Shown: positions 1 through 64,000 of the stretch, piece after piece
How positions within the stretch are numbered: position 1 is the stretch's first letter
How the letters are laid out: every line of letters starts with the position of its first letter
NCBI GenBank assembly: GCA_030673895.1
Contig: JAUTCR010000031.1
Location: 1-64,000 of the forward strand
Reading direction: 5' to 3'
Source of the DNA: Verrucomicrobiota bacterium JB023
GTDB lineage: Bacteria; Verrucomicrobiota; Verrucomicrobiia; Verrucomicrobiales; Akkermansiaceae
Length of the DNA stretch: 64,000 nt
The notes under the pieces: generated by a model
What the model was told of the DNA's origin: nothing
The model's database searches: none
What the model saw: only the letters and a program-made list of their open reading frames with translations
Translations under genes and position numbers: made by a program

Positions 1-131
1 AGGTTTATAAGGATTCTTCAGGAAATATTGTGATAACAGCAACCCACTGGGATGTTGAACAGTCCCCTCCGTTGTATACATCTAAAAGAAGCGAACAAGG
101 CGGTCATGCCAAGACGGGCCCGCAGGGTTGA
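1..131 (+). CDS. C-terminal end of a small hypothetical protein (cut by window edge)
   Basis: An open frame enters from the left edge (codons in phase with base 3) and ends at TGA 129-131. About 42 residues are visible, containing ATHWDVEQSPPLYTSK and ending in EQGGHAKTGPQG. No family is recognised. The last residues are encoded by the left arm of the attC-like repeat at 91-197, as expected for a cassette gene whose stop lies inside its recombination site. The next gene also ends in EQGG, encoded by the same kind of sequence. The start and most of the protein lie outside the window. That this is a real gene is inferred from its position and the shared tail. Confidence 0.45.
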   Translation, partial: VYKDSSGNIVITATHWDVEQSPPLYTSKRSEQGGHAKTGPQG

Positions 132-197
132 TCACTTGCGCGAGCGAGGTGAAGGTTTTTAGCTTGTTCGCCGTCTGGCATACCTATAACGTTCAGC
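91..197 (+). repeat. attC-like recombination site (site A)
   Basis: The two ends are imperfect inverted repeats. The left arm (91-117) starts GCGAAC and contains GGTCATGCCAAGACGG. The right arm (171-197) contains CCGTCTGGCATACC and ends GTTCAGC. Folded together, the outer GAAC/GTTC boxes pair, an unpaired spacer follows, and the inner boxes pair except for two extra bases (C and A) on the left arm. Outer box, unpaired spacer, inner box with extrahelical bases and a long variable loop is the architecture of integron attC sites. The upstream frame stops inside it and a new gene starts 16 bases after it. No integrase is visible. Confidence 0.5.
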
Positions 198-212
198 AAA
201 AAAAGACATCTG

Positions 213-641
213 ATGAAGAAAGCCCTCGCTGTGATCTTGATGCTTCAGGCGAGCATCGCCCAAGGCTATGAGATTGATCTCACGGTCGACCAACTCCTTG
301 CTGAGTCTAATGTCGTCGTGGTTGGCAAATTATCTAAGGTGAAGGACTGGATTGAAGGAGACTTCGCCCGAGGTGAGGGCTTTATCGAGGTCTCGGAAAC
401 CCTGCTCGGTGCAATTCCAAGGAAGAAAAGGCTTAATCTACGCTGGGCGAATAGGCTATACCGAAGCGGAGCTGTTGAGTTTGAGGACACCGGCGACGAG
501 GAGTTTGTTTGGTTTCTTTGGCGCGTTAAGGACGGCTCTTTCCGTGCCCGGTATTCGAGTTGCAAGGCACCCTTGGATGAGAAGACGCAGATACTGGCCG
601 CAATCAAGAAACGACAAGCCGAACAAGGCGGCGCACGCTAA
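213..641 (+). CDS. Secreted hypothetical protein, cassette-like
   Basis: This 142-residue protein has an N-terminal signal peptide (MKKALAVILMLQASIAQGYE), so it is probably exported. The mature part is charged, with a predicted beta-rich middle and a motif FVWFLWRVKDGSFRARYSSC near residue 100. I recognise no family. Its ATG lies 16 bases after site A. Its stop codon overlaps the next inverted-repeat element, and its last residues are again AEQGGAR, from a GAACAAGGCGG sequence like that in site A. No promoter is evident. All genes in this stretch read in the same direction, as in a gene-cassette array. Confidence 0.7.
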   Translation: MKKALAVILMLQASIAQGYEIDLTVDQLLAESNVVVVGKLSKVKDWIEGDFARGEGFIEVSETLLGAIPRKKRLNLRWANRLYRSGAVEFEDTGDEEFVWFLWRVKDGSFRARYSSCKAPLDEKTQILAAIKKRQAEQGGAR

Positions 642-754
642 CTGCTAACCCGCCCCGAGACGAAATTTCCAGATGATTAGAATCTCAACCCAGTGTCGAA
701 GTGTCGCTGCCGGTCAGCGGTAGGTGGCCTTGGGCGTTGCACCTAGCGTTGCGT
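635..754 (+). repeat. attC-like recombination site (site B, weaker)
   Basis: The left arm begins ACGCTAAC (635-642) and continues TGCTAACCCGCCC. The right arm (729-754) reads GGGCGTTGCA and ends GTTGCGT. The outer boxes pair with one extra T. The inner boxes pair as TGC-AAC-GCCC with extra bases on the left arm only, the same asymmetry as site A. A second copy of GAACAAGGCGG lies just left of it at 621-631. Several pairings are possible here, so the exact site is uncertain. Confidence 0.33.
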
Positions 755-845
755 GCAAGGTGCACCGGGCGTGCGGAGCTTTGCTTCAGTAGCGTCCTTC
801 ACCTGCACTCCGCTACAGCGAAAAACGCTACAGGAGGCGTTTTTA

Positions 846-886
846 CCCTTTAATCTTAGCTAAAAATTTTTGCTAAGATAGAAGGG
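846..886. other. Long near-perfect palindrome
   Basis: CCCTT-x-ATCTTAGC (846-860) faces GCTAAGAT-x-AAGGG (872-886). The bases between them (TAAAAATTTTT) are themselves self-complementary. The result is a long hairpin with an A/T centre lying just upstream of the ExbD-like gene. It is not followed by a T tract, so an intrinsic terminator is not clear. It may be a transcription stop for the preceding cassette, or a folded part of a recombination site. Confidence 0.4.
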
Positions 887-917
887 CGAGGTGCTTAGCG
901 TGTTCGTTCTTCCCAAT

Positions 918-1364
918 ATGATTGCCCGGATAGCCGCTCTGGTTTTTTCGCTTCTGGTTGTCGAGATGCGGGCCGACGAGCGGTTTGACCCATCGGAGCC
1001 TCTAACTGAGCCACCGCTGACAGGAACGCTGGATGACAGGCCAACTCTTGATATTTCGATAAATAATGATGATGAGGCCACGATAAATGGTATCACGTTC
1101 ACTGAAGCTCAGCTCACGGTGATCTTCCGATGGATCCGTGTTCATGAACCGAAGATCGTTCTCCGCTTCCCAATGGCTCGTGATCGTTTCGTCCAATACA
1201 GAAAGATCATCCGGATCGCCTCGAAGGAAGGAATCACCGATGTGATCTTCTCACCGCTACCGGAAACAAAAGCGGGTGAACGAGTCGGCACTGGACAACC
1301 CGCTTCCCGTTCGGAGTCGGATTTGGATGGTTTTGACAACACGGAAGGCAAATCGCAGGGGTAG
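918..1364 (+). CDS. Secreted protein with ExbD/TolR-like periplasmic domain
   Basis: The ATG at 918 gives 148 residues starting with a hydrophobic segment (MIARIAALVFSLLVVEMRA), either a signal peptide or a membrane anchor. A GTG at 891 would add nine residues. Residues about 40-108 (LDISINNDDEATINGITF ... IVLRFPMARDRFVQYRKII ... GITDVIFSP) have the pattern of the ExbD/TolR periplasmic domain: short beta strand, an 'ING' step, helix, a strand with 'R.p....y', helix and a final 'gi..v.f'. ExbB/TolQ and TonB partners are absent nearby, so an energy-transduction role is only inferred. The C-terminal tail (QPASRSESDLDGF...EG) is encoded by a repeat shared with the gene at 2326-2913. Confidence 0.6.
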   Translation: MIARIAALVFSLLVVEMRADERFDPSEPLTEPPLTGTLDDRPTLDISINNDDEATINGITFTEAQLTVIFRWIRVHEPKIVLRFPMARDRFVQYRKIIRIASKEGITDVIFSPLPETKAGERVGTGQPASRSESDLDGFDNTEGKSQG

Positions 1365-1381
1365 TGTCGGTAGCGGGTGGC
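1294..1381 (+). repeat. Inverted-repeat element, attC-like class 2 (site C)
   Basis: The left arm CAACCCGCTTCCCG lies inside the 3' end of the preceding gene and pairs with CGGTAGCGGGTGGC (1368-1381). The TAG stop at 1362-1364 lies within the element. The DNA is clearly related to the element at 2833-2925: both have GACAACCCGCT or GACCAACCCGCT, then CGGAGTCGGA. Two unrelated genes thus end in the same repeat. Confidence 0.42.
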
Positions 1382-1886
1382 ACTACCTCGATATTCTGCT
1401 CCTACAATTTTCATGTCGGAAGTGGTGTTGAAGCCCTTTCCTGTTGCGCTGAAAACATATCTCTTTTCCCTTTGAACATAAAACCAGAAAAGCCGCAGAA
1501 TTGGTGTTTTTCTCCTTCGATCAGTGTTCCTGAATGCTGAGTCTAGCAAAGCCACAAGCGTGGAAGACCTGCCGAGAATCCTTTCTTTCCGATTCCGCTG
1601 ATAACTACGCCCTACCTTCCCAGAACGGCTACGGACTCAAGCTCTCATTTTAGCTGACCCTACCTCATGCCTCTGGCTCGTTGAACCCCTGAACGAAGCC
1701 GGATTCCCGCTCGCTCAAGTAATCCGGAGACGTGCCCTGAGACCGCTCGAAGGTGAAAACCTGAACAATTCACTTCAGAAGGCAGGCAGCCTTCTGTACC
1801 TTTGTCGGCTACATCCAAAGATCACGCTTCCTCCTCGCTCGCGTCGCTGCTTTGCTCTACCATTATGCGAACGAAACGAACCATCT
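1382..1886. other. About 500 bp without a supported gene
   Basis: No frame with a plausible start and length is present. A small hairpin, GAAGGCAG/GCAGCCTTC, lies near 1778. The stretch could be an ORF-less cassette or a decayed gene. Nothing recognisable is seen. Confidence 0.4.
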
Positions 1887-2258
1887 ATGAGGCTTAGAGA
1901 AATCGTGTTCTGTTATCCATCCAGAAGCTTCCGAGGAAGCAGAACGGATTTTGAGGATCTTGTTGAGCGGTTTGAAATCAAAGCAAATCCCTTCGAGCGC
2001 GACTGGAGAAGAAAAGACAAGTCGTCCGACAGGATAGAATTCAAGAAAGGAAGAGGTGTGTCTCTGACGTTCGACTATTCAAATTCTAATCTAGAAGTTC
2101 AGGTCATTTTTGAATTCGACGAACAGAAAAATGAAATCGTAATCTCTGCAGGAAATTGGGGCTTCCCATTCGAGCCACTACTCTCAAAAAAACGGTATCT
2201 AAAACTTTTGGATAGTATCGAATTTTTCCTGGCTCACTCTGAAGCAAAGACGGCATAA
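1887..2258 (+). CDS. Small hypothetical protein, cassette-like
   Basis: This 123-residue soluble protein has no signal peptide. It is rich in Lys, Arg, Glu and Phe, with a beta-rich middle (VSLTFDYSNSNLEVQVIFEF) and a C-terminal amphipathic helix (RYLKLLDSIEFFLAHSE). I recognise no family. It resembles small single-domain proteins of the immunity or antitoxin size class, but nothing in the sequence proves such a role. The coding region is conspicuously A/T-rich compared with the genes after 4.2 kb, consistent with acquisition. Its stop sits at the edge of another possible attC-like element. Confidence 0.6.
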   Translation: MRLREIVFCYPSRSFRGSRTDFEDLVERFEIKANPFERDWRRKDKSSDRIEFKKGRGVSLTFDYSNSNLEVQVIFEFDEQKNEIVISAGNWGFPFEPLLSKKRYLKLLDSIEFFLAHSEAKTA

Positions 2259-2320
2259 CCAAGCGGTGATAGCAATTGCCGGGCTGCGTACGGCGGCCGA
2301 TGGGCTTCGAAGTTCGCCTA
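2252..2320 (+). repeat. Possible short attC-like site (site E)
   Basis: GGCATAAC at the stop codon of the preceding gene resembles an attC left outer box. GTTCGCC at 2312-2318, just before the next gene, is its complement with one change. The inner boxes pair poorly by eye. It is listed because the gene-end and gene-start geometry matches site A. Confidence 0.25.
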
Positions 2321-2325
2321 AAGAA

Positions 2326-2913
2326 ATGAAACCAATCGCGCTATTCATTGCACTACTTATCATTGCGCTGAGTGCAGGCCTACAGGCGCATCAAGATAAG
2401 CCGCTGAAGCTCGAAAAGGGGAAGCTCACTGGGCTTCCAGGGAAATACCAGCCAGCAGCATTCGATCCAAAGAAAAAGACTCTGACAATCGCCGGCAAGT
2501 CGCTCGCATTTCCGGAGATTCTTCATCCACTGTTCACTGACGACCATGTCGACGAACTATTCGGAGAATTAGTGCCGGTGAAGGGCCATCACTATCAGTT
2601 GAAGTTTTCTGCATCTTGGTATCACGAAAAATTAGCACCGGAGCTTCCACCCTACATCATGATTAGGATTGAGCCACAAGGTCGCGATTATTCCTTCGAA
2701 TTCGTGATCGACATGGACCGATTGATATTTATTAGAGCCGATGCTAAGATAGCCCTGGTTGGCACAGTCCCGATCGATTTGGATGGTGTAGTCGATTCCG
2801 TCAAACAAATCAAAAGCGAGCAAGTTGGTGCTGACCAACCCGCTACCGCTACGGAGTCGGAGTTAGAGGGTGTCAAAGGACTTAAATCAGAATCGGAGGG
2901 ATGCTGCCAGTAG
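2326..2913 (+). CDS. Secreted hypothetical protein, cassette-like
   Basis: The ATG at 2326 gives 195 residues with a good signal peptide (MKPIALFIALLIIALSAGLQA). The open frame extends 20 codons upstream, but that part is not signal-like. The mature protein (about 175 residues) contains LTIAGKSLAFPEIL and DYSFEFVIDMDRLIFIRADA, and no known domain is evident. Its last ~30 residues (GADQPATATESELEGVKG...SEG) match the tail of the ExbD-like protein at 918-1364. They are encoded by a shared repeat, so they are probably not part of the functional fold. Confidence 0.6.
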   Translation: MKPIALFIALLIIALSAGLQAHQDKPLKLEKGKLTGLPGKYQPAAFDPKKKTLTIAGKSLAFPEILHPLFTDDHVDELFGELVPVKGHHYQLKFSASWYHEKLAPELPPYIMIRIEPQGRDYSFEFVIDMDRLIFIRADAKIALVGTVPIDLDGVVDSVKQIKSEQVGADQPATATESELEGVKGLKSESEGCCQ

Positions 2914-2925
2914 CGGATGGCGGGT
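2833..2925 (+). repeat. Inverted-repeat element, attC-like class 2 (site D)
   Basis: The left arm GACCAACCCGCTACCGCTAC lies inside the end of the gene. The right arm (2906-2925) is GCCAGTAGCGGATGGCGGGT. The arms pair over about 16 bases with single-base bulges. The gene's stop (2911-2913) falls in the right arm. It shares sequence with site C at 1294-1381. Confidence 0.42.
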
Positions 2926-2954
2926 CTGAAAGGTTAAGGATTAAAATTAAAATT

Positions 2955-3272
2955 ATGATTACGATCTTACCAACAAGCAGCAGAACTGATCGAGAATGGA
3001 ATTTCCGTGACGATAATCATCAGAATTTCTTCGGAGATCTTCCGAAGGATTCGTCGGTAGTAACGCTCACTTTAAATTGGAAAGAAAATAAAGAAGCCCG
3101 ACCAAGACTGGTAGGTAAATATCAAATTAATATGGGTGAATTGCTTGAGGAAGGCTTTGCAAGAGAAGTAGAGAGAGGTATTCGCCTTCGATTTCAAAGA
3201 AACGGCGAATTGATTGAGATCGCGAAGAGCTCTTCTTCAAACGCCCTCGTTGTAGGCCGCCGCCCAGACTGA
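2955..3272 (+). CDS. Small hypothetical protein, cassette-like
   Basis: The ATG at 2955 gives 105 residues. The open frame reaches back to 2901, but that would overlap the preceding gene and its repeat. The protein is soluble, with no signal peptide. Alternating strands are suggested by VVTLTLNWKENKEARPRLVG and ERGIRLRFQRNGELIEIA. No family is recognised. It is A/T-rich, on the same strand as its neighbours and without a visible promoter. Its position 30 bases after site D fits a one-gene cassette. Confidence 0.5.
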   Translation: MITILPTSSRTDREWNFRDDNHQNFFGDLPKDSSVVTLTLNWKENKEARPRLVGKYQINMGELLEEGFAREVERGIRLRFQRNGELIEIAKSSSSNALVVGRRPD

Positions 3273-3275
3273 AAA

Positions 3276-3330
3276 CCCTAACCAAACGGAGCAGGCAGCT
3301 CCGGGGCGACGTCCCTCGACCGCCTGTAAT
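3276..3330 (+). repeat. Possible short attC-like site (site F)
   Basis: CCCTAACC after the stop of the preceding gene looks like a left outer box. GAGCAGGCAG (3289-3298) can pair with CCGCCTGTAA (3320-3329). GGAGC-AGGCA-GCTCC is an alternative local hairpin. There is no clear matching right outer box. Confidence 0.22.
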
Positions 3331-3356
3331 CGATGTATTCCTAAAAAATTTAAGCG

Positions 3357-3863
3357 ATGATGCTAGCCTTCATCACAAGCATTAGTTGGGCCCTCGCGGA
3401 GGCTCCTCAAGCAAATGCACCTGCTGCTATTCAGACCAAGAAGGACAGCAGGCGGGGAGATTCTTACACTTTGTGGAGGAGCGACTTGAAGGCATTCGGT
3501 TGGACAAAGGTCGATAGATATTATTCTTACTGTGGCGTTTCCATATTGGTAGATGGAAAATTTGAGAACGTTCCTTTCCCTTCCTATTGACAAATGACGG
3601 GATTTCCTGAACCTGATGCCGATAGCCTTCAACCTCGTGGGAGAGATGGCATCCTAGGATGGGACAAAGAAGGTCGTCTGCTTTATCGGATATGGAGAAC
3701 ACCTTTACCGTCATTTTCTGGCCACGATCCTCTCAATCACCTAGTCTACCTTGAGGTGACTGCATCGAAGATGAATGTTATTTGAGTTGAGAATGAGGAA
3801 GGCGAGTGGCGCTCAGGTGACTGGATACCAGAAAAAACAGAGCAAACCACCGAGGGCAACTGA
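3357..3863 (+). pseudogene. Hypothetical secreted protein gene interrupted by in-frame UGA codons
   Basis: One reading frame looks protein-coding from the ATG at 3357 but is broken by TGA at 3588-3590, 3783-3785 and 3861-3863. Segments on both sides look natural (KAFGWTKVDRYYSYCGVSIL before the first stop; GWDKEGRLLYRIWRTPLPSF after it; EGEWRSGDWIPEKTE after the second). The frame then stays open to TAG 4065-4067, though coding character there is less convincing. A weak signal peptide is possible at the start. Three nonsense codons suggest a decayed cassette gene. No Cys or redox context supports selenocysteine here. No family is recognised. Confidence 0.4.
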
Positions 3864-4265
3864 CAAGTAGTATTTGGAAGACTGTTCCCAGAGTTCGGGG
3901 ATGTTTCTCTTATCGGTTTTAATGGTTTCCAGAGGGGGGCTGATTTTCCGAGTGCTTTCGGGAGCGTTGTTCGTCGTGTGGATCGCGGCGTTGTCTGCGC
4001 CGGAGGAGAGTCTGTCGCCTCTACCGGCAAGGCTTCGACGAAAGGGTTGATCTCGGTTGGGTTCTAGTCGCTTGTTCGCGCCTGGGGCTGCTGAGGCTGG
4101 CAGGTGGTGGAGGCTCCTTGGCCCTCGGTTTTTCCTTGGGGGGCTCTGGGGAAAGGCAAGAAAGGGGGGGGAAGTGGCTCAGCCTCATTTTGATGCCGAA
4201 AACATTGAGCAATCGGGATGACAAAGGACTCTAATTAGGTTTAGATAAGGAACGTTCAAATCATC
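3864..4265. other. About 400 bp without a supported gene
   Basis: This joins the cassette-like region to the GC-rich backbone. It contains a strongly purine-biased G-rich stretch near 4140-4180. No start, ribosome site or RNA structure stands out. Confidence 0.4.
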
Positions 4266-5108
4266 ATGAATCCGCAACCATTCCGCACCTCCGCCGACCA
4301 GTTTATCGAGATTCCCGTCACCGCGCAGGGTGGGGAAGAGAAGGCTCCTGACATCAAGGATGGAGCATCCGCCGCCGTTGAGACAAAGACAGCGGCGGGC
4401 AAAGCGGGCTGGTTTTCCAAGGTGTTTGGCCGGCGGAAGAAGGATCTCCTTCTCGCGGAGTTGACCGAGCTGAAGTCAAATTACTCGGACTTGCTTGCGG
4501 AGACGAAGGAGATTCGCGAGCGCTTGGAGGTGGATGGCGAAGAGCGCCACGCGGCGATGGCCGAGGCTGTCGCCCCTTTCCCGGATGCGATCAAGGACAT
4601 CAAGGCGGTGCGCGCCAGCCAAAAGGAGGCTGCCGACATTTTGCTGAAAATCCGTGATCAAGTGCAGTCCACGGCAGAGCGGGATGGGAAGGTCCTCGAT
4701 GCCATGGAGACCTTGAATGGTGGATTGGGCCGGGTGGATAGCTCGGTGGCTACGGTGAACGAGAGTGTCGGATCGCTCTCGCTTCAGGTAGGCCAAGCGA
4801 AGGAGTCGACCCTGGAAGGTGTCGAGCGGATCGATAAGCGGGTGAAGAATCTTTCCGAGGATTCCCGGGAGCGGAGTGAGCGAATCGTGCAGGGTAGCAA
4901 TGAGATGAAGTCCACGCTCAATCGCATGGAGCGCAATGGTCAGCGGGCTCTCTGGGTCTGCGCGATTCTCTTGGCTGCTGTTCTGGTCATGCTGATGGTG
5001 CTGGCGGTGCAAGCGGGCAAGACTGCGGCGGAGTCCACCGCCTTGCCCGAGCAAAGCTCTCCCAACCTTGTCGTCGCGGATGATCAGGCCCGCGTGCTCA
5101 CCGACTGA
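4266..5108 (+). CDS. Coiled-coil membrane protein, C-terminally anchored
   Basis: The protein has 280 residues. Residues 1-55 are low-complexity. GWFSKVFGRRKKDLLLAELTELK leads into a long predicted coiled coil (about 60-220) with heptad-like spacing and methyl-acceptor-like repeats (VDSSVATVNESVGSLSLQVGQ). A single transmembrane helix at about 228-250 (RALWVCAILLAAVLVMLMVL) is followed by a ~30-residue tail. It is probably anchored in the inner membrane with a cytoplasmic coiled coil. It resembles chemoreceptor or RmuC-like helical domains only in composition, and no enzyme domain is seen. It converges on the mrp gene with a 25-base gap. Function unknown. Confidence 0.7.
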   Translation: MNPQPFRTSADQFIEIPVTAQGGEEKAPDIKDGASAAVETKTAAGKAGWFSKVFGRRKKDLLLAELTELKSNYSDLLAETKEIRERLEVDGEERHAAMAEAVAPFPDAIKDIKAVRASQKEAADILLKIRDQVQSTAERDGKVLDAMETLNGGLGRVDSSVATVNESVGSLSLQVGQAKESTLEGVERIDKRVKNLSEDSRERSERIVQGSNEMKSTLNRMERNGQRALWVCAILLAAVLVMLMVLAVQAGKTAAESTALPEQSSPNLVVADDQARVLTD

Positions 5109-5133
5109 TCATCGGTAAGCTGGGCCACCGCGC

Positions 5134-6159
5134 TTAGCGCAAGATCTCCGCGAGTTGACTCGCTGCTTGATGGAAGGGCGTCTCCGCTTTCGTCAGGGCG
5201 ACTGGAGCACCTCGATCGGCCTGCTCGCAGGTTGCCGGCTCGATGGGGACTTGGGCGAGTAAGGGCACCTTGAGCCGGGCGGCTTCTTTTTCTCCGCCTC
5301 CGGAGCCAAAGATGGGGTAGCGCTTGCCTTGGTCGCACTCGAACCAGCTCATGTTTTCGATGAGGCCTAGGATGGGCACGTTCACTTTTGCGAACATGCT
5401 GACAGCCTTGCGGGCGTCAATGAGGGCGATTTCCTGCGGAGTGGTCACGATCACCGCGCCGGTGAGGGCGACGGACTGAACGATGGTCAACTGGATGTCG
5501 CCGGTGCCGGGAGGGAGGTCGAGGATGAGAACATCGAGCTCACCCCAGGCGACTTGTTTGAGGAATTGCTGGGTGTAGCGATTGGCCAAGGGGCCCCGGA
5601 CGATGACGGGTGAGGCATCGCTGAGGAGGAAGCCCATGGACATCAGCTTGAGGCCATGAGCCTCGACGGGGATGATATTTTCATTCTCGTCGGCAGCCAG
5701 ATCCTGGCTGGAGACGCCGAACATGTGGGCGATGGAGGGGCCGTAGAGGTCGCAATCGCAGAGGCCGACCTTGAGGCCTTGCTGTGAGAGGGCGACTGCG
5801 AGATTGGATGACACGGTGGACTTGCCCACACCACCCTTGCCCGAGGCCACCGCGATGATTTTTTTCACTCCCGGCAGGCTCTCTTTCCCGCCGGCGCTGC
5901 CGGTCTGGGCCGGGGGTTCCTTGATGTCGATGCCGATCTTGACCTTCTCGGGCCCACCCAGGAGAGGATCGAGCAGGGTGTGGATATCGTTGAAGATTTG
6001 GCGCGGGATGGCCGCGTCCTTTGTTTGAATCTCAAGGTGGATGTCTGCGGTGTCGTCGATCATTTCGGCAAGTTTGACGAGGCCGAAGGAGACGATATCG
6101 CGGGAGAATCCGGGATATTTGATTGATGAAAGGTGCTGCTTGAGTTCTTCAGTGGTCAT
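5134..6159 (-). CDS. mrp: Mrp/ApbC (NBP35-type) iron-sulfur cluster carrier ATPase
   Basis: The protein has 341 residues. An N-terminal MIP18/DUF59 domain (1-80) precedes a SIMIBI P-loop ATPase with the deviant Walker A GKGGVGKST (107-115), the switch CDCDLYGPSIAHMFG and DLPPGTGDIQLTI. Family members carry [4Fe-4S] clusters to apo-proteins in the cytoplasm as ATP-dependent dimers. The usual C-terminal CxxC that bridges the cluster is reduced here: the segment NMSWFECDQGKRYPIFG has one Cys. Some Bacteroidota homologues also lack it, so the cluster may be bound differently or the protein may have another P-loop role. ATG 6159 is the natural start. The gene stands alone on this strand. Confidence 0.9.
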   Translation of the reverse strand: MTTEELKQHLSSIKYPGFSRDIVSFGLVKLAEMIDDTADIHLEIQTKDAAIPRQIFNDIHTLLDPLLGGPEKVKIGIDIKEPPAQTGSAGGKESLPGVKKIIAVASGKGGVGKSTVSSNLAVALSQQGLKVGLCDCDLYGPSIAHMFGVSSQDLAADENENIIPVEAHGLKLMSMGFLLSDASPVIVRGPLANRYTQQFLKQVAWGELDVLILDLPPGTGDIQLTIVQSVALTGAVIVTTPQEIALIDARKAVSMFAKVNVPILGLIENMSWFECDQGKRYPIFGSGGGEKEAARLKVPLLAQVPIEPATCEQADRGAPVALTKAETPFHQAASQLAEILR

Positions 6160-6256
6160 CTGCGGGGAGGACTCTTAACCCCGCTCGCTGGCGAGACAAA
6201 GCGAAACTCTCACCTGAGCCTTGGCTCGGCGCTCCATTGCGGATAATGGGGAAGGG

Positions 6257-6937
6257 ATGACGCAACGAAGGAAAGCTTGCCTCAGCCTGTTGGCTGGTTG
6301 GGCCCTCATGCTCCAGTCTTGTGAGAGAGAGGTTGAGAGTGAGCCCTTGGGGCTCTCGGTGACGCGTTCCGAGCATCTCGCCCCAGAAGATCTCGGGATT
6401 CAAAAGATGACCTTTCGAGCCCATCCGTCGGCGGATGAAGTTGCCATTTTTCGCTCGAGCTTTTCTTCCCGGACCGAGCCGCCTCACCGCCAGACCTATG
6501 ACCAGATTTATTATGATCCTGAAAACCCGGTTGAGGTCGATCTGGTGATCGCTCCTTTGTCTTTTTATGTCGGCTATCCTGAGCCGGAGCCGGCTACAAG
6601 GGAGAATGCTTTTTGGGACAGCTGGAAGATTCGGGCCGATAAGTTCAGCTATGATGTCATCGACTATTGTTTCGTCGGGTCGACCTTTTCCTCGTTGCAG
6701 GAGAGGTCCGTTGGAGAAATCGTCTATAGCAAGAACAGTGTGAGCCATACGAAGGACCTGCAGATCAATTTCGAAATGTTCACGTTGAGCTTGGAGGAGG
6801 CCGTGCGCTTGCATCCCGAATTAAAGGAGAGCCGGGAGAAGGGGACCGTGAGCTGGGGAGCTGCCTTTCTTGTTGAGGAAAAGGGGAAGGGACGCTTGGA
6901 GGAAGCTCGCACACAAGGAGATGCTCAAGAGGAATAA
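6257..6937 (+). CDS. Predicted lipoprotein of unknown function
   Basis: The ATG at 6257 follows a GGGGAAGGG ribosome site. It gives 226 residues starting with a lipoprotein signal (MTQRRKACLSLLAGWALMLQSC), with lipobox LQSC; Cys21 is the likely lipidated residue. An in-frame start at 6221 would spoil the signal. The mature part has strands such as VEVDLVIAPLSFYVGYPEPEP and a helical C-terminal region rich in Glu. I recognise no domain. It lies about 130 bases before the Tricorn protease gene on the same strand. A functional link is possible but not shown. Confidence 0.65.
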   Translation: MTQRRKACLSLLAGWALMLQSCEREVESEPLGLSVTRSEHLAPEDLGIQKMTFRAHPSADEVAIFRSSFSSRTEPPHRQTYDQIYYDPENPVEVDLVIAPLSFYVGYPEPEPATRENAFWDSWKIRADKFSYDVIDYCFVGSTFSSLQERSVGEIVYSKNSVSHTKDLQINFEMFTLSLEEAVRLHPELKESREKGTVSWGAAFLVEEKGKGRLEEARTQGDAQEE

Positions 6938-7064
6938 AGTGGGCACTGAGGGGGCTGAAGGCTCCTTTGTCCGCTGAATTGGGAAAAGGGTGAAAGTCTC
7001 TTCAATTTTGTCGGGTAAGGGGAGCTTCCCGGCACATTTCCTGCCTTTCACTACCCGCCGTTTC

Positions 7065-10000
7065 ATGAAGTTTCTAACAGTTCTGTTGCTATTCTGTTCG
7101 CTCCTCCCGACGTGGGGGGAGGACTTGCTCGGTTACTACCGACAACCTGCTCTCCATGGAGACCAGATCGTCTTCCAAGCGGAGGGCGATTTGTGGAAGG
7201 TGCCGGTCGCCGGTGGGCAAGCGCACCGCCTGACGACCCATCTGGAGACTGAGAGTCGACCCCGTATCTCGCCTGATGGGGAAACCGTGGTCTTCGCAGC
7301 CTCCTATGCGGGCCCGGTCGAGCTGTATCAGATGCCCTTGGCTGGTGGACGTCCGCGGCGTCTGACTTACGAGGGGGTCTCCGGCGGGAGAGCTCCCTAT
7401 CCGGTCGCTTGGAAGGATGAGACGACCCTCCTTTACGCCACTTGGTTTTATTCACGACGGGATACTTTCCAGGTCGCGCAGCTGGATCTAGCCTCGGGGC
7501 AAAGCAGCCTCCTCCCTCTCGAGCAAGCGAGTGACGGTCGCTATGCAGAGGATGGAGAGACCTTTTTCTTCACCCGGCTGCCCCGGCAGCGCAGCTTCGC
7601 CAAGCGGTATACCGGTGGCTATATTGAGAAAATCTGGAGCTACGAGGAAGGGGCCTCCGCGGCGGTTCCTCTCACCGCAGACTACGAGGGGACCAGTTGC
7701 GCGCCAATGCCTTGGCAGGACCGCTTGTATTTCGTCTCCGATCGGGACGGCACGATGAACATTTGGTCTTCCGACTTGTTCGGCAAGGGACTCAAGCAAC
7801 ACACCCGTTTCAGTGGCTGGGACGTGCTCGATGCTTATCTGAATGAGGGACGCATCATTTTCCGCAATCAGGCCGACCTCCACCTCTACGACATTGCGGA
7901 GGATGAGACGAACTTGATACCAATCCGCTTGGCCTCGGATCTGGACCAGACCCGGCAACGGTGGATTGAGAATCCCGCGCGATTCCTGAGCCAATACTCC
8001 CTCAGTGCGGATGGGGAGAAGCTGGCAGTGACCGTGCGTGGCCAAGGCTTCATCACCCCGGTCAAGGGAGGTCGTCTGGCCTCGCTTCCCCAAGCGGAGC
8101 AGTCTCGAATCCGTGACGTGCGGTTTCTCCCGAACGAGGATCGGGTGCTTATCCTCTCCGACGAGACCGGTGAATTCGAGTTCAAGACCCAGACGATTGA
8201 TGGGACGGACGATAGCGAGCAGGTGACCTCCGGGACTCGAACCCGCCTCTATCCGGCGATTCCTTCGCCCGATGGCTCCAAGCTGGCGTATGCCAATCGC
8301 GAGCAGCGTCTCTTCATCCGAGATTTGGAGAGCGGAGCCGTCACCGAGGTGGTCCAATCGAGGAATGCCAATAACTTTGATCGCATTGACTTGGCCTGGT
8401 CCCCGGACAGTCGCTGGGTTGCTTATTCGGCACCGGAGGCCAACTCCATCTACCGCGTCTATCTCTACGACACCCGGGAGGGGGAAGGGCCCGTGGCCGT
8501 AACGACGGATCGCATGGATAGCTACTCGCCCTCTTGGTCGACCGATGGCAAGTGGCTCTATTTCCTCTCCGACCGGACCTTCCGTTCTGTGCAGCGCTCG
8601 CCGTGGGGACCACGCCAGCCCGAAGCCTATCTGGACCGAACAACCAGCATCTTCTTACTCGACCTTACCGGGGAGGGCACCACTCCGTTCCAAAGCTCCC
8701 GCCGTGACATCTTGACGGCGGCAGCTGAATCCGGAGGGAAAGAATCCGAGGCCGAGCAGGCTCCTGATGACGAGGAAGAAAAGGATGACGAGGACGGCTC
8801 ATCTCTTGAGGAGGTGGACATCGTCTTCGATGGTTTGGCGAGCCGGCTGCATCGCGTGCCGCTGGAGGCAGGCAACTACTCTGGTCTGCAGGTGACGGAG
8901 AAGCATCTCTACTTCATCTCCCGCCCACTCGGCTTCGATGCCGAGCGGCAGCTGGTCTCCTTCCCCATCGTGGATGAGACGAAGGAGCGGAAGCGCAAGA
9001 CCGTCTTTAGCGATGTCCGAGCCTTCCAACTCAGTGCGGATCTCAGCACCATCGCCTTGGAGAAGGATGACAACGTCTATGTCTTTCCCGCTAATGGCAA
9101 GGGGCCGGACAATCTCTCCAAGAGTAGAGTCGATCTCTCTGCGATAGGGATCCGGATCAGCCCTGCGGAGGAGTGGCAGCATCTCTTCTTGGATGCCTGG
9201 CGGATGCATCGGGACTACTTCTACGATCCAGAGATGCACGGGGTTGATTGGACGGCCCAGCGCAAGAAGCATGAGACGCTTCTCCCCCGCATCACCTCAC
9301 GGGAAGAGCTGGATGATCTGATCGGGCAGATGGTGGGGGAGCTTTCCGCCATGCACACCGACATCCGCCCCGGCGAGCTTCGCCAAGCCAAGGATGGCCG
9401 GGGCCGGGGTTACCTCGGAGGTCGCTTCGAGCGAGTGGCGGAGGGCTATCGAATTGCCTCGATCTATCAGGGCGAGCCGGACTTGATCGAGAGCTTGTCG
9501 CCCTTGGCCCAGCCGGGCCTCGATATCCAGCTAGGAGACGTCATCTCCCGCATTAATGGGCAGGATGTTACCTCCGAGGCAGACCTGGGTATCCTCCTGG
9601 AGAATCAGGCAATGCGAGAAGTCTTGTTAGAGCTCCAGCGCCCCAACTCCGATGAGCCTCATCTGGTCACGGTGGTTCCGCTGGATTTGCGTGGCTTCAT
9701 CTCCCTCAAGCTGACCGATTGGGAATACACCCGCCGGATGGAGACCGAAGAGAAGGGGCAGGGAGAGCTTGGCTACTTCCACATGCGGGCGATGGGGGGC
9801 AACAACTTCGCTGAGTTCGTCAGGGGCTACTACCCTGTTTATAACCGACAGGGACTCATCATCGATATGAGGCAAAATTATGGGGGGAATATCGACAGCT
9901 GGATTCTCGCCCGTCTCCTGCGGCAACGCTGGATGCATTGGCAAGGCCGCACCGGCGAATCCTTCGCCAACATGCCCTATGCCTTCAATGGACACATGGT

Positions 10001-10379
10001 GGTTCTCATCGATGGCTACACCATCTCGGATGGAGAAGCCTTTGCCGAGGGTTTCCGTCGACTTGGGTTGGGACCATTGATTGGTTCCCGCACCTGGGGT
10101 GGGGGAGTCTGGCTCCGCAGCCAGACCTACCTGAAGGACGGAGGTATCTCGCGAACGCCGGAAACTGGGGTATTCACCGAAGATGGATGGATAATCGAAG
10201 GGTCGGGCATCGATCCGGACATTCACGTCGTCAATGAGCCGCACGCGACCTTCAACGGACAAGACGCGCAGCTGGAGGCAGCTATTGCTTATCTCCAGAA
10301 GAAGATCGAAGAGGACCCACCGGTGACTCCGCAGGCTCCTCCTCGCCCTAACAAGTCATTCAGCTATCCGGCTGAGTGA
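7065..10379 (+). CDS. Exported Tricorn-type protease (S41 family)
   Basis: The ATG at 7065 gives 1104 residues with a signal peptide (MKFLTVLLLFCSLLPTWGED), so the protein acts in the periplasm or outside. The frame's earlier start at 6990 lacks a signal. Order: beta-propeller repeats (about 20-640; e.g. TRPRISPDGETVVFAA-type blades), a very acidic insert (DDEEEKDDEDG), a helical C1 region, catalytic His764 in GELSAMHTD, a PDZ domain (about 780-865) and the S41 core with nucleophile Ser988 in GYTISDGEAF and Glu near 1045 in GWIIEGSGIDPD. Tricorn normally has Ser before the His; here it is Met. Archaeal Tricorn is cytoplasmic, so the export signal is a bacterial feature. It probably degrades peptides. 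Confidence 0.9.
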   Translation: MKFLTVLLLFCSLLPTWGEDLLGYYRQPALHGDQIVFQAEGDLWKVPVAGGQAHRLTTHLETESRPRISPDGETVVFAASYAGPVELYQMPLAGGRPRRLTYEGVSGGRAPYPVAWKDETTLLYATWFYSRRDTFQVAQLDLASGQSSLLPLEQASDGRYAEDGETFFFTRLPRQRSFAKRYTGGYIEKIWSYEEGASAAVPLTADYEGTSCAPMPWQDRLYFVSDRDGTMNIWSSDLFGKGLKQHTRFSGWDVLDAYLNEGRIIFRNQADLHLYDIAEDETNLIPIRLASDLDQTRQRWIENPARFLSQYSLSADGEKLAVTVRGQGFITPVKGGRLASLPQAEQSRIRDVRFLPNEDRVLILSDETGEFEFKTQTIDGTDDSEQVTSGTRTRLYPAIPSPDGSKLAYANREQRLFIRDLESGAVTEVVQSRNANNFDRIDLAWSPDSRWVAYSAPEANSIYRVYLYDTREGEGPVAVTTDRMDSYSPSWSTDGKWLYFLSDRTFRSVQRSPWGPRQPEAYLDRTTSIFLLDLTGEGTTPFQSSRRDILTAAAESGGKESEAEQAPDDEEEKDDEDGSSLEEVDIVFDGLASRLHRVPLEAGNYSGLQVTEKHLYFISRPLGFDAERQLVSFPIVDETKERKRKTVFSDVRAFQLSADLSTIALEKDDNVYVFPANGKGPDNLSKSRVDLSAIGIRISPAEEWQHLFLDAWRMHRDYFYDPEMHGVDWTAQRKKHETLLPRITSREELDDLIGQMVGELSAMHTDIRPGELRQAKDGRGRGYLGGRFERVAEGYRIASIYQGEPDLIESLSPLAQPGLDIQLGDVISRINGQDVTSEADLGILLENQAMREVLLELQRPNSDEPHLVTVVPLDLRGFISLKLTDWEYTRRMETEEKGQGELGYFHMRAMGGNNFAEFVRGYYPVYNRQGLIIDMRQNYGGNIDSWILARLLRQRWMHWQGRTGESFANMPYAFNGHMVVLIDGYTISDGEAFAEGFRRLGLGPLIGSRTWGGGVWLRSQTYLKDGGISRTPETGVFTEDGWIIEGSGIDPDIHVVNEPHATFNGQDAQLEAAIAYLQKKIEEDPPVTPQAPPRPNKSFSYPAE

Positions 10380-10425
10380 CCGGGGCCTCTCCGCGCGGCG
10401 CAAATCGTGCCTTGTCTTGCCTGAG

Positions 10426-11697
10426 TCAGGACAGGCGCGATTTGGCGGCCCACAGGCCGAGCGCAGGATTGGGGATATAGTAGAAGCGGCGTCCATCCGC
10501 ATCCTCATTCCATCCTTCCTTCAGGTCACTAGGATTGTAGTAGGAGAGGGCTTCCTCCAGATCCCGGTATTGATAGCCCACTCCTTCAACCTCCTCCCGG
10601 GTGAGATGACCCGGGCAATAGGTGACTTTGAAGCGCTCCTCACTCGAGCCATGGATGAGGTGAGCGGCAGCTGAGAGATTATTGGCCAAGTCCTCATTGT
10701 TCGCCACAAAGTCCATCACCTCTGGAGAAGTGCGGTAGCCGTATTTGCGAATAAGCCGGTCGATCTCCGGGTCTTCGCCGAATTCCTTGACCCCAGGGGC
10801 AAGAACAGTGAGCTCGCCTCCCGTGGCAATGGCCATGCGGGTGCGGTAGATGGACTTGTTACCGAGCCAGGTGGAGTGAAATTCGGTAGGATCGAGGTAG
10901 CAGAGGATGCGCTCCGGCTCTTCATCCAGTTGGGTGAAGTTGACCTGCACCGCAAGCGCGGCGGCGGCTTCGAAGGGCTCTTGGCCCGACCCGATATAGA
11001 GGCCGCGAGTTGCCAGGCTTCCGTCTGCGCGGGGCCCGACGACCGTCTGGATGTAGATGATGGGGAGGTGGCTGCAGTAGAGCTTCTCAGCCTCATTGAG
11101 AATGCGGCGGAGGGGTGTGTCGGCCCGGCCCATCATGCGCTCCATGCCGTAGGCAGCACCGATGAAGTGGGACTCATTGATGCCATCCTGACCGCCAGTG
11201 CCCACGAAGAGGTTCTTATTGCCATTGGCCATTCCGATGACCTCGTGGGGGACCACTTGGCCGACGGAGAGAATCAGGTCGTGCCCGCCTTCCCAGACGA
11301 GTTTGTTCAGCTGAGCGGGCCAGGCCTTGGTCCAGATCCCTTCGGTCGTCTCGGTTACAAATTCGGAGGGGACCTCTCCGATGGTCACCACATCGTCCCG
11401 CCACCGATGGGGGCGGACGAGGTCGTGGGGAAGCCCGGGGAACATCTCGTCGAGCTGGTGGGCGGGCATCGGCACATGGGTGCCCAGAGCAGGCAAGACA
11501 TCGACCAGTTGGTCACCGTAGTAATTGTAAGCTTCCACGGTGAGGAGGCCGGCGCGGGAATTGAAGCGGGTGAAATCAGGGGGGATGGCGAGAACTTTCT
11601 TCCGTTCGCCGAGCTGCGCGAGAGCGGAGCGCAGGCCATCGCGGAGGTCTTCAGCAGAGAGGTCGGTAGTCGGTGAGCCTTGGGAAAAGAGGAGCAT
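10426..11697 (-). CDS. LarA-family (DUF2088) protein, putative nickel-pincer racemase
   Basis: The ATG at 11697 gives 423 residues. The frame is open further upstream but carries no conserved sequence. Motifs typical of LarA-like enzymes: PPDFTRFNSRAG near the N-terminus, LGTHVPM and RPHRWRDD (candidate metal/cofactor histidines), then VVPHEVIGMANGNKNLFVG and GTGGQDGINESHF. LarA racemises lactate with a nickel pincer nucleotide made by LarB, LarC and LarE. None of these genes is in the window and many relatives act on other 2-hydroxy acids, so the substrate is unknown. A perfect 9-bp hairpin sits four bases before the start codon. It lies 91 bases downstream of the RHS gene on the same strand. 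Confidence 0.75.
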   Translation of the reverse strand: MLLFSQGSPTTDLSAEDLRDGLRSALAQLGERKKVLAIPPDFTRFNSRAGLLTVEAYNYYGDQLVDVLPALGTHVPMPAHQLDEMFPGLPHDLVRPHRWRDDVVTIGEVPSEFVTETTEGIWTKAWPAQLNKLVWEGGHDLILSVGQVVPHEVIGMANGNKNLFVGTGGQDGINESHFIGAAYGMERMMGRADTPLRRILNEAEKLYCSHLPIIYIQTVVGPRADGSLATRGLYIGSGQEPFEAAAALAVQVNFTQLDEEPERILCYLDPTEFHSTWLGNKSIYRTRMAIATGGELTVLAPGVKEFGEDPEIDRLIRKYGYRTSPEVMDFVANNEDLANNLSAAAHLIHGSSEERFKVTYCPGHLTREEVEGVGYQYRDLEEALSYYNPSDLKEGWNEDADGRRFYYIPNPALGLWAAKSRLS

Positions 11698-11700
11698 GAG

Positions 11701-11723
11701 AGGGGTTAGTTTCCCTAACCCCT
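11701..11723 (-). promoter_or_regulatory. Hairpin occupying the ribosome-binding region of the larA-like gene
   Basis: AGGGGTTAG (11701-11709) and CTAACCCCT (11715-11723) form a perfect 9-bp stem with a 5-base loop, ending three bases before the start codon complement at 11695-11697. No free Shine-Dalgarno sequence is visible. It could be a translational control hairpin, an operator, or a weak stop for the upstream RHS transcript (no T tract). Confidence 0.45.
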
Positions 11724-11788
11724 CGCAGATTGAAAAGCGCAGACTCCTGCAGCCTTTGCTTGCTATGGAAACTGTCGTGGGGATCGCG

Positions 11789-14700
11789 TTACTCTCCGCT
11801 CCCACCTCCGCCACATTCGATCTTATCAACCTGAAAGTCAATTTTCCCGCAGGCTTCGATGGTGGATTTCACTTGCACCCCATAGCCAACGGGAGGGGAG
11901 ATTTTTCCACCAATCAATTTTCCAATTTTGGATCCAGAAGACTCATAGAGCGCACAAGGCTCAACCGGCAGGAGAGGCAGAACGCATTCGTTGAGAGGTA
12001 AGTTGGCCATGGGAGCCTTCTCAATGAAGCCTTCAACCACCCCGGCATAGATGGTGCCGACGCAGTTGCCATAGTTACAAAGTGCCTTGGTGTAGAAGAG
12101 GATCAACTTGACGAGATTCCCGTAACCAATGGCGGGACTCTCCCCGGTGGGGTCGGTCAACATCAGAGGCAAATTGCGCACGTAGGTGTAAAGGTTGAAG
12201 TCGCCCCCTTGATAGCCCAGCGGATCCGCTGTGAGGAAGCGGCCTTGGGCGGGATCGTAGAAGCGACGCCGATTCTCATAGAGTCCGACGGCAGGGACGG
12301 CGAAGCGACTGGCGAAGCCCAGACTCTCCTCATCCGGCGTGCCCAAGGTGCGTCCGAAGGCATCATAATCCTGCCAGGAGAGAAGATTCATGTCTTCATC
12401 AACCCGTCCGCGAATCGACCCAATGTGATCCTTGAGGAACCAGGACTCTCCGGTGTCCTTTCGCCAAGCTGCATGGAAATCATCCACGCGGTCGAGCGAG
12501 TAAAAGAACGCGGCAGAGAGCTCACTCTCACCGTCCTGGAATTCACCCAATGGCATCAAGCGATCATTGATGATCCAGGTTTTGAGACCGTTAACTTCGC
12601 GGCTGATTAGCCGGTCGCGGAAGTCGTAATCGTAGCGAATAGTAGTGCTGGGTGCCGAGGCGGCATCCGCTTTGACGAGAATTTCGACAAGGCGATTACG
12701 ATGGTCGTAGTTGAATTCCGTGACTTGCCCGGTAGCGAAGCTTGTCCGACTCGCGACATTGCAATCGTCGTCATAGAAGTAGAAAAAGAGGCCGTCGGAG
12801 AGCATGAGGTTGCCCGTATCGATGGTGTGGGTGGAGGGAGTGAAGTGAGATGCCGTCCGGTTCCCCAAGAGGTCGTAGCTATACGATTCGTCGGGGAGGG
12901 AGGAGTCGCTATTCTCGACGGAGCTGAGCCGGTCTGCTGCGTCGTAGCTGACCGTGGAAGTATTGGCCGAATTCTCAATTGAAGCGATCCGGTTGGAAGT
13001 ATCGAATCCGTAGCTGAAAGCAGCCCGGGGATCGAGGAGCCCTCCTTCCGGCGTTTCGTGGCAAATCGATTCGGTATTACTGTTTTCATCGTAGGTGAAG
13101 CGCGTGACGAAGTCCTCGAGGTTGCCCGAGTTGGTGCCATTGGTCAGGGCGATGATGTTGTTGACCGAGCCATTCGGATTGTAGCTGAAGTCGAGACGGG
13201 CGCTGCCTGCTGGTGAGTTCGACCAGGTCTGGCGGTAGGTGCGCTCGCCTTGATACTCGGAGCGGATGTAATTCAGTCTGGCAGCTCCGAGGTTCAAGCT
13301 CACTCCTGCGGGAGAGCTATGCCGGTTGCCATTGTCCACCCAGTCGTAGAGCACGCGGAATTCAGTTTGTCCCGCATAGGTGACGTGCTCCCTTGTTGGT
13401 TGTTCGTATGAGCCAAAGAACTCGATGAGATTGGTGTCGCCATCCGCCGTATCACTCACAGAGGAGATGTAACCGTTGTTGTGGTAGGTGTAGGAGAGGG
13501 TGCGGATGATCGCATCGTCCGAATCGTGCCAATTCTCGGTGAGGAGTCGACCCATGGCGTCATAGGTGAAGCTGGTTTTCTTGCCAGAAGCCAGGGTCGT
13601 TGTGGCGAGTAAGCCGACTTCATCGTAGGTGTTGGTGACTGTGCCTCCGTTGGCATTGGTCGTCGTTAGGAGGCGCTCCTCGAAGTCGTAGGTGTAGTTT
13701 GTGGTATTGCCCAAAGCGTCAGTGAGGGAAGAGAGGTTGCCACTCTCGTCAAAGACCGGGGTGACGGTCCCTCCACTGCGAGTTTCCGATTCGGTGGGAT
13801 TCCCATTGGCGTCGAGGACGACGCAGCTCTTGCTCCCGGAGGGGCTGGTGGTGAGATATTCTGAGTAGGTGACCTCGGTTGTCGTGGTGACGTTCCCCTT
13901 GAAGTCTTCCTGGCGGATTGGTACCCCCGCATTGTTGAACTCGAACTCGCTGGTGTTCCCGTTCTCATCAGTGGCGGAAGTGAGTCGTCCGCGACGGTCG
14001 GTGGTGATGCGGGTGTCGTAGCCAAAGGTATCACTGACTCCGGCAGGCAATCCATCCTCGGAGTAGTCGTAGTAGGTGGAGTAAAAATCGTTGAAGATGA
14101 CTTCCTTGATGAGACCCTCCGGGGTGTTGCGGTAGCTTTCCGCGCTGGCGAAGGCGGGCTCCTGGCGCGTCAAATTTCCGTTTTCATCATACTCGAAGGA
14201 GCCAACCGCTCCGTTGATATCGCGGGCTTCGGTGATATTGCCAAACTCGTCATAGGAACGGGTGATGCGCGTGCCGCTCGGATTGTTCGGTGGATCGATG
14301 CGGGTGGGGAGGCCCATGTCATTGTAGCTAAGTTCCCAAGTGTTCCCCTTGGCGTCCGTGATGCTGGTCTCCAGGTCCGGGTTGCTCGGGTCGTCATAGC
14401 TGTAGGTAGTCGTATTACCGGCGGGGTCGGTTTCCTCGAGGATGTTGCCCCGTTCATCGTAGCGTAGATTGGTGGTGAAGCCACGGGGCGAGGTCACACT
14501 GCCGGTGAAGCTGGAAGGATCCCAGTCCACCTCGGTACGATGGCCATAGGAGTCGATTTGCGCAACGAGGCGACCATCGTCGGGATCATACTCATAGCGG
14601 ACTGGCATACGGCCGAGCGGATCGGTGATGCCGGAGAGGAAGTGCTCAGGATCGGTGAGATACTGGTAAGTGGTTGTGTAACCATCCGGATCGGTGCTGC

Positions 14701-17700
14701 TCGCCAGATTACCATCGGCATCGTAGGTGTAGAGCCAAGTGTCTCCATCGGGTCCACTCATTCCAATGATGCGGCCCAGAGCGTCGCGCTCAAAGCTCAA
14801 TCCTAGGCCGGCGGAATGGACGATGCCTTCGCTGCTAAAGGTCAGCGTATTGCCATTGGGGTCCTCTGCCTTGAGGAATCCCTTGTCCTCATGGTAGCTG
14901 AAGCGATTGCCCTCCGGCGAGACCAGGGTGTATTTGTTCGGATTATAAGGGAAGTTGATGAAGAAAATGTAAGCCGTTCCGTCGGCCTTCTTGCTGATGG
15001 CGTATTGGCCGGTCTCTGGTACCTCGAGCTCGTAGTAGTTGCCCGCATCGGGCTCAAAGACGGGCTGATAGGCCACCCCAATGCCGGGAACGGCGCGGGG
15101 GTTCTCCAACTTGAAGGTGAAGCCGAGTCGCTGGCCATCGGGAGAGGTCAGATACACCCGCGAACCATCTTGGAAGGGGGTGGCCCCGAAGGGTCCGGAC
15201 GCTGCAGTATCCGGCACGGTCTCCCGGATATCCGGGTCCTGGAGGTCGAGTGACCATCCATATCCCAGCTCGCCATCCTCGTCTGCTTGCAAGGAGTCAT
15301 AGACACGGGTGAAGGTGATGGGAAAGCCAGCCAAGTCGATGGCGACATCGGTGAACTCGACCCGATTCCGGCCCAGCTTGGCATCGCCGACGGCAGAGAG
15401 CGCGAGAGGTTCTGCCCAGCCGAGACCGAGCTCGTTCTTGGCTACCACGCGGAGGATGTAGTCATTGCTCTTGAGGAGCGTGGCATCAAAGGTGGCGATT
15501 AGGTCCGTGGACTCGATGGGCTCAGTGCCTTCCGCGATACGGGTCCATGGGATGGAGGGGGAGCCAAGGTCATTCCGGTCCACCTCATCAGCGTGAGCAT
15601 ATTCCACAAACCATTCCCGCAGCGGGCGGGTTGACGTGATGGTGCCGGTGAGATCGGCTGTTAGAAAGACTTCGTCTCCGTTGGAAGGAGTCTCAATGGT
15701 GATCTGTGGCCGAAGCTCGGTTACTGGCACATTCTTGGCAAACACTTGGGCCGAGTAGGCGATTTGCCCCGACTCCGAAACGGCCTTGATGCGGGCCAGG
15801 TAGATGCCATCGGCTAATGAGGATGCCGGGAGCATGGCGGCTGGCTCCGAGAAGACGCTCCCAGAGCCAGAAGCGATCTCGATGTAGTTGGACTCGTTCG
15901 TATTGAGCGCGTAGGGGTCGACCAGGTCGATAGGAGCGTAGGCAATCTCCCAAGAGGCTATCTCCGAGCTTCCTTTAATCAGCGCAACCAGCTCGGTATC
16001 CTCGGCGAGAACCGTCCCAGCTGCCGGGGCGAGAATGCGTGCGGTCACCGCACCGGGGGTGGCATTGGTTTCCGTCCCGATGGCATTGGGAACGAAAGGA
16101 TCCGAGCCATCCGCATTTGTGATATAGACTTGCAGGCTGCGCTCGGTCACCTGACCGGCGGTATCGGTGGCGCTCGCCTCGATGAGCAGGAGACCGGGAT
16201 GATCGAGCGGGACGCTTGCCGAGTTGTTTTCGTTGAGAAGCAGCTCTTCGCCATTGGCCATCACCACTGTTTCTACGATGCCCAAATCATCTTCCATGAA
16301 GATGCTGATGATGGCGTCTTCTCCGGCCCTCAGTTCAGGGGTTGTGGGATTGGAGTCCTCATAGCCAATGTTTAGGAAGGGAGGGAGATCCTCGAAGTAG
16401 CGGCCGAAGTCCAGGTCTTCTACAAGCTCGTCGCCGGTGATCGTGACCATGTGGGCGGCGCTATCGGGACGGGCGTAATTGTGGACTTCGACACCAGTCA
16501 GCTCGAAGCCGAACCAAGTGCCTCCGGAGTCGAGGGCGGTGAGCTTGAGGTAATGGATGGGGCCGGGAATGTCATTCTCGGCAAGGTCGAGAAGGAAGAC
16601 ACCCCCGGTCTCCGAGATCCTCTCGACAAATTGCAAAGTATCCAGCGTCTTTCCAATTTCTATATTGGCCAGCTCGCCAGCGGCAGCGACGTAGGAGTGG
16701 AGCGTGAGATCCGGGCCGGGGCCATCGATGATCGGCTCATCAAAGCGGAGAATGATATGACCGTCTTGGGGAATCGTGAGAACCTCTGCCCCATTGGTGG
16801 GCGCGTTGCCAATGCGGGTGTTACGGACGCCGATGGGTTGGAGTACGATGTTGGGGTCGACTGGCTCCGGCAGGCTGCGCGCATTCCGGCCTCCCCAGAT
16901 CGCGGGGTTTTCCGTGGCCATCTTGCCATATGGGACGGGGAGGTTGCCAGTGAAGCCGGGCACATCGGGATTGTCGTGCACGTACTCCACCACTTCATCC
17001 GGGAGTCCGTCCACTACGGGAGGTGCCGTAGGTCGGGGTACTGTCTGGGTCTGGGGAGCGGGCAGGATTTGTCGCACATGATGGAGACCGACAGGAACGA
17101 GAGTGAACTCGTAGTCACCATTCTCATCGGTCACCGCGGTTCGTTCTCCTTGGTCTAACGAGCCATTATAATTTCCATCAAGGTAAACAGTGGTTCCCAC
17201 CAAGGGTGTTCCGTCGGTAAGGTCCGCGTCATTGTTCGGGTCATTCAGGACCGTCCCTCGCAGCGTGCCGCCGGAGACATCCGGGGAAAGGGGATCGGTA
17301 CGGTAGAGGAAGACCTCGTCGCTATCGATGATGGAATCGAAGTCGCTATCGGAGAGCAGGGGATTGGTGCCCAGCAACGCCTCTTCGACGCTCGAAAGAC
17401 CGTCATTGTCGGCATCAAGAGGGGGGAGGGCGTCTAGGCAATAGAAGCTGGACTGGAGATCCGGACCGATGTCGATTTGAAAGAGGGAGCCATCGCCCTC
17501 GACGGGATCGATGAGGGGGGCAAAGGACTGCATGTCCTCGGAGCCGAGGACCTGATAGAGGGAGCCTGTCATCGATTGCCATTCCAAGGTGATGTCCGGT
17601 GGGGTCGTGCGGATATCGAGAGATAGGAATGAACTTTGGTCGAACGGATCAGTTCCCGAGTAGTATTCCTCCTCGGTAGTGAAGCCGTCGCTATCGTGGT

Positions 17701-17827
17701 CGATGGCGAGTTCCCAGGATTCGAGCCCGTAGTATTCCAGCCAATAGTTCGGCGTGGGGGAGGTCTGTGCAAAACTGGGAAGGCTGGCGAGGGATGAGAA
17801 AAGAAGAACCAGTGCGTTGTTTTTCAT
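11789..17827 (-). CDS. Giant secreted RHS-repeat protein
   Basis: The protein has 2012 residues and a signal peptide (MKNNALVLLFSSLASLPSFA). An EF-hand-like calcium segment (AIDHDSDGFTTEEEYYSGTD) is followed by a second one near 150, an SdrD-B/Cna-B-like beta domain (about 190-255, GTVLNDPNNDADLTDGTP), several Ig-like or adhesin-like domains, then RHS/YD repeats (about 890-1750) and the RHS-associated core (DHIGSIRGRVDEDMNLLSW ... YDPAQGRFLTADPLGYQGGD ... DPTGES, about 1770-1895). A ~118-residue variable tail with several Cys follows. RHS proteins form shells around a C-terminal toxin or adhesive domain. I recognise no toxin motif and no immunity gene follows. The PEP-CTERM gene 26 bases upstream is probably co-transcribed. 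Confidence 0.9.
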   Translation of the reverse strand: MKNNALVLLFSSLASLPSFAQTSPTPNYWLEYYGLESWELAIDHDSDGFTTEEEYYSGTDPFDQSSFLSLDIRTTPPDITLEWQSMTGSLYQVLGSEDMQSFAPLIDPVEGDGSLFQIDIGPDLQSSFYCLDALPPLDADNDGLSSVEEALLGTNPLLSDSDFDSIIDSDEVFLYRTDPLSPDVSGGTLRGTVLNDPNNDADLTDGTPLVGTTVYLDGNYNGSLDQGERTAVTDENGDYEFTLVPVGLHHVRQILPAPQTQTVPRPTAPPVVDGLPDEVVEYVHDNPDVPGFTGNLPVPYGKMATENPAIWGGRNARSLPEPVDPNIVLQPIGVRNTRIGNAPTNGAEVLTIPQDGHIILRFDEPIIDGPGPDLTLHSYVAAAGELANIEIGKTLDTLQFVERISETGGVFLLDLAENDIPGPIHYLKLTALDSGGTWFGFELTGVEVHNYARPDSAAHMVTITGDELVEDLDFGRYFEDLPPFLNIGYEDSNPTTPELRAGEDAIISIFMEDDLGIVETVVMANGEELLLNENNSASVPLDHPGLLLIEASATDTAGQVTERSLQVYITNADGSDPFVPNAIGTETNATPGAVTARILAPAAGTVLAEDTELVALIKGSSEIASWEIAYAPIDLVDPYALNTNESNYIEIASGSGSVFSEPAAMLPASSLADGIYLARIKAVSESGQIAYSAQVFAKNVPVTELRPQITIETPSNGDEVFLTADLTGTITSTRPLREWFVEYAHADEVDRNDLGSPSIPWTRIAEGTEPIESTDLIATFDATLLKSNDYILRVVAKNELGLGWAEPLALSAVGDAKLGRNRVEFTDVAIDLAGFPITFTRVYDSLQADEDGELGYGWSLDLQDPDIRETVPDTAASGPFGATPFQDGSRVYLTSPDGQRLGFTFKLENPRAVPGIGVAYQPVFEPDAGNYYELEVPETGQYAISKKADGTAYIFFINFPYNPNKYTLVSPEGNRFSYHEDKGFLKAEDPNGNTLTFSSEGIVHSAGLGLSFERDALGRIIGMSGPDGDTWLYTYDADGNLASSTDPDGYTTTYQYLTDPEHFLSGITDPLGRMPVRYEYDPDDGRLVAQIDSYGHRTEVDWDPSSFTGSVTSPRGFTTNLRYDERGNILEETDPAGNTTTYSYDDPSNPDLETSITDAKGNTWELSYNDMGLPTRIDPPNNPSGTRITRSYDEFGNITEARDINGAVGSFEYDENGNLTRQEPAFASAESYRNTPEGLIKEVIFNDFYSTYYDYSEDGLPAGVSDTFGYDTRITTDRRGRLTSATDENGNTSEFEFNNAGVPIRQEDFKGNVTTTTEVTYSEYLTTSPSGSKSCVVLDANGNPTESETRSGGTVTPVFDESGNLSSLTDALGNTTNYTYDFEERLLTTTNANGGTVTNTYDEVGLLATTTLASGKKTSFTYDAMGRLLTENWHDSDDAIIRTLSYTYHNNGYISSVSDTADGDTNLIEFFGSYEQPTREHVTYAGQTEFRVLYDWVDNGNRHSSPAGVSLNLGAARLNYIRSEYQGERTYRQTWSNSPAGSARLDFSYNPNGSVNNIIALTNGTNSGNLEDFVTRFTYDENSNTESICHETPEGGLLDPRAAFSYGFDTSNRIASIENSANTSTVSYDAADRLSSVENSDSSLPDESYSYDLLGNRTASHFTPSTHTIDTGNLMLSDGLFFYFYDDDCNVASRTSFATGQVTEFNYDHRNRLVEILVKADAASAPSTTIRYDYDFRDRLISREVNGLKTWIINDRLMPLGEFQDGESELSAAFFYSLDRVDDFHAAWRKDTGESWFLKDHIGSIRGRVDEDMNLLSWQDYDAFGRTLGTPDEESLGFASRFAVPAVGLYENRRRFYDPAQGRFLTADPLGYQGGDFNLYTYVRNLPLMLTDPTGESPAIGYGNLVKLILFYTKALCNYGNCVGTIYAGVVEGFIEKAPMANLPLNECVLPLLPVEPCALYESSGSKIGKLIGGKISPPVGYGVQVKSTIEACGKIDFQVDKIECGGGGSGE

Positions 17828-17853
17828 ATCGGAAGTTGGGTGAGAGGAGACTC

Positions 17854-18495
17854 CTAACGTCGGCGGGCGAAGAGGGAGGTGAGGCTGCCTAAGGCGAGGA
17901 AGAGAACGGAGGGCTCGGGAACGATCTCGAGCTCCAGATTATCCAAGGAGAACGAGGTTGAAGGCGACAGAATCGGCCCGGCCTGAAGTGAGACGATACC
18001 GCTGAAGGCCTCAGGGAAGGTGAAGGTTGTGAAATCGCCGCTGCCACCTGGCCCCGTCACGCCCTGGCTCACGGTGAAGACGGCAAGCACCGGGCTGCCA
18101 TTCGGCAGAAGGCCTGTAAAGGTCACCTCGGAATCAATGCTGGCGAATGTCTCGGAGTACTTGGCCAAGTCGATGGAGAGCGGGGTGAAGGCTCTGTTTT
18201 CCAAGTGGGAGATCGTCAGCGAGTCCGCCTGCGCCAATTGAAGGTAGCTTGTGCCATTCGAAGGATAATCATCCAAGTCTCCCGCATGATGGCGGAGACG
18301 ATAGGGCAGCGAATCGTCGAAGGGAGCGAAGAGAAAGTCGGCCTCTTTATACAAGGCGATGCCGGGTTGCGTGCCGGGTGCGGGTGAGGCTGGTCCGTCG
18401 AAGGTGACGATGACTGCGCCAAATAGCGAAGTCGATGTCAAGAAAGTGAGAAGGAGGAAGAGGCGAGGTAGGCTCATGCGTTGTGAGAGATTCAT
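17854..18495 (-). CDS. PEP-CTERM sorting-domain protein
   Basis: The protein has 213 residues. An N-terminal signal peptide (LPRLFLLLTFLTSTSLFGA) is followed by a beta-rich middle resembling lectin-like PEP-CTERM proteins (GIALYKEADFLFAPFDDSLP). It ends with the sorting signal VPEPSVLFLALGSLTSLFARRR: PEP box, hydrophobic helix, Arg cluster. Such proteins are processed by an exosortase and delivered to the surface or matrix; no exosortase gene is in the window. The start may be at Met1 or Met7. It is upstream of the RHS gene with 26 bases between, suggesting one transcript. Confidence 0.85.
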   Translation of the reverse strand: MNLSQRMSLPRLFLLLTFLTSTSLFGAVIVTFDGPASPAPGTQPGIALYKEADFLFAPFDDSLPYRLRHHAGDLDDYPSNGTSYLQLAQADSLTISHLENRAFTPLSIDLAKYSETFASIDSEVTFTGLLPNGSPVLAVFTVSQGVTGPGGSGDFTTFTFPEAFSGIVSLQAGPILSPSTSFSLDNLELEIVPEPSVLFLALGSLTSLFARRR

Positions 18496-18653
18496 CAGGG
18501 AATAGTCGTCCCGCGCCTGGATCTAACTCGAAATGGACGCGACCGTTCATTAAGTCCTTCCTTCCTCGGACGCTCCTCAGCCAGCGTGGGCTGCGTGGCT
18601 ATCGCGTACGTAGCGAGGAGCTTGGTGAGCTGCCTGACAGGCGCTGCCTGCCC

Positions 18654-18686
18654 AAAAAAAACACCGGAGCGATTAGGCTCCGGTGT
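18654..18686 (-). terminator. Rho-independent terminator of the LamG protein gene
   Basis: On the minus strand, ACACCGGAGCC-TAAT-CGCTCCGGTGT forms a strong hairpin followed by eight T. It begins about 34 bases after the stop of the LamG gene at 18720, and thus separates that transcript from the PEP-CTERM/RHS pair. Confidence 0.9.
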
Positions 18687-18719
18687 GAGAAAATTTAGGA
18701 AAGACGAAAGACCGATGAC

Positions 18720-21700
18720 TTAAAGGGAGACTTCGACGATTTGATAGAAGCCCTTCGCAAGTGGCTCGGTATCGACGAAGGTATTGACGCCGGAACCCGT
18801 GAAGGTATCGCCAACGTCTTCCCAGTCGGTGCCGTCCAGCGAGACTGAACGTCTCAGTCGGTAGGTTGCCGTCGCATCCAGACCTTCGACATCAATGGTG
18901 AAGTCTCCTTGGGTATTGAAGCCGTAGCCCGCGATGATGATATCGACTGGGACGGGGGCTGGCGACGGGGTGACGTCGTTGGCGATGAGGTAGGCGAGTT
19001 CGTTGCCATCGTAGAAGAGGGTGGCAACCTCGTCGTCGGACAAGGCCCGCTTCCAGATAGCGACGTCATCGATCGCCCCATTCCAGGTCCGGGTGGGGAC
19101 ATCGGGATTTCCCCCAATAACGAGGTTCGCCACGCTGTCGGTGATGTTGGGCGAGAGGTCGGTGCGGTGCTCGACCAGGACGCCATCGACCCAGATGCTC
19201 AGGCTTTCTCCGGCCTTGGCTCGTCCGACGACATGGTGCCATTGTTCGTCGTTGAGAGGGTAGGCGTTGGAGGTTTCTTGCAGGTTGGGTGCCCCTGCAT
19301 TGCCAGTTCCCGCTGAGAAGGCGGCACCGAGGCCATTATTCCAGCGAGCGAGGCGCCAGCTGGAGCCTTCACCTTTTGCGATGATTGCCTGCCAGTTTGT
19401 GCTCAGGGCCTCGACCTGCACCCAGGTGGAAACCGTAATGTCCCCTCCCGAGAGGTCGTAGATGTCCTCGGGCACCGAGGTGATTTCGACTCGTTGTGTA
19501 TTCGCCTTATCCAGATCGATGCCTTGTCCGAATTGAGCGGTCACGTAGGTCTCGGTGGTATCGAGTCCGGCCATGGTGCCGTCCGCCTGGAGGTAGGCGC
19601 TATCGGTGAGGTCGTTATCGAACTTCCAGTAGCCAATGAGGCCGCGCTCCCACTCGGTCAGCACATCCAACTCGTTCGTGGGGTCCGAGGGGTTGTTAGA
19701 GAACACCTCGTTTCCGTCCGCGAAGCCGTCACCATCGGTATCTACCCGGTTGGGGTCCGTAATATAGCCGTCGTCTCCCGCCGAAACTTCTTCCCCGTCA
19801 GAGAGACCGTCGAAGTCCGAATCGGCATTGTCCCACAAGGTGGTTTCGCCGGGCGCTCCTACGTTCACTCCAGCGACCCAAGGGTTGGCCGAGCCTGATG
19901 TTTCCTGGGAATTGAGCAGCCCGTCTCCATCGAAGTCGTCATCGACGGTGCCATCGGCTCCGTCATTCCGGCGTTGGTATTCGTCGTAATCGCTTACGCC
20001 GTCAGAGTCCGTATCGGCAAGATTGATATTGGTGCCGAATTCGGCCTCCAGCGAATTGAAGAGACCGTCCTGGTCATCGTCGGCCTGGCCTTGGATGTAG
20101 GAAAGCGGGGCTTTGCTCAATTGCTCGACTTCCGTATCCTTAAGCTCCCGGTGCCAGAAGGCCACGTCATCGATTTGCCCTTCGAAGGGAACGTCAAAGG
20201 TAAGAGGATCGGCATTGTTATGGCGCGCACCGAAGGTGAGCCAATAATCGTCGGCAGCTCTGATATCGGCGTTCTCAAAGTCATTGGTCACCGTGAAAGC
20301 CAGGACGCCGTCGATGTAGAGCTTGCGCTCACCCGTCGCTCCGTTCCAGGTGCCCAAGTAGTGCCTCCAAACAGGCTGGCTGGTGCCGGCACCGTTGACG
20401 TTGTCGGGGTCGATAGCTCCTGTGGTCCCGTGGAGGGTGAAGGTCGCGTTGGTGCTGCTGCTGCGCCTCCGGATCTGGAAGCCTTCTCCCGATTCACCTC
20501 GTTTCGCGATGAAGGGAGCCCAGTTTGAGGCTGGCCAGCCTTGGGCCCAGAACGAGACGGAGAACTCATTGTCGATGCCCCCATCGAAGGTGTCGACATA
20601 ACCCGTCTCAAGGCTATTGGAGCCTTGCACATAGATGCCGTAGTTCACCAGATCGATGGCTCTCCCGAAGTCAACGTTCACATCATCCTCCGCTGCAGTA
20701 GGCCCGTCGGTGAATTCAGGCTCCAGGCCATCCGTGGTCGCCCCATCGTGGGTGCCGCTGGTGTGGGCGCCGGAGGTCTCCACTAGGTCATCGTCGAATT
20801 CCCAGTAGCCGACGAGGCCGGCCGTGATGGGTGGGACGGAGCCCGAACTGGTCGGATCCGAGTTCGCGGCCACCTCCGCACCATCCGAGAAGCCGTCTTC
20901 ATCGGTATCGATCCGGTTTGGGTCCGTGATGAAGCCGTCGAGGCCGGCAGCGACTTCTTCGCCGTCATTGACGCCATCTCCATCAGTGTCCGGATCATCC
21001 CAAGCAGTTGTTTCGCCCGGTGTGCCGGAATTGGTTCCGCCATTCCAGGGATTGGCAGAGCCGGAAGTTTCCTGCGAGTTGGTCAGACCGTCTTGGTCGG
21101 GATCATCATCAATCGTTCCGTCACCACCAGCCGCAAACTCTAGAAAGTCATCAACGCCATCTCCGTCACTATCGGTGTTGTTCACCTGGGTGCCGAAGGC
21201 GATCTCCTGCGAATCAAAGAGCCCGTCGCCGTCCGTATCCGTCTCAGTCAGGATGTCTGAGACTGGAGCCAAACTCAGCTGGTAGGATTCGGTTGCCGAC
21301 AACTCGCGATTCCAGATGGCGACGTCGTCCATCTGACCAGTAAAGAATTTTGCGAAGGTCGCCGGATCGGGATCGGTATGAATCATCCCGAAGGTCAGCC
21401 AGAACGCCCCGGCGTTACCCGGTCCTCCAGCGGGGTTATCGCCCAGCTGGGTCACTCCCGGATCTTCTTCCCCGTTGATGTAGAGCTTCCGCTCCCCGGT
21501 GGTCGCATTGTAGGTGGCGACGTAATGGGTCCAAACAGGCTGCGGCGTGATGATGTCAACGCTTCCCTGGGGGTCGTCGACTCCGCTGGTCGCCCGGAGA
21601 GTGAAGGTGGCGCTGATATTCGTATCGTGGCGACGAACCTGATAGCCTTCTCCCGATTCGCCTTTCTTAGCGACGAAGGGCCCCCAACGGGCGGGTGAGC

Positions 21701-22037
21701 CACTGGCCCAGAAGGAGATGGATAGGCTGTTGTTGATGCCCGCATCAAAGGTATCGAGGTATCCGGCTTCACCGGAGTTCGTCCCATTGACATAGACCCC
21801 ATTGGAGCCATCGAGTGAGAGAGCTTGGCCGAAGGCCGTCGCCGGGCCGACCGCATAAGAGGGCGTGCCCACCGCTGCGCCATCGTGGGTTCCCGGTGCA
21901 TGGGCTCCCGAGCTATCGGTGAGGTCATTCTCGAATTGCCAATAGCCGATGAGGCCGGAATCAAACTGCGCGGCCAGTGTGAGGGGGAAGAGGACCCCAC
22001 CCGCCCCGCAGAGAAGCGATAGTTGTTTGGTTTTCAT
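18720..22037 (-). CDS. Secreted protein with three LamG domains and thrombospondin type 3 repeats
   Basis: The protein has 1105 residues with a signal peptide (MKTKQLSLLCGAGGVLFPLTLAAQ). Three LamG/concanavalin-like domains lie at about 25-260, 405-640 and 800-1020, each starting GLIGYWQFENDLTD or close to it and containing ERKLYING or its equivalent. Between them are two blocks of calcium-binding thrombospondin type 3 repeats (DTDGDGLFDSQE, DPDTDGDGVNDGEEV, DTDEDGFSDGAEV). A short C-terminal beta segment follows. The modules are internally duplicated. It is predicted to be extracellular and calcium-stabilised, binding glycan or matrix. No PEP-CTERM signal is seen. A strong terminator follows. 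Confidence 0.88.
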   Translation of the reverse strand: MKTKQLSLLCGAGGVLFPLTLAAQFDSGLIGYWQFENDLTDSSGAHAPGTHDGAAVGTPSYAVGPATAFGQALSLDGSNGVYVNGTNSGEAGYLDTFDAGINNSLSISFWASGSPARWGPFVAKKGESGEGYQVRRHDTNISATFTLRATSGVDDPQGSVDIITPQPVWTHYVATYNATTGERKLYINGEEDPGVTQLGDNPAGGPGNAGAFWLTFGMIHTDPDPATFAKFFTGQMDDVAIWNRELSATESYQLSLAPVSDILTETDTDGDGLFDSQEIAFGTQVNNTDSDGDGVDDFLEFAAGGDGTIDDDPDQDGLTNSQETSGSANPWNGGTNSGTPGETTAWDDPDTDGDGVNDGEEVAAGLDGFITDPNRIDTDEDGFSDGAEVAANSDPTSSGSVPPITAGLVGYWEFDDDLVETSGAHTSGTHDGATTDGLEPEFTDGPTAAEDDVNVDFGRAIDLVNYGIYVQGSNSLETGYVDTFDGGIDNEFSVSFWAQGWPASNWAPFIAKRGESGEGFQIRRRSSSTNATFTLHGTTGAIDPDNVNGAGTSQPVWRHYLGTWNGATGERKLYIDGVLAFTVTNDFENADIRAADDYWLTFGARHNNADPLTFDVPFEGQIDDVAFWHRELKDTEVEQLSKAPLSYIQGQADDDQDGLFNSLEAEFGTNINLADTDSDGVSDYDEYQRRNDGADGTVDDDFDGDGLLNSQETSGSANPWVAGVNVGAPGETTLWDNADSDFDGLSDGEEVSAGDDGYITDPNRVDTDGDGFADGNEVFSNNPSDPTNELDVLTEWERGLIGYWKFDNDLTDSAYLQADGTMAGLDTTETYVTAQFGQGIDLDKANTQRVEITSVPEDIYDLSGGDITVSTWVQVEALSTNWQAIIAKGEGSSWRLARWNNGLGAAFSAGTGNAGAPNLQETSNAYPLNDEQWHHVVGRAKAGESLSIWVDGVLVEHRTDLSPNITDSVANLVIGGNPDVPTRTWNGAIDDVAIWKRALSDDEVATLFYDGNELAYLIANDVTPSPAPVPVDIIIAGYGFNTQGDFTIDVEGLDATATYRLRRSVSLDGTDWEDVGDTFTGSGVNTFVDTEPLAKGFYQIVEVSL

Positions 22038-22835
22038 GGATTTTTAGTTGATGGAGAGAAACAATCGATGAGATATTGATTGGGATTAAGAAAGATAGTT
22101 TTCAAGTTTCCGTATCAATATCCGAAGTTCTTTCGATCTCCTCTCGTTCTAAAATTTTCCACTGAGTCTGCAACGAAAAAGGAGAAGCCTCGAGCGAGAT
22201 GAGGAACGAAGGTGCGCGTCACTAGGGAAATAGTTTCGGCGCTGTTGTTAAAATCGATTTTTCGCTGGCTTGATTTTTAGTTGGTGAAGATAAATCATTC
22301 TCTAAATGTTTCAGTCGGCTTTTCAATTGAGTCTGAATCGAAGGTGGGTTTTCAAGTCGTAAAAGTCTAAATTTGAATTGGTTGAGAAGGATTTGGAGGG
22401 GGAGGAGAATAATGCGTCCTAAAATGGCAGAGAGATGACGGTGCTCTGGAGCTTCTCCTCACGCGGAGGATTTTTTCATCAAGAGATATTGTTGGAATGC
22501 GACAAACAATCTGATGAGGTGCTTTCGGATACGTCTTTTGAAGGGTGGAAGCGGTGCTTGGGGCCTCGATTCAGCAGGCAGAAGGAGGCCTGATAGGCCG
22601 TTCTTTGAGATAATAGAATTCTTATCTCTTATTGCTCCTAGCTGATTGGTCTGACTTGATGGATCTTAAGGGTTCAGTTGATCGTGGGAGGTTCGGTCAG
22701 GTCCGCTGATTGGCGATGGCACTTCACTGGTATCAAGCAACGGCGCTTCGTCCGATTGAGGAAGCTGGCTGGAGACGATCTCTCTTTGCTAGACATCGCG
22801 GCTACCTCGTCCACCTTAAGAACCTAGCGATGCCA
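22038..22835. other. About 800-bp divergent intergenic region
   Basis: This lies between the divergent LamG protein and sigma-factor genes and must hold both promoters. It is A/T-richer than its surroundings. A weak hairpin with a T run (CTCCTC-ACGC-GGAGGA then TTTTTT, near 22455-22477) faces right. A frame open from 22710 extends the sigma gene, but its first 40 residues are not sigma-like. No RNA gene is recognised. Confidence 0.4.
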
Positions 22836-23426
22836 ATGACCCACGAGAACGCGACGGATGCTCTCACTCTCGAGCAATGGTTAGCCAGTGACGAGCTGCG
22901 GCATGGGCTTCTACAGGCGATTCTGCGGCGGGTCAGGGATCCGCATTTGGCGGAAGACCTGACTCAGGAGGTGCTCGTGAAGGCTTTTTCCAATCGGGAG
23001 CGCTTGCGTGAGGAGGAGCGGGCAGGTCCTTGGATTTTTCGCATCGCGCGCCATGTCATTGCCGACCATTTTCGGAGAGAACGAATGGCAAGCCCCTTGG
23101 GCGAAGAGGAGGGAGAGGCTCCGGTTTTCCTCGGGCAAGGACCGGATGGCGATGATTTTCCAGAGATCCTGGGCCGTTTTCTCCGCAAGGTGGTTGCTGG
23201 CTTGCCCCCCATCTACCGGGACGCACTTTCGTTTACCGATTGCGGAGGCGGCTCGCAGGTCGAGCTGGCGAAAAGTGAGGGAATCTCGATCTCGGGGGCC
23301 AAGTCCCGTGTCCAGCGAGCTCGGGCTTCGGTGAGGGAAGCAGTCGAGCGCTGCTGTTTCTTGGAGACGGATCCGTATGGCGGGGTGGTGCATGTCGAGC
23401 CCCGGCCGGATTACTGCGGCGATTAA
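22836..23426 (+). CDS. SigZ-like RNA polymerase sigma factor with Cys-containing tail
   Basis: Starting at ATG 22836 (ATG 22830 is equally possible) gives 197 residues. Region 2 is clear: RVRDPHLAEDLTQEVLVKAF and PWIFRIARHVIADHFRRER. Region 4 follows (LPPIYRDALSFTDCGGGSQVELAKSEGISISGAKSRVQRAR). The C-terminus is CC-FLETDPYGGVVHVEPRPDYC, the double-Cys plus terminal-Cys tail I associate with SigZ-type ECF factors, which may sense metal or thiol state. No anti-sigma gene is adjacent, which supports direct sensing. It lies 142 bases upstream of a flavoprotein with a Cys-rich tail and an MFS transporter, its likely regulon. Confidence 0.8.
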   Translation: MTHENATDALTLEQWLASDELRHGLLQAILRRVRDPHLAEDLTQEVLVKAFSNRERLREEERAGPWIFRIARHVIADHFRRERMASPLGEEEGEAPVFLGQGPDGDDFPEILGRFLRKVVAGLPPIYRDALSFTDCGGGSQVELAKSEGISISGAKSRVQRARASVREAVERCCFLETDPYGGVVHVEPRPDYCGD

Positions 23427-23568
23427 TGCGCCGGCGAAGAGCCAGCCTGCCATCCGTCACTACGGAAGGCCCGGAAAAACCGGAGAACAAAAGTGCGCGA
23501 AAGAATTTCTTTTCCTCTTTTGGAAAAAACTTTGCGTCCTTTTTGCCGCGAGGGCGTCTTCCTTAGGC

Positions 23569-24960
23569 ATGAAGATACAAAAGGACACCTTGCCCGTGGC
23601 TGTCATCGGCGCGGGACCCGTGGGTCTGGCTGCAGCCGCCCATTTGTTAGAGCGCGGAGAGAGCCCCGTCGTTTTCGAGGCCGGAGCCTCGGCTGCCCAT
23701 GCGGTCCGGCAATGGGAACACGTTAGAATGTTCTCACCTTGGCGTTACAATATTGACTCTGCAGCGCGCCGTTTGCTCGAACAATGCGATTGGAACCAAC
23801 CTGAGTGCGACCACTTGCCGACGGGGGGCGAGCTAGTGGCCGACTACCTTGAGCCCCTGTCCCGGGTTCCTTCTCTCGCGCAATGCCTACGCTTTGGAAC
23901 CCGCGTGTTGTCAGTCTCTCGCCATGGAGTCGACAAGGTTCGGACCCTGGGGCGATCCGAGCGCCCCTTCGTGTTGAGAGTGGAAAAGCAAGGAGAACAA
24001 AGTGATAGTCTCTTCAAGGCGGTTATTGATGCCAGCGGGACTTGGGGCAATCCAAGCCCGATGGGCTCCAATGGCTTGCATCCGATTGGAGAAGAGGACG
24101 TGCGGGACCGGATCGATTATGGCTTGCCCGATATTCTGGGTAAGGAGGGGGCTAGCTACCGCAATGCGACGGTCCTCGTCGTAGGGAGCGGTCATTCCGC
24201 CTTCACGGGTGTGCTGGAACTGTTAGAGCTCCAGGAGCATTATCCAGAGACCAAAATCATCTGGGTGATGCGCAAGCGATCCTTGGACAAGGTGTTCGGG
24301 GGGGGAGCGAATGACGCTCTCCCGGCAAGAGGGGAGCTGGGGAGCCGCGCGAAGGCTGCGGTCGAGGAGGGAAAAGTGGAACTGATCACTCCCTTCGAGA
24401 TCCAAAGAGTCGCGCGGGTCGAGGGTGACCGCATGATGGTCTCGGGACGTGGGCCGGAGGGAGAGCAAGAGTTCGTCGTTGATCGGGCGATTGTGAAGAC
24501 TGGGTTTCGGCCTGATCTCAACCTCCTGCGGGAGATCCGGATAGGGGTAGACGAATCCCTTGAGGCCGTACGAGCCTTGGGGCCATTGATTGACCCCAAT
24601 GAGCATAGCTGCGGGAGCGTGCCACCTCACGGAGCCCGTGAACTCGCCCATCCTGAGCCGGGCTTCTACATCGTGGGGATGAAAAGCTATGGCCGGGCCC
24701 CGACCTTCCTCCTCGCGACTGGCTATGAGCAAGTGCGGTCCGTGGTCGCGGAGATCGCGGGGGACCATGAAGCGGCAGCGCGAGTCGAGCTGGATCTGCC
24801 GGAGACGGGCGTATGCAGCGCGGAGGCAGTGCCTTCATGCTCCGAGGCCTCTGCCAGTGTCTGCTGCAATGGAGCGGAGAAGGAAGAGGACACGTCCTGT
24901 TGTGCGGAGGATGAGCAAGCGTTAAGCGCAGAAGAGGATCAGCCCGCCTGCTGTGGATGA
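23569..24960 (+). CDS. FAD/NADPH-dependent oxidoreductase (flavin monooxygenase-like) with Cys-pair tail
   Basis: The ATG at 23569 gives 463 residues. The frame is open upstream into the sigma gene, but those codons are not conserved. FAD-binding VIGAGPVGLAAAAHLLERG lies near residues 10-28, an FMO-like segment WEHVRMFSPWRYNID at about 52, and NADPH-binding VLVVGSGHSAFTGVL near 205. The last ~50 residues carry eight Cys, including three vicinal pairs (VCC, SCC, ACC) in an acidic context, suggesting binding of soft metal or arsenite. It overlaps the MFS gene by ATGA. This resembles ArsO-type flavoproteins of arsenic operons. No ArsR, ArsB or ArsC is nearby, so the substrate is open. Confidence 0.75.
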   Translation: MKIQKDTLPVAVIGAGPVGLAAAAHLLERGESPVVFEAGASAAHAVRQWEHVRMFSPWRYNIDSAARRLLEQCDWNQPECDHLPTGGELVADYLEPLSRVPSLAQCLRFGTRVLSVSRHGVDKVRTLGRSERPFVLRVEKQGEQSDSLFKAVIDASGTWGNPSPMGSNGLHPIGEEDVRDRIDYGLPDILGKEGASYRNATVLVVGSGHSAFTGVLELLELQEHYPETKIIWVMRKRSLDKVFGGGANDALPARGELGSRAKAAVEEGKVELITPFEIQRVARVEGDRMMVSGRGPEGEQEFVVDRAIVKTGFRPDLNLLREIRIGVDESLEAVRALGPLIDPNEHSCGSVPPHGARELAHPEPGFYIVGMKSYGRAPTFLLATGYEQVRSVVAEIAGDHEAAARVELDLPETGVCSAEAVPSCSEASASVCCNGAEKEEDTSCCAEDEQALSAEEDQPACCG

Positions 24961-26219
24961 AGCAGGCAGAGGAAGAGGATACCGGCTTGTTCGGTCGAGA
25001 ACGGGAGTTAGCCTCCGTTCCTTGGGCCCTTGCCTGGTGGCTGGCCTTTGGTCAGCTGCTCTCGTGGGGGATCCTCTACTACACCTTCACGGTGATCATG
25101 GACGCGATGGAGGCCGAGACGGGTTGGTCGCGTCCTTTCCTTAATGGAGGGCTCTCGCTGGGTTTGCTGGTCTGGGGCTTGAGCGCCCTTCCCGTCGGAG
25201 CGTGGATCCAGCGCCGGGGTGGCCGGGTGGTGATGACCGGGGGCTCGATTCTGGGCGGGCTGTCTCTGCTCGTGATGGCCGCGATGAGCCATCCAATCAC
25301 TTACCTGCTGACGTGGGTGGGGATGGGATTGGCGATGGGGGCCTTGCTTTACGATCCTGCCTTCGCCGTGATCACGCAGACCTTCCAGACCCGCTATCGG
25401 GAGGGGATTACACTGGTGACGCTATTGGGTGGTTTGGCGAGCACGGTCTTCATTCCCCTGGTTTATTTCGCAGAGGATCACTTCGGATGGCGGGGGGCCT
25501 TGCAAGGCTGTGCCGGTTTGCTCCTCCTCCTTGGAGCACCCCTGCATTGGAGGGTCTTGCCAGCCAGTCGGGCCCTGACTGCATCGCGCTCGGGGACATC
25601 GGTGGGACGTCGGGTGGGTGAGTGGTGTGCCGCCTTGCGCTCGGAGTTTGGCAATCGCCGGTTCCTTGGCCTCATGATCTGGTTCACGGCCTACATTGGG
25701 GCGTTCTCGGGTCTGACTTTTTTACTCATTCCGCTTCTCCTTGCGATGGGGGTGGCCTCCGAGTTGGTCTTGCAGGCGGTCGTCCTGATTGGTCCGATGC
25801 AGGTCGCGGGTCGCCTGCTGCTCGCGTCCGGTCGTGGGCGCTTTTCGTCTCTCCGGGTGGGCAGATGGGCTATGGGCATGTTAGCCGGAGCGCTTTTCAT
25901 CCTCCTCTTTTTCCCGAAGACCTTGCTCTGGCTGGGTTGTTTTGCGGTGTTTTTCGGGATGGGCAATGGCGTCATGACTATTCTGAAAGGAACTGCGCCT
26001 GCCGAGCTTTTTGGGACCGAGCGTTATTCAGAACTCAACGGCGCATTGTCTGCACCCAGCGTTTTGTCGAAAGCCTTCGCTCCCTGGTTTTTGGCTGCCT
26101 TGTGGGAGACAGGGCTCGATCCCAAGTGGGTCTTCACCGCGATTCTCGTCGTGCTCGCGGTGGGGGCAGGGAGCCTTGAGGCTCTCATTCGGTTTGAGGG
26201 GAAAGGTCGAGCGAGCTGA
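24957..26219 (+). CDS. MFS transporter
   Basis: The protein has 420 residues with about 12 hydrophobic helices in two halves. The loop after helix 2 has the MFS motif-A-like GAWIQRRGGRVVM. The second half begins around FGNRRFLGLMIWFTAYIG. It overlaps the flavoprotein stop by four bases (ATGA), so translation is coupled and its substrate is probably the product or toxicant handled by that enzyme. Together with the SigZ-like factor this suggests an efflux module for an arsenical, metal or organic thiol-reactive compound. Substrate not predictable from sequence. Confidence 0.8.
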   Translation: MKQAEEEDTGLFGRERELASVPWALAWWLAFGQLLSWGILYYTFTVIMDAMEAETGWSRPFLNGGLSLGLLVWGLSALPVGAWIQRRGGRVVMTGGSILGGLSLLVMAAMSHPITYLLTWVGMGLAMGALLYDPAFAVITQTFQTRYREGITLVTLLGGLASTVFIPLVYFAEDHFGWRGALQGCAGLLLLLGAPLHWRVLPASRALTASRSGTSVGRRVGEWCAALRSEFGNRRFLGLMIWFTAYIGAFSGLTFLLIPLLLAMGVASELVLQAVVLIGPMQVAGRLLLASGRGRFSSLRVGRWAMGMLAGALFILLFFPKTLLWLGCFAVFFGMGNGVMTILKGTAPAELFGTERYSELNGALSAPSVLSKAFAPWFLAALWETGLDPKWVFTAILVVLAVGAGSLEALIRFEGKGRAS

Positions 26220-26367
26220 TCGCGGAGCGCTTTTATAAAAATTCGTCTTGGCCGGATTGAGGCTCGATTTGGCGAAAATGCTGCTTACTCTCAGCGACGT
26301 TAAGAACCGTCAATCAGTTGGACTTCAGAGTTCCTCAATTCGCGGTTTTCTCACCACCTTCTACATT

Positions 26368-27066
26368 ATGAGCCTGATAACACAGAAAAATCCCGGTGGC
26401 CTCGTGGTCGCTCTTCTCGGAGGAGTCGCCCTGTCTGCACAAGCTGCTGTGATTCTCGAAACCGATTTCTCGGGACGGACCGTCTCGGGAACGTCCGCCA
26501 CCAATATCACCTGGACGACCAATGGAGTGACCAATCCGGGTGACCTGACCGTCAACAATATCGCAGTCGATGGGGCTAATCCCGGAGATCTGTTCGATAC
26601 CTCGGCAGCTCAGGGCTATTTCGCACCCGACAATAACATCGGGAATGGAGGCGAGTGGGAAACCTCAATCGTATTCACGACGCTTGCTGATAACATTGCG
26701 CTGACAACCATCCTTTGGGATTACGGCAATTTCGGTAACTCTGGGAATATCCAGACTGCGTTTCGCTCAAGCGAATATACGGTATCTATCTCCGAGGTCC
26801 TCGGTGGAGCTGTCGTTCTTTCTCCAATATCTATCGTCACCACAGCTTCTGACGGAATCGAGGGCTTACTCACCTTCAACACACCGGTGACCCTGGATGC
26901 GAACACTGAGTACAGTCTGGTGTTCAATGCTGATGGCGTCTCCGCAGGGTCCAATACCTCGATTGATGCCCTCACGGTCAATGGAGATTTGATCGCGGTG
27001 CCTGAGCCCAGCTCACTTCTTCTCCTCAGCTTGGGCGCGTTGGCCTTTGGTCGCCGTCGTCGTTGA
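26368..27066 (+). CDS. PEP-CTERM sorting-domain protein
   Basis: The ATG at 26368 gives 232 residues. The frame is open from 26248, but only the later start gives a signal peptide (NPGGLVVALLGGVALSAQAA). The middle is beta-rich and Asn/Thr-rich (LTVNNIAVDGANPGDLFDT). The C-terminal sorting signal is VPEPSSLLLLSLGALAFGRRRR. It is expected to be exported and cleaved by exosortase. It is followed by a rightward terminator. It is the second of three PEP-CTERM genes here and faces the third. Confidence 0.88.
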   Translation: MSLITQKNPGGLVVALLGGVALSAQAAVILETDFSGRTVSGTSATNITWTTNGVTNPGDLTVNNIAVDGANPGDLFDTSAAQGYFAPDNNIGNGGEWETSIVFTTLADNIALTTILWDYGNFGNSGNIQTAFRSSEYTVSISEVLGGAVVLSPISIVTTASDGIEGLLTFNTPVTLDANTEYSLVFNADGVSAGSNTSIDALTVNGDLIAVPEPSSLLLLSLGALAFGRRRR

Positions 27067-27190
27067 GCCGAGGCCCCAACTTCCTTTTGCCGAGTGGGAA
27101 CTGCTGTTCGCTCGATTCTCGAGCACCCCGCTTAGTCTTTCCGGGCGCAGCGAAGTCTCCTCAAACGGCGTGAACATCTAACAAAGAAAG

Positions 27191-27226
27191 CGGGTAGCGG
27201 GAATTCCGCTCCCCGTTTCCTTTTCC
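27191..27226 (+). terminator. Rho-independent terminator after PEP-CTERM gene
   Basis: CGGG-T-AGCGG, loop GAATT, CCGCT-C-CCCG, then TTTCCTTTTCC. The stem has one internal mismatch. It lies about 125 bases after the stop codon at 27066. Confidence 0.65.
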
Positions 27227-27327
27227 TGAGGCTTCCTAGGCTGACGGTCGGGAGGTTGACTCGACGTGATCCTGCCAATACCGAGCCCGTCTGATGGAAG
27301 GCAGCTCCGCCAGAGGTCGGGACGGAC

Positions 27328-28137
27328 TCAACGGCGTCTCGCCAATAGAGCTAGCGAACCAAGGGCCAGAAGCAGCGAACCCGAGGGCTCGGGAATGGCC
27401 ACCACGTCGTAGTTCGATCCCGAGTCCCCAGTGATGGTGATGTCAGTGCGCAAGGCCCCGGTATCGTCTCGTAAGTCCACTCCGATCACTTCCAATGTGT
27501 TGCCGAAATCAGCAGTGCCTGAGATCGACGAGCCATCTTCATAGTCCCCGGCATAGAGCTGGAAAGAACTGAACATACGGAGGGAGAAGGTTTGCTCAAA
27601 GGAGCCGTGCACAAAAGTCTCCGAGGTGATTGGGATATTATAGGTTCCCTCGCCGAAGAAACTCCAAGTTTGGCTCCGGTCGCCATGGGTGAGCTCAATG
27701 AAGGTGAAGGCATCAGAGCCAGTGAGCGTTCCGGTGAACTGCAGATAGTATTTCGACTGGTAGCCAGTGAACTCACCTCCGTAACTAAGAACTTCGGAGA
27801 ATGAGGCTTCTCCCCACGTGACGAACCAGTCGGAACGATCCGTCTCTTCCTCCAGTGGAAAGTAGGTTTCTCCCACGGTGCCGCTGGCATAGGTTCCGAG
27901 TCTTTGATAGGCGGCATAGGCATTTGCGGAACCCGAGAATTGATAATCGGGATCGGAGGCCGAGGACGCAACGTTGAGCCCGAATTCGCTGATGGCGGAG
28001 TCGAGGACGTTGACGGTTCCTTCGTCGTAGAAGCCGTGGCCGACAAAGGCTTCGGAAGAAAGGGACGCGTTGGCAGTTGTCGCCCAAGGAAATGAAAGGC
28101 AGGCGAGAGGGAGGAGGTTGGTGATACGATTCTTCAT
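27328..28137 (-). CDS. PEP-CTERM sorting-domain protein
   Basis: The protein has 269 residues, with a signal peptide MKNRITNLLPLACLSFPWATTANA. The mature part has few charges and many aromatic and Gly/Ser residues (GSANAYAAYQRLGTYASGTV), and strands such as YYLQFTGTLTGSDAFTFIEL. The C-terminal sorting signal is IPEPSGSLLLALGSLALLARRR. It is predicted to be a surface or matrix protein handled by the exosortase system. It converges with the PEP-CTERM gene at 26368. Function unknown. Confidence 0.88.
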   Translation of the reverse strand: MKNRITNLLPLACLSFPWATTANASLSSEAFVGHGFYDEGTVNVLDSAISEFGLNVASSASDPDYQFSGSANAYAAYQRLGTYASGTVGETYFPLEEETDRSDWFVTWGEASFSEVLSYGGEFTGYQSKYYLQFTGTLTGSDAFTFIELTHGDRSQTWSFFGEGTYNIPITSETFVHGSFEQTFSLRMFSSFQLYAGDYEDGSSISGTADFGNTLEVIGVDLRDDTGALRTDITITGDSGSNYDVVAIPEPSGSLLLALGSLALLARRR

Positions 28138-28643
28138 CAGATTGCGTTGTTGTTGGGAGAAGCGAACGGTGAATGAAAGATAGAGTGGATTCCTGTGTCT
28201 GTGCTTATTTGTGACGATGTTTTAATTTGTCATAAGATAAGTAAATATTAAGGGTGTTTCTCGTAATCTATTCTTCGTGATTCGTTCGTTTTCTCTTGGT
28301 GAGTTGATGGATCGTATCATGTCTGATTTCAAGAGAAGGTTTTTTGGTCGATTGAGATAGGTGATTGATGTCTTGGTGGGGCGGAAGAGGGAGTTTCTGA
28401 TTATCAAAGGTTAACCGGCTTTGTTTGTCGGTTGGTCGAAGCGAAAAGTCTCCATGAGCTTCTAGTAAGCTGTGTCAGCCAGCCTTTCGTCATAGATAGA
28501 CCTTAGGCGGGACTATCTTGAGGAATGTCTTCAGCCTTTCCCTGCCGAGAGGAAAAGGTCGGTCCATGGATCGGGTGAAGATAGGCGAGCCGGGAGGTTG
28601 CCTCTAGTAGGGGCCTCCCTTGCCGAAACTTGATTTGTCTTCC
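28138..28643. other. About 500 bp intergenic, A/T-rich
   Basis: It holds the promoter of the PEP-CTERM gene on the minus strand. A weak stem AACCG/CGGTT lies near 28412-28433. No gene, tRNA or conserved RNA structure is recognised. Confidence 0.4.
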
Positions 28644-29570
28644 TTACAAGCCCTCGAGGGCAAGATTGGCGGCACCGATCATGCCTGCCTCGTTACCAAA
28701 GCGTGCAGGCAGAATCTTCAGGTGCTCGCGGAAGGGTTCACCGATTTGGGAGAACAGCTTCTGGGTCAGAGGCTCGAAAAGCAGCTTACCCGCCTTGGCG
28801 ACACCGCCGCCGATGATGATTGCTTCAGGATTGAGCAGGAAGACCGTGGAGACGAGCCCGCAGGCCAGCTTCTCGGCCACATCATCCCATACCTGGAGTG
28901 CTATCGGATCGCCTTCGTTAGCGGCGATGGCTAGCTCGCGGGGGGTGCAGAGGTCCATGGCTCGCTCACTTCCGCCAGCCCGGTAGAGATCGCGAGCGGT
29001 GGCGGCGATCTCATTGTTGCCGATATACTCCTCGAGGCCGCCTTTATTGCCATAGGGGCCGACGCGGCCTTGGTAATCGATAGAGATATGGCCCAACTCA
29101 CTGCCGACGTAGTTGGCTCCGCGGGCCATCCGCCCGTCGATGATAAGTCCTCCGCCGACGCCCGTCCCGAGGGTGAGGGCGATGATGTGGTTGTAGCCTT
29201 GTCCCGCCCCTTGCTTCCACTCGGCGTAGGCCATGGCGTTGGCGTCATTCTCCACGCTCACGGGAATCTTCAGCCGCTCCTCAAGCTCCTTCTTGAGAAA
29301 CACATCACGCCAACCGACCACATTGGTGAGATTATGCACCCGGCCGGTAGGGAAGTCCACGAAGCCCGGCATGCCGGCTCCGACCGCAACGATGTGGGGG
29401 TGCTCGGCCATTAGGTCCCGCGCGGTGCGGGCAATGTCATCGATGAGTTCCGTGGAGTTGAGGTAATCCGGGGTTGAGATAGGGGGGGCTTTATCGAGGA
29501 CGTTGGAGCCCTCGACCACGCCGATTTTGACCGTCGTGCCTCCGAAATCGATACCGATGGCTTGCTGCAT
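28644..29570 (-). CDS. ROK-family sugar kinase (glucokinase-like)
   Basis: The protein has 308 residues. The ATP-binding DFGGTTVKIGVVEG is at the N-terminus. Sugar-binding VENDANAMAYAEW, LGTGVGGGLIIDGR, catalytic Asp in this region and GHISID mark the ROK fold. ROK kinases usually have a zinc motif (CxCGxxGCxE) after the His; here the segment is GRVGPYGNKGGLEEY, with no Cys, so the structural zinc is lost. It phosphorylates glucose, N-acetylhexosamine or a related sugar in the cytoplasm. It lacks a DNA-binding domain, so it is an enzyme rather than a repressor. It is followed on the same strand by nothing evident and preceded by coaX. Confidence 0.85.
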   Translation of the reverse strand: MQQAIGIDFGGTTVKIGVVEGSNVLDKAPPISTPDYLNSTELIDDIARTARDLMAEHPHIVAVGAGMPGFVDFPTGRVHNLTNVVGWRDVFLKKELEERLKIPVSVENDANAMAYAEWKQGAGQGYNHIIALTLGTGVGGGLIIDGRMARGANYVGSELGHISIDYQGRVGPYGNKGGLEEYIGNNEIAATARDLYRAGGSERAMDLCTPRELAIAANEGDPIALQVWDDVAEKLACGLVSTVFLLNPEAIIIGGGVAKAGKLLFEPLTQKLFSQIGEPFREHLKILPARFGNEAGMIGAANLALEGL

Positions 29571-29678
29571 GCCTTGAGTTTTGGACTAGGAAGGGGGGGA
29601 TGAATAGAACTTTCGGGACGATGAAGCGAGGAATTACCAAGTGTTCCCCGGGCAGGAACTCCGAGGGCAGGGAGTGTT

Positions 29679-30521
29679 CTAGATCATACCCGTGGGGGGA
29701 TGATTGAGGAGATCGATCTTGAGGATGCCGCGCAGGGTGAGGTCGGGTTCGACTCGATGGATCTCAGGCATTTTGGAGGCAATGAGGCGGGCGTCTCCCC
29801 CAGTGGAGATAATCGATGGGGTGGCAGCGAGCTCGGCGGATAAGGAAGAAAGAATCTCACGAATCAACCCCCGATAGCCGATCACGGCTCCGACCAGCAT
29901 GGCATGCTCGGTGGACCGACCGATGGCGCTGGGGGGCTCGGCTAGCTCGATATGAGGGAGCAGAGCGGTCCGGCTGGGAAGGTAGTCGCGCAGAGATTCC
30001 AAGCCAGGTGCGATGACCCCGCCGAGGTAGGTGCCACCGCCTGCAGGAGAGACGACGTCGAAGGTGACTGCGGTGCCGAAGTCGATGACGATGGCGGGGT
30101 CATCCAGCGGAGCAATCGCGGCGGCATTGGCGAGCCGGTCCGCGCCGATTTGGGCGGGATTGGGGTAGTTGATCTGGACCGGGAGTTGGCTCTCGCTGCT
30201 GATACGATGGCTGGGAATTCCCCGCTGGGCGAGCACGCGGGCCAGCAGGTCTGCCTTATCAGGAACAACGGAACAGATGGTGGCATGCCCGATTCCTTCC
30301 GGGAGAATGTGGTCGATGGATTGGGGATAGAGATCTCCGGTAGGGAGGACTTGGCGCCAGGGTAAAAGCTCTCCCTCACCGGCCAAGGCGAACTTGGTGC
30401 GGGTGTTGGAGTTGTCGATGAGCAGCGTCTTGATGTCTTGGGGCTTAGCAGGGAAGTTGGAAGTTGGAAGTTGGAAGTTGGAAGTTGGAAGTTGGCGGGA
30501 GGAGGTTTGAATGCGGAACAA
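29679..30521 (-). CDS. coaX: Type III pantothenate kinase; start codon unresolved
   Basis: CoaX phosphorylates pantothenate, the first step of CoA synthesis. The core is clear: LLIDNSNTRTKFAL (phosphate-binding), GADRLANAAAI and DFGTAVTFDVV. The longest frame starts at TTG 30521, but that lies in the T tract of the amt terminator. The added 30 residues are mainly two translated cycles of a heptanucleotide repeat (QLPTSNF). Homologues begin at about KTLLIDN, which here is preceded by ATC (30432-30434); no ATG or GTG is available. So the gene starts with a near-cognate codon, or uses TTG and reads through the repeat. Its promoter must lie in the ~90 bases after the terminator. PanC, another step to CoA, is at 56236. 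Confidence 0.85.
   Translation of the reverse strand: MFRIQTSSRQLPTSNFQLPTSNFPAKPQDIKTLLIDNSNTRTKFALAGEGELLPWRQVLPTGDLYPQSIDHILPEGIGHATICSVVPDKADLLARVLAQRGIPSHRISSESQLPVQINYPNPAQIGADRLANAAAIAPLDDPAIVIDFGTAVTFDVVSPAGGGTYLGGVIAPGLESLRDYLPSRTALLPHIELAEPPSAIGRSTEHAMLVGAVIGYRGLIREILSSLSAELAATPSIISTGGDARLIASKMPEIHRVEPDLTLRGILKIDLLNHPPTGMI
30452..30493. repeat. Six perfect copies of a 7-bp tandem repeat
   Basis: GGAAGTT is repeated six times with no change, then GG (on the coaX strand, AACTTCC). It lies between the amt terminator and the conserved start of CoaX. Seven is not a multiple of three, so each gain or loss of a unit would shift an upstream reading frame or change promoter spacing. Confidence 0.95.
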
Positions 30522-30552
30522 AAAAAAGCGACCGGTTGCCCGGTCGCTTTTT
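30520..30552 (-). terminator. Rho-independent terminator of amt
   Basis: On the minus strand GCGACCGG-GCAA-CCGGTCGC forms an 8-bp GC stem extended by A/T pairs, followed by a run of T. It lies 23 bases after the amt stop. The A run on the other side makes it potentially bidirectional. Confidence 0.93.
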
Positions 30553-30575
30553 GTAAATAATTAAGAGGTGAATGA

Positions 30576-31955
30576 TTAGTCGGTGTAGGCGGGCGCACCG
30601 TGCTCGGCGACATCCAGACCTTCCACTTCTTCTTCTTCGCTGACGCGAACGCCCATGATGAGCTTGATGATGAAGAAAAGAGCGAAGGAGAAGATGAAGG
30701 CGAATGCGTAAACCGCAATCACTCCAATGAACTGGGAAACGATGTTTGCTCCGCCGAAGATACCGACAGCAAGTGTTCCCCAGATACCGACAACACCGTG
30801 AACGGAGATGGCTCCGACGGGGTCATCAATCTTGATTTTGTCAAAGAAGAGGATGGAGAAGACAACGATGATTCCACCGATCGCGCCCATGAGGACTGCT
30901 GTCCAAGGACCAACCGAATCAGCACCTGCAGTAATCGAGACCAAACCTGCCAAAAGACCATTGAGAGCCATGGAGAGATCAGGCTTTCTCAGAACAATCA
31001 TCGAGGTGAAAATCGAGGTGATACCGCCGGCAGCTGCTGCAAGAGCGGTCGTGGTGAAGACGAGACCAAGAGGTCCAGGATTGGCAGACAGGACGGAGCC
31101 ACCGTTGAAGCCGAACCAGCCGAAGAAGAGGAGGAAGACACCGACAGCAGCGAGAGGCATGGAGTGGCCGAGGATTGGCTTGATGCCTTCGGCAGTGTAT
31201 TTGCCCTTGCGGGGTCCAAGAATGAGAACTGCGGCAAGAGCGGCTGCACCACCAAAACCGTGTACGACCGTCGAACCAGCAAAGTCATAGAATGCGGCAT
31301 CTCCATCCTCGCCAAGCGAAGAGAGGAAGCCACCGCCCCAGTGCCAGGAGCCTGCAACAGTATAACCAACCGCGACCAGGATCGTAGAGTAAATCATGAA
31401 CGAAGTGAGCTTGACCCGCTCCGCAACAGCACCAGAAACGATAGTCGCTGCCGTAGCTGCGAACATGGCTTGGAAGATGAAATCACCGTAAGCGGTCATC
31501 GCGAGGCCCATGCCTCCGTATCCGAACGAGTTGTTAGCAGCTCCTTCGGTTAGGTCTTTGATCGGACCGTTGATTCCAAGGATTCCAGGAATCTGCCAGC
31601 TATCAATAGGGTAGTGAGTGTTGAAGCCCATCGCAGCGTAGGTCAGAAGACCGATGCTGATAATCCAGACGTTTTTGAAGAGGATATTGACGGTGTTCTT
31701 CTTCTGGGTCAGACCGGCTTCGAGGGTGGCGAAGCCGAGGTGCATGATGAAGACCATTGCGGCTGCAATGACTGTCCACAACATGGAGGTTGTGAAGAAG
31801 TCGAAGGCATAGGAGTAGTCAACTCCGTCTACGACCTGATCCGCTAGAAGATCGTCGTAATCGCCCTTGTACTCATCCTCTTGGCCGAGCGCCGTGCCAA
31901 TCATCGCCAATGGCGCGAGAAGCCATGGTAGTGGTTTGTTGCTGAATATACGCAT
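30576..31955 (-). CDS. amt: Ammonium transporter Amt
   Basis: The protein has 459 residues. The cleavable N-terminal hydrophobic segment (LPWLLAPLAMIGTALGQ) is usual for Amt proteins, followed by about 11 transmembrane helices. Signatures include FATLEAGLTQKKNTVNIL, GGMGLAMTAYGDF, the Amt family signature near GSTVVHGFGGAAALAAVL, with its pore His, and HGVVGIWGTLAVGIFGG with the second His. The C-terminal tail is acidic (VSEEEEVEGLD). It moves ammonium across the inner membrane. No glnK/PII gene is adjacent. Upstream lies a close match to the sigma-54 promoter consensus, so expression probably depends on RpoN under nitrogen limitation. A strong terminator follows. Confidence 0.95.
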   Translation of the reverse strand: MRIFSNKPLPWLLAPLAMIGTALGQEDEYKGDYDDLLADQVVDGVDYSYAFDFFTTSMLWTVIAAAMVFIMHLGFATLEAGLTQKKNTVNILFKNVWIISIGLLTYAAMGFNTHYPIDSWQIPGILGINGPIKDLTEGAANNSFGYGGMGLAMTAYGDFIFQAMFAATAATIVSGAVAERVKLTSFMIYSTILVAVGYTVAGSWHWGGGFLSSLGEDGDAAFYDFAGSTVVHGFGGAAALAAVLILGPRKGKYTAEGIKPILGHSMPLAAVGVFLLFFGWFGFNGGSVLSANPGPLGLVFTTTALAAAAGGITSIFTSMIVLRKPDLSMALNGLLAGLVSITAGADSVGPWTAVLMGAIGGIIVVFSILFFDKIKIDDPVGAISVHGVVGIWGTLAVGIFGGANIVSQFIGVIAVYAFAFIFSFALFFIIKLIMGVRVSEEEEVEGLDVAEHGAPAYTD

Positions 31956-31994
31956 CTGTTTTTTTGACTGGGTTGATTAAGTCGGAATGCGGAA

Positions 31995-32011
31995 AGCAAC
32001 GGGCATGCCAA
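31995..32011 (-). promoter_or_regulatory. Sigma-54 (RpoN) type promoter for amt
   Basis: On the minus strand the sequence is TTGGCATG-CCCG-TTGCT. This matches the sigma-54 consensus YTGGCAYR-N4-TTGCW, with GG and GC ten bases apart. It lies about 40 bases before the amt start codon, leaving a short leader. Confidence 0.7.
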
Positions 32012-32017
32012 GATTCT

Positions 32018-32032
32018 ATGAATGCCATTCAT
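32018..32032. promoter_or_regulatory. Palindrome upstream of the amt promoter
   Basis: ATGAATG-C-CATTCAT is a perfect 7-bp inverted repeat with a 1-base spacer, starting six bases beyond the -24 box. It is a possible binding site for a nitrogen regulator, although classic enhancer sites usually lie further upstream. Confidence 0.35.
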
Positions 32033-32428
32033 GAGTGGGCTGGGTGGTTGTCTACATAGTTGAATTTTAGGTTGTTGTGTCGATTCAATTTTGCGTTTTG
32101 ACCCTCTGAGAAAATGGTTTTAACGATTTTACCGTCTCGAGTTAGCGGGATGTGGATTTTTAGTAAATGGCTAACCAGCAACAAGTTAGCGTGGTTTTTG
32201 GATTGTGTGGTGCTGTCTTTCAAAATTTTGGCCAAAAATGCGTCAATAATCGCTTTGGTTTAAGGGTTTAGAAAGGGCTTGAAAGTGCTTTGGCAAAGTC
32301 ATGGGTGAATCTTGTCAATTCTGCTTGCGGAGGGTGTTGCCCGTGGGTTCGCCTGCTGCCAACGGTCGGCTTGCCTTTGAGCGGCCATTGGTTTCAAGCA
32401 AGGATTGCCGAGCTGGGGAATGCTCGCT
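32033..32428. other. About 400 bp between amt and pyrR
   Basis: It contains the pyrR leader and promoter and upstream amt control sequence. I searched by eye for a PyrR attenuator (antiterminator and terminator pair) and saw none convincing. No gene is supported. Confidence 0.4.
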
Positions 32429-32962
32429 ATGACATCGCCGATGGCGGTTTTGATGGACGCTGGGGAAATCGAGAAGGCAGTGGATACGCTGGCTGAGTCG
32501 ATTCTAGGCAAGACGACAGAGGAGGTCGCGATAGTCGGTATTCGCCGACGGGGTGATGAAGTGGCGGAGCGCGTTTGCGAGCGCCTTAAGGCTGCGGGGC
32601 GGTCTTTTCAGTTCGGGATCCTCGATATTTCGCTGTATCGGGATGACTTGGCTCATTTGACGGAAAATCCGAAGCTGCAGAGTAGCGACATCCCGTTTGT
32701 CGTTGATGGAGCGCATGTGATACTCGTCGATGATGTGCTCTTCACGGGGCGGACGATTCGCGCTGCGCTGGATGCACTGACCGACTACGGCCGTCCGGGT
32801 AAGATCGAGTTGGCGGTTCTCATCGACCGCGGCTGGCGAGAGCTCCCCATCCAGCCTGACTATGTGGGCAAGGCTTTGGAAACGGAGAGATTGGACGAAG
32901 TGGTCGTGAGTCTGCGGGATACCGATGGGGCCGACGCGGTTAAGCTTGAACAGAAAGACTGA
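32429..32962 (+). CDS. pyrR: PyrR: pyrimidine operon regulator / uracil phosphoribosyltransferase
   Basis: The ATG at 32429, nine bases after GGGGA, gives 177 residues (the frame is open from 32405). The PRPP-binding motif VILVDDVLFTGRTIRAALD, the loop IVGIRRRGDEVAERV and LAVLIDRGWRELPIQPDYVGK are typical of PyrR. The protein binds UMP/UTP and in many bacteria attenuates pyr mRNA; it also has some UPRT activity. It is three bases upstream of pyrB, the classic pyrR-pyrB operon. No attenuator was recognised upstream, so regulation by RNA binding is not demonstrated here. Confidence 0.92.
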   Translation: MTSPMAVLMDAGEIEKAVDTLAESILGKTTEEVAIVGIRRRGDEVAERVCERLKAAGRSFQFGILDISLYRDDLAHLTENPKLQSSDIPFVVDGAHVILVDDVLFTGRTIRAALDALTDYGRPGKIELAVLIDRGWRELPIQPDYVGKALETERLDEVVVSLRDTDGADAVKLEQKD

Positions 32963-32965
32963 GAA

Positions 32966-33889
32966 ATGGTGCGCAAGGATTTGTTAGATTTGGCCTCCTT
33001 GGAGAGGCAAGAAGTGGAGGAAATTCTGGACCAGGCGATTCCGTTCAAGGATCTCTTCCAGCGCTCCGTGAAGAAGGTGCCGGCGCTGAAAGGAAAGACG
33101 GTGCTGATGCTCTTCTATGAGCCGAGCACGCGGACGCTGAGTTCCTTTGAAGTGGCGGCCAAGCGGCTGAGTGCCGACGTCACCGTCTTTGACGTTCCTC
33201 ACTCCTCGGTGGTGAAGGGAGAGAGCGTCAAGGACACCATTGATACTCTGCAGGCGATGCAGGCTGATTACATCGTCGTCCGGCACCAGATGCCGGGTCT
33301 CCCGGGGCGGATTGCCCGCATGACTGGAGCCAGTGTGGTGAGTGCGGGGGATGGAGCGCACGCGCACCCGACGCAGGGCCTGCTGGATGCCTTCACTCTG
33401 CGGGAGATCTATCCGGAGAGTGGCAAGAAGGTCCTCATCGTGGGCGATATCCGGCATAGCCGGGTCGCGCGGTCGACGAGCACGGTCTTTCGCAAGCTGG
33501 GCTATGAGGTGGCCTTCCTGGGCCCTGGCTCCTTGGTGCCCGACGTGCCGGGGATCAAGCGCTTCACCTCGTTCGATGAGGCATGGCGCTGGAATCCTGA
33601 CGTCGTTTATCTGCTCCGGGTTCAAAAAGAGCGCCAGGGGGCTCAATATTATCCCAGTGTTGGCGAGTATCATAAACTCTATGGCGTCACTGAGGAGCGT
33701 TTCCGCCTCATTGCGGATGAAGGCAAATGGGTGATGCATCCTGGCCCGGTCAATCGCGGGGTGGAGCTATGCGATGCCGTCATGGACTACGAGCGGACCC
33801 TGATCAATAGACAGGTGGAAAATGGAATCGCGGTGCGGATGGCGGTTCTCTATCTGCTGAAGCCCAAATTGGCCCGGATGGAATCGTGA
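32966..33889 (+). CDS. pyrB: Aspartate carbamoyltransferase catalytic subunit
   Basis: The protein has 307 residues, the usual length. The carbamoyl-phosphate motif FYEPSTRTLSSFE is near residue 50, VVRHQMPGLPGRIA follows at about 105, then the GDGAHAHPTQGLLDAFT signature, the aspartate-binding domain with VGDIRHSRVARSTS, and PGPVNRGVEL near the end. It makes carbamoyl-aspartate, the committed step of pyrimidine synthesis, in the cytoplasm. It is translated directly after pyrR with a 3-base gap. No pyrI or pyrC follows, so other pyr genes are elsewhere. Confidence 0.95.
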   Translation: MVRKDLLDLASLERQEVEEILDQAIPFKDLFQRSVKKVPALKGKTVLMLFYEPSTRTLSSFEVAAKRLSADVTVFDVPHSSVVKGESVKDTIDTLQAMQADYIVVRHQMPGLPGRIARMTGASVVSAGDGAHAHPTQGLLDAFTLREIYPESGKKVLIVGDIRHSRVARSTSTVFRKLGYEVAFLGPGSLVPDVPGIKRFTSFDEAWRWNPDVVYLLRVQKERQGAQYYPSVGEYHKLYGVTEERFRLIADEGKWVMHPGPVNRGVELCDAVMDYERTLINRQVENGIAVRMAVLYLLKPKLARMES

Positions 33890-33943
33890 GCTGATAGAGA
33901 CTTCAGCATTGTCTAACCTTCATTTTTCATTATTGTGGCTGCG

Positions 33944-34696
33944 ATGATGAAAAACAACGCCATCTGTGTGCTTGCTTTGGCTGGCTCCATGGTTTCGGGT
34001 TTCGGTTTTGATCTTCCCCGGGGGTTCAAGACCATCTCCGAGCTGGATGCGGCCAAGAGCGAAGCCTTCGAGGAGCAGGAGCCCTTGGCTTTCCTGATTT
34101 CCAGAAGCTCATTGGAACCGACATGAGCCACTTGCTCAGGGACCGTCAGTATGACGGCAGCAAAGGAAATTAAGTCCGAGGGCGTGCCCCTCATGGTTGA
34201 AATCGATGAAATCCCGCAATTGCCGGCAGCCGTGCACAAGGCGGTGCAGAGTTTCGGCAGTTATCCTTATGTGGTTTTTTCGGATCCATCCGGCAGCCAT
34301 GTTTACGGCGCTTTCGAGTATAAGCAGCTGAAGAGCGGTGATTATCGAAGTGTCTTCCGGGATGTTAAAAAGGATATCCGCGCCGCCCAGCAGGATGGCT
34401 CCATCGTCTCCGTCACACCGGAAACGGGTGGGGGAGCGAAGCCCAAGGGTGGTAGCGCCCAAGGCGAACCAGGCGGATCGAGCGATGGTCTTCTCACCCG
34501 CCGGGTGATCACCGGGCAAGACTTCGAGTCATGGACGAGCGCGAAGGGGAGTGCCATCAAGGGGCGCTTAATCGGCGTGCAGCCCGGGGGTGTCTATGTG
34601 TTCGAGCTCACTAATGGGCGCGAGATCAAGGCTAGCGAGAAGCAGCTGGCCCCTGAGTCGGTCTTTCGCTTACAGGAGATTGTCGACTCGCTCTGA
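33944..34696 (+). CDS. Candidate selenoprotein: exported thioredoxin-like protein with UxxC motif
   Basis: The frame from ATG 33944 is open for 250 codons except TGA 34124-34126 (codon 61). A signal peptide (MMKNNAICVLALAGSMVSGFG) is followed by FDLPRGFKTISELDAAK and a thioredoxin-like strand EPLAFLISRSS. Then comes EPT-[UGA]-A-T-C-SG, so the UGA takes the place of the first Cys of a CxxC redox motif. The fold continues as KEIKSEGVPLMVEID...GSYPYVVFSDPSG. After a Gly/Pro linker the C-terminal ~65 residues resemble an SHD1-like beta domain (RVITGQDFESWTSAKG...AIKGRLIGV). Sequence on both sides of the UGA belongs to one domain. A SECIS-like hairpin follows the UGA. Alternative: a nonsense mutation of TGC or TGT. 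A conventional caller would give two pieces, 33944-34126 and 34151-34696. Confidence 0.6.
34127..34158 (+). promoter_or_regulatory. bSECIS-like stem-loop after the in-frame UGA
   Basis: CCGTCA (34143-34148) pairs with TGACGG (34152-34157) around a GTA loop, or as a 5-bp stem with an AGTAT loop. The loop G (34149) lies 22 bases after the UGA. Bacterial SECIS elements have a small apical loop with G in its first two positions, about 16-37 bases after UGA, and this fits. A smaller stem, TGAGC/GCTCA, starts at the UGA itself. Confidence 0.45.
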
Positions 34697-34729
34697 GTCG
34701 ATAGGGTTTCTGCAAAATCACTTGCCAAG

Positions 34730-34756
34730 AGAGGGACCAAGGTCCCTCTTTTTTTG
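34730..34756 (+). terminator. Rho-independent terminator
   Basis: AGAGGGACC-AA-GGTCCCTCT, a 9-bp perfect stem, is followed by eight T (34749-34756). It ends the candidate selenoprotein transcript. The next gene's ATG is only five bases further. Confidence 0.95.
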
Positions 34757-34761
34757 TCACC

Positions 34762-35034
34762 ATGCCAGCGAAGAAGAAGAAAGCGGCCAACCTAACAGGC
34801 AAGGCCCTGGTTAAGGAAGTGAATCGCTTGATCCGACTCGCGAGGAAGCATTGGGACGACCATAACAATAAGGCCTGTCGTCGGGAGAGGGAGCGGGCAT
34901 TGCAGCTTTATGAGAAGTTGAGCGAGCAAGAGAAAGAGCAGGTCCCGCAGGTCTTACGAGTCTGGCTCCGCTATCGTAGTGAGAAATATTTCGGAAAGGG
35001 CCGCCAAGGGAATGGTGCTCATTCCAAGAAATAG
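34762..35034 (+). CDS. Small basic protein of unknown function
   Basis: The protein has 90 residues, very basic: MPAKKKKAANLTGKALVKEV, then helices (LIRLARKHWDDHNNKACRRERERALQLYEKL) and VPQVLRVWLRYRSEKYFGKG. It is predicted all-helical and cytoplasmic, possibly nucleic-acid binding. No domain can be named; I believe similar short proteins occur in other Verrucomicrobiota. The start codon lies five bases after the T tract of a strong terminator, leaving no space for a normal promoter or ribosome site. It is either translated from read-through RNA or starts from a promoter inside the preceding gene. Confidence 0.7.
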   Translation: MPAKKKKAANLTGKALVKEVNRLIRLARKHWDDHNNKACRRERERALQLYEKLSEQEKEQVPQVLRVWLRYRSEKYFGKGRQGNGAHSKK

Positions 35035-35100
35035 AGATTTCGGCCCACTGAATGGCAATTTCTCTTCCTTCGGTGGGATTGATGTAGAAGCGGCTGTGAC

Positions 35101-35679
35101 TCAGGTGAGGCCGCGGATGATCGCCCGGACCTGCTTGCGGTGCAGGTCTTGATGGAAGGAGAGCAAGCGAAGCCAATCCATGGCTTTCAATTCACCGAAC
35201 CAAGGGTGGAGGTGGGTGGCATTCCCCTTGAGGGTGAGAGGTTCTAACTTGTGGGGAATCTCCTCAAGGTAATCGTTGAAAGAGCGCTTGCGATCGAGAG
35301 CCAGGCCTCCGGTCGGCTTCACGTCCTGCGTGCGCACGGGAAGGTCAATCGGTTGGTTCGCCTCCAATTTCTTGATGATGTAGAGAGCGCCAGCAGACAC
35401 GATCTGGATGTGCTCGAGGGTCATTTCCGCCGACCAATAGCGGGAGGAATCCTCCAGGCCCGGCATGCGTTTGATGAGGACAGGTTGTGTGAATTGCTCC
35501 AAGTTGAGAGGGGCGACCATCTCAGAAATCTCCTCTCCGGAGCGGCGAAAGAGGTCCAAGCAGCTTCCCCGGCTCAATTTGATTCTCAGAAGTGGGAAAG
35601 CGACCTTCCGAAGAAGGTAGGCCTCCGTCTTGGGAAGGCCGGCGCCAGCGGGGGCGAGGTCGACAGGAGCTTGCATCAT
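35101..35679 (-). CDS. DinB-like metal-binding four-helix protein
   Basis: The protein has 192 residues. It has the DinB/YfiT-like pattern: RYWSAEMTLEHIQIVSAGALYII in the second helix and HPWFGELKAMDWLRLLSFHQDLHRKQVRAI in the last, giving His residues at the usual metal-ligand positions (TLEHI, SFHQDLHRKQ). DinB-superfamily proteins are often metal-dependent thiol transferases or hydrolases, and this one's substrate is unknown. It heads toward the window's left, behind the CBM9-like gene (27-base gap, same strand), so the two may be co-transcribed. Confidence 0.7.
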   Translation of the reverse strand: MMQAPVDLAPAGAGLPKTEAYLLRKVAFPLLRIKLSRGSCLDLFRRSGEEISEMVAPLNLEQFTQPVLIKRMPGLEDSSRYWSAEMTLEHIQIVSAGALYIIKKLEANQPIDLPVRTQDVKPTGGLALDRKRSFNDYLEEIPHKLEPLTLKGNATHLHPWFGELKAMDWLRLLSFHQDLHRKQVRAIIRGLT

Positions 35680-35706
35680 CGGGAGAGTTTAAGGGATCTT
35701 AAACGC

Positions 35707-36450
35707 TTAGACAAACACCACTTCACCCCATCGCTCGGGGTAATGCATATTGATGAGGCCTTGGGGCGACCAGACCCAGTTGTCCTCCGGGTGATATTCG
35801 TCATTGCCTTGCTTGAGGGTGGTGCCGTGAGGCGGGACGCGGACGTATTGTCCGTCCTCAATGGTGTGCTTCCACTGGACGCGCGAGAGGTTGATGCGCC
35901 ATCGATCCCCCTTGGCCGGAGGGCTCGTTCCCTCGCGATGGTATTGCTTCAGCTCATTCCATGGGAAGGAGATGTGAGCCTCCCAGCCGTTGTCCTCGCT
36001 GGTGGGTTGATTCAGCGTCCCGTGGACGATGACCTTCCGACGAAGGCCCTTCATGTTGCAGCCGTGGATGGCGTCGCCTCCATCCTTGTAAGGTTTCGTC
36101 AAGGAGAGCTCCCAGATGGTGCCCAGCGCGTTCATCTCGAATTCATAGTAATTGAGCCCGTCGCCATCGGGATCGATGAAGACTTCGATGTCATTATCAT
36201 GGAAGATGACTTCGTTCTTCTTCTTTATCGTGCCCCAGACATGGGGCTCTTCCATCTCCACCCGCACATGGAGGAATTCCTCATCCCACCCCATCTTGAA
36301 GCGGGTGCGGTAGCGGGGCTTGAGCTCGTCTTGGCCCGTGATATCGACAAACTCTTCACTCCAAGGGAGGAACTGCCAGTCGTCTTCCCCGCCGACCCGT
36401 TTGCATTGATAGTGACGGCGGAGCGATGGATCCCAGTGATCGGTGGCCAT
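35707..36450 (-). CDS. Carbohydrate-binding family 9-like (DOMON-type) protein
   Basis: The protein has 247 residues. The domain has typical CBM9-like sequence: WSEEFVDITGQDELKPRYRTRFKMGWDEEFLHVRVEM at 30-65, then NDIEVFIDPDGDGLNYYEFEMN and GWEAHISFPWNEL. No signal peptide is present, so it seems cytoplasmic, unlike xylanase-attached CBM9 modules. No catalytic domain is present. Related stand-alone proteins are common in Verrucomicrobiota and Planctomycetota, with unknown ligands. It is 15 bases downstream of the MDP-1 phosphatase gene on the same strand. Confidence 0.8.
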   Translation of the reverse strand: MATDHWDPSLRRHYQCKRVGGEDDWQFLPWSEEFVDITGQDELKPRYRTRFKMGWDEEFLHVRVEMEEPHVWGTIKKKNEVIFHDNDIEVFIDPDGDGLNYYEFEMNALGTIWELSLTKPYKDGGDAIHGCNMKGLRRKVIVHGTLNQPTSEDNGWEAHISFPWNELKQYHREGTSPPAKGDRWRINLSRVQWKHTIEDGQYVRVPPHGTTLKQGNDEYHPEDNWVWSPQGLINMHYPERWGEVVFV

Positions 36451-36465
36451 GCGTTAAGTGAACCG

Positions 36466-36930
36466 TCAACTCAGCGCGGAGGCAAGGAGCGAGCGGTTCA
36501 GTCCGTGAGTGACTAGCCGCGCATCCACGCCTAACTCTCCGACTGATTCGATATTACGAGGTTCATCATCGAAGAAGAGCATCTCCGGGTAAGGGACGGC
36601 GGTCGCTTGGTGAAGCGCGTGGAAGTGCCTCTTCTTATCGCCGGGATAGATTTCCTCGTGAGCGAAGTGGCGAGCAATGTCGAAGTGGGTGAGAAGCTCG
36701 CGGGCAATGGCGGGAGCGCTGGTGCGTGAGGCGAGGGCGAGCAGGTAGGCGTCATCTGCGAGCTCGGCAAGCAACTCGGGCACCTCGTCGTAGAGGCGGA
36801 CCCTGGTGCCGCAGCTGGCTTCGACCCGATGCCCCTGACGCCTGATGGGCGGGGTGAGCTGATCACACCAGAGTAGGGGGCGGCAATGCCACAAGGTGAG
36901 ATCGAGATCGAAGACGATGAGCCGGACCAT
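36466..36930 (-). CDS. Magnesium-dependent phosphatase-1 family (HAD superfamily)
   Basis: The protein has 154 residues. HAD motif I FDLDLTLW is at residues 8-15, motif II lies in ALASRTSAP, then the Lys region (GDKKRHFHAL) and motif III-IV DDEPRNIESV. MDP-1 enzymes dephosphorylate protein tyrosine or sugar phosphates such as fructosamine-6-phosphate in the cytoplasm. Both nucleophile Asp and acid Asp (DLD) are present, so activity is expected. It is six bases downstream of purL and probably co-transcribed with it and with the CBM9-like and DinB-like genes. Confidence 0.85.
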   Translation of the reverse strand: MVRLIVFDLDLTLWHCRPLLWCDQLTPPIRRQGHRVEASCGTRVRLYDEVPELLAELADDAYLLALASRTSAPAIARELLTHFDIARHFAHEEIYPGDKKRHFHALHQATAVPYPEMLFFDDEPRNIESVGELGVDARLVTHGLNRSLLASALS

Positions 36931-36936
36931 GGGGGA

Positions 36937-39900
36937 CTAGGCAAAGTAGGCGACACCCGCTTTGAAGAGCGGCTGATGATGATTGCCCGGGATGTTTTTC
37001 GCGACCTGCTCTCCACGGCGCTCGGAGTGACCCATCTTGCCGAGGATGCGCCCGCAAGGACTGGTGATACCCTCGATGGCGAGCGCGGATCCATTCGGGT
37101 TGTGGGGCTCGGTCATGGTCGGATTGCCGCCAAGATCAGTGTATTGGGTCGCAATCTGGCCGTTTGCGACGAGCTGTTGCAAGGTGGACTCATCGGCGAG
37201 GAAGCGTCCTTCACCGTGGGAGAGTGGGATGGTGTGAAGCTCGCCAACTTCCGTCTGAGCGAACCAGGGAGACCAGTTGTTCGTGATCCGCGTCGTCGCA
37301 TAGAGGGAAAGGTGTCTGGGGATGAGATTGTGGGTGAGGGTCATGCCCTTTCCAAGCAGGCCGGATTTGACGAGAGCTTGGAAGCCGTTGCAAATGCCGA
37401 GGATGAGTCCTTGGCGATGCTCATGAAGGTCTGCGACAGCCTCGGCAACTTGAGGATTGCGGAGAATGGTCGCGATGAATTTGGCAGAGCCGTCTGGTTC
37501 GTCGCCGGCACTGAAGCCGCCGGGGAGGAAGAGAATTTGGCTACTACGGATGCCCTCGGCAAGGGCGGTCAAAGACTGCTGGATGTGCTCGGGCGTTAGG
37601 TTGCGGAAGACGAGGATCTCGGTCTCCGCGCCCGCGAGTTGGAAGGCTCGCGCCGAGTCGTATTCGGAGTTGGTGCCGGGGAAGGCGGGGATGAGAACCT
37701 TCGGTTTCGAGTGGCGCTGTGGAGGACCCGCTGGTCGGAGAGACGCAGCGTTCGGGGTCGAGTCGATGCGAAGCTCATCCGTGCTGGCGGAGGGCTGGCT
37801 GGAGGCGGTGGGGTAAACAGACTCGAGAGGGGAGGCATAGGCCTCCCGGAGGGCGGTGAGGGGGATGACCGTATTGTCGAGAGTCAGCGACGGATCGGTG
37901 GAGGTTTCCCCAATCCGGTGGAAATTGGTTGGAAGCTCCACCTCAGGAGTTGTCTCTAACAGGAAGGCGTAGGGAGCGGCGGAGAGCCAGTCGACTTCCT
38001 GCGGTTTGGTGACCTGGGCTCCCATGTCGTTGCCCAGGCAGCAGAGGCTGAGGGCGTGGGCGAGGCCGGCTTGACCAACGTACTTCAGGGAAAGCAAATG
38101 ACCGTCTTTGTTGAGTTGGTGCAGCTGGTCACAGAGGGCGATGAGGGCTGGGTAATCGGGGAGGCCTTCCTCGTCAGTGGGTGCGGAGACGAGAGCGAGC
38201 GTCGAATTGCTATTCTTGAACTCCGGGCTGAGGGCTTGGGTAGCGAGGCCGGGCGCGAGGGCGAAGGAGACGAGGGTGGGCGGGACATCGAGGTCCTTGA
38301 AGGAGCCGGACATGGAGTCCTTTCCGCCGATGGCTCCGAGGCGCAGCCCCATCTGGGCATGGAAGGCGCCGAGAAGGGCGGCAAAGGGCAGGCCCCAACG
38401 GGTGGGGTCATCACCAAGCTTGGGGAAGTATTCCTGGAAGGTGAGCCGGGTGTCTTGGAGGCGGGCGCCAGTCGCGACGAGCTTGCAGACGGATTCGGCG
38501 ACGGCATGGACGCTGCCATGGAAGGGGCTGTCCGAGCTACGATAAGGATCGTAGGCCCAGGCCATGTGGGTGCAGGCGTCGGTCTCTCCATCGAGGACGG
38601 GGACCTTGGCGACCATGGCATCAGGGGGCGTGATCTGATTTTTCCCTCCAAAGGGCCAGAGAACGGTGCCCGCTCCGACAGAGGCGTCGAACATTTCTCC
38701 GAGACCTTTCTGGGAAGCGTGATTGAGTGCGGAGAGGTGGGCGAGCAGCTCGGGGACGATGTCGGTCGCCTGGGGAGCTGCAGGAGGGACGTTTACGCTC
38801 TTGGAGGGAGCGGCGACGTGAATGGTGGTGGCTTGCTGGACGCCGTTGGTGTCGAGAAATTGGCGGGAGAGATTGACGATCTTCTGGCCGCGCCAGGTCA
38901 TGGTGAGACGGCCAGTATCGGTGACGTCGGCGACGTGGACGCATTCCAAATTTTCCTTGTCCGACTCGGCAATGAAGAAGTCGCGGTCGGCGGGGTCGAT
39001 GACGACGGCCATGCGCTCCTGGGATTCGGAGATGGCCAGCTCGGTGCCATCAAGACCCTGGTATTTCTTGGGCACGGCATCGAGGTTGATATCGAGGCTA
39101 TCGGCAAGCTCGCCAATGGCCACCGAAACGCCTCCGGCGCCGAAGTCGTTGCAGACCTTGATGCGCTTGGCGAGTTCGGGATTGCGGAAGAGGCGCTGGA
39201 TCTTGCGTTCGGTGGGCGCGTCGCCCTTTTGCACCTCGGCGGAGTTCTCGAGAGCGGTATCGGTGTGCTCCTTGGAGGAGCCGGTGGCTCCGCCGATGCC
39301 ATCGCGGCCAGTGCGGCCACCGATGAGGAGGATGAGATCGCCGGTGGCAGGGGTGCCTCGCTGCACTTGGGAGCGAGGGCAGGCCGCGACGACGGCGCCG
39401 ATTTCGAGGCGCTTGGCAAGGTAGCCGGGGTGATAGATCTCGGAGACTTGTCCGGTGGCGAGGCCGATTTGGTTGCCGTAGGAGGAATAGCCGTGGGCGG
39501 CTTCCTGGCAAATTTTCCGCTGGGGCAGTTTGCCGGGAAGGGTCTCGGAGAAGGGGGTGCGTGGATCCCACGCGCCAGTGACACGCATTGCCTGATAGAC
39601 GTAGGCCCGGCCGGAAAGGGGATCCCGGATGCAGCCGCCGAGGCAGGTGGCCGCGCCACCGAAGGGCTCAATCTCGGTAGGGTGGTTGTGGGTCTCGTTT
39701 TTGAACTGGATGAGATATTCCTCGGTTCTCTGGGAGGGCTCGATGGTGATGGGGACGATGATCGAGGCGGCGTTGATTTCCTCGGAGTCTTCCACGTTGT
39801 CGAGTTCGCCCGTTTTCTTGAGTTCTTTGGCGGCGATGATGGCTAGATCCATCATCGTCTCGGGGCGATGGGTATCGGCTCCATAGAGTTTGTCCCGGGT

Positions 39901-40689
39901 GCTGCGATAGGCTTGATAGGCCGCCTGAATGGTTTCGGTCCCTGCGTCGAAGGTGACGGAGTCAATCTTGGTGAGAAAGGTTGTGTGGCGGCAGTGGTCG
40001 GACCAATAGGTATCGAGGAGCTTGATCTCGGTGATGGAGGGATCACGCCCTTCTTTCTCGCGGAAATAGGTTTGCGTGTGGATGAGGTCGGCGAGAGTCA
40101 TCGCGAGGCCGAGCTCGGAGCGGAGGGTCTCGAGATCGGCTTCGGTCTGCGAGGTGAAGCCATCGAGCATGGCCACGCCCTCGGGCTCGTTGATGGGAGG
40201 CGAGAGGGTCGCGGGCGGATCGAGAGGGGCTTCATGCGAGTCGACGGGATTGATGAGGTAGTCTTTGACTGCTTGGAGCTGGGTGGGGGAGAGATTACCC
40301 TCGAGTAGGTAGAGCTGGGCCGAGGTGACGGTGGGGCGCTCCCCCTCGGTGAGGATCGCGATGCATTGGGCTGCGGAGTCGGCCCGCTGATCGAATTGGC
40401 CGGGCAGGTACTCGATGGCGAAGGCATGGGAGCCGGCAAGAGCCGTGGGAGGCTCGGCGCTGGAGACCTCGGTGAAGGGATCGGAGAGAATGAGGCTGGA
40501 GGCACGTTGAAACTGCTCTTCGCTGAGGTCGTCGATGAAGTAGCGTTGCAGGACGCGGAGGCCGAGGAGCTGGGGAAGGTCCAAAGTCTCGCGGAGGTCG
40601 GCGAGGATGGATTCGGCGGCTTGGCGGTGTTCAGGCTTTTTCTCGACGTAGAGTGCGTGCACCCGAATGCCTTTAAGGGGTGAAAGCAC
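36937..40689 (-). CDS. purL: Phosphoribosylformylglycinamidine synthase, large single-chain type
   Basis: The protein has 1250 residues with a GTG start. It has an N-terminal PurS-like domain, linker, two AIRS-like synthetase halves (SDHCRHTTFLTKIDSV, NETHNHPTEIEPFGGAATCLGGCIRD, then GGRTGRDGIGGATGSS; second half GGKDSMSG) and a C-terminal glutaminase domain from about residue 975 (KPKVLIPAFPGTNSEYDSAR). Cys1100 in GICNGFQAL and HGEGRF supply the glutaminase residues. It converts FGAR, glutamine and ATP to FGAM in purine synthesis. The fused form is typical of Gammaproteobacteria and eukaryotes; many other bacteria split it into PurS, PurQ and PurL. It leads a possible four-gene run on the minus strand. 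Confidence 0.95.
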   Translation of the reverse strand: MLSPLKGIRVHALYVEKKPEHRQAAESILADLRETLDLPQLLGLRVLQRYFIDDLSEEQFQRASSLILSDPFTEVSSAEPPTALAGSHAFAIEYLPGQFDQRADSAAQCIAILTEGERPTVTSAQLYLLEGNLSPTQLQAVKDYLINPVDSHEAPLDPPATLSPPINEPEGVAMLDGFTSQTEADLETLRSELGLAMTLADLIHTQTYFREKEGRDPSITEIKLLDTYWSDHCRHTTFLTKIDSVTFDAGTETIQAAYQAYRSTRDKLYGADTHRPETMMDLAIIAAKELKKTGELDNVEDSEEINAASIIVPITIEPSQRTEEYLIQFKNETHNHPTEIEPFGGAATCLGGCIRDPLSGRAYVYQAMRVTGAWDPRTPFSETLPGKLPQRKICQEAAHGYSSYGNQIGLATGQVSEIYHPGYLAKRLEIGAVVAACPRSQVQRGTPATGDLILLIGGRTGRDGIGGATGSSKEHTDTALENSAEVQKGDAPTERKIQRLFRNPELAKRIKVCNDFGAGGVSVAIGELADSLDINLDAVPKKYQGLDGTELAISESQERMAVVIDPADRDFFIAESDKENLECVHVADVTDTGRLTMTWRGQKIVNLSRQFLDTNGVQQATTIHVAAPSKSVNVPPAAPQATDIVPELLAHLSALNHASQKGLGEMFDASVGAGTVLWPFGGKNQITPPDAMVAKVPVLDGETDACTHMAWAYDPYRSSDSPFHGSVHAVAESVCKLVATGARLQDTRLTFQEYFPKLGDDPTRWGLPFAALLGAFHAQMGLRLGAIGGKDSMSGSFKDLDVPPTLVSFALAPGLATQALSPEFKNSNSTLALVSAPTDEEGLPDYPALIALCDQLHQLNKDGHLLSLKYVGQAGLAHALSLCCLGNDMGAQVTKPQEVDWLSAAPYAFLLETTPEVELPTNFHRIGETSTDPSLTLDNTVIPLTALREAYASPLESVYPTASSQPSASTDELRIDSTPNAASLRPAGPPQRHSKPKVLIPAFPGTNSEYDSARAFQLAGAETEILVFRNLTPEHIQQSLTALAEGIRSSQILFLPGGFSAGDEPDGSAKFIATILRNPQVAEAVADLHEHRQGLILGICNGFQALVKSGLLGKGMTLTHNLIPRHLSLYATTRITNNWSPWFAQTEVGELHTIPLSHGEGRFLADESTLQQLVANGQIATQYTDLGGNPTMTEPHNPNGSALAIEGITSPCGRILGKMGHSERRGEQVAKNIPGNHHQPLFKAGVAYFA

Positions 40690-40821
40690 GACTGGCGAGG
40701 GGGATTTTTGTCCAGATGCCGGGTATTCGTCATGTTGCCATAGACGAGAGGCGGGTTAGGCTTCGCTCACGAGATTGAATAGACGGCGTCTTGAGAGCGT
40801 CTGAAGGGAAGTAAATAACTC

Positions 40822-41547
40822 ATGAAGAATTTAATGAAGCAAGGGTGGTTCGGCCTGATGGCCTTGGTAATGACGGTGGGAGCGGCTCCAGCTCAACAAC
40901 CGAGTGCGGATGAGATTCTCGCGACTGCCCGCTATGTGGCCACTCTTCAGCAGACCAGCCTAAACGGGAAGTTGCGTCGCGGTAATACGGAAACGCCCAT
41001 CCTGCTGACCTTGGTGGAAGGCCAGGGTATCGAATTTCAAGTGTGGACCGGTAAGGTTTGGCAGAAATTCCAGCTGAAATTGGGAGCGAACCAGTATGAT
41101 CTCTTCGAGGGAGTGGGCTCGAACATCCGCAAGTTCGATACCCGTAAGCTGAATCAGCCGGTCATGAACACCGACCTGACCTATGAAGATCTGGCTTTTG
41201 CCTTCCTCTACTGGCCGAATGGTAAAGTCCTTGGTGAGGAAAACTTGGGCATCGGTCGCGATGCGTGGAGAGTGCGGCTGGTGAATCCCCGCGCCAAGGG
41301 GCTCTACAAGACGGTCGACGTCTGGGTGCATAAGAAGTCCGGAGCCTTGATGAAAATTTATGGCTATCGAGCGGATGGCAAGTGCATCAAAACCTTTGAG
41401 GTGACCGACATCATGAACGTGGGCGGTGGCGAATACTCCATCAAGAAGATGAAAGTGCAGAGCTACAATGATGCCGGTCGAAGCATCGGGGTGACCTATC
41501 TGGAGTTCGACAAGCCCGAGCGAGCCAAGCCACAGGGGCTACGCTAG
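40822..41547 (+). CDS. Outer membrane lipoprotein-sorting (LolA-like) protein
   Basis: The protein has 241 residues with a signal peptide (QGWFGLMALVMTVGAAPAQQ). The mature part (SADEILATARYVATLQQTSLNGKLRR..., QKFQLKLGANQYDLFEG, TYEDLAFAFLYWPNG, GRDAWRVRLVNP, VDVWVHKKSGALMKIYGY) follows the LolA/LolB beta-barrel-like fold of periplasmic lipid or lipoprotein carriers. Proteins of this 'outer membrane lipoprotein-sorting' group are common in Verrucomicrobiota, often with RND-type MMPL exporters; none is adjacent. The exact cargo is unknown. Its 3' end overlaps the convergent DUF3307 gene by nine bases. Confidence 0.8.
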   Translation: MKNLMKQGWFGLMALVMTVGAAPAQQPSADEILATARYVATLQQTSLNGKLRRGNTETPILLTLVEGQGIEFQVWTGKVWQKFQLKLGANQYDLFEGVGSNIRKFDTRKLNQPVMNTDLTYEDLAFAFLYWPNGKVLGEENLGIGRDAWRVRLVNPRAKGLYKTVDVWVHKKSGALMKIYGYRADGKCIKTFEVTDIMNVGGGEYSIKKMKVQSYNDAGRSIGVTYLEFDKPERAKPQGLR

Positions 41548-42372
41548 CACGAGCTTGGTGAGAAGCCATTGCGTCAAAATAGCAATGGCGAGAGCCCAGG
41601 CGAACGAAGCGAGAGTGCCGATAGTGATGTATTCGGCCTCTTGCCTGTTCTCGGAATCCTTCAGCTCGCCAAAGCGGAAGATTGATTTGGCGGCGATGAG
41701 AAAGGATACCGAAGCGGGGTGACCGGCGAGAACGAGGAGGAAAATCAGGGTTCGCTCCAGCATGCCAATGGCTTTGCCCGCTCCCTGTAGTCCCCTCGCT
41801 TTGCCTTTCTTTACCAGGGTGCTGTCTTGCCGCTCTTGCTCCTCGATTTGGTCGAGAAAGTGGGTGACGTGCAGCGCGACGACGTGAGAACCGGCCTTGA
41901 TGGCTAGAAGCGCGCCCAACGCGATGGTGAGCACACGGGCGCGACCCAAAAGCTCGACATGCCAAGCCAGCATCTCGGGGGTGAGGTGCGGGAAGTCGGC
42001 AGGTTGTATCATCCGGGCAATGGCAAGGTCGGAGCAGAGGAAAAGTATGACTAGGAGATGGAGGCCTTGGTCGAGCCAGAAGGAGTTGGGAGGAGAGAGT
42101 CTCGCGGAAAGAACCTTAATCTTGAGCAGGTCAATCAGTCCGTGGGAGAGACCAATAGCCACTGTCAGCCTGATTGTGGGAATGGGAGCATAGCCGGCTA
42201 CGAGAAGCGCGAGCCCCGTCGCCACCATAACCAGTAGGATGTGAAGAAGCAGGGTCCCAAAGCGGTTCTTGTTGGCGACCATCTTGTCGCTTTGGAGAAG
42301 AAAGTCCCCAATCGAATGTCCCAGAAGAAGAGGAACCAGGAGCTGGAGGTCAAAGGTGATGGAGGAGAACAT
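41539..42372 (-). CDS. DUF3307 membrane protein
   Basis: The protein has 277 residues. The N-terminal half is the DUF3307 domain: LLLGHSIGDFLLQSDKMVANKNRF, then LLLHILLVMVATGL, GLSHGLIDLLKI and LDQGLHLLVILFL, with conserved His and Asp residues inside membrane helices that may bind metal. The C-terminal half has a charged loop (EEQERQDSTLVKKGKARGLQG), then IGMLERTLIFLLVLAGHPAS and two more helices. It lies in the inner membrane. DUF3307 genes are regularly next to SatD genes, as here. Function unknown. A cluster of repeated operator-like half-sites lies in the 154 bases upstream. Confidence 0.85.
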   Translation of the reverse strand: MFSSITFDLQLLVPLLLGHSIGDFLLQSDKMVANKNRFGTLLLHILLVMVATGLALLVAGYAPIPTIRLTVAIGLSHGLIDLLKIKVLSARLSPPNSFWLDQGLHLLVILFLCSDLAIARMIQPADFPHLTPEMLAWHVELLGRARVLTIALGALLAIKAGSHVVALHVTHFLDQIEEQERQDSTLVKKGKARGLQGAGKAIGMLERTLIFLLVLAGHPASVSFLIAAKSIFRFGELKDSENRQEAEYITIGTLASFAWALAIAILTQWLLTKLVLA

Positions 42373-42426
42373 TCAACGAAGTGGGTAGAAGCAGGGAGAT
42401 GCTATTTTCGGCATATTGGGCGCTTT

Positions 42427-42513
42427 ATGTCGTTTTCAAGACATGGTCTCGGCGCTCTGCAGGGTTCAAAATATGTTGATTTTAGGACATAATGGTAAAA
42501 ATATGTTCTAAAA
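42427..42513. promoter_or_regulatory. Operator-like cluster of repeated half-sites
   Basis: Inverted repeat 1 is ATGTC-GTTTTCAA-GACAT (42427-42444). Inverted repeat 2 is TTTTAGGACATA (42480-42491) facing TATGTTCTAAAA (42502-42513), 11 of 12 bases matched across a 10-base spacer. A fifth half-site, TATGTTGATTTT, is at 42472-42483. All share TATGT(C/T) followed by an A or T run. They lie upstream of the DUF3307 gene and just after satD. Confidence 0.5.
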
Positions 42514-42526
42514 AAGGCATAAATTC

Positions 42527-43189
42527 CTATTGGGGAAAATTTGTCTCCAGCTCTTGGAGGCTGGCTTCGAGGTAGTCCCAGCCTCCACTCCGCAGGTGGC
42601 GCAAAATGGTTGGTTGACCGACTTTCGGATTCCAGCCCTGAGCGATCTCTTCCTGCGTTTTCCCCCGGATGGTTTCATAAATGGCCAGAGCCTGGTGGGG
42701 GGTCGTTTGCAATAACGCGTGGTCGGCGAGAATGGCAAAGGAGCTGAGAGCCGCGTTGGTGTCCTTGGAGAGAGTATCGGAAGCGAAGGCGAGGCGACGG
42801 GCCGGCTTCTTGGACTGTGCCATTTCTTCCAGTCCCCGTCCCGAGAGAAGGTAGGCGGCGCCTTGCCCTGATTTTAACGAATCCGACTTCTCGATGGTGC
42901 CGATACCGATTGAAACTCGCGTATCGAAGCGGGGATTCTTCTGATGCTTGAGAAGAGCACAGCGAAAAAAGATGGCCGCGCGGGCGGCAAGATGGGGGGC
43001 ATCAAAGGACAATTGCCATGAATCCCCCCGGAAAAAACCGGCTGCGGGAAAATCGATTTCTCCAACGACTGCTTCCACTTGTTTTGCCGCCGTGACGATG
43101 AGCTCCTGGCAGGTCTCAAGCTGCGGAATATCGAGCGACGACGAGTCGACGATATCGCCAGTGAGGACGACCTTGAGGGGGGCATTCAT
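42527..43189 (-). CDS. SatD-family protein
   Basis: The protein has 220 residues. The N-terminal part has LTGDIVDSSSL and FFRGDSWQLSFD, the SatD-family hallmarks. These resemble the start of nucleotide-cyclase-like folds (VSIGIGTIEKSD, then GQGAAYLLSGRGLEEM). The C-terminal ~60 residues look like a helix-turn-helix (KTQEEIAQGWNPKVGQPTILRHL), so it may bind DNA and control the downstream DUF3307 gene through the repeats between them. It is 24 bases downstream of pheA on the same strand. SatD/DUF3307 pairs are widespread but not functionally understood. Confidence 0.8.
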   Translation of the reverse strand: MNAPLKVVLTGDIVDSSSLDIPQLETCQELIVTAAKQVEAVVGEIDFPAAGFFRGDSWQLSFDAPHLAARAAIFFRCALLKHQKNPRFDTRVSIGIGTIEKSDSLKSGQGAAYLLSGRGLEEMAQSKKPARRLAFASDTLSKDTNAALSSFAILADHALLQTTPHQALAIYETIRGKTQEEIAQGWNPKVGQPTILRHLRSGGWDYLEASLQELETNFPQ

Positions 43190-43213
43190 CGTGAGAAGGT
43201 TCCGACCAGCTCT

Positions 43214-44284
43214 CTACTCCGTGGTATCGGGATAGGAGCCAAGCAACTTGACGAGCGAGCAGTGTTTTTCCAACTCGCCAATCGCATTAGCGACCTTGTC
43301 ATCCTCGCAATGACCGGCCAGGTCAACGTAGAAGATGTATTCCCAGTCCTTCTGCTTGGAGGGCCGGCTCTCAATCTTGGACATGTTGATCTGGAATTGG
43401 TCGAAAGCTTGCAGCGCGTTGACCAGGGAGCCGGGGCGATCGTGGATGCCAAAGAGGATCGACGTGCGGTCATTGCCGGTGGGAGGACAGGTCTTCTCGG
43501 AGATGACCAAGAAGCGGGTCGTGTTGGTCGCGCGGTCTTGAATGGACTGCTCGAGCACGGTCAGTCCGTTCAATTCGGCGGCGAGGGTTCCGCCCAAGGC
43601 TGCGGCTCCTTCTTTGGCCTTTTCCGCAGCGATTTGAGCCGCTTTCGTCGTCGAGGAGACTTCCACCAAATCGGCTTCGGGGTAGTTGCGCAGAATCCAA
43701 TTCTTGCACTGGCCGAAGACTTGGGGGTGGGAGTAGAGCGTCTTGATCTCCTCACGGGGAATGGCCGCGAGAAGATTATTCTCAATGCGGAGAAGGATCT
43801 GCGCGCAGATCTGAAGAGGGGAATCGACGAAAAGATCAAGCGTGTGGGAGACGGCTCCCTCGGTTGAGTTTTCGATGGGGACCACGCCGTAAGAAGCGCG
43901 GCGACGGGCGACATGATCGAAGACCTCGGCAAAGTTGGGCTGCGCGAGGTATTCGACGGAGTGACCGAATTTTTTGATTGCTGCCTGATGAGTCCAGGTG
44001 CCCTCGGGGCCAAGGTAGGCAATCTTCGTGTCATCCTCCAAGGCGAGGGCAGCGGACATGATCTCCCGGTAGATCGCGAGAATGGAGCGCTCCGGCAGCC
44101 GCCCCTCATTCATGGCGACCAATTTCTTCAGCAGCGCGTCCTCGCGCTCGGGGGCGTAGATCTGGAGGCCGTCGCGCTTCTTGATGACGCCGACCTCATG
44201 CACCAGATCGGCGCGGTCGGAGAGAAGTTGAAGCAGCTGGGAATCGATTGCGTCGATTTTTACGCGGATGTCGTCGAGCGTCAC
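43214..44284 (-). CDS. pheA: Bifunctional chorismate mutase / prephenate dehydratase (P-protein)
   Basis: The protein has 356 residues with a GTG start. A chorismate mutase AroQ domain (1-85, LDDIRVKIDAIDSQLLQLLSDR) is followed by prephenate dehydratase (about 90-270: IAYLGPEGTWTHQAAIKKFG, VPIENSTEGAVSHTLDLF, NTTRFLVI) and an ACT domain with the Phe-binding SILFGIHDRPGSLVNAL and ESRPSK. It makes phenylpyruvate from chorismate and is feedback-inhibited by phenylalanine through ACT. The start is 52 bases from the scpB stop. It leads satD and the DUF3307 gene on the minus strand. Confidence 0.95.
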   Translation of the reverse strand: MTLDDIRVKIDAIDSQLLQLLSDRADLVHEVGVIKKRDGLQIYAPEREDALLKKLVAMNEGRLPERSILAIYREIMSAALALEDDTKIAYLGPEGTWTHQAAIKKFGHSVEYLAQPNFAEVFDHVARRRASYGVVPIENSTEGAVSHTLDLFVDSPLQICAQILLRIENNLLAAIPREEIKTLYSHPQVFGQCKNWILRNYPEADLVEVSSTTKAAQIAAEKAKEGAAALGGTLAAELNGLTVLEQSIQDRATNTTRFLVISEKTCPPTGNDRTSILFGIHDRPGSLVNALQAFDQFQINMSKIESRPSKQKDWEYIFYVDLAGHCEDDKVANAIGELEKHCSLVKLLGSYPDTTE

Positions 44285-44335
44285 AGTGGGAAAAGGCTAA
44301 CAGGGCGGAAAAGTCAGGCGGAAGGAAAAAGGAGG

Positions 44336-45154
44336 CTACTCGGAATCGGTTGACGGGCTTTGTTCCTCGGGGAGAGCAAAATCTTCAGTAGGTTCTTCCT
44401 CGGGTTCCGGTGGATCGGCGGGGGCTTCCGCGAGAGGCATCTGCTTTTCTTCCTCGGCCGGAGGGGTATCTGCCTCCTCGTCGGCTTCTTTGCCGCTCTC
44501 GTCTTCGGGCTCGGGAAGCTTGATGGTTCTCAGCTCTGACGCATTCGGCAGGTCATCCGGGGAGCGGATGCCAAAGTGCTCGTAAAAGTAGTCTGTCGTT
44601 TCGTAGAGCAGCGGACGACCGGGAAGTTCGGCTCGACCCGCAATTTTGACCAAATCCAGATCGAGGAGCTTTTGTAGCATTCCCTCGGAGGCGACGCCCC
44701 GAACGGCGTCGATGGCGGCCTTGGTGACCGGCTGGCGGTAGGCGATGATCGCGAGGGTCTCCATGGCGGGTGCGGAGAGGCGTTTGGGCTTCCGCCCGGG
44801 GAAGAGGTGACGAACAAAGCCAGCGTAGGAGGGCGTCGTATGGATTTTCCAACCCTTGGCCCGTTCCAGAGCCAGGAAGGAGCGACCGGCCTCCTCATAC
44901 TGCTGATTGAGATCGGCCATCGCGGCGATGATCTGATCCTCATTGACGTCGGCTAGGTGCTTGATCTCGTCGAAGGCTTGCATGGACTCGGCAGGAGAGT
45001 AGTCCGAGGTGTCTTCGCTGGCGTCGGCGGCCTCCGCCGCAATTTCATCTTCCAGCTCCGCCACCCGGGCCCTCACCAGGCGCGCGAGTTCAGACGTGGG
45101 GAGCGGGTCGTCGGATGCAACCAACAAAGCCTCGATAACAGCGGACAATTCCAT
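44336..45154 (-). CDS. scpB: Segregation and condensation protein B
   Basis: The ATG at 45154 gives 272 residues. The longer open frame to 45340 overlaps the dksA-like leader and lacks conservation. Two winged-helix domains are typical: MELSAVIEALLVASDDPLPTSELA and RKPKRLSAPAMETLAIIAYRQPVTKAAIDAVRGV, then LLDLDLVKIAGRAELPGRPLLYETTDYFYEHFGI. The C-terminal ~75 residues are a highly acidic, Pro-rich extension not needed for the fold. ScpB binds ScpA and Smc for chromosome condensation; neither gene is in the window. It is divergent from the dksA-like gene. Confidence 0.92.
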   Translation of the reverse strand: MELSAVIEALLVASDDPLPTSELARLVRARVAELEDEIAAEAADASEDTSDYSPAESMQAFDEIKHLADVNEDQIIAAMADLNQQYEEAGRSFLALERAKGWKIHTTPSYAGFVRHLFPGRKPKRLSAPAMETLAIIAYRQPVTKAAIDAVRGVASEGMLQKLLDLDLVKIAGRAELPGRPLLYETTDYFYEHFGIRSPDDLPNASELRTIKLPEPEDESGKEADEEADTPPAEEEKQMPLAEAPADPPEPEEEPTEDFALPEEQSPSTDSE

Positions 45155-45360
45155 TCTCACCGATGCCCTAACGTTCTCCTTCAGGGCGTTCAAGTGCAAC
45201 TCGTCCGACTTCGTGGCATTCCAAATGCGAAGTTGTTCCTGCAAACCTAAACTTTCGGCTTGCCGGGGGAGAGATGGATTCGTATGCGACGCGCCCACTT
45301 CCCTTCCGATCAGCCGACCGGATTGTGCGAAGTCGCTCATTCCCTCTGAAAACCAAGCTC

Positions 45361-45969
45361 ATGCCAGCGAAAAAGACATCAGCAAAAAAGGCCGCGAAAA
45401 AAGCGGCAGCCAAGAAAGCAGCGCCAGCTGCAGACGAGACTGCGGATATGTCCCAGACGCCTATCCTTAAGAAGGATACGCCACCTCCGCCATCCAAGAA
45501 GGTGGCTAAAAAGTCGGTTGCTTCCGCCTCCTTTATCAAGAAGCAACGGGCGAAGCTCCTCGAGCTGCGCGACGAGATCATGGAGTCTCTCCATGGCGTG
45601 CAGCGTGAGACCATCATCTCAGCCACCGAAGGCTCTGATACCGGCAACGGGATGCACCAGGGGGATGCCGGCAGTGATTCCTATGACCGCGACCTTGCAT
45701 TGAGCATGCTGGCGAAAGAGCAAGATGCCATCCACGAGATTGAAAAAGCTCTCGAGCGTATCGACAGCGGCACCTACGGAATCTGTGAAATGTCAGGGGA
45801 GCCTATTCCCCAGCCCCGGTTGGAAGCGCTTCCTTTTGCCCGCTTGACCGTCGAGTGCCAACAACGTTGGGAAACCGAGCAACGGAACCGCGGCGTGCTG
45901 CCTTCCGACTATGGATTTGGCGCTTTTGAAGCAAATCGTTCGGTTTCTCTTGACGGGTCCGATGATTGA
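45361..45969 (+). CDS. DksA/TraR-family protein with histone-like N-terminus
   Basis: The ATG at 45361 gives 202 residues; the frame is open from 45274. Residues 1-35 are Lys/Ala-rich (KKTSAKKAAKKAAAKKAA), histone H1-like, and probably bind DNA. Then comes a DksA-type coiled coil (KKQRAKLLELRDEIMESL ... DRDLALSMLAKEQDAIHEIEKALERI) and the C-terminal finger GTYGICEMSGEPIPQPRLEA...TVEC. DksA fingers have four Cys; here the second is Ser and the third Thr, leaving two, so zinc binding is doubtful. DksA-family proteins adjust RNA polymerase during stringent control. It is 29 bases upstream of rpmG on the same strand. Confidence 0.85.
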   Translation: MPAKKTSAKKAAKKAAAKKAAPAADETADMSQTPILKKDTPPPPSKKVAKKSVASASFIKKQRAKLLELRDEIMESLHGVQRETIISATEGSDTGNGMHQGDAGSDSYDRDLALSMLAKEQDAIHEIEKALERIDSGTYGICEMSGEPIPQPRLEALPFARLTVECQQRWETEQRNRGVLPSDYGFGAFEANRSVSLDGSDD

Positions 45970-45977
45970 GTTAGTCT
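45950..45977 (+). promoter_or_regulatory. Possible promoter for rpmG-rpsR
   Basis: TTGACG (45950-45955) and TAGTCT (45972-45977) are 16 bases apart, 22 bases before the rpmG start. The -35 match is good and the -10 poor. It overlaps the end of the dksA-like gene. Confidence 0.28.
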
Positions 45978-45998
45978 CCCGCCCCTTTTTCCAAGTCC

Positions 45999-46172
45999 AT
46001 GCCACGCGATATTATTATTCTGGAATGCACCGAAGCCAAAGCGGAAGGTAAGCCTACCTCTCGTTACACTTCGACGCGCAATAAGAAGAGCCTCAACACC
46101 CCGGGTCGTCTCGAGAAGGTGAAATACAATCCTTTCCTCAAGCGGCGCACCCTGCACCGTGAGATGCGCTAA
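45999..46172 (+). CDS. rpmG: 50S ribosomal protein L33
   Basis: This 57-residue gene starts [20 protein letters not shown] and ends [13 protein letters not shown]. The segment [26 protein letters not shown] matches bacterial L33. Only one Cys (residue 10) is present, so this is the zinc-independent (C-minus) form rather than the four-Cys form. It is 17 bases upstream of rpsR. L33 lies near the E site of the large ribosomal subunit. Confidence 0.92.
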
Positions 46173-46189
46173 CCTAGTCTCTATTCATC

Positions 46190-46432
46190 ATGTCCGAACC
46201 TAAGACCATCGAACGCCGCATCGCCTTCCGTAAGGCGAACCGCAGCATGCCCCGTAAGCGTCTCGACCTTCCAATGGAGAAGGTGAGCTACCTCAATCCT
46301 GAGACTCTGACCAAATTCACCAGCGAGACAGGGAAAATTCTTCCTCGTCGAGTGACAGGCGTATCGGCGAAAATGCATCGCCGTATCACCCGCGAAATCA
46401 AGCGGGCCCGTGCCGTCAATCTCTTGCCTTGA
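46190..46432 (+). CDS. rpsR: 30S ribosomal protein S18
   Basis: The protein has 80 residues. The conserved core is VSYLNPETLTKFTSETGKILPRRVTGVSAKMHRRITREIKRARAVNLLP, of which GKILPRRVTG and RRITREIKRAR are the classic S18 signature. S18 binds S6 on the small-subunit platform. rpsR is usually beside rpsF and rplI; here it is with rpmG, an arrangement seen in several lineages. It is followed by a hairpin that ends just before folE2. Confidence 0.95.
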   Translation: MSEPKTIERRIAFRKANRSMPRKRLDLPMEKVSYLNPETLTKFTSETGKILPRRVTGVSAKMHRRITREIKRARAVNLLP

Positions 46433-46457
46433 GCAGGAGTTCGCTATCACGAATCCC

Positions 46458-46510
46458 AGCCGGGACTTCAATCCGCTGCTCGGATGTGAATCCCGGCTTC
46501 TTTGTTTTCT
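46458..46510 (+). terminator. Hairpin terminator or attenuator between rpsR and folE2
   Basis: AGCCGGGA (46458-46465) pairs with TCCCGGCT (46491-46498). Inner pairs TTCA-ATCCG/CGGAT-GTGAA extend it. The following TCTTTGTTTTC is only partly T-rich. It reaches into the possible starts of folE2, so it could regulate that gene. Confidence 0.5.
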
Positions 46511-47311
46511 CATCAAGTCGTGTTGGTAGAATTGACAGATACCCAGAACCAGCCTGACGAGCGCGGCATCGCGATTGATCGGGTCGGGGTCAAGGAGTTG
46601 CAGTTTCCTCTCGAAGTCTTGGAAAAAGGCGGAGGGAAGCAGCGGACGGTCTCAACCGTGGCCATGGCAGTCGATTTGCCCCATCATTTCAAAGGGACTC
46701 ACATGAGCCGGTTCGTGGAAGTGCTTCACAGCCACGGGACCTTGCTGGATGTGAACAACATGTCCGGCTTGACGGCCGAGTTGCTCGACCGGCTGGAAGC
46801 GGAGCGTGCCCACGTATCGTTTCGATTCCCGTTTTTCATCACCAAGGCCGCTCCGGTCACCGGTCGTGAGGGAGTGATGTCTTACGAGGTCTCCTTCGAG
46901 GTGGAAGCGAGCGGGCAAGAGCGTGATTTGATGGTCACTGTTCACGTCCCCGTGGCCACACTTTGTCCGTGCTCGAAGGCGATCAGTGCTCGCGGGGCTC
47001 ACAACCAGCGGGGGTTGGTGAGTTTCTCGGTGAAATTCAATCGCCCCATCTGGATCGAGGATCTCATTCGTCTTGTCGAGGATTCCGCCAGCTGCGAGCT
47101 CTACAGCGTGCTCAAACGTCCTGATGAGAAAGAGGTGACCGAGCGGGCTTACGATAATCCTGTTTTTGTTGAGGATCTGGTCCGAAACGTCGCCGCCCGG
47201 GCCCGGGCGCAAGACGATATCCGCTGGTTCCGGGTCGAAGCCGAGAACTTTGAATCAATTCACAATCATAATGCTTATGCAGTTGTGGAATTGCCGGGAG
47301 GCTCGAGCTGA
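46502..47311 (+). CDS. folE2: GTP cyclohydrolase FolE2 (type IB)
   Basis: The frame has 269 residues. Signatures: RGIAIDRVGVKELQFPLEV, VDLPHHFKGTHMSRFVEVL, the catalytic VATLCPCSKAIS and the C-terminal NFESIHNHNAYAVV. FolE2 converts GTP to 7,8-dihydroneopterin triphosphate for folate (and queuosine) using various metals, often serving where zinc is scarce. No ATG is available at the N-terminus: candidates are TTG 46502, GTG 46520, TTG 46523 and TTG 46532. The later ones are more likely, because the first lies in the preceding hairpin. No zinc-dependent FolE1 gene is in the window. Confidence 0.92.
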   Translation: MFSHQVVLVELTDTQNQPDERGIAIDRVGVKELQFPLEVLEKGGGKQRTVSTVAMAVDLPHHFKGTHMSRFVEVLHSHGTLLDVNNMSGLTAELLDRLEAERAHVSFRFPFFITKAAPVTGREGVMSYEVSFEVEASGQERDLMVTVHVPVATLCPCSKAISARGAHNQRGLVSFSVKFNRPIWIEDLIRLVEDSASCELYSVLKRPDEKEVTERAYDNPVFVEDLVRNVAARARAQDDIRWFRVEAENFESIHNHNAYAVVELPGGSS

Positions 47312-47359
47312 CATCCAGAGCGGGAAAGGGGCTTGTTCTTTTCCCATGAAGTAGTCGAA

Positions 47360-48832
47360 ATGGCCTCGGTGAGAGATGTGATGCAAGAGCCGGCGTGGAA
47401 GGTCGAAGACCTTGGCCACCCACTGCCCGACTCGGCTCACGCTTGCTCGGTTTGCCTGCCCACTTGGGAGTCGGTCATCGATTACGAAGAGTCGCGTGAC
47501 AAGGTGATGCGGCGGCTACGCGCCGGATACCCGCGCTTCATCTTCAATCCGCATGTCGCCGCGCTTTGTCAGAAAGCGGAATCGAGTATCGCGCGCAATG
47601 GTGAGAGAGTCGTCGTTTTCGGGATGCGGGCCGCTGCCCAGCGGGCGCAACGGTTCGTGGAGAAGCGGCACTCGGCGGCATCTCGAATTGCCAGTTTCGA
47701 CGGATTTCAGGCTCTCGCGGTGAGCGAGGAGGCTTACCAGACCGCCTTCAATTACTGGCGCTTCAGTGGCGAGGTGGTCAGTAGTCGTCGCGCAGAGGAC
47801 TACCTCACAGGCGCAGAGCCAGGCGATGATGCCGACATCGTGGCCTACCTGGCCCGCAAGTTTGTCTGCCCCAAGTCGTTGCTCTTCTTATACGAGAGCG
47901 GGATGGCGGGCTTCTTCAGTATTCACCGCGTGGTCACCTCCCTGGCACCAGGCAAGAAGACCCTTCAGCTCGACTTTCCCTATGTCGATGCGCTCAAGGT
48001 GCAGGAAAATTTTGGCTCCGGGGTGGTCTTTCTACCCGAGGCGAGAGGGGAGCACTTTCAAGAGGCGCTGGCCCGGCTCCGGGCAGGCGAGTTCGCCGCT
48101 GTTTTTTGCGAGCTTCCCAGTAACCCGCTGCTCAAGTCCTTGGATTTGGAAAAGCTGGCGGAGGCGGCACGAATCGGACAGGTTCCGGTGATTGTCGATG
48201 ACACGGTGACCTCGCATCACAATGTCGACGTGCTGCCCTATGCGGACGCGGTCACGACCAGTCTGACCAAGTGGGTCTCTGGTCGGGGGGATGTGGCTGC
48301 GGGCTCCGTGCGGGTGAACCCTGATTCTCCTTACGCGGCGGACCTTGCTTCGGCCTTGGAGGATGCTAATCCTAGCCACTCTCGGCTCTATGCCCGCGAC
48401 GCGCGTGTCCTTCACGATAATGCCGAAGGATTCATCAAGAGAATTAAGGCGGTCAACCGTAACGGGGAAATGCTCGCCGAGTACCTGAATGAGCATCCGG
48501 CCGTCGAGAAAGTTTGGTATCCCAAGCTCGTGACCCGAGAAAGTTTTGATAAAGTTCGCAGGAAAACGGGCGGATATGGGGGATTAATTAGCTTTTCCTT
48601 AAAAAATTCTAAACGAGCCTCACGGGTCTATGACGCTTTAGCGTGGAACAAAGGTCCGAGTCTCGGAACGGAGTTCTCCTTGGCATGTCCGTACACTCTT
48701 CTCGCTCATTACCACGAATTGGACTGGGCAGAGGGTTGTGGCGTGCCATCCGAGCTCATTCGCCTATCGGCAGGGGTGGAAGAGCCGGAAAATTTGCTGT
48801 CGACGTTGGAGTCCGCTTTGGAGCAAGCCTGA
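47360..48832 (+). CDS. Cystathionine gamma-synthase-like PLP enzyme with long N-terminal domain
   Basis: The ATG at 47360 gives 490 residues. The C-terminal two-thirds is a Cys/Met-metabolism PLP enzyme: CPKSLLFLYESGMAGFF, FCELPSNPLLKSLDLEKLAE, PVIVDDTVTSHHNVDVL (Asp binds the PLP nitrogen) and Lys304 in TTSLTKWVSGRGDVAAG as the Schiff-base lysine. The N-terminal ~165 residues (HACSVCLPTWESVIDYEE, RRLRAGYPRFIFNPHVAAL) resemble the extended form known from fungal cystathionine gamma-synthases rather than E. coli MetB. It probably joins cysteine and an activated homoserine to make cystathionine. It follows folE2 by 48 bases. Confidence 0.83.
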   Translation: MASVRDVMQEPAWKVEDLGHPLPDSAHACSVCLPTWESVIDYEESRDKVMRRLRAGYPRFIFNPHVAALCQKAESSIARNGERVVVFGMRAAAQRAQRFVEKRHSAASRIASFDGFQALAVSEEAYQTAFNYWRFSGEVVSSRRAEDYLTGAEPGDDADIVAYLARKFVCPKSLLFLYESGMAGFFSIHRVVTSLAPGKKTLQLDFPYVDALKVQENFGSGVVFLPEARGEHFQEALARLRAGEFAAVFCELPSNPLLKSLDLEKLAEAARIGQVPVIVDDTVTSHHNVDVLPYADAVTTSLTKWVSGRGDVAAGSVRVNPDSPYAADLASALEDANPSHSRLYARDARVLHDNAEGFIKRIKAVNRNGEMLAEYLNEHPAVEKVWYPKLVTRESFDKVRRKTGGYGGLISFSLKNSKRASRVYDALAWNKGPSLGTEFSLACPYTLLAHYHELDWAEGCGVPSELIRLSAGVEEPENLLSTLESALEQA

Positions 48833-48920
48833 GTGGACTGTTTTCTAAAAAAGAAATAAATTTTTGATAATATTTTATGTTGTTTGAAGTGGCTCTAGAT
48901 GGGCTCACTTGGAGTGCCTT

Positions 48921-49145
48921 ATGAAACGCAAAACTGTTCTAGCTGTTAGGGTCAACGAAGATAATCCGAACCACCATTTGTGGAACAATCGCGGCATCTG
49001 GTGGTGCCACCTGACCGTCCACAAACCAGACGCCACCGCCGAGCGTCTTCGCTTCTCCCTCAAGACTCGCGACGTTGAACAAGCTCGCGAGCGCCGTGAC
49101 CGAATTTTCCGCGAAATCGCGAAGCACTACGATATCGCAGCCTAA
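48921..49145 (+). CDS. Small protein resembling an integrase N-terminal domain
   Basis: The ATG at 48921 gives 74 residues (the frame is open from 48909). The first 35 residues are beta-like (KTVLAVRVNEDNPNHHLWNNRGIWWCHLTV), and the rest is RLRFSLKTRDVEQARERRDRIFREIAKHYDI. The 'sLkTrd...Ar.rrd.i' segment is the pattern of the arm-binding domain at the N-terminus of tyrosine recombinases. No catalytic domain follows: the next item is a tRNA. It may be an integrase remnant, or a conserved free-standing small protein. A/T-rich DNA precedes it. Confidence 0.6.
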   Translation: MKRKTVLAVRVNEDNPNHHLWNNRGIWWCHLTVHKPDATAERLRFSLKTRDVEQARERRDRIFREIAKHYDIAA

Positions 49146-49216
49146 GTTAAATCCGGTTGCGCGCATATCGCTTCTTGCTACGCGGGTTAAGAATCGTTAT
49201 CCCTCCGCTTCTTAGC

Positions 49217-49289
<73 letters not shown>

Positions 49290-49712
49290 CTTGACTTTGA
49301 CTGAGAGCTGATTCGTGAGCGGAGTTTCTCCTTCGCAGCTTTTATCTAAGTGACGACGAGTCAGCCAATTGGTCTGATTGGTCTCGTTTCTCCTCCCCAC
49401 ATGAGAGAAACCGAATGAGTAGGTGAGAATCTTGTAAGGCATACCCCCCACAAATCTCTCTATCCATTCTCACGAGATCAGTCTGCTTCATATCCCGGGC
49501 CTTGGGTTGGCCAAATTTCCAAGCGACTGTTCAGCTGCCGAATCCGGTTTTGAGGTCGGCAGTAGGCTTCCTGCCGACAATCCGGAAAGGGCACGGGGCG
49601 TTCATTTTCGTTGGCTGTGTCGTCAATCGGTACTTTGCCCCGGCCAAGTTCGACCTCACGTCTTTCGTCTTCTTCTGCCGTTCTCAGATCGGCAGAAGGA
49701 TGTCGCCAATTT
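49290..49712. other. About 420 bp without a gene, with two related hairpins
   Basis: GTCGGCAG/CTGCCGAC (49554-49577) and CTGCCG/CGGCAG (49677-49697) share the core CTGCCGA. A direct repeat, CTGCCGA-x-ATCCGG, occurs at about 49535 and 49570. They might be operators, protein-binding palindromes or the convergent-end terminators of neighbouring genes (no clear T tract). No RNA gene is recognised. Confidence 0.4.
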
Positions 49713-50345
49713 CTACTGTTTGAAAAAATGGAAGTGGTGAACGAAGTAAAGCTCCCGAAAGAGAAAAGGAAGCCGCGTTCTGAGAGAACGGTATTTTGAT
49801 GTTGGAGTGGGTGAGGTCACTGTCCGGAGCCCTAAATCATCTGCCATCATTTGAGCTCGTTTAAGATGCAGCGGATCGCTGACCACAATTGACGAGGCAA
49901 AGCCCTCTCTTTTCATGACCTTCGCAGCCTCGCTGAGGTTCTGCAGGGTGGTGAGTGACCGCTCCTCCCTAAAGACGTCGGAGGCAGGAATGCCGGCGGA
50001 AATTAGATAATCGGATCCAACTCTTCCTTCCGACAAGTGAGAGCCTTCGCCAAGCCCTCCCGTGACGATCAGGGCTGGCACCAGTCCTTCCCGATAGAGG
50101 GTGATGCCGTGCCGGAGTCGTTCTTCGAATACCGGAGAGGGCTGAGTTCCGGCGATTGCTGCGCCCAGGATGATGGCGCAGTCGGCGGGTTTGGCATGGT
50201 CCGTGTATCCAAAGCGCCAGATGGTCACCGACACGGCACCAAGCCAAGCTAGCAGCGCTAAGAACACGGCGCCGAGCCATCCCAGGGCCTTCCTTTTTCG
50301 TGAGGAAAAAAAGCATGTGGTCACCAGTTTGGAGAGTTTCTTCAT
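49713..50345 (-). CDS. YdcF-family (DUF218) membrane-anchored protein
   Basis: The ATG at 50345 gives 210 residues; the frame is open further upstream but is not conserved. One transmembrane helix near 20-45 (LGWLGAVFLALLAWLGAVSVTIW) is followed by a periplasmic DUF218 domain: DCAIILGAAIAGTQPSPVFEERL, ALIVTGGLGEGSHLSEG, SDYLISAGIPASDV, SLTTLQNLSEAAKVM and SSIVVSDPLHLKRAQMM. DUF218 proteins such as SanA and ElyC act at the cell envelope, possibly on lipid-carrier or peptidoglycan pathways, with S-adenosylmethionine binding reported for YdcF. It diverges from the peroxiredoxin-like gene by about 150 bases. Confidence 0.85.
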   Translation of the reverse strand: MKKLSKLVTTCFFSSRKRKALGWLGAVFLALLAWLGAVSVTIWRFGYTDHAKPADCAIILGAAIAGTQPSPVFEERLRHGITLYREGLVPALIVTGGLGEGSHLSEGRVGSDYLISAGIPASDVFREERSLTTLQNLSEAAKVMKREGFASSIVVSDPLHLKRAQMMADDLGLRTVTSPTPTSKYRSLRTRLPFLFRELYFVHHFHFFKQ

Positions 50346-50495
50346 GAGGAGGCTCCGCCGAGCCTGAACGGAAGCTTGGTCTGAGAGGGTGATTAATACA
50401 ACGGAGGGCAAAGGGTCCGGGCTGTTTTTCCCATCATTTTGCCAACCAAGCGCATTTTTGTGAAATAAAGTCCGCTTTTGTCTCTCCAAGAGGAG

Positions 50496-51200
50496 ATGAA
50501 ATCAATTCTACTCATCACAGCTATGGCTTCGACAGTCCTTCTTGCCGACGATTTGCAGACTGAACTCGACAAGCGGAAGAGTGACTTCACCAAGACAGCC
50601 TCCGAAGAAAAGATCACCGAGTACAACAAGGGGATCGAGTTGGTGGAAAAATCCGGAGTTCTTGAATCCGCGTTGAACGTCGGTGATACGGCTCCAGACT
50701 TCACTCTGAAGAATGCCACCGGCGAAGAGGTGACCTTGAGCAAGCTCTTGGAAGACGGTCCTGTTATCTTGACTTGGTATCGGGGGTCTTGGTGCCCCTA
50801 CTGCAATATCACGCTGAATCACTACCAGCAGAATCTCGACAAGTTCAAGGAGGCGGGTGCCCAGCTGGTCGCTCTGACGCCCGAGCTGCCGGACAAGTCG
50901 CTTTCCGCGACCGAGAAGCACGGTCTCGAGTATGAAGTGCTGACCGACCTGAACAATCAAGTTGCCGACAAGTTCGGGATTGTCTTCAAAATGAGTGACT
51001 GGGTTGAGGATGCGATGCGCTCATTCGCCAACCTGCCTAGCTACAATGGCGAATCGTATGATGATAGCACGCTTCCACTGAGCGCGACCTACATCATCCA
51101 GCCTGACCGTAAAATCACTTATGCCTTTCTCGATGCCGAATACCGCAACCGCGCGACCGTGGAGCAAATCCTCGAAGGCCTGAAGGCATCCAAGAAATAA
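50496..51200 (+). CDS. Exported peroxiredoxin-like (AhpC/TSA) protein
   Basis: The ATG at 50496 gives 234 residues with a short signal peptide (MKSILLITAMASTVLLADD). A thioredoxin fold follows: LNVGDTAPDFTLKNATGEEVTL, then VILTWYRGSWCPYCNITLNHYQ with Cys100 and Cys103, and LVALTPELPDKSLSATEKHGLEYEVLTD. The WCPYC motif marks the peroxiredoxin-like subgroup, which reduces peroxides or disulfides. In contrast to the protein at 33944, both active-site positions are Cys. An AGGAG lies immediately before the ATG, closer than usual. A strong terminator follows. Confidence 0.85.
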   Translation: MKSILLITAMASTVLLADDLQTELDKRKSDFTKTASEEKITEYNKGIELVEKSGVLESALNVGDTAPDFTLKNATGEEVTLSKLLEDGPVILTWYRGSWCPYCNITLNHYQQNLDKFKEAGAQLVALTPELPDKSLSATEKHGLEYEVLTDLNNQVADKFGIVFKMSDWVEDAMRSFANLPSYNGESYDDSTLPLSATYIIQPDRKITYAFLDAEYRNRATVEQILEGLKASKK

Positions 51201-51238
51201 CCAAATCTTTGGTCGATCACGATACGACCTGAGTGAAT

Positions 51239-51280
51239 GACCCGGAGGGCGACGTCTTGTCACCTCTCGGGTCTTTTTTT
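51239..51280 (+). terminator. Rho-independent terminator
   Basis: GACCCG (51239-51244) with GAGG inside pairs to CCTC and CGGGTC (51268-51273), followed by seven T. It ends the peroxiredoxin-like gene and also lies before the convergent DsbD-N-like gene. Confidence 0.85.
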
Positions 51281-51308
51281 GCCTGGAGAGTTGGGCAACG
51301 TGGTTTCC

Positions 51309-52142
51309 CTAGGAGTCGCTCTGGCTCGTCGTCGCGGAGGCCTCGGCCGGAAAGGTTGCGGCAAGCTGGTGATAGCCGTTCGTCGTCTGCAACACGAAGG
51401 GCAGGGAGGAGGGAGAGGGAGGAGAGAATTCGGCTCGAGGGAGGCTGGTGACCCAAGTGTGGTGACCCTTTTTCTCGAAGCTGACCTTGGGCAGCGACGA
51501 AATTTGACCGTCGTTCGAGAAGAGAGTCAGCGGCTGTTGGTCACCTTTGTGGGTTAGCTGTAGCTTGATGACCGGAGCGCTGGCCGGGCTGAGGAGGGTT
51601 GTCGTCCAGGCTCGAGAGGGTTGCGGGATTTCCCGGCGGGCTTGGTCGAGCCATTGCTGATGCCGGGGCGGAGCCGGGGAGGGGGAGGCTGAGACGGGAA
51701 GTGTCAGGGTTAATTTGCGGCTCCCGGGATGGCAGGTTTCCGCGCAGCACATCCAGCGCGCTTGGCAGCCGAGGGTGACCGTGTCCGTCACGATGCTTTG
51801 CGGCGGGGTGATTGTGACGAGGAGGGTGACGTCCCGCTCGTAGCCGAAGCTGGGATGCCCGGCCATCAGGCAATTCTCGGGATGCGGCCACTGCGGAGGC
51901 GAGGCTTGGAAACCCGGAGGCAAATCCCACTCCAGCGAGGTGGCAACGCCCACGATGCCGGGGTTTTGCCAATAGGTGTGATAGCCGGGTTCGTGGGCGA
52001 TATGGAGGCCGACGGTGATGGGTTGTCCGGGAGTCAAGGTGGCGGACTCCGAGATCAAGGTGAGTTCCAGTCCTGCCTCCTCTGCGGCGGAGCAAGCCAG
52101 CCAGCCGGTAAGTGCAATTACAAAGAGAGCGCGAGAGACCAT
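51309..52142 (-). CDS. DsbD N-terminal domain-like exported protein
   Basis: The ATG at 52142 gives 277 residues (ATG 52154 adds four) with a signal peptide (SRALFVIALTGWLACSAAEE). The mature part matches the immunoglobulin-like alpha domain of DsbD: LTPGQPITVGLHIAHEPGYHTYWQNPG, WPHPENCLMAGHPSFGYERDVTLLV and TLGCQARWMCCAETCHPGSRKL. It lacks the membrane and thioredoxin domains of DsbD, so it is a stand-alone periplasmic thiol protein. It probably passes reducing equivalents or binds copper or other metal. It is divergent from the Fur-family gene with 89 bases between. Confidence 0.75.
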   Translation of the reverse strand: MVSRALFVIALTGWLACSAAEEAGLELTLISESATLTPGQPITVGLHIAHEPGYHTYWQNPGIVGVATSLEWDLPPGFQASPPQWPHPENCLMAGHPSFGYERDVTLLVTITPPQSIVTDTVTLGCQARWMCCAETCHPGSRKLTLTLPVSASPSPAPPRHQQWLDQARREIPQPSRAWTTTLLSPASAPVIKLQLTHKGDQQPLTLFSNDGQISSLPKVSFEKKGHHTWVTSLPRAEFSPPSPSSLPFVLQTTNGYHQLAATFPAEASATTSQSDS

Positions 52143-52231
52143 GGGGTCAATCATACGCAAGATCGAGAGTGGTCTTGCTTGAGAACGCTGGGAGAAAAGG
52201 ACCGTTGCGGCTGGATGCTCGAGAATCGGAG

Positions 52232-52738
52232 ATGCTTCTTTTCCCATTTGAATTTTCAGCAGACTTCGGTGAGCTTTCTTCTGTGACTGAAAGGTGTGAA
52301 CACGGGCATCTGGTGTGCGTTGACAGCGTCCTGGCCAAGGCTCGGGAAGTCGGGTTGCGGAAAACGAGGGCGCTTGAGGCCGTTGTGAACGCGATGGCCG
52401 AGGCCGGCACCCCTGTTACGCTCAATGAGCTTGAGAAAAGTGAGGGTGTCGAAGGAATTTGTGATCGAGCCACCCTCTTCCGCCTGCTCAATCGCCTCAG
52501 CGAGCATGGCTTGGCAAGACGGCTGGGTCTGCATGAGCGCGCGGCTCATTTTGCCTTGGCCACTCCCAATGGACACCATGACTACCTTATTTGCCGCGCC
52601 TGTGGCTCGGTGGAGTTACTGGACCAAGCTTGTCCGGTGAGAGAGGTGGAGGAAGAAATCAAAAAAAAGACCGGATACACCGGCCTTTATCACGAACTGG
52701 AAATTTATGGAGTCTGTCCGGTTTGTGCGGACGAGTGA
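52232..52738 (+). CDS. Fur-family transcriptional regulator
   Basis: The ATG at 52232 gives 168 residues; the frame is open from 52112 but overlaps the divergent gene. The N-terminal winged helix is AREVGLRKTRALEAVVNAMAEAG then GICDRATLFRLLNRLSEHGLARRL. The C-terminal dimer domain has HFALATPNGHHDYLICRACGSVELL (His ligands plus CxxC) and ends VCPVCADE (second CxxC), giving the structural zinc site. It could be Fur, Zur or PerR; I cannot choose. The divergent DsbD-N-like gene shares its promoter region and is a candidate target. Confidence 0.85.
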   Translation: MLLFPFEFSADFGELSSVTERCEHGHLVCVDSVLAKAREVGLRKTRALEAVVNAMAEAGTPVTLNELEKSEGVEGICDRATLFRLLNRLSEHGLARRLGLHERAAHFALATPNGHHDYLICRACGSVELLDQACPVREVEEEIKKKTGYTGLYHELEIYGVCPVCADE

Positions 52739-52803
52739 GAGCAGGCAGGCGATTTGCGAATCTGACCTAGGAAAGGTCGCTGCCAGCTCTCGCGGACAAT
52801 ATT

Positions 52804-53469
52804 CTAGCGAACGACGCTGACGGGCGTTCCAATCTTCACCTTGGAATAGACGGTCGGCATGATGCTCTTGACCCCACGGATGCAGGCATGTGAAGCGGGA
52901 TAGCGAGGGACCCGGCCGACGTGGTGGCCGATGCCGGTCCAAGTCATCCGCATCCAGTAGGGCATGGAGGCGCCGATGAACTTGCCGCCGGGAGGAACCT
53001 TGTCTTTGCGGGAATCCGCGTCGCTGTTCACGACATTGCCGTTGGCATCAACGATGCGGCCATAGGCGTTTGAGCGCTTATCGACAATTTTCTCGAGAAT
53101 CTTGTATTCTCCCGGAGGCGTTGGGTGAGAGCTTTTGCCCGAGGAAACGGGGTAATCGAGGGCGACTTGACCATCGGAGAGAAGCTGGGCCCGTTGGTCG
53201 GTCAGATTGATGACCAACTGAGCGCTGTCCTTGGTCATCGTGCTGAGAAGGTCGTTGTTCCGATAAATATTATAGGTCTTTTGGTAGTCGGGCTGGGCAC
53301 GGAAGTGGTCGTAGGTGCCCGGAGGGAAGGGGTTGACGAACTCTGGCTTGGGTGGTTCGGGCAAGGCTGCTTGCTCGACCACTTCTTGCGAGGAGGAGGA
53401 GGTCATCATGCAGCTCGGAAGCGTGAGGCCGACGAGCGCGGAAAGGAGGATGGTTACATGGAATTTCAT
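52804..53469 (-). CDS. L,D-transpeptidase (YkuD) lipoprotein
   Basis: The protein has 221 residues. A lipoprotein signal MKFHVTILLSALVGLTLPSC has Cys20 as the lipidated residue. After a Pro-rich linker comes the YkuD domain: LVINLTDQRAQLLSDGQVALDYPVSSG, HPTPPGEYKI and the active-site segment IGHHVGRVPRYPASHACIRG, with catalytic Cys and both His present. Such enzymes make 3-3 peptidoglycan cross-links or attach proteins to the wall, in the periplasm. The gene stands alone between the Fur-family gene and mutM. Confidence 0.9.
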   Translation of the reverse strand: MKFHVTILLSALVGLTLPSCMMTSSSSQEVVEQAALPEPPKPEFVNPFPPGTYDHFRAQPDYQKTYNIYRNNDLLSTMTKDSAQLVINLTDQRAQLLSDGQVALDYPVSSGKSSHPTPPGEYKILEKIVDKRSNAYGRIVDANGNVVNSDADSRKDKVPPGGKFIGASMPYWMRMTWTGIGHHVGRVPRYPASHACIRGVKSIMPTVYSKVKIGTPVSVVR

Positions 53470-53541
53470 GATTGAACGGTGGGGACGTGTGATTTTGATA
53501 CCGATAGGTCAAGACCCAACCGTCCTCAAGAGCCACCTGTT

Positions 53542-54393
53542 TCATTTTTTATTAAAAGGTTGGCATGCCGGGCACCAGGCGGTGGTGCGGGCCGCGATGG
53601 TGGCCCGCTCCAAGTCAGTTCGGCAGCGGGGGCAGGTGCCCCCCTTGGTCCAACGGTGCTGGAAAAGCCAGGAGGCCGGCGGCACCTGCGCAACATAACT
53701 ACCCGGGGAAAAGCCTTTGTCGACCTGCCCAACTAGGTTTTGGTTCTTATCTGCGACGTGGCGCAAGGCTCCCTTGGTGACCCAGCGCGTCTCGTTCCGA
53801 AGGGCTTCAGCGTTCAGTTCCGCCGTCGGGGTGGCGGGGTGGAGGCGGAGACGCCAGCAGATTTCGTCAGCCATCCAATTGCCAATTCCGGGGAAAGCGT
53901 TTTGATCGAGCAGCAGGGCCTTCAGATTTGTCCGGGCGCGTTTTTTCAGTTTCTCCTCGATGTAAGCGAGGGTGAAGCTTCGCGAGAGGATTTCAGGGGG
54001 AAGGTGCTCCCAGGGGTTGGGCTCTTCGTGCAGGTGGGCGCGCCCAAATTGGCGGTAATCATTAAAAACCAGGGAGAAATTGCTCGTCCGGAGGATCAGG
54101 TGGTCGTGCTTGTGGGGGTCGTGGTCCTGCGGTGCAAGCTGCAGACGTCCGGACATGCCGAGGTGGATCTCGAGAGGGAGGGAAAGTGCTTCCCTTGTGA
54201 AAATGAAGAGCAGACGCTTGCCATGGCTACGCGAGGCCACCAAGCGCGCCCCTTTCAATCTCTTCTCGATGGCGGAGGCTGGTGTGTCCCGATAGATGCG
54301 GGTGCGGGGGTGGGTGTCGACGGTCTGCAAGATCTCCCCCTCGGCGGGCAACCAGAGACGCCGCGCCAATTCGACTTCAGCTAGTTCGGGCAT
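53542..54393 (-). CDS. mutM: Formamidopyrimidine-DNA glycosylase
   Basis: The protein has 283 residues. The catalytic N-terminus is MPELAEVELARRLW, where Pro2 and Glu3 act after Met removal. The consensus PELPEVE has Pro for Ala5 here. A helix-two-turn-helix contains LLLDQNAFPGIGNWMADEICWRL. The C-terminal zinc finger has Cys pairs TCPRC and WCPAC. It excises oxidised purines such as 8-oxoguanine and nicks the abasic site. It is nine bases downstream of thiS on the same strand. A pairing of repair enzyme and thiamine carrier is likely just genomic order. Confidence 0.92.
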   Translation of the reverse strand: MPELAEVELARRLWLPAEGEILQTVDTHPRTRIYRDTPASAIEKRLKGARLVASRSHGKRLLFIFTREALSLPLEIHLGMSGRLQLAPQDHDPHKHDHLILRTSNFSLVFNDYRQFGRAHLHEEPNPWEHLPPEILSRSFTLAYIEEKLKKRARTNLKALLLDQNAFPGIGNWMADEICWRLRLHPATPTAELNAEALRNETRWVTKGALRHVADKNQNLVGQVDKGFSPGSYVAQVPPASWLFQHRWTKGGTCPRCRTDLERATIAARTTAWCPACQPFNKK

Positions 54394-54402
54394 TAGCGTT
54401 AA

Positions 54403-54600
54403 TCAGCCTCCGGCGGCCAGGGTAATGACTTCGATGCGATCATTTTCCGCGACTGCGGCCTCGGCGAGTTCCTGCTTGAGGAGGGCCTGCTTGTTCTGCT
54501 CGACGATCACGGGTTTGTCCCGAAATCCAAGCTCCACCAGCAAGTCGCGCACGGTCTTGGCTGAGGTTTCAGTCTCGTTGCCATTGACGACAATTCTCAT
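54403..54600 (-). CDS. thiS: Sulfur carrier protein ThiS
   Basis: The protein has 65 residues. MRIVVNGNETETSAKTVRDL begins a beta-grasp fold, and the C-terminus ENDRIEVITLAAGG ends in the Gly-Gly that is adenylated and then thiocarboxylated. ThiS donates sulfur for the thiazole ring of thiamine. ThiF, ThiG and ThiH are not in the window, and I see no TPP riboswitch upstream. Divergent from the adenylate-kinase-like gene. Confidence 0.92.
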   Translation of the reverse strand: MRIVVNGNETETSAKTVRDLLVELGFRDKPVIVEQNKQALLKQELAEAAVAENDRIEVITLAAGG

Positions 54601-54687
54601 GAGCCAGTCGTAATGCCGCAGAGCGTTGCTGACAAGTATCAGGACCTATTGCCAAGGGTGGGGTGTTCGTGTATCTCCGGGCCCTTC

Positions 54688-55314
54688 ATGAAGTTTGACG
54701 ATAAATTGCCCGCTCTGCTACTCCTTGGCGCTCCCGGTGCCGGGAAGGGAACGCTTGGTAAAACCTTGGGAGCGATTCCCGGATTCTTTCATTGTGCCTG
54801 CGGTGACGTGTTCCGCTCTCTCGACACACGCACGCCGCTCGGGCAGGAGTTCGTCAAGTATTCATCCAAGGGAGAGCTGGTCCCCGACGAACTGACCGTC
54901 AAGCTCTGGAAGACGCAGATGCACAACTGGGCGGAGACCCACACCTACAAGCCTGACATCGAGATTCTCATTCTCGATGGTATCCCCCGCAATGTTCGTC
55001 AAGCGGAGCTCCTGAGTGAGCATGTGGCTATCCAGCAGGTTTATCATCTTTCATGCCCCAATCGGGAGGAGCTGGCGCGGCGGATGAGAAAGCGCGCCCT
55101 GAAGGAAAATCGTTACGACGATGCCAATGATGAGGTCATCAATCACCGCATCAAAACCTACGAAGAGGAGACGAAGCCGATCATCGATTATTACGGCCCA
55201 AGCCAGGTCACGGACATCAATGCCTCCAATACTCCGGTGAAGGTGCTCTATGATGTCGTGGGTCATCTCTTGAACCTGGACATCTACAAGAAGATGTCGA
55301 CGGTGCAGTCATGA
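54688..55314 (+). CDS. Adenylate kinase-family nucleoside monophosphate kinase
   Basis: The ATG at 54688 gives 208 residues; the frame is open from 54613. P-loop LLLLGAPGAGKGTLGKTLG, then HCACGDVFRSLD (AMP-binding strand and helix), LILDGIPRNVRQAELL and the LID region REELARRMRKRALKENRYDD. DGIPRN replaces the usual DGFPR. The LID is short with no zinc Cys. It interconverts nucleoside mono-, di- and triphosphates. The stop overlaps the fmt start (ATGA), so the two are translationally coupled. It may be the sole Adk or a paralogue. Confidence 0.83.
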   Translation: MKFDDKLPALLLLGAPGAGKGTLGKTLGAIPGFFHCACGDVFRSLDTRTPLGQEFVKYSSKGELVPDELTVKLWKTQMHNWAETHTYKPDIEILILDGIPRNVRQAELLSEHVAIQQVYHLSCPNREELARRMRKRALKENRYDDANDEVINHRIKTYEEETKPIIDYYGPSQVTDINASNTPVKVLYDVVGHLLNLDIYKKMSTVQS

Positions 55315-56243
55315 GAGTTCTTTTTCTCGGCACCGGTGAGATCGCGATTCCGACCTTTCAGGCTCTTCTGGGGTCGGAGCAGGAGGTCGTGGGACTGGTC
55401 ACTCAGCCCGACAAGGCCGTCGGTCGCAGCTCCAAGCTTCGCCCGCCAGCCATTAAGGTCATTGCCGAGGAAGCTGGACTGCCAGTCCTGCAGCCCGAGA
55501 AGATTCGTGAGCCCGAAGCTCTGGCTGCCATTGAGGCTCTGCAAGCCGACCTGATGGTGGTGATGGCTTACGGTCAAATTCTGCCGAAGGCTCTCATTGA
55601 GATGCCTGCCGTGGCCATCATCAATCTTCATGCCTCGCTACTACCTAAATACCGGGGGGCGAGCTGTATCCAATCGGCCATTCTCAATGGAGATGCCGAG
55701 ACGGGATGGAGCGTGATGCACGTGGTCAAGGCGCTGGATGCCGGCGATGTCATCCATGTCCTCAAGACACCAATCACACCGGATGATACTGGAGAGAGCC
55801 TGCACGACCGTCTCGCCGAGCTAGGCCCGCAGGCTTTGTTGGCGACTCTGCCCCTCTTGGAGAGCGGTGAAGCACCACGGATTCCGCAGGATGAAAGCCA
55901 GACAACCTATGCCCCCAAGCTGGACCGGGAAGACGCGCGTCTCGATTGGTCCCAGCCGGCGGGTGAGCTGGAGCGACGGGTGCGGGCCTTGCATTCCTGG
56001 CCGGGCAGCTATGCCCTCTTTGATGATGCCCGGGGCAAGGAAAAGCGCTTGAAGCTCTTTCCCCCGGTCGCGGTCGACGAAGCGCGGGGTGAACCGGGCG
56101 AGATCCTGTCAGGCGAAGGGGAGGAACTTCACGTCGCTTGTGGCGAGGGGTCTCTACGTTTCTCGGAAGTCCAGGCGGACGGCGGCAAGCGGATGAGTGG
56201 AGGCGATTTCCTTCGCGGCACGCAACCCGCCGCGCTCAAGTGA
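55311..56243 (+). CDS. fmt: Methionyl-tRNA formyltransferase
   Basis: The protein has 310 residues. MRVLFLGTGEIAIPTFQALL, then LVTQPDKAVGRSSKLRPPAIK and the catalytic VAIINLHASLLPKYRGASCIQSAI (Asn, His), with GWSVMHVVKALDAGDVIHV giving the Asp. The C-terminal OB-fold (RRVRALHSWPGSYALF) binds tRNA. It formylates initiator Met-tRNA in the cytoplasm. def is usually nearby but is not in the window. It overlaps the upstream adenylate-kinase-like gene by four bases and the convergent panC by eight. Confidence 0.95.
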   Translation: MRVLFLGTGEIAIPTFQALLGSEQEVVGLVTQPDKAVGRSSKLRPPAIKVIAEEAGLPVLQPEKIREPEALAAIEALQADLMVVMAYGQILPKALIEMPAVAIINLHASLLPKYRGASCIQSAILNGDAETGWSVMHVVKALDAGDVIHVLKTPITPDDTGESLHDRLAELGPQALLATLPLLESGEAPRIPQDESQTTYAPKLDREDARLDWSQPAGELERRVRALHSWPGSYALFDDARGKEKRLKLFPPVAVDEARGEPGEILSGEGEELHVACGEGSLRFSEVQADGGKRMSGGDFLRGTQPAALK

Positions 56244-57090
56244 GTTCGAGCTCAATGTTGTCAATTAGACGGACGGAGCCGTAGAAGGCTGCAACGGCCA
56301 TCAGGGATGGGCCGTCAAGGGTGGAGCGGGGGAGAAGGGTCTCCTGATCGACAATTTCGAGGTAATCAATGGAGAAGTCTGCTGGAGCTTGGTCCAGCAG
56401 TTCCTGCCTGGTAGTGGTGAGAATGTGTTCCGCGCTGGTCTCGCCAGATTCGACGAGCTGCCGGGCAGCGAGGAGGCTGCGGCGAATTCTCGGAGCATCG
56501 GCGCGTTGGGCTTCGGTGAGATTCCGGTTTCGCGAGGACAAGGCCAAGCCGTCATCTTCCCGCGTGGTTTCCGCACCGACAATTTGGACGTGGAGGCTGA
56601 GGTCGCGCACCAATCGCTTGATGATCGCCAGTTGTTGGTAGTCCTTCTTGCCGAAGATCGCGTAATCGGGCCGGACGGTATTGAGCAACTTGAGCACCAC
56701 CGTGCAAACACCATCGAAGTGACCGGGACGACTCGCGCCACAGAGATGGCGGGAGAGTGACTTCTCATGAACGTGGATCGAATGGTCCGGGGCATAGAAG
56801 TCCTCCGCGAGAGGATGGTAGACGAAGTTGACTCCCTTCGAGCGGCAGAGCTCCAGATCATGATCCAACGTTTGCGGATAGGAGGCGAGATCCTCTTTCC
56901 GGTCAAACTGGAGCGGATTGACGAAGATGGAGACGACGACCGTGCCCTCATGGCCGGCGGTTTGACGGGCGAGATCGATCAGATCGAGGTGGCCCTGATG
57001 AAGGGCGCCCATGGTGGGAACGAAGGCGAGGGGCCGGGTCCAGTGGGTCCGGGCGAGTTCCAGCGCTTCGAGTTCTGAGGAGGCTTGCAT
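56236..57090 (-). CDS. panC: Pantothenate synthetase
   Basis: The ATG at 57090 gives 284 residues; the frame is open to 57141. The ATP-binding segment LAFVPTMGALHQGHLDLIDLAR is the HIGH-like motif. VVSIFVNPLQFDRKEDLASYP, FDGVCTVVLKLLNTVRPDYAIFGKKDYQQL and ALSSRNRNL are the classic PanC blocks. It condenses pantoate and beta-alanine to pantothenate, the substrate of CoaX (29679). No panB or panD is adjacent. Confidence 0.95.
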   Translation of the reverse strand: MQASSELEALELARTHWTRPLAFVPTMGALHQGHLDLIDLARQTAGHEGTVVVSIFVNPLQFDRKEDLASYPQTLDHDLELCRSKGVNFVYHPLAEDFYAPDHSIHVHEKSLSRHLCGASRPGHFDGVCTVVLKLLNTVRPDYAIFGKKDYQQLAIIKRLVRDLSLHVQIVGAETTREDDGLALSSRNRNLTEAQRADAPRIRRSLLAARQLVESGETSAEHILTTTRQELLDQAPADFSIDYLEIVDQETLLPRSTLDGPSLMAVAAFYGSVRLIDNIELELT

Positions 57091-57158
57091 GTCGGTGGTG
57101 ACGGATTGGGATCGATATCGCCTTGCGGAAGATTGGTGCAAGGGTAGAAGAGTTGTCG

Positions 57159-57743
57159 ATGCGATTTCTTCCGGTCATGCTGGTTCTGCTGGCAGCAATT
57201 TCATCCACATGGGCTCAGGAGGGCGGGCCGGGCGGAATGAAGACCGCTTGGGTGGATATGCAGGAGCTCTTCGCCGATTATCATAAGACGAAAAAGGCGG
57301 AGCGTGAGATCAATCTCGAGCGGGCGAAGATACGCAAGCGGAGCCAAAGCCGCTTCGAAGAAGTGAAATTGCGCCGCCAGTCTTTGATGAAGCTGCAGGC
57401 GCAGCTTTCCTCGGACCAATTATCGCCCGCCGAGAAGGAGGAGCGCGAGAGGCTCATCCCGCTGATGATCCGCGAGATCGATAAGATGGAGACGCAACGG
57501 AATCGAATTCTGACCCAGGAAAACACGCGTCTGAATGACCAAATGGCCGGGCGAATGAAAGCCTTGCTGCAGGAGCTTGTGGTTCTTGTCCAGAAGACTG
57601 CAGAAGAGCAGGGCTATGATCTGGTGCTCGATTCCTCGGGACGCAATACCTCCCAGGCTCCTCCCGTCGCCTACGTGAGAGATGCAACGGACCTCACCCC
57701 GGTGATGAGAAAGATTCTCGCCGGGATGGCAGAAGACTCCTGA
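57159..57743 (+). CDS. OmpH/Skp-family periplasmic chaperone
   Basis: The ATG at 57159 gives 194 residues; upstream codons overlap panC. A signal peptide (MRFLPVMLVLLAAISSTWAQ) is followed by AWVDMQELFADYHKTKKAEREI, a long coiled coil and the C-terminal GYDLVLDSSGRN...PVAYVRDATDLTPVMRKIL. This is the Skp/OmpH pattern: short core, tentacle-like helices and a final strand-helix. Skp holds outer-membrane proteins during periplasmic transit. A second copy follows at 57860, then lpxD. The usual upstream bamA is absent here. Confidence 0.87.
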   Translation: MRFLPVMLVLLAAISSTWAQEGGPGGMKTAWVDMQELFADYHKTKKAEREINLERAKIRKRSQSRFEEVKLRRQSLMKLQAQLSSDQLSPAEKEERERLIPLMIREIDKMETQRNRILTQENTRLNDQMAGRMKALLQELVVLVQKTAEEQGYDLVLDSSGRNTSQAPPVAYVRDATDLTPVMRKILAGMAEDS

Positions 57744-57859
57744 ACAAGGAGAGGCGAAGTCTTCCGCCAATCGGGCAGGAAATGAACACGGGAATCGTTG
57801 ACGAACTGCCGGAACCGCTTCAACGTCCGGCTGGCGGATAAATCGCCAAACAAGCAATT

Positions 57860-58441
57860 ATGAAGACCGGTATTATTTTGGCGGGTGTGATGTTTGCCAT
57901 GGGTCTCGTGGCCCAGGCTCAGGAAACTTTCAAGGTGGCGACCGTGGACATGAAGCGGTTGCTCAAGGATTATTACCGGACCGAGGCCGCCCAGCAGCAA
58001 CTCAATGAAAAGCAGGCTCTGCTCGCCCAGGAAAACAATTCGAAGCAGCAAGAACTGCAGAAGCTCGAGGAAGAGATCGACGCGCTGCGGAAAAACATGA
58101 ATGACCCCTCCATCAACGATGCGAAGAAGAAGGAGTTCTTCGACGAATTTCAGAACAAGCAGCAGGAAGGGGTCGCCATGGCTCGCTCCCTCAAGGAATT
58201 CCTCGACCGCAAGCGTCGCTCCCTGCAGGACGAAATGCAGCGTCAGATGAAGGGAATCCTCGAAGAGATCCGCATCGTGATTGATGAGACGGCCAAGGCT
58301 GGTGACTACGATTTCGTCTTCGACAAGTCGGGTAACAGCACCACGCAGGTGCCTGTTCTTCTTTACTCGAAGGATTCCTTCGACATGACCGAGGACGTCC
58401 TTGGTGAGTTGAACAAGGACAAGCCCGCTGACAGCGAGTAA
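57860..58441 (+). CDS. OmpH/Skp-family periplasmic chaperone (second copy)
   Basis: The protein has 193 residues with a signal peptide MKTGIILAGVMFAMGLVAQAQ. The Skp core begins FKVATVDMKRLLKDYYRTEAAQQ and ends DYDFVFDKSGNSTTQVPVLLYS, with the coiled coil rich in Gln and Glu between. Its similarity in layout to the gene at 57159 shows a tandem duplication followed by divergence. It probably works as a trimer handling outer-membrane proteins. lpxD follows by 26 bases, matching the common skp-lpxD order. Confidence 0.9.
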   Translation: MKTGIILAGVMFAMGLVAQAQETFKVATVDMKRLLKDYYRTEAAQQQLNEKQALLAQENNSKQQELQKLEEEIDALRKNMNDPSINDAKKKEFFDEFQNKQQEGVAMARSLKEFLDRKRRSLQDEMQRQMKGILEEIRIVIDETAKAGDYDFVFDKSGNSTTQVPVLLYSKDSFDMTEDVLGELNKDKPADSE

Positions 58442-58467
58442 GGCGACTCTTTGCTATCCTTACGCAG

Positions 58468-59493
58468 GTGGAAATCAGCGTCTCCCAAATCGTCGACATC
58501 GTCTCGGGCCGCTTGGTGCGGGGCGATGGCAATCGGGTCCTTAATGGCATGGCCTCACTCGATGAGGCTGCCACCGGGGACCTGAGTTTTTTGGGCAACG
58601 AGCGATACCTGCAATCCTTTCTTAAGACCCAGGCTGGTGCGGTGCTTGCCCCGGCCGGGGCCCCTGAACCCGATGGCGATGTCGCGGTCATCGAGGTGGA
58701 AAATCCCTCCCTTGCCTTCAGCCAGGTGCTGGAGGCTTCCCTTCCTAAGCGGCCATTCGAAGCGGGTATTCATCCGCGAGCCTTCGTTGACGAATCTGCC
58801 TGCGTCGACGGTGCCATGATACGCGCTGGAGCGGTCGTCGAAGCCGGAGCCATCGTCGGTGCCGGGACCGAGGTCGGTCCCAACGTCGTGATTGAACGGG
58901 GTGCCCGGGTCGGAAGCGACTGCCTTCTTCATGGCAATTCCTCCATTCGCGAGAATTGCATCTTGGGTGACCGAGTTGTGTTACAGCCCGGAGCGGTCAT
59001 TGGTTCCGAGGGGTATGGATACGAGTTCGTCGACGGTCGTCATCGTCCCATCCCCCAGATGGGCATCGTCGTGCTGGAAGATGATGTTGAGGTCGGGGCC
59101 AATACCACAATCGACCGGGCCCGTTTCGGCAAGACGGTCATCGGGGAGGGGACTAAGATCGATAATTTAGTCCAAATTGCCCACAACGTCACCACTGGTA
59201 AGCATTGCCTCATCGTCGCGCAGACGGGCATTGCGGGCAGTTCAAGCTTGGGTAATTACGTGACCTTGGCCGCCCAATGTGGTGTGGCCGGTCATCTGAA
59301 GATCGCTGACCAGGCCGTCCTCGCTAGTCGCAGCGGAGTCGCCAAAAGCATCCCCGAGAAAGGGGTCTATTGGGGCGCTCCAGCGGTCCCCATTCGTGAG
59401 GAGCAAAGGCGGCTGGTTCACTCTTCCAAGTTGGCCGCCATGGCTGCTGAATTGAAAGCGCTGCGCAAGAAGGTTGAGGCAATGGACTCTTAA
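58468..59493 (+). CDS. lpxD: UDP-3-O-acylglucosamine N-acyltransferase
   Basis: The protein has 341 residues with a GTG start. The N-terminal uridine-binding domain (VSQIVDIVSGRLVRGDGNRV, ATGDLSFLGNERYLQ) is followed by left-handed beta-helix hexapeptide repeats (IRAGAVVEAGAIVGAGTEVGPNV) with catalytic His in NLVQIAHNVTTGKHC, and a C-terminal helix (AMAAELKALRKKVEAMDS). It adds the N-linked acyl chain in lipid A synthesis, so the cell has an LPS-type outer membrane. Other lpx genes are outside the window. Confidence 0.95.
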   Translation: MEISVSQIVDIVSGRLVRGDGNRVLNGMASLDEAATGDLSFLGNERYLQSFLKTQAGAVLAPAGAPEPDGDVAVIEVENPSLAFSQVLEASLPKRPFEAGIHPRAFVDESACVDGAMIRAGAVVEAGAIVGAGTEVGPNVVIERGARVGSDCLLHGNSSIRENCILGDRVVLQPGAVIGSEGYGYEFVDGRHRPIPQMGIVVLEDDVEVGANTTIDRARFGKTVIGEGTKIDNLVQIAHNVTTGKHCLIVAQTGIAGSSSLGNYVTLAAQCGVAGHLKIADQAVLASRSGVAKSIPEKGVYWGAPAVPIREEQRRLVHSSKLAAMAAELKALRKKVEAMDS

Positions 59494-59521
59494 CGAGGTC
59501 ACCGCACCCCTCTCCCGCTCA

Positions 59522-61030
59522 TCAGGGCGCTGAGCCGTCAATGATAAATCGAAACTCTTGCGGCGGCAATGAGGGGGCGCTCCCGATTTTAAAGGTTTGG
59601 TGGGCAGAAAGATTGCCTGACCAACGGGACAAAACTGAGGCCCTGATTTTTCCGAAATGACCACCACCCGAGGAGCCTCCCCTCTGTTGGCAAATGCCTG
59701 TCGACGACGGGGATCCGTCGAGAAAAAGGTAAAGATTGTCACGGGAATAGTTCGAGATGGTCGCCCTTTTGGCTGCTTTCGCTGAATCCCATTCAAATGA
59801 GAGGTCCAAGGCTAAACCTTGGCCGCCGATCTCTTGAAAGAAAGGCGATTTGGCTTCGGCGGACGCGTTCGTGACGCCTGTACTTCGATACAGTTTCTGA
59901 ATGATGGGGGTCTTGCCGTCAGCTCCAATTTGGCCTTCCGCATAGATGGTGCATTCGGCCTCCGGGCGTGGATAGCCTGGCCCTCGGGTCACCTGACAGA
60001 TGAGTTGATAAGGGCCGGAGTGAGAAGCGGTCAGCCATCCTGCGAGTGAACTTCGTGGTGAGTAATTATGGTTATGATAGGTGAGATTGTTTTCCCACTG
60101 GTCGGTCAACTGGCGGCTAAGACTAAAAAACCAATTGGCATTGGGCCCGAGAGAGGCCGCCGGGGTCAGGCGGGTTGGGATTTCGATGAGAGTTCCAAGT
60201 TCTGGGAACGGGGTGCGCTTTGAAGGGGCGATCTCCAACTCGAAGTCAGCGGTCACTTCATGGTGCGGGAGAGGGGTAATGGCCGAGGTCAGCGAGGGTT
60301 TTCCTGCTGGTTTGGGGTTAGGGAGGGTAAATCGTTGCTCCGGTGACTGGGGTAGAATTGCTCGAAACTCGAGATTCGCACGATCTCTGGGCCACGCCGG
60401 GAAGCGAATGATGTGATAGTCTAGTCCTAACTTCTCCGCTTCTTCTAAGCCGGCTGTATAGAGAGGGCCGTCCCCGCTGAGCCATCCTCCATGTCCATCG
60501 GAGAGCTGAATGAGAAAGGGCGGCAGCGGGCCAGCGCCATCCTTCATGAGTATCGAGGGTGCCTCCTTGCTAGCAGCCAGATTTTTCCCAGTTCGCTCGG
60601 GGCCAACGACTTTGCCAAACGAAAATCGATAATCCGAGGTTCGGGTAATTCGTCCTTTCTCCTTATAGCGGACCGCGAGGAATAGAGAGCTATTCGCTCG
60701 ATCTTGAAATTTCACATAGCAACTTGTAGGGGCGCTGTTTCCCCAATAATTTGACTTTCCTCTGACCGTAAGATCAATTCCGTCGCTTGCTGTCCTACCG
60801 TGCTGCCAGCTTCTCTTTCCGGGATGGATGCCGTCCTCGATGAAGCCCGGGTTGATTTGCAAAATTTCAATTTCGGTCAGGCCATCGTATGTTAGCCTGG
60901 CAAGTGGAGTCTGACTGCCAAAGGTAACCTCTTGTCCTCCTGCTCGATAATTACCGACGAGTTGAAAAATGATTAAACAGAAGAGCGCGCATAAAAATAC
61001 ACCCCCGATGACCCACCCTGCTTTCTTCAT
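59522..61030 (-). CDS. Membrane-anchored hypothetical protein
   Basis: The protein has 502 residues. One N-terminal transmembrane helix (AGWVIGGVFLCALFCLIIFQLV) is followed by a large exported part. Features: LARLTYDGLTEIEILQINPGFIEDG, several beta-rich blocks (LFLAVRYKEKGRIT, DYRFSFGKVVGPERTG) and a strongly Gly/Ser-rich segment near 440 (GGSSGGGHFGK). I recognise no domain and no catalytic motif. It could be an outer-surface or periplasmic structural protein. It converges on lpxD with a 28-base gap. The opposite strand has only short frames, supporting this strand as coding. Confidence 0.6.
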   Translation of the reverse strand: MKKAGWVIGGVFLCALFCLIIFQLVGNYRAGGQEVTFGSQTPLARLTYDGLTEIEILQINPGFIEDGIHPGKRSWQHGRTASDGIDLTVRGKSNYWGNSAPTSCYVKFQDRANSSLFLAVRYKEKGRITRTSDYRFSFGKVVGPERTGKNLAASKEAPSILMKDGAGPLPPFLIQLSDGHGGWLSGDGPLYTAGLEEAEKLGLDYHIIRFPAWPRDRANLEFRAILPQSPEQRFTLPNPKPAGKPSLTSAITPLPHHEVTADFELEIAPSKRTPFPELGTLIEIPTRLTPAASLGPNANWFFSLSRQLTDQWENNLTYHNHNYSPRSSLAGWLTASHSGPYQLICQVTRGPGYPRPEAECTIYAEGQIGADGKTPIIQKLYRSTGVTNASAEAKSPFFQEIGGQGLALDLSFEWDSAKAAKRATISNYSRDNLYLFLDGSPSSTGICQQRGGSSGGGHFGKIRASVLSRWSGNLSAHQTFKIGSAPSLPPQEFRFIIDGSAP

Positions 61031-61107
61031 GGTCTTAACTAAGCAATCCGGATGACAGGTAACAATGCGAAAGCTGCCCCCTTGCTAGTCATCGTCCTAT
61101 CAGTTGC

Positions 61108-61758
61108 ATGAAGAGAATCGTCGAACCTGAGATCCTCGACACCTTGTCTCGCCAAGACCCCAGGGCCATTCGGAGCCGCCGGGATTTGCGTCTTATCAAT
61201 CTTCTGATGGGAAATGAGCGATGGATTTTGCGGAAACTCAAGGAGCTAAATTTCCTGAATTCTTCTTCCTCCCTAATCGAGCTGGGGGCCGGAGATGGCA
61301 AGCTCTGCCAAGGCATTGTCCGCGCGAGTTCGGGCTCTCGCGTGACGGGAATGGACTTGAGGGAGCGTCCGGCTGCTTGCGACGAGCGGGTCTCATGGGT
61401 CGAAGGTGATATTTTCGAGTCTCTGCCGAGGACAACCGGTGAGGTCGTCGTGGGCTCATTGATCTTGCACCATTTCCAGGCTGACGCTCTGCAAAGTCTC
61501 GGGAATCTCTTGAAGACCAGAAGGGCGGTTCTCTTCGCGGAGCCGTATCGAGCCTCCTGGTCGCTGTTGGAGGGCTATGCTCTCTGGCCTCTGATTGGAG
61601 AAGTGACCAAGAATGATATGTTGGTCAGTATTCGCGCAGGTTTCCGACGGGGCGAATTGCCCGCCTTGCTCGGGCTGGACGAGGCTTGGCATTGGGAAGA
61701 GCGCGTGACCAGTCGGGGGGCAATTCGGATTCTGGGGAGGAATCCGGAGATGAGCTGA
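61108..61758 (+). CDS. SAM-dependent methyltransferase of the type III PKS cluster
   Basis: The protein has 216 residues. The class I methyltransferase core is SLIELGAGDGKLCQGIVRASSG (motif I), VTGMDLRERP (motif II), VEGDIFESLP and GEVVVGSLILHHFQ (motif IV region). The N-terminal helices (LRLINLLMGNERWILRKLKEL) are common in small-molecule methyltransferases located with FAD oxidoreductase and type III PKS genes. The substrate is probably the PKS product, an alkyl-resorcinol, alkylpyrone or quinone. It is 66 bases upstream of the oxidoreductase, on the same strand. Confidence 0.8.
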   Translation: MKRIVEPEILDTLSRQDPRAIRSRRDLRLINLLMGNERWILRKLKELNFLNSSSSLIELGAGDGKLCQGIVRASSGSRVTGMDLRERPAACDERVSWVEGDIFESLPRTTGEVVVGSLILHHFQADALQSLGNLLKTRRAVLFAEPYRASWSLLEGYALWPLIGEVTKNDMLVSIRAGFRRGELPALLGLDEAWHWEERVTSRGAIRILGRNPEMS

Positions 61759-61824
61759 AAAGTGTGAAAATTCCCCGCGACAAATCGGGCTTGCAAGCGG
61801 TTAGAACTAGGGGAAGTTGGTTTA

Positions 61825-62835
61825 TTGAAACCCATTGAGATCATTGGCGGCGGCGTGGCGGGATTATCCCTCGGTATCGCGCTCCGCACGCGGGGGGTTC
61901 CGGTCACTCTCCGGGAGGCGGCCACCTACCCACGGCATCGCTTGTGCGGTGAGTTCATCAATGGAGTCTCGCAAGCCACGCTGGACAAGCTTGGCGTAGC
62001 GCCATTTCTCCATGACGCGGGGCAGGAGCAACGGACCCGCTGGTGGCGGGAAGACCGCCTTCTTCTGGAGCGTCATCTCGTGCGACCGGCCCGGACCTTG
62101 TCGCGCTGGCGAATGGATGCCCGTCTCGCGGACGGATTCAAGCAACTCGGCGGCGACCTAAGGGTGGCAGAGCGTGCTGAGCCAAGCGGTGGCGAGGGCT
62201 GCGTCAGGGCGACGGGGCGGCGGCATCATCGCGGGAGTGATTGGATGGGGTTGAAGGCGCACTTCACCGGGGTGGGGGGAGTGGATGGCCTCGAGATGCA
62301 CCTCGGGGAGGGGGGCTATGTGGGCTTGGCTGCAGTGGAGGATGGTCGGGTCAATGTTTGTGGACTGTTTCATCGCCGGCAGGGATTGGCGGGAAAGGGA
62401 GCGGGCAAGCTCCTGGCTTACCTGGAAGCCTGTGGGCTAACGAATTTAGTCAACCGCTTGCAGGCTGCCGACGCCGACGAGCGCTCGCTCACCGGAGTCA
62501 GTGGGGTCGTCTTTGGCAAGCAGACGGGTGGCGGCTTCTCCATTGGCGATGCCGAGCGCATCATCCCTCCTTTCACGGGCAATGGGATGTCGATGGCCTT
62601 CGAGGCTGCGGAATGTGCGCTTGATCCTCTGGTGGCGTGGGCGGGTGGTGATCTCGCTTGGCCGGAGGCGGAAGCCTTGGCCAGTCGGGCAATGGAAAAG
62701 CGTTTTTCAGCCAGGATGCATTGGGCTCGGGCCTTGCAGGGACTATTGATGAAGAAGGCGGGACGGCAGCTGTTGGACGGTTTGGCCGCTCCCGGCCTCA
62801 TCCCGTTTGCCTATTTGAATCGGAGATTAACATGA
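61825..62835 (+). CDS. FAD-dependent oxidoreductase (geranylgeranyl-reductase/halogenase-like)
   Basis: The protein has 336 residues with a TTG start preceded by GGGGAAG. The FAD-binding N-terminus is IEIIGGGVAGLSLGIALRTRG, then YPRHRLCGEFINGVSQATLDKLG. The C-terminal half has the typical FMO-like GGGFSIGDAERIIPPFTGNGMSMAFEAAEC, the second FAD motif. This group includes aromatic hydroxylases and isoprenoid reductases. Its place between a methyltransferase and a type III PKS suggests it hydroxylates or oxidises a polyketide ring. It overlaps the PKS start by four bases. Confidence 0.83.
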   Translation: MKPIEIIGGGVAGLSLGIALRTRGVPVTLREAATYPRHRLCGEFINGVSQATLDKLGVAPFLHDAGQEQRTRWWREDRLLLERHLVRPARTLSRWRMDARLADGFKQLGGDLRVAERAEPSGGEGCVRATGRRHHRGSDWMGLKAHFTGVGGVDGLEMHLGEGGYVGLAAVEDGRVNVCGLFHRRQGLAGKGAGKLLAYLEACGLTNLVNRLQAADADERSLTGVSGVVFGKQTGGGFSIGDAERIIPPFTGNGMSMAFEAAECALDPLVAWAGGDLAWPEAEALASRAMEKRFSARMHWARALQGLLMKKAGRQLLDGLAAPGLIPFAYLNRRLT

Positions 62836-63857
62836 TGATATTGGAAGGATTGGCGAGTGCGGTGCCGGAGCATAGCTTCCGGCAGGCGGAAGTGTGGGAA
62901 CGTGTGGGAGAAGGGGGGATGATGGCTCATCTCAATCCCCGTTCCCACAAGCTCATGGAGAAGGTGTTGAAGGGAGAGAGCGGCATCGAGGAGAGGCGCT
63001 TCGTCCTTCCCGATATCGAGCGCCTCTTTTCCATGGATGCGCAGGAGCTTAATGAGGCTTATGAGCAAGCCGCGCCCGCCTTGGCTGCTCAAGCCTTGGC
63101 TACTGCCTTGGAGAAGGCCGAGCTGCAGGCCGTGGAGCTGGACGCTCTTCTGGTCTGCTCCTGCACCGGCTATCTCTGCCCCGGTCTCTCCAGCCACGTG
63201 GGTGAATTGGCGGGCGTGCGCGGCGATGCCTTCCTCCAGGATGTGACCGGCTTCGGCTGCGGCGCGGCGTTGCCGATGTGGCGAGTGGCGGAGGGCTTTC
63301 TTGCGGCGAATCCCGGAGCGAAGGTGGCCACGGTCGCGGTCGAGATTTGCTCCTTGGCGTTCTTTCTCAATGACGAGCCCGGCGTGCTCCTCAGCGCCTG
63401 CCTCTTCGGCGATGGTGCCGCTGCAGCCGTGTGGAGTGACGAGGCACGGGAGGGAGCGTGGCGGGCCGGGCAATTTCAGACCGTTCATCTTCCGGAGGAG
63501 CGGGAGCGAATTCGCTTCGTGAATGAGAAAGGCTTTCTGAAAAACCAGCTCTGTCGCACCGTGCCTGTGTTGGCCGGAGAGGCAGTGGAAGGTCTGTGGA
63601 ACAAGCGGACCCGGGAGCCCGGAGCGGTGATTGCTCACGGAGGAGGACGGGACGTCATTGAGGAGCTGGAGCGGCGCTTGGGCCTTTCTCTCGCCGCCAG
63701 CCGCGAGGTGATGCGAAAATTCGGCAACTGTAGCAGCCCTAGCGTGATGATGGCCTTGGAGGCCTACCTGAATGACTCACCTGCGGAGGATGCTCTTTGG
63801 CTGACGAGTTTCGGGGCGGGCTTTGCCGCTCACAGCGCGGAATTGCAAAAAAACTAG
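62832..63857 (+). CDS. Type III polyketide synthase (chalcone/stilbene synthase family)
   Basis: The ATG at 62832 gives 341 residues; the frame is open from 62658 but that part lies in the upstream gene. Catalytic Cys143 lies in DVTGFGCGAALP, His269 in VIAHGGG and Asn299 in KFGNCSSPSVM, the full triad of type III PKS. It condenses a fatty acyl or aryl starter with malonyl-CoA to an alkylresorcinol, alkylpyrone or similar product. It forms a three-gene unit with the methyltransferase and oxidoreductase. No acyl-CoA ligase or transporter is in view. Confidence 0.88.
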   Translation: MMILEGLASAVPEHSFRQAEVWERVGEGGMMAHLNPRSHKLMEKVLKGESGIEERRFVLPDIERLFSMDAQELNEAYEQAAPALAAQALATALEKAELQAVELDALLVCSCTGYLCPGLSSHVGELAGVRGDAFLQDVTGFGCGAALPMWRVAEGFLAANPGAKVATVAVEICSLAFFLNDEPGVLLSACLFGDGAAAAVWSDEAREGAWRAGQFQTVHLPEERERIRFVNEKGFLKNQLCRTVPVLAGEAVEGLWNKRTREPGAVIAHGGGRDVIEELERRLGLSLAASREVMRKFGNCSSPSVMMALEAYLNDSPAEDALWLTSFGAGFAAHSAELQKN

Positions 63858-63901
63858 GTCTAGGGGCACTTTTTTCCCGATTGTCGGGAGACAATGCGAA
63901 A

Positions 63902-63918
63902 AGGTCTTGTCAAGACCT
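63902..63918. promoter_or_regulatory. Small inverted repeat in the right-edge intergenic region
   Basis: AGGTCTT-GTC-AAGACCT is a perfect 7-bp palindrome. It is followed by about 80 bases to the edge, where an ATG (63982) may start a cut gene. It could be an operator. The 143 bases after the PKS gene otherwise hold nothing recognised. Confidence 0.3.
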
Positions 63919-64000
63919 CTCAATTATGAAATTCCGTCCGGCCCGTTCGGTCAACGGGAGAATTTTATCTAATACGTGACAATGGAAGATGGCAAGGTGA

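Follow-up and report, generated by a model that had tools for sequence, protein, structure and literature searches.

An integron recombination site at the edge of the window

The window, a 64-kb stretch of DNA from Verrucomicrobiota bacterium JB023, begins with a hairpin-forming site that has the outline of an integron attC. This raises the question of whether the site belongs to a gene-capture system and, if so, which integrase would serve it. The first-pass annotation had placed an attC-like site at 91–197; the coordinates are exact, and the boxes, spacers, one-arm bulges and loop are as it described them. The parts of the site are:

87–200 (core 91–197), plus strand: attC of cassette 2, identified by the covariance model R1 (below), fold and sequence
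91–96: R'' box, GCGAAC, pairing with the R' box at 191–197, GTTCAGC
97–101 (5 nt) and 185–190 (6 nt): unpaired spacers
102–117 with 171–184: L''/L' stem, 14 pairs
C105 and A112: extrahelical bases, on the left arm only, six bases apart
118–170: variable loop

R''/R' and L''/L' pairing, an unpaired spacer and two one-sided extrahelical bases, all of them attC traits, are thus present, and the crossover is predicted to fall between G191 and T192. On the bottom strand the two extrahelical bases read T-N6-G. According to the available text of PMC3053210, IntI binds the bottom strand of attC with both extrahelical bases on the same side, and a spacing of six nucleotides between them gave the best excision by the integrases tested there.

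Fold energy set the site only mildly above shuffled sequence (top strand, z −1.38, with 22 of 200 shuffles equally good; bottom strand, z −1.42, with 18 of 200), so one fold alone is no proof of attC. A stringent pattern for the arms (AAC, a spacer of 5 nt, 3 bp, a single bulge, 5 bp, a spacer of 6 nt and GTT) matched the 64 kb twice on the plus strand, once at 91–197, and nowhere on the minus strand; 30 shuffles gave a mean of 0.3 matches (range 0–2). This excess favours attC, although it is suggestive only.

Comparison across copies, rather than any single fold, settles the identity of the site. Positions 1–1500 of the window had similar copies in the same genome on contigs C12 and C49 and, 600 bases apart, twice on C4. 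We trained the covariance model R1 on 14 aligned attC sites of this genome, none of them in the window, with the outer R''/R' pairs imposed by hand from the attC rule. R1 scored positions 87–200 at 67.0 bits (E = 2.9e-15), well above background, and the site thereby passed the covariance-model check that had been proposed for it; since it is 81–85% identical to four of the training copies, the score reflects partly sequence and not structure alone. In the 14-site alignment 89.6% of cells were paired, compared with 31–40% when it was slid, and 33 cells had changed on both sides of a pair, a number reached by none of 500 shuffles. The two outermost R''/R' pairs were unpaired in 7 and 6 of the 14 sites, and RNAalifold alone recovered only the inner stem (8 pairs). 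An alignment of 65 matches, itself fitted to the structure, had 84.3% of cells paired, compared with 31–38% when slid. AAC was in place in 57 of these 65 genome matches, with the extrahelical pattern T-N6-C in 45, T-N6-G in 5, C-N6-C in 5 and T-N6-T in 2; the window site (T-N6-G) enters the set twice, once as a cut copy on L017 (10202–10256).

Genome-wide, R1 gave at least 57 matches at E ≤ 1 and at least 49 at E ≤ 0.001, on 15 contigs, both counts being lower bounds from the 150 candidates scored among 1697 found at first look. Among 16 other loci from an IntI search of named genomes it gave 4 matches in 3 loci; R1 is therefore lineage-specific, and counts elsewhere are lower bounds.

Multi-copy, palindromic sequences that are intergenic or lie across stop codons could also be a dispersed repeat of the REP, MITE or terminator kind that merely resembles attC. 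Such a repeat does not fit the single-base bulges at a fixed six-nucleotide spacing on one arm, the conserved AAC/GTT boxes, or the head-to-tail arrays that start at attI with an ORF between sites, beside IntI and with a matching attI core, and we regard it as extremely improbable. Rfam returned no family at the site at gathering or relaxed thresholds, which also speaks against a repeat. As attC, to our knowledge, apparently has no Rfam family, this blank is no argument against attC.

The array and the integrase beyond the window

The attC site is followed by a second intact one and by a run of small genes:

1–141: identical to the last 141 bases of contig C63 (46115–46255), on which lie intI, attI, cassette 1 and the greater part of cassette 2
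3–131, plus strand: C-terminal part of the cassette-2 ORF (173 aa on C63), with its stop at 129–131 inside the attC
192–736, plus strand: cassette 3, bounded according to the attC rule by predicted crossovers between G191 and T192 and between G736 and T737
213–641, plus strand: cassette-3 ORF, 142 aa, with a signal-peptide-like N-terminus
615–745, plus strand: second intact attC (R1, 64.5 bits, E = 1.2e-14)
891–1364, plus strand: ORF, 157 aa, with a hydrophobic N-terminus, reading into the decayed attC downstream
1292–1382, plus strand: decayed attC, inner part only, R''/R' unmatched (R1, 17.9 bits, E = 0.0066)
1887–2258, plus strand: ORF, 123 aa, within the decayed stretch of the array
2266–2913, plus strand: ORF, 215 aa, its last ~30 residues encoded by the attC behind it
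2812–2944, plus strand: decayed attC with altered R''/R' boxes (R1, 42.2 bits, E = 5.1e-9)
2901–3272, plus strand: ORF, 123 aa, in the array's distal decayed portion
L017 7562–8971 (contig C63, just left of the window), minus strand: intI, 469 aa

Both sites past 745 have damaged R boxes, and the distal part of the array in the window is decayed; two further R1 matches near E = 0.5 were regarded as noise. Two other features of the window were observed. The sequence GGAACGTTCA at 4245–4270, just 5' of a 280-aa gene, may be what is left of an R' box and would then mark the right end of the array, and positions 11789–17827 on the minus strand hold a 2012-aa ORF with RHS/YD-like repeats, the translation being judged by eye.

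The integrase lies on the overlapping contig. C63 ends at 46255, and its final 141 bases are the first 141 of the window, the sole end-to-start overlap among 20 array-contig ends compared. Its length suggests an assembler k-mer. The link between C63 and C31, the contig of the window, rests on this one 141-base overlap in a draft assembly, and that the assembler left the two unjoined probably means that another path exists at that node. C1 and C47 (L126, L130) have identical outward-facing ends of 141 bases, where two paths meet through a repeated cassette or strain variants. Read across the overlap, the order is recR (minus strand, assigned by reading the translation), intI (minus strand), attI, cassette 1 (166 aa), attC (L017 9617–9750), cassette 2 (173 aa), attC 91–197, cassette 3 (142 aa), attC 615–745 and then the decayed sites. 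The protein encoded at C63:43573–44505 scored 327 bits against the integron integrase model TIGR02249 (curated cut-off 265), which none of 14 control genomes matched over cut-off, and also matched Pfam PF00589 and PF13495. A scan with consensus patterns for Pc, the promoter that in integrons drives the first cassettes, returned no plus-strand sigma-70-like site between intI and cassette 1.

The overlap changes how the window's edge is read. The site had been taken for the left edge of an array lacking a visible integrase; that edge is the window's alone, for it is preceded by attI, by cassette 1 and the attC that belongs to it, and by the greater part of cassette 2. The missing integrase is likewise an edge effect, since the window and its contig start inside cassette 2, and a full-length intI starts ~1.1 kb past the left edge, on the contig that overlaps by 141 bases. 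The gene described as truncated does end inside the attC (129–131), but only the window or contig edge truncates it, and on C63 it is an open frame of 173 aa. The new gene reported 16 bases after the site begins there, with ATG at 213. As a whole, the proposal of an attC site in a cassette array is strongly supported by the covariance model, covariation, IntI and attI.

attI platforms

The genome has three attI copies, each beside intI or its remnants (C63, C4 and C18). Those on C4 (L020 6307–6593) and C18 (L127 457–738) adjoin attC arrays and retain only 5' remnants of intI. The three copies align from the intI start through the intergenic stretch to TTTAAGAG-TTTT-CTCTTAAA followed by TTG/TTC, and are unrelated from there on. 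This divergence right after G/TTC maps the insertion point, as insertion at attI predicts. The TTTAAGAG-TTTT-CTCTTAAA element is a perfect inverted repeat just before the attI crossover (L017 9071–9090, L020 6561–6580 and L127 709–728).

Two of the three platforms being without most of intI, orphan arrays do arise in this genome through intI decay. This, and the absence of intI inside the window, would agree with a CALIN, an orphan attC cluster without its own integrase that relies on an IntI encoded at another place in the genome. The overlapping contig argues otherwise: a full-length intI, an attI and two cassettes sit immediately to the left, and make a CALIN very unlikely at this locus.

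The integron definition used in the available text of PMC9668308 asks for two or more attC sites separated by less than 4 kb, and the sites at 87–200 and 615–745 of the window and at L017 9617–9750 are spaced within that distance. IntI, attI and at least two attC sites within 4 kb make up a complete sedentary chromosomal integron, which is a known kind of system. We are thus confident that a Verrucomicrobiota species, placed by the genome collection in one genus with Roseibacillus persicicus, carries a complete sedentary chromosomal integron here, and that 91–197 is the second attC of its array counted from attI.

By analogy with established integron biology, IntI would bind the folded bottom strand of the site and cut at G/TTC, here between G191 and T192. 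Cassettes would be excised here, or circular cassettes inserted at attI. New cassettes would enter at attI and older ones degrade towards the distal end, in keeping with the damaged sites past 745. The array may then act as a reshufflable reserve of small proteins, most of them uncharacterised and many exported.

Cassettes and their proteins

Sixty-one of the 65 R1 matches were laid out for cassette spacing; the four left out beforehand were L135 2186–2272 and window 1292–1382 (partial), L134 2004–2136 (single and weak) and L017 10202–10256 (the cut copy). Spacing was mostly 470–870 bp, and each of the 61 sites had an ORF of 40 aa or more on its own strand, the longest such ORF being implausible or ending far off for some. 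Among 55 cassette proteins, Pfam matched 8 families with one member each (protein kinase, DUF5076, SUKH-1 and others). PADLOC matched one member each for the 25 families listed of 32, mostly kinase-type entries, on which we base no defence claim. A strongly hydrophobic start was present in 24 of the 55 ORFs, or in 27 with alternative starts, by a crude test applied genome-wide.

The first-pass annotation had characterized the genes after the site as small, same-strand and A/T-richer, of unknown function and mostly secreted. Composition bears out the first description (GC 0.496 at window 1–4200 compared with 0.575 elsewhere in the window), and none of the five array ORFs had a Pfam match at E ≤ 0.1. 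Secretion holds for a majority only in part: the crude hydrophobicity test was positive for 3 of the 5 with alternative starts, but for 2 of the 5 at the annotated start.

Relatives of the cassette-3 protein were found in 2 of 259 other family genomes (51% and 33% identity). In one of the two genomes an attC (45.5 bits) follows immediately; in the other, none was found within the stretch examined. Several cassette ORFs extend into their own attC, where all of them stop at position 102 of the site, which gives them a shared C-terminal tail of ~30 residues:

window 2812–2913, L018 1596–1697, L020 8731–8832 and L021 3164–3265 (minus strand): ORFs reading into attC

An integrase with an additional N-terminal domain

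Pfam matches over cut-off cover only residues 160–450 of the 469-aa IntI. In 16 of the 29 distinct IntI ORFs listed (30 with one gene entered twice, as L107 and L144), the usual core-binding domain begins at residue 113 or later. Among the 150 phylum-sample IntI matches listed, 121 fall within open frames of 400 codons or more, a stop-to-stop length that is an upper bound on protein length. Similar extensions occur in IntIs of other Verrucomicrobiota as well as in those of Geomonas and Sedimenticola.

When 15 of the extensions were combined into a profile, 68 columns of it aligned to the core-binding domain (91% probability; E = 1.1e-6 for a single comparison). AlphaFold2 predicted the extension of R. 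persicicus IntI as four helices, with a mean pLDDT of 92.1 alone and of 78–96 per block in the whole protein. VIA-align placed this extension on core-binding domains (4a8e, Z 10.4; 2a3v, Z 10.0, 2.8 Å over 80 residues, chain 2–85), the Z of 10.0 staying under the ~13 below which caution is advised for helical bundles, which score high easily; XerA and Cre were the next matches. Foldseek gave no match at E ≤ 0.001 for the extra domain alone, and its entries at probability ≥0.92 were tyrosine recombinases. From these models and alignments, the extension may be read as a second, degenerate core-binding domain. The best structural match to the whole R. persicicus IntI was VchIntIA (PDB 2a3v; 36% identity, E = 4.4e-22), which shares the core-binding and catalytic domains; unlike R. 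persicicus IntI, its chain of 313–320 residues lacks the additional N-terminal four-helix domain.

Long and short IntI forms are interspersed on a 27-row tree, where the window's form falls in an all-long verrucomicrobial clade (support 100/100). A single origin of the long form was considered and found unsupported, as that tree needs 4 changes, at least 2 of them forced by well-supported branches. A literature search that covered few subscription papers or preprints returned no report of an extra N-terminal IntI domain.

Relatives and distribution

The genome collection groups the window's genome in the same genus as R. persicicus, which NCBI taxonomy assigns to Verrucomicrobiota, Verrucomicrobiaceae. 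R. persicicus KCTC 12988 carries integrons (L022/L143, with a second intI on L144) whose IntI is 63–64% identical to that of this genome. There, AATAACTTGTTC lies between intI and the first cassette, which is followed by an attC that R1 detects at 48.4 bits; this attI core, AATAACTTGTTC, is common to both genomes. R. persicicus differs in the cassette next to attI and in having no TTTAAGAG/CTCTTAAA repeat at attI, and no recR was found by its intI in the stretch examined. A comparison of gene order between relatives, also proposed in the first-pass annotation, was uninformative: the mrp neighbourhoods of three congeners had no attC within the stretches examined and no other neighbour shared with the window, so that no empty site could be defined.

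In the family, an IntI match at E ≤ 1e-40 was found in 93 of 260 genomes (over cut-off in 84) and an attC match to R1 at E ≤ 0.001 in 144 of 260, the present genome included. No genome in the range G001–G076 of these 260 was positive for IntI or attC, and all genomes listed from that range belong to a single genus, g2, apparently Akkermansia. Most family genomes outside the range are attC-positive. The range serves as a natural negative control, and suggests one genus without integrons, by lack or loss. In a phylum-wide sample, IntI matches were found in 117 of 387 genomes and 85 of 197 genera, over cut-off in 107 of the 387 genomes.

The Vibrio cholerae superintegron is the textbook sedentary chromosomal integron. 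Like such integrons as described in the available parts of PMC8618304, the present system has intI divergent from the array beside attI, cassettes numbering in the tens, attC sites that resemble one another within the genome in both sequence and structure, and mostly uncharacterised cassette genes. It differs in its Verrucomicrobiota host, its sites on 15 contigs, its attI copies (at least three, two with truncated intI) and its 469-aa IntI with an extra N-terminal domain. The same text lists Verrucomicrobiota among integron-bearing phyla and gives complete integrons in 20% of gammaproteobacterial genomes; our family and phylum figures count IntI only, in another sample. Such sites had been thought rarely described in this kind of bacterium, a view at odds with that listing and with attCs in 144 of 260 family genomes. 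The accessible part of PMC8352920 presents 11 taxon models of attC, none for Verrucomicrobiota, and the literature search, within its limited coverage, returned no study centred on verrucomicrobial integrons. Gene-capture arrays in this lineage thus seem little studied yet common.

Implications

What began as an isolated hairpin becomes a complete gene-capture system in a lineage with little-studied integrons, and a cultured, named relative exists in R. persicicus KCTC 12988. Systems of this kind are known; in the present lineage they seem unusually common, and the one here carries a variant integrase. A bolder proposal, which we hold only tentatively and think less probable than its opposite, is that this is a variant machine: an IntI with tandem core-binding domains, the first a degenerate SAM-like four-helix domain, widespread in Verrucomicrobiota, that may alter the grip on attC and attI or the control of synapsis, in a phylum that, one integron-free genus aside, would be among the most integron-rich. 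As a natural variant, the extra domain could help to show how folded single-stranded DNA is recognised by IntI, and, if the family counts hold, Verrucomicrobiota would be a large and little-used reservoir of gene cassettes.

Follow-up and report, generated by a model that had tools for sequence, protein, structure and literature searches.

The locus examined here raises the question of whether an in-frame TGA ends a short gene or encodes selenocysteine (Sec) within a longer one. The window, by which we mean the whole 64,000-nucleotide stretch that was analyzed, lies on contig C31 of a draft Verrucomicrobiota genome (4.03 Mb, 97.5% complete). We conclude that the gene is a real selenoprotein gene, and we are highly confident that Sec is encoded in an exported redox protein that combines a thioredoxin-like domain with an SHD1 domain.

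The internal UGA and the Sec machinery of the genome

The first-pass annotation had described a frame of 250 codons that is open across TGA 34124-34126. Reading of the forward strand from the ATG at 33944 to the TGA at 34694-34696 bears this out: exactly one internal stop is present, TGA 34124-34126, which is codon 61 of 250, and homologues align on both sides of it. The gene read through this codon (250 codons plus the stop) occupies positions 33944-34696. The residue encoded by the UGA is followed directly by A-T-C, which places it, as had been proposed, at the first position of a CxxC-type motif, U61-x-x-C64. The resolving cysteine C64 (34133-34135, forward strand) is invariant in alignment A1.

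Folding revealed an intrinsic terminator at 34727-34752 of the forward strand, an 11-pair hairpin followed by a U tract (-17.4 kcal/mol, z -4.2, reached in 0 of 200 shuffles), which a simple terminator scan had missed. It begins 30 bases past the distal stop, where a gene end at 34696 would lead one to expect it. Genes similar to pyrR and pyrB are located upstream, and just past the terminator (34762-35034) there is a gene for a small basic protein of 90 amino acids with a weak match to DUF7108. A search of Rfam over the region of the selenoprotein gene retrieved nothing relevant.

All components of the Sec machinery that the first-pass annotation had suggested looking for were found in the window genome: a tRNA-Sec (62.3 bits, called SeC(tca) by ARAGORN), selB (329 bits, above the cut-off), and selA and selD (both above the cut-off). 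The selD gene itself carries one in-frame UGA (CAGU-A-SK), which falls at the UxxK position known to hold Sec in SelD proteins (PMC13188914). Since tRNA-Sec, selA, selB and selD are present and selD has a UGA of its own, UGA is very probably decoded as Sec in this genome. It also serves there as an ordinary stop codon, both at the end of the selenoprotein gene and in the pyrB-like gene upstream.

Conservation of the UGA and of the hairpin that follows it

Relatives of the window protein were detected in 21 of 58 related genomes, and most carry one internal TGA; in a six-frame profile alignment these TGAs share the U61 column. Altogether, dozens of relatives have the UGA, and these occur in Verrucomicrobiales. 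Subfamily A, to which the window copy belongs, has the motif T/S-U-x-x-C-[SP]-G-x-[VI]-S and comprises 26 distinct genes: the window copy, a paralogue on contig C41 of the same genome, L010, L011, L012 and 21 named loci. The U61 column holds UGA in all 26 (21/21 of the named loci), including genes of the cultured isolates Roseibacillus persicicus KCTC 12988 and R. ishigakijimensis KCTC 12986. Scanning with two DNA patterns retrieved no Cys form among the 21 named loci; since one of the patterns does not cover the U column, the scan was able to pick up Cys forms as well. Subfamily B (L019, L020, L022, L023, L025, L031, L033, L113 and L114) has the motif UGPC. More distant homologues have Cys in the U61 column (CPLC, CPKC, CPNC or, in g3 genomes, CPLA), as expected of Sec/Cys pairs. 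Thus, the homologue check proposed at the outset gave either UGA or, in more distant relatives, Cys.

Several of the homologues have features of their own. In G024 (C51:5693-7171), a subfamily B UGPC gene (L033) and a subfamily A UPTC gene (L012) stand in tandem on the same strand, ca. 100 bases apart. Genome G053 has at least five UGA-containing paralogues (L139, L140, L141, L144 and L037), with the motifs URPC, UGSC, UGAC, UGPC and UGNU; some of the frames (L023/L144, L141) appear broken. One of the five, the subfamily B homologue L037 (C31:101783-102436 of G053), has two UGAs three codons apart (UGNUGP) and is a possible double-Sec protein. Homologues from G029, G269, G291 and other g3 genomes (L062-L064, L069 and L073) stop after the thioredoxin domain; in their CPLA motif, Cys takes the Sec column and Ala replaces the resolving Cys, and selA was not found in G029. 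No relatives were detected in viral contigs or plasmids, and the neighborhoods of the homologues revealed no conserved operon partner. A divergently oriented Na/H-exchanger/TrkA_N transporter gene is common beside the genes of one clade and is not present beside the window copy.

The distribution of UGA forms follows that of the Sec machinery. Of the 58 genomes, 16 have a UGA form: 15 belong to the 28 genomes that carry selA, and one, G039, to the 30 that lack it. G039, whose completeness is 83%, contains a tRNA-Sec at 63 bits. For the first 15 UGA genomes (14/28 versus 1/30), Fisher's test gave p = 4.7e-5, a rough figure because the genomes are kin. The distant Cys homologues are located mostly in genomes without selA (G013, G015, G021, G029 and G034), plus one genome with selA, G014. 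In a tree of 33 thioredoxin domains, whose root and deep forks are uncertain, three Sec/Cys changes are needed versus 9.6 with shuffled labels, and subfamily A forms a supported all-Sec group (97/92). Selection was measured on relatives, since the window copy shares just ~28-35% full-length identity with them: for 40 pairs from the CPG group of subfamily A, the median dN/dS is ~0.15 before the UGA and ~0.16 after it, and the region after the UGA is therefore translated and constrained in these genes.

The first-pass annotation had also pointed out a SECIS-like hairpin with its loop G 22 bases after the UGA. As can be seen from the sequence, the apical hairpin CCGUCA-GUA-UGACGG occupies 34143-34157 of the forward strand, and exactly 22 bases separate the UGA from the loop G at 34149. 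The element thus has both features by which we recognized a bacterial SECIS (bSECIS), a position just 3′ of the UGA and a G that opens the apical loop. Taken alone, the window hairpin is mildly unusual (z -1.2 to -1.5; p 0.04 versus synonymous recoding); what raises it above chance is conservation: the UGA keeps its column, the hairpin keeps its position, and the stem shows compensatory changes. In each of the 26 folded subfamily A genes, position 23 after the UGA is a G flanked by a stem, and the loop bases come from a Ser codon that is always AGT, while the protein would allow other Ser codons. In subfamily B the loop G is the 20th base after the UGA in seven of eight genes and the 21st in L033. 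Among 16 diverse sequences, 84% of the cells of a 7-pair stem are paired, and 20 cells show changes on both sides, against 6.1 in shuffles (a value reached in 0 of 500); on sliding by 1-3 bases this covariation is far lower. When synonymous codons were randomized, the score for stem plus loop G gave p values of 0.006-0.04 in nearly all sequences, which are related, so the values are not independent; L033, with its G shifted by one base, fails this test at the fixed position. Minimum free energy separates the region poorly from the randomized sequences, but the positions of the loop G and stem separate it well. No such hairpin was found at either subfamily position in 12 Cys homologues.

These data allow one to weigh other explanations of the internal UGA. 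The draft of the window genome consists of 77 contigs, and distant homologues have Cys in this column, so the UGA might reflect a mistake in sequencing or assembly, or a Cys codon might have turned into a stop and left a pseudogene. The first-pass annotation had named a Cys-to-UGA mutation or a sequencing error as the main alternative. The presence of the same UGA in isolates, in many independent metagenome-assembled genomes and in the C41 gene of the same genome excludes such an origin for practical purposes, and with the downstream frame under purifying selection in relatives we regard it as the least probable explanation of all. Only slightly less improbable is a true stop at 34124 followed by a separate ORF of 181 codons, for which an ATG is available at 34151, 24 bases past the UGA. 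This ATG, itself part of the hairpin, is not conserved and comes after the conserved xxC-[SP]-G stretch. A protein started there would lack the active site and the initial strand of the thioredoxin fold, and the covariation of the SECIS also speaks against a separate ORF. Reading of UGA as Trp, Cys or another ordinary residue, through a change of the code or leaky readthrough, would likewise keep the frame open and conserved. It is just as improbable, since UGA is an ordinary stop in the window genome, the UGA form tracks selA and tRNA-Sec, the hairpin is specific to genes with UGA, and selD has its UGA at a known Sec site. Sec insertion at UGA 34124 is, judged from these sequence data, almost certain.

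Domain architecture and proposed function

The protein is predicted to consist of two domains joined by a disordered linker (AlphaFold, 11-row alignment, mean pLDDT 79.7). The N terminus, MMKNNAICVLALAGSMVSGFG (33944-34006, forward strand; this and the following features are all on that strand), was recognized by eye as a putative signal peptide; its pLDDT is low and the mature protein would begin at about F22. Relatives have AGA-like cleavage sites ahead of [FY][ED]IP. Residues ~24-151 (34013-34396) form a predicted thioredoxin-fold domain with a pLDDT of ~90, which VIA-align matches to thioredoxins and DsbH-type folds with Z ~9; Foldseek matches are weak (best E 1.7e-3). In the model, U61 and C64 immediately precede a helix (65-76), and P108 (34265-34267), an invariant residue, stands just ahead of a strand (109-113). 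Thioredoxins have a cis-Pro just before a strand, and P108 is probably such a cis-Pro, facing the active site. With a UxxC-type motif at the start of a helix in this predicted fold, the domain belongs to the thioredoxin superfamily.

The linker (residues 155-186, 34406-34501) is rich in Gly, Ser and Pro, has a pLDDT below 50 and varies in length among homologues. It is followed by an SHD1-like domain (residues 192-250, 34517-34693), whose model aligns with 2hbp, a structure of the SHD1 domain of Sla1, at 2.4 Å over 58 residues (VIA Z 8.5). In Pfam, the window protein has no SHD1 (PF03983) match above the curated cut-off; such a match appears only in the subfamily B homologue L033 (35.2 bits, 1.1e-8). 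The thioredoxin plus SHD1-like architecture initially suggested for this protein is thus supported by fold matches for both domains and, for SHD1, by the Pfam match in L033. Profile matches from the PDB to designed 'Cake' propellers, which are of low value and cover the C-terminal part, were set aside.

The most likely function is that of a putatively exported selenol/thiol-disulfide oxidoreductase of the cell envelope; a role as a disulfide reductase there is somewhat more probable than not. In the mechanism that we envisage, SelB with Sec-tRNA(Sec) would bind the hairpin downstream of UGA 34124, and Sec would be inserted at residue 61 instead of termination. After export, for which the signal-like N terminus argues, the protein would present a U-x-x-C thioredoxin fold, a flexible linker and the SHD1-like domain. 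The Sec selenolate may attack a disulfide or an oxidized thiol of the substrate, with C64 resolving the mixed selenenylsulfide, and a DsbD-type transmembrane reductase would restore the reduced state of the selenoprotein. Two DsbD_TM proteins are encoded in the window genome, one of which has a thioredoxin-like domain. The SHD1 domain would act as a binding module, probably holding a partner or an envelope component. We infer the reducing direction, the redox exchange at U61/C64 and the DsbD partner. The fold is common and the Foldseek matches are weak, so that the substrate and the direction of the reaction are not readable from the fold. The coding of Sec, the existence of a family, the predicted fold and the redox motif follow from the sequence analysis itself.

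Relation to known selenoproteins

According to the first-pass annotation, no selenoprotein with a thioredoxin plus SHD1-like architecture had been described. A 2026 catalogue lists 119 prokaryotic selenoprotein families (PMC13188914, Table 1); several of them are UxxC thioredoxin-like, none has SHD1, and Verrucomicrobiota are not mentioned there, in agreement with that claim. We found no papers on selenocysteine in Roseibacillus or on SHD1 selenoproteins. The bacterial UxxC thioredoxin-like selenoproteins (Trx, the PF13098 thiol:disulfide interchange proteins, SaoT, HUIPC and GOS_C) share with the window protein the fold, Sec at the first position of UxxC and a bacterial SECIS inside the coding region, but the window protein matches no profile and adds the signal-like N terminus, the linker and the C-terminal SHD1. 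The Trx7/PDZ selenoprotein (NF041199) likewise joins a thioredoxin-like domain to a putative binding domain, with CxxU and PDZ in place of UxxC and SHD1. The C-terminal domain resembles SHD1 of yeast Sla1 (PF03983) by fold in the window protein and by Pfam in L033. Yeast SHD1 belongs to an endocytic protein.

One can thus ask whether the window protein is a divergent member of a described thioredoxin-like family, such as Trx7/PDZ, SaoT (NF040730), HUIPC (NF047660) or GOS 'Trx-like 3'. The shared fold and UxxC motif speak for this, and a single A1 member reaches NF041199, at E 0.07. In a comparison that covered the catalogue families with NCBIfam or Pfam models, nothing in NCBIfam (June 2026) or Pfam passed its threshold over the thioredoxin domain, and no catalogue family has SHD1. 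Membership in a described family is unlikely, though less so than the alternative readings of the UGA discussed above. The selenoprotein family is new, as is its combination of domains, but it is of a known kind; reads of the family may sit in the GOS 'Trx-like' groups (PMC2398784).

Two more genomes with selA, G022 and G045, have a UGA in a different protein. Loci L142 (G022:C195:100-1500) and L143 (G045:C34:43500-44700) encode a TlpA/redoxin-like thioredoxin with an in-frame UGA (WGTQ-UGPC and WGIN-UGPC) and a C-terminal SHD1-like domain. Like the window protein, they have an exported-looking thioredoxin, UxxC, the C-terminal domain and the in-frame UGA. They differ in that their thioredoxin domain is of the TlpA/redoxin type, and they are therefore probably an independent fusion. 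Altogether, we consider it likely that the Verrucomicrobiota have a previously undescribed family of exported Trx-SHD1 selenoproteins. It would comprise two or more subfamilies with Sec (U-x-x-C-[SP]-G and UGPC), genes in tandem and in several copies, one form with two UGAs (UGNU) and a separate Sec TlpA-SHD1 fusion.

A selenoprotein family that occurs in culturable strains is thereby added in a phylum absent from the selenoproteome reviews that we compared. Since standard gene callers would end these genes at the UGA or begin after it, the proteins are likely misannotated across the group. The family suggests that disulfide chemistry based on selenium takes place in the cell envelope, and it provides a lead on what bacterial SHD1 domains work with. 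If the Verrucomicrobiota do have such an undescribed family, envelope redox chemistry would be a main reason why Sec decoding persists in this group.
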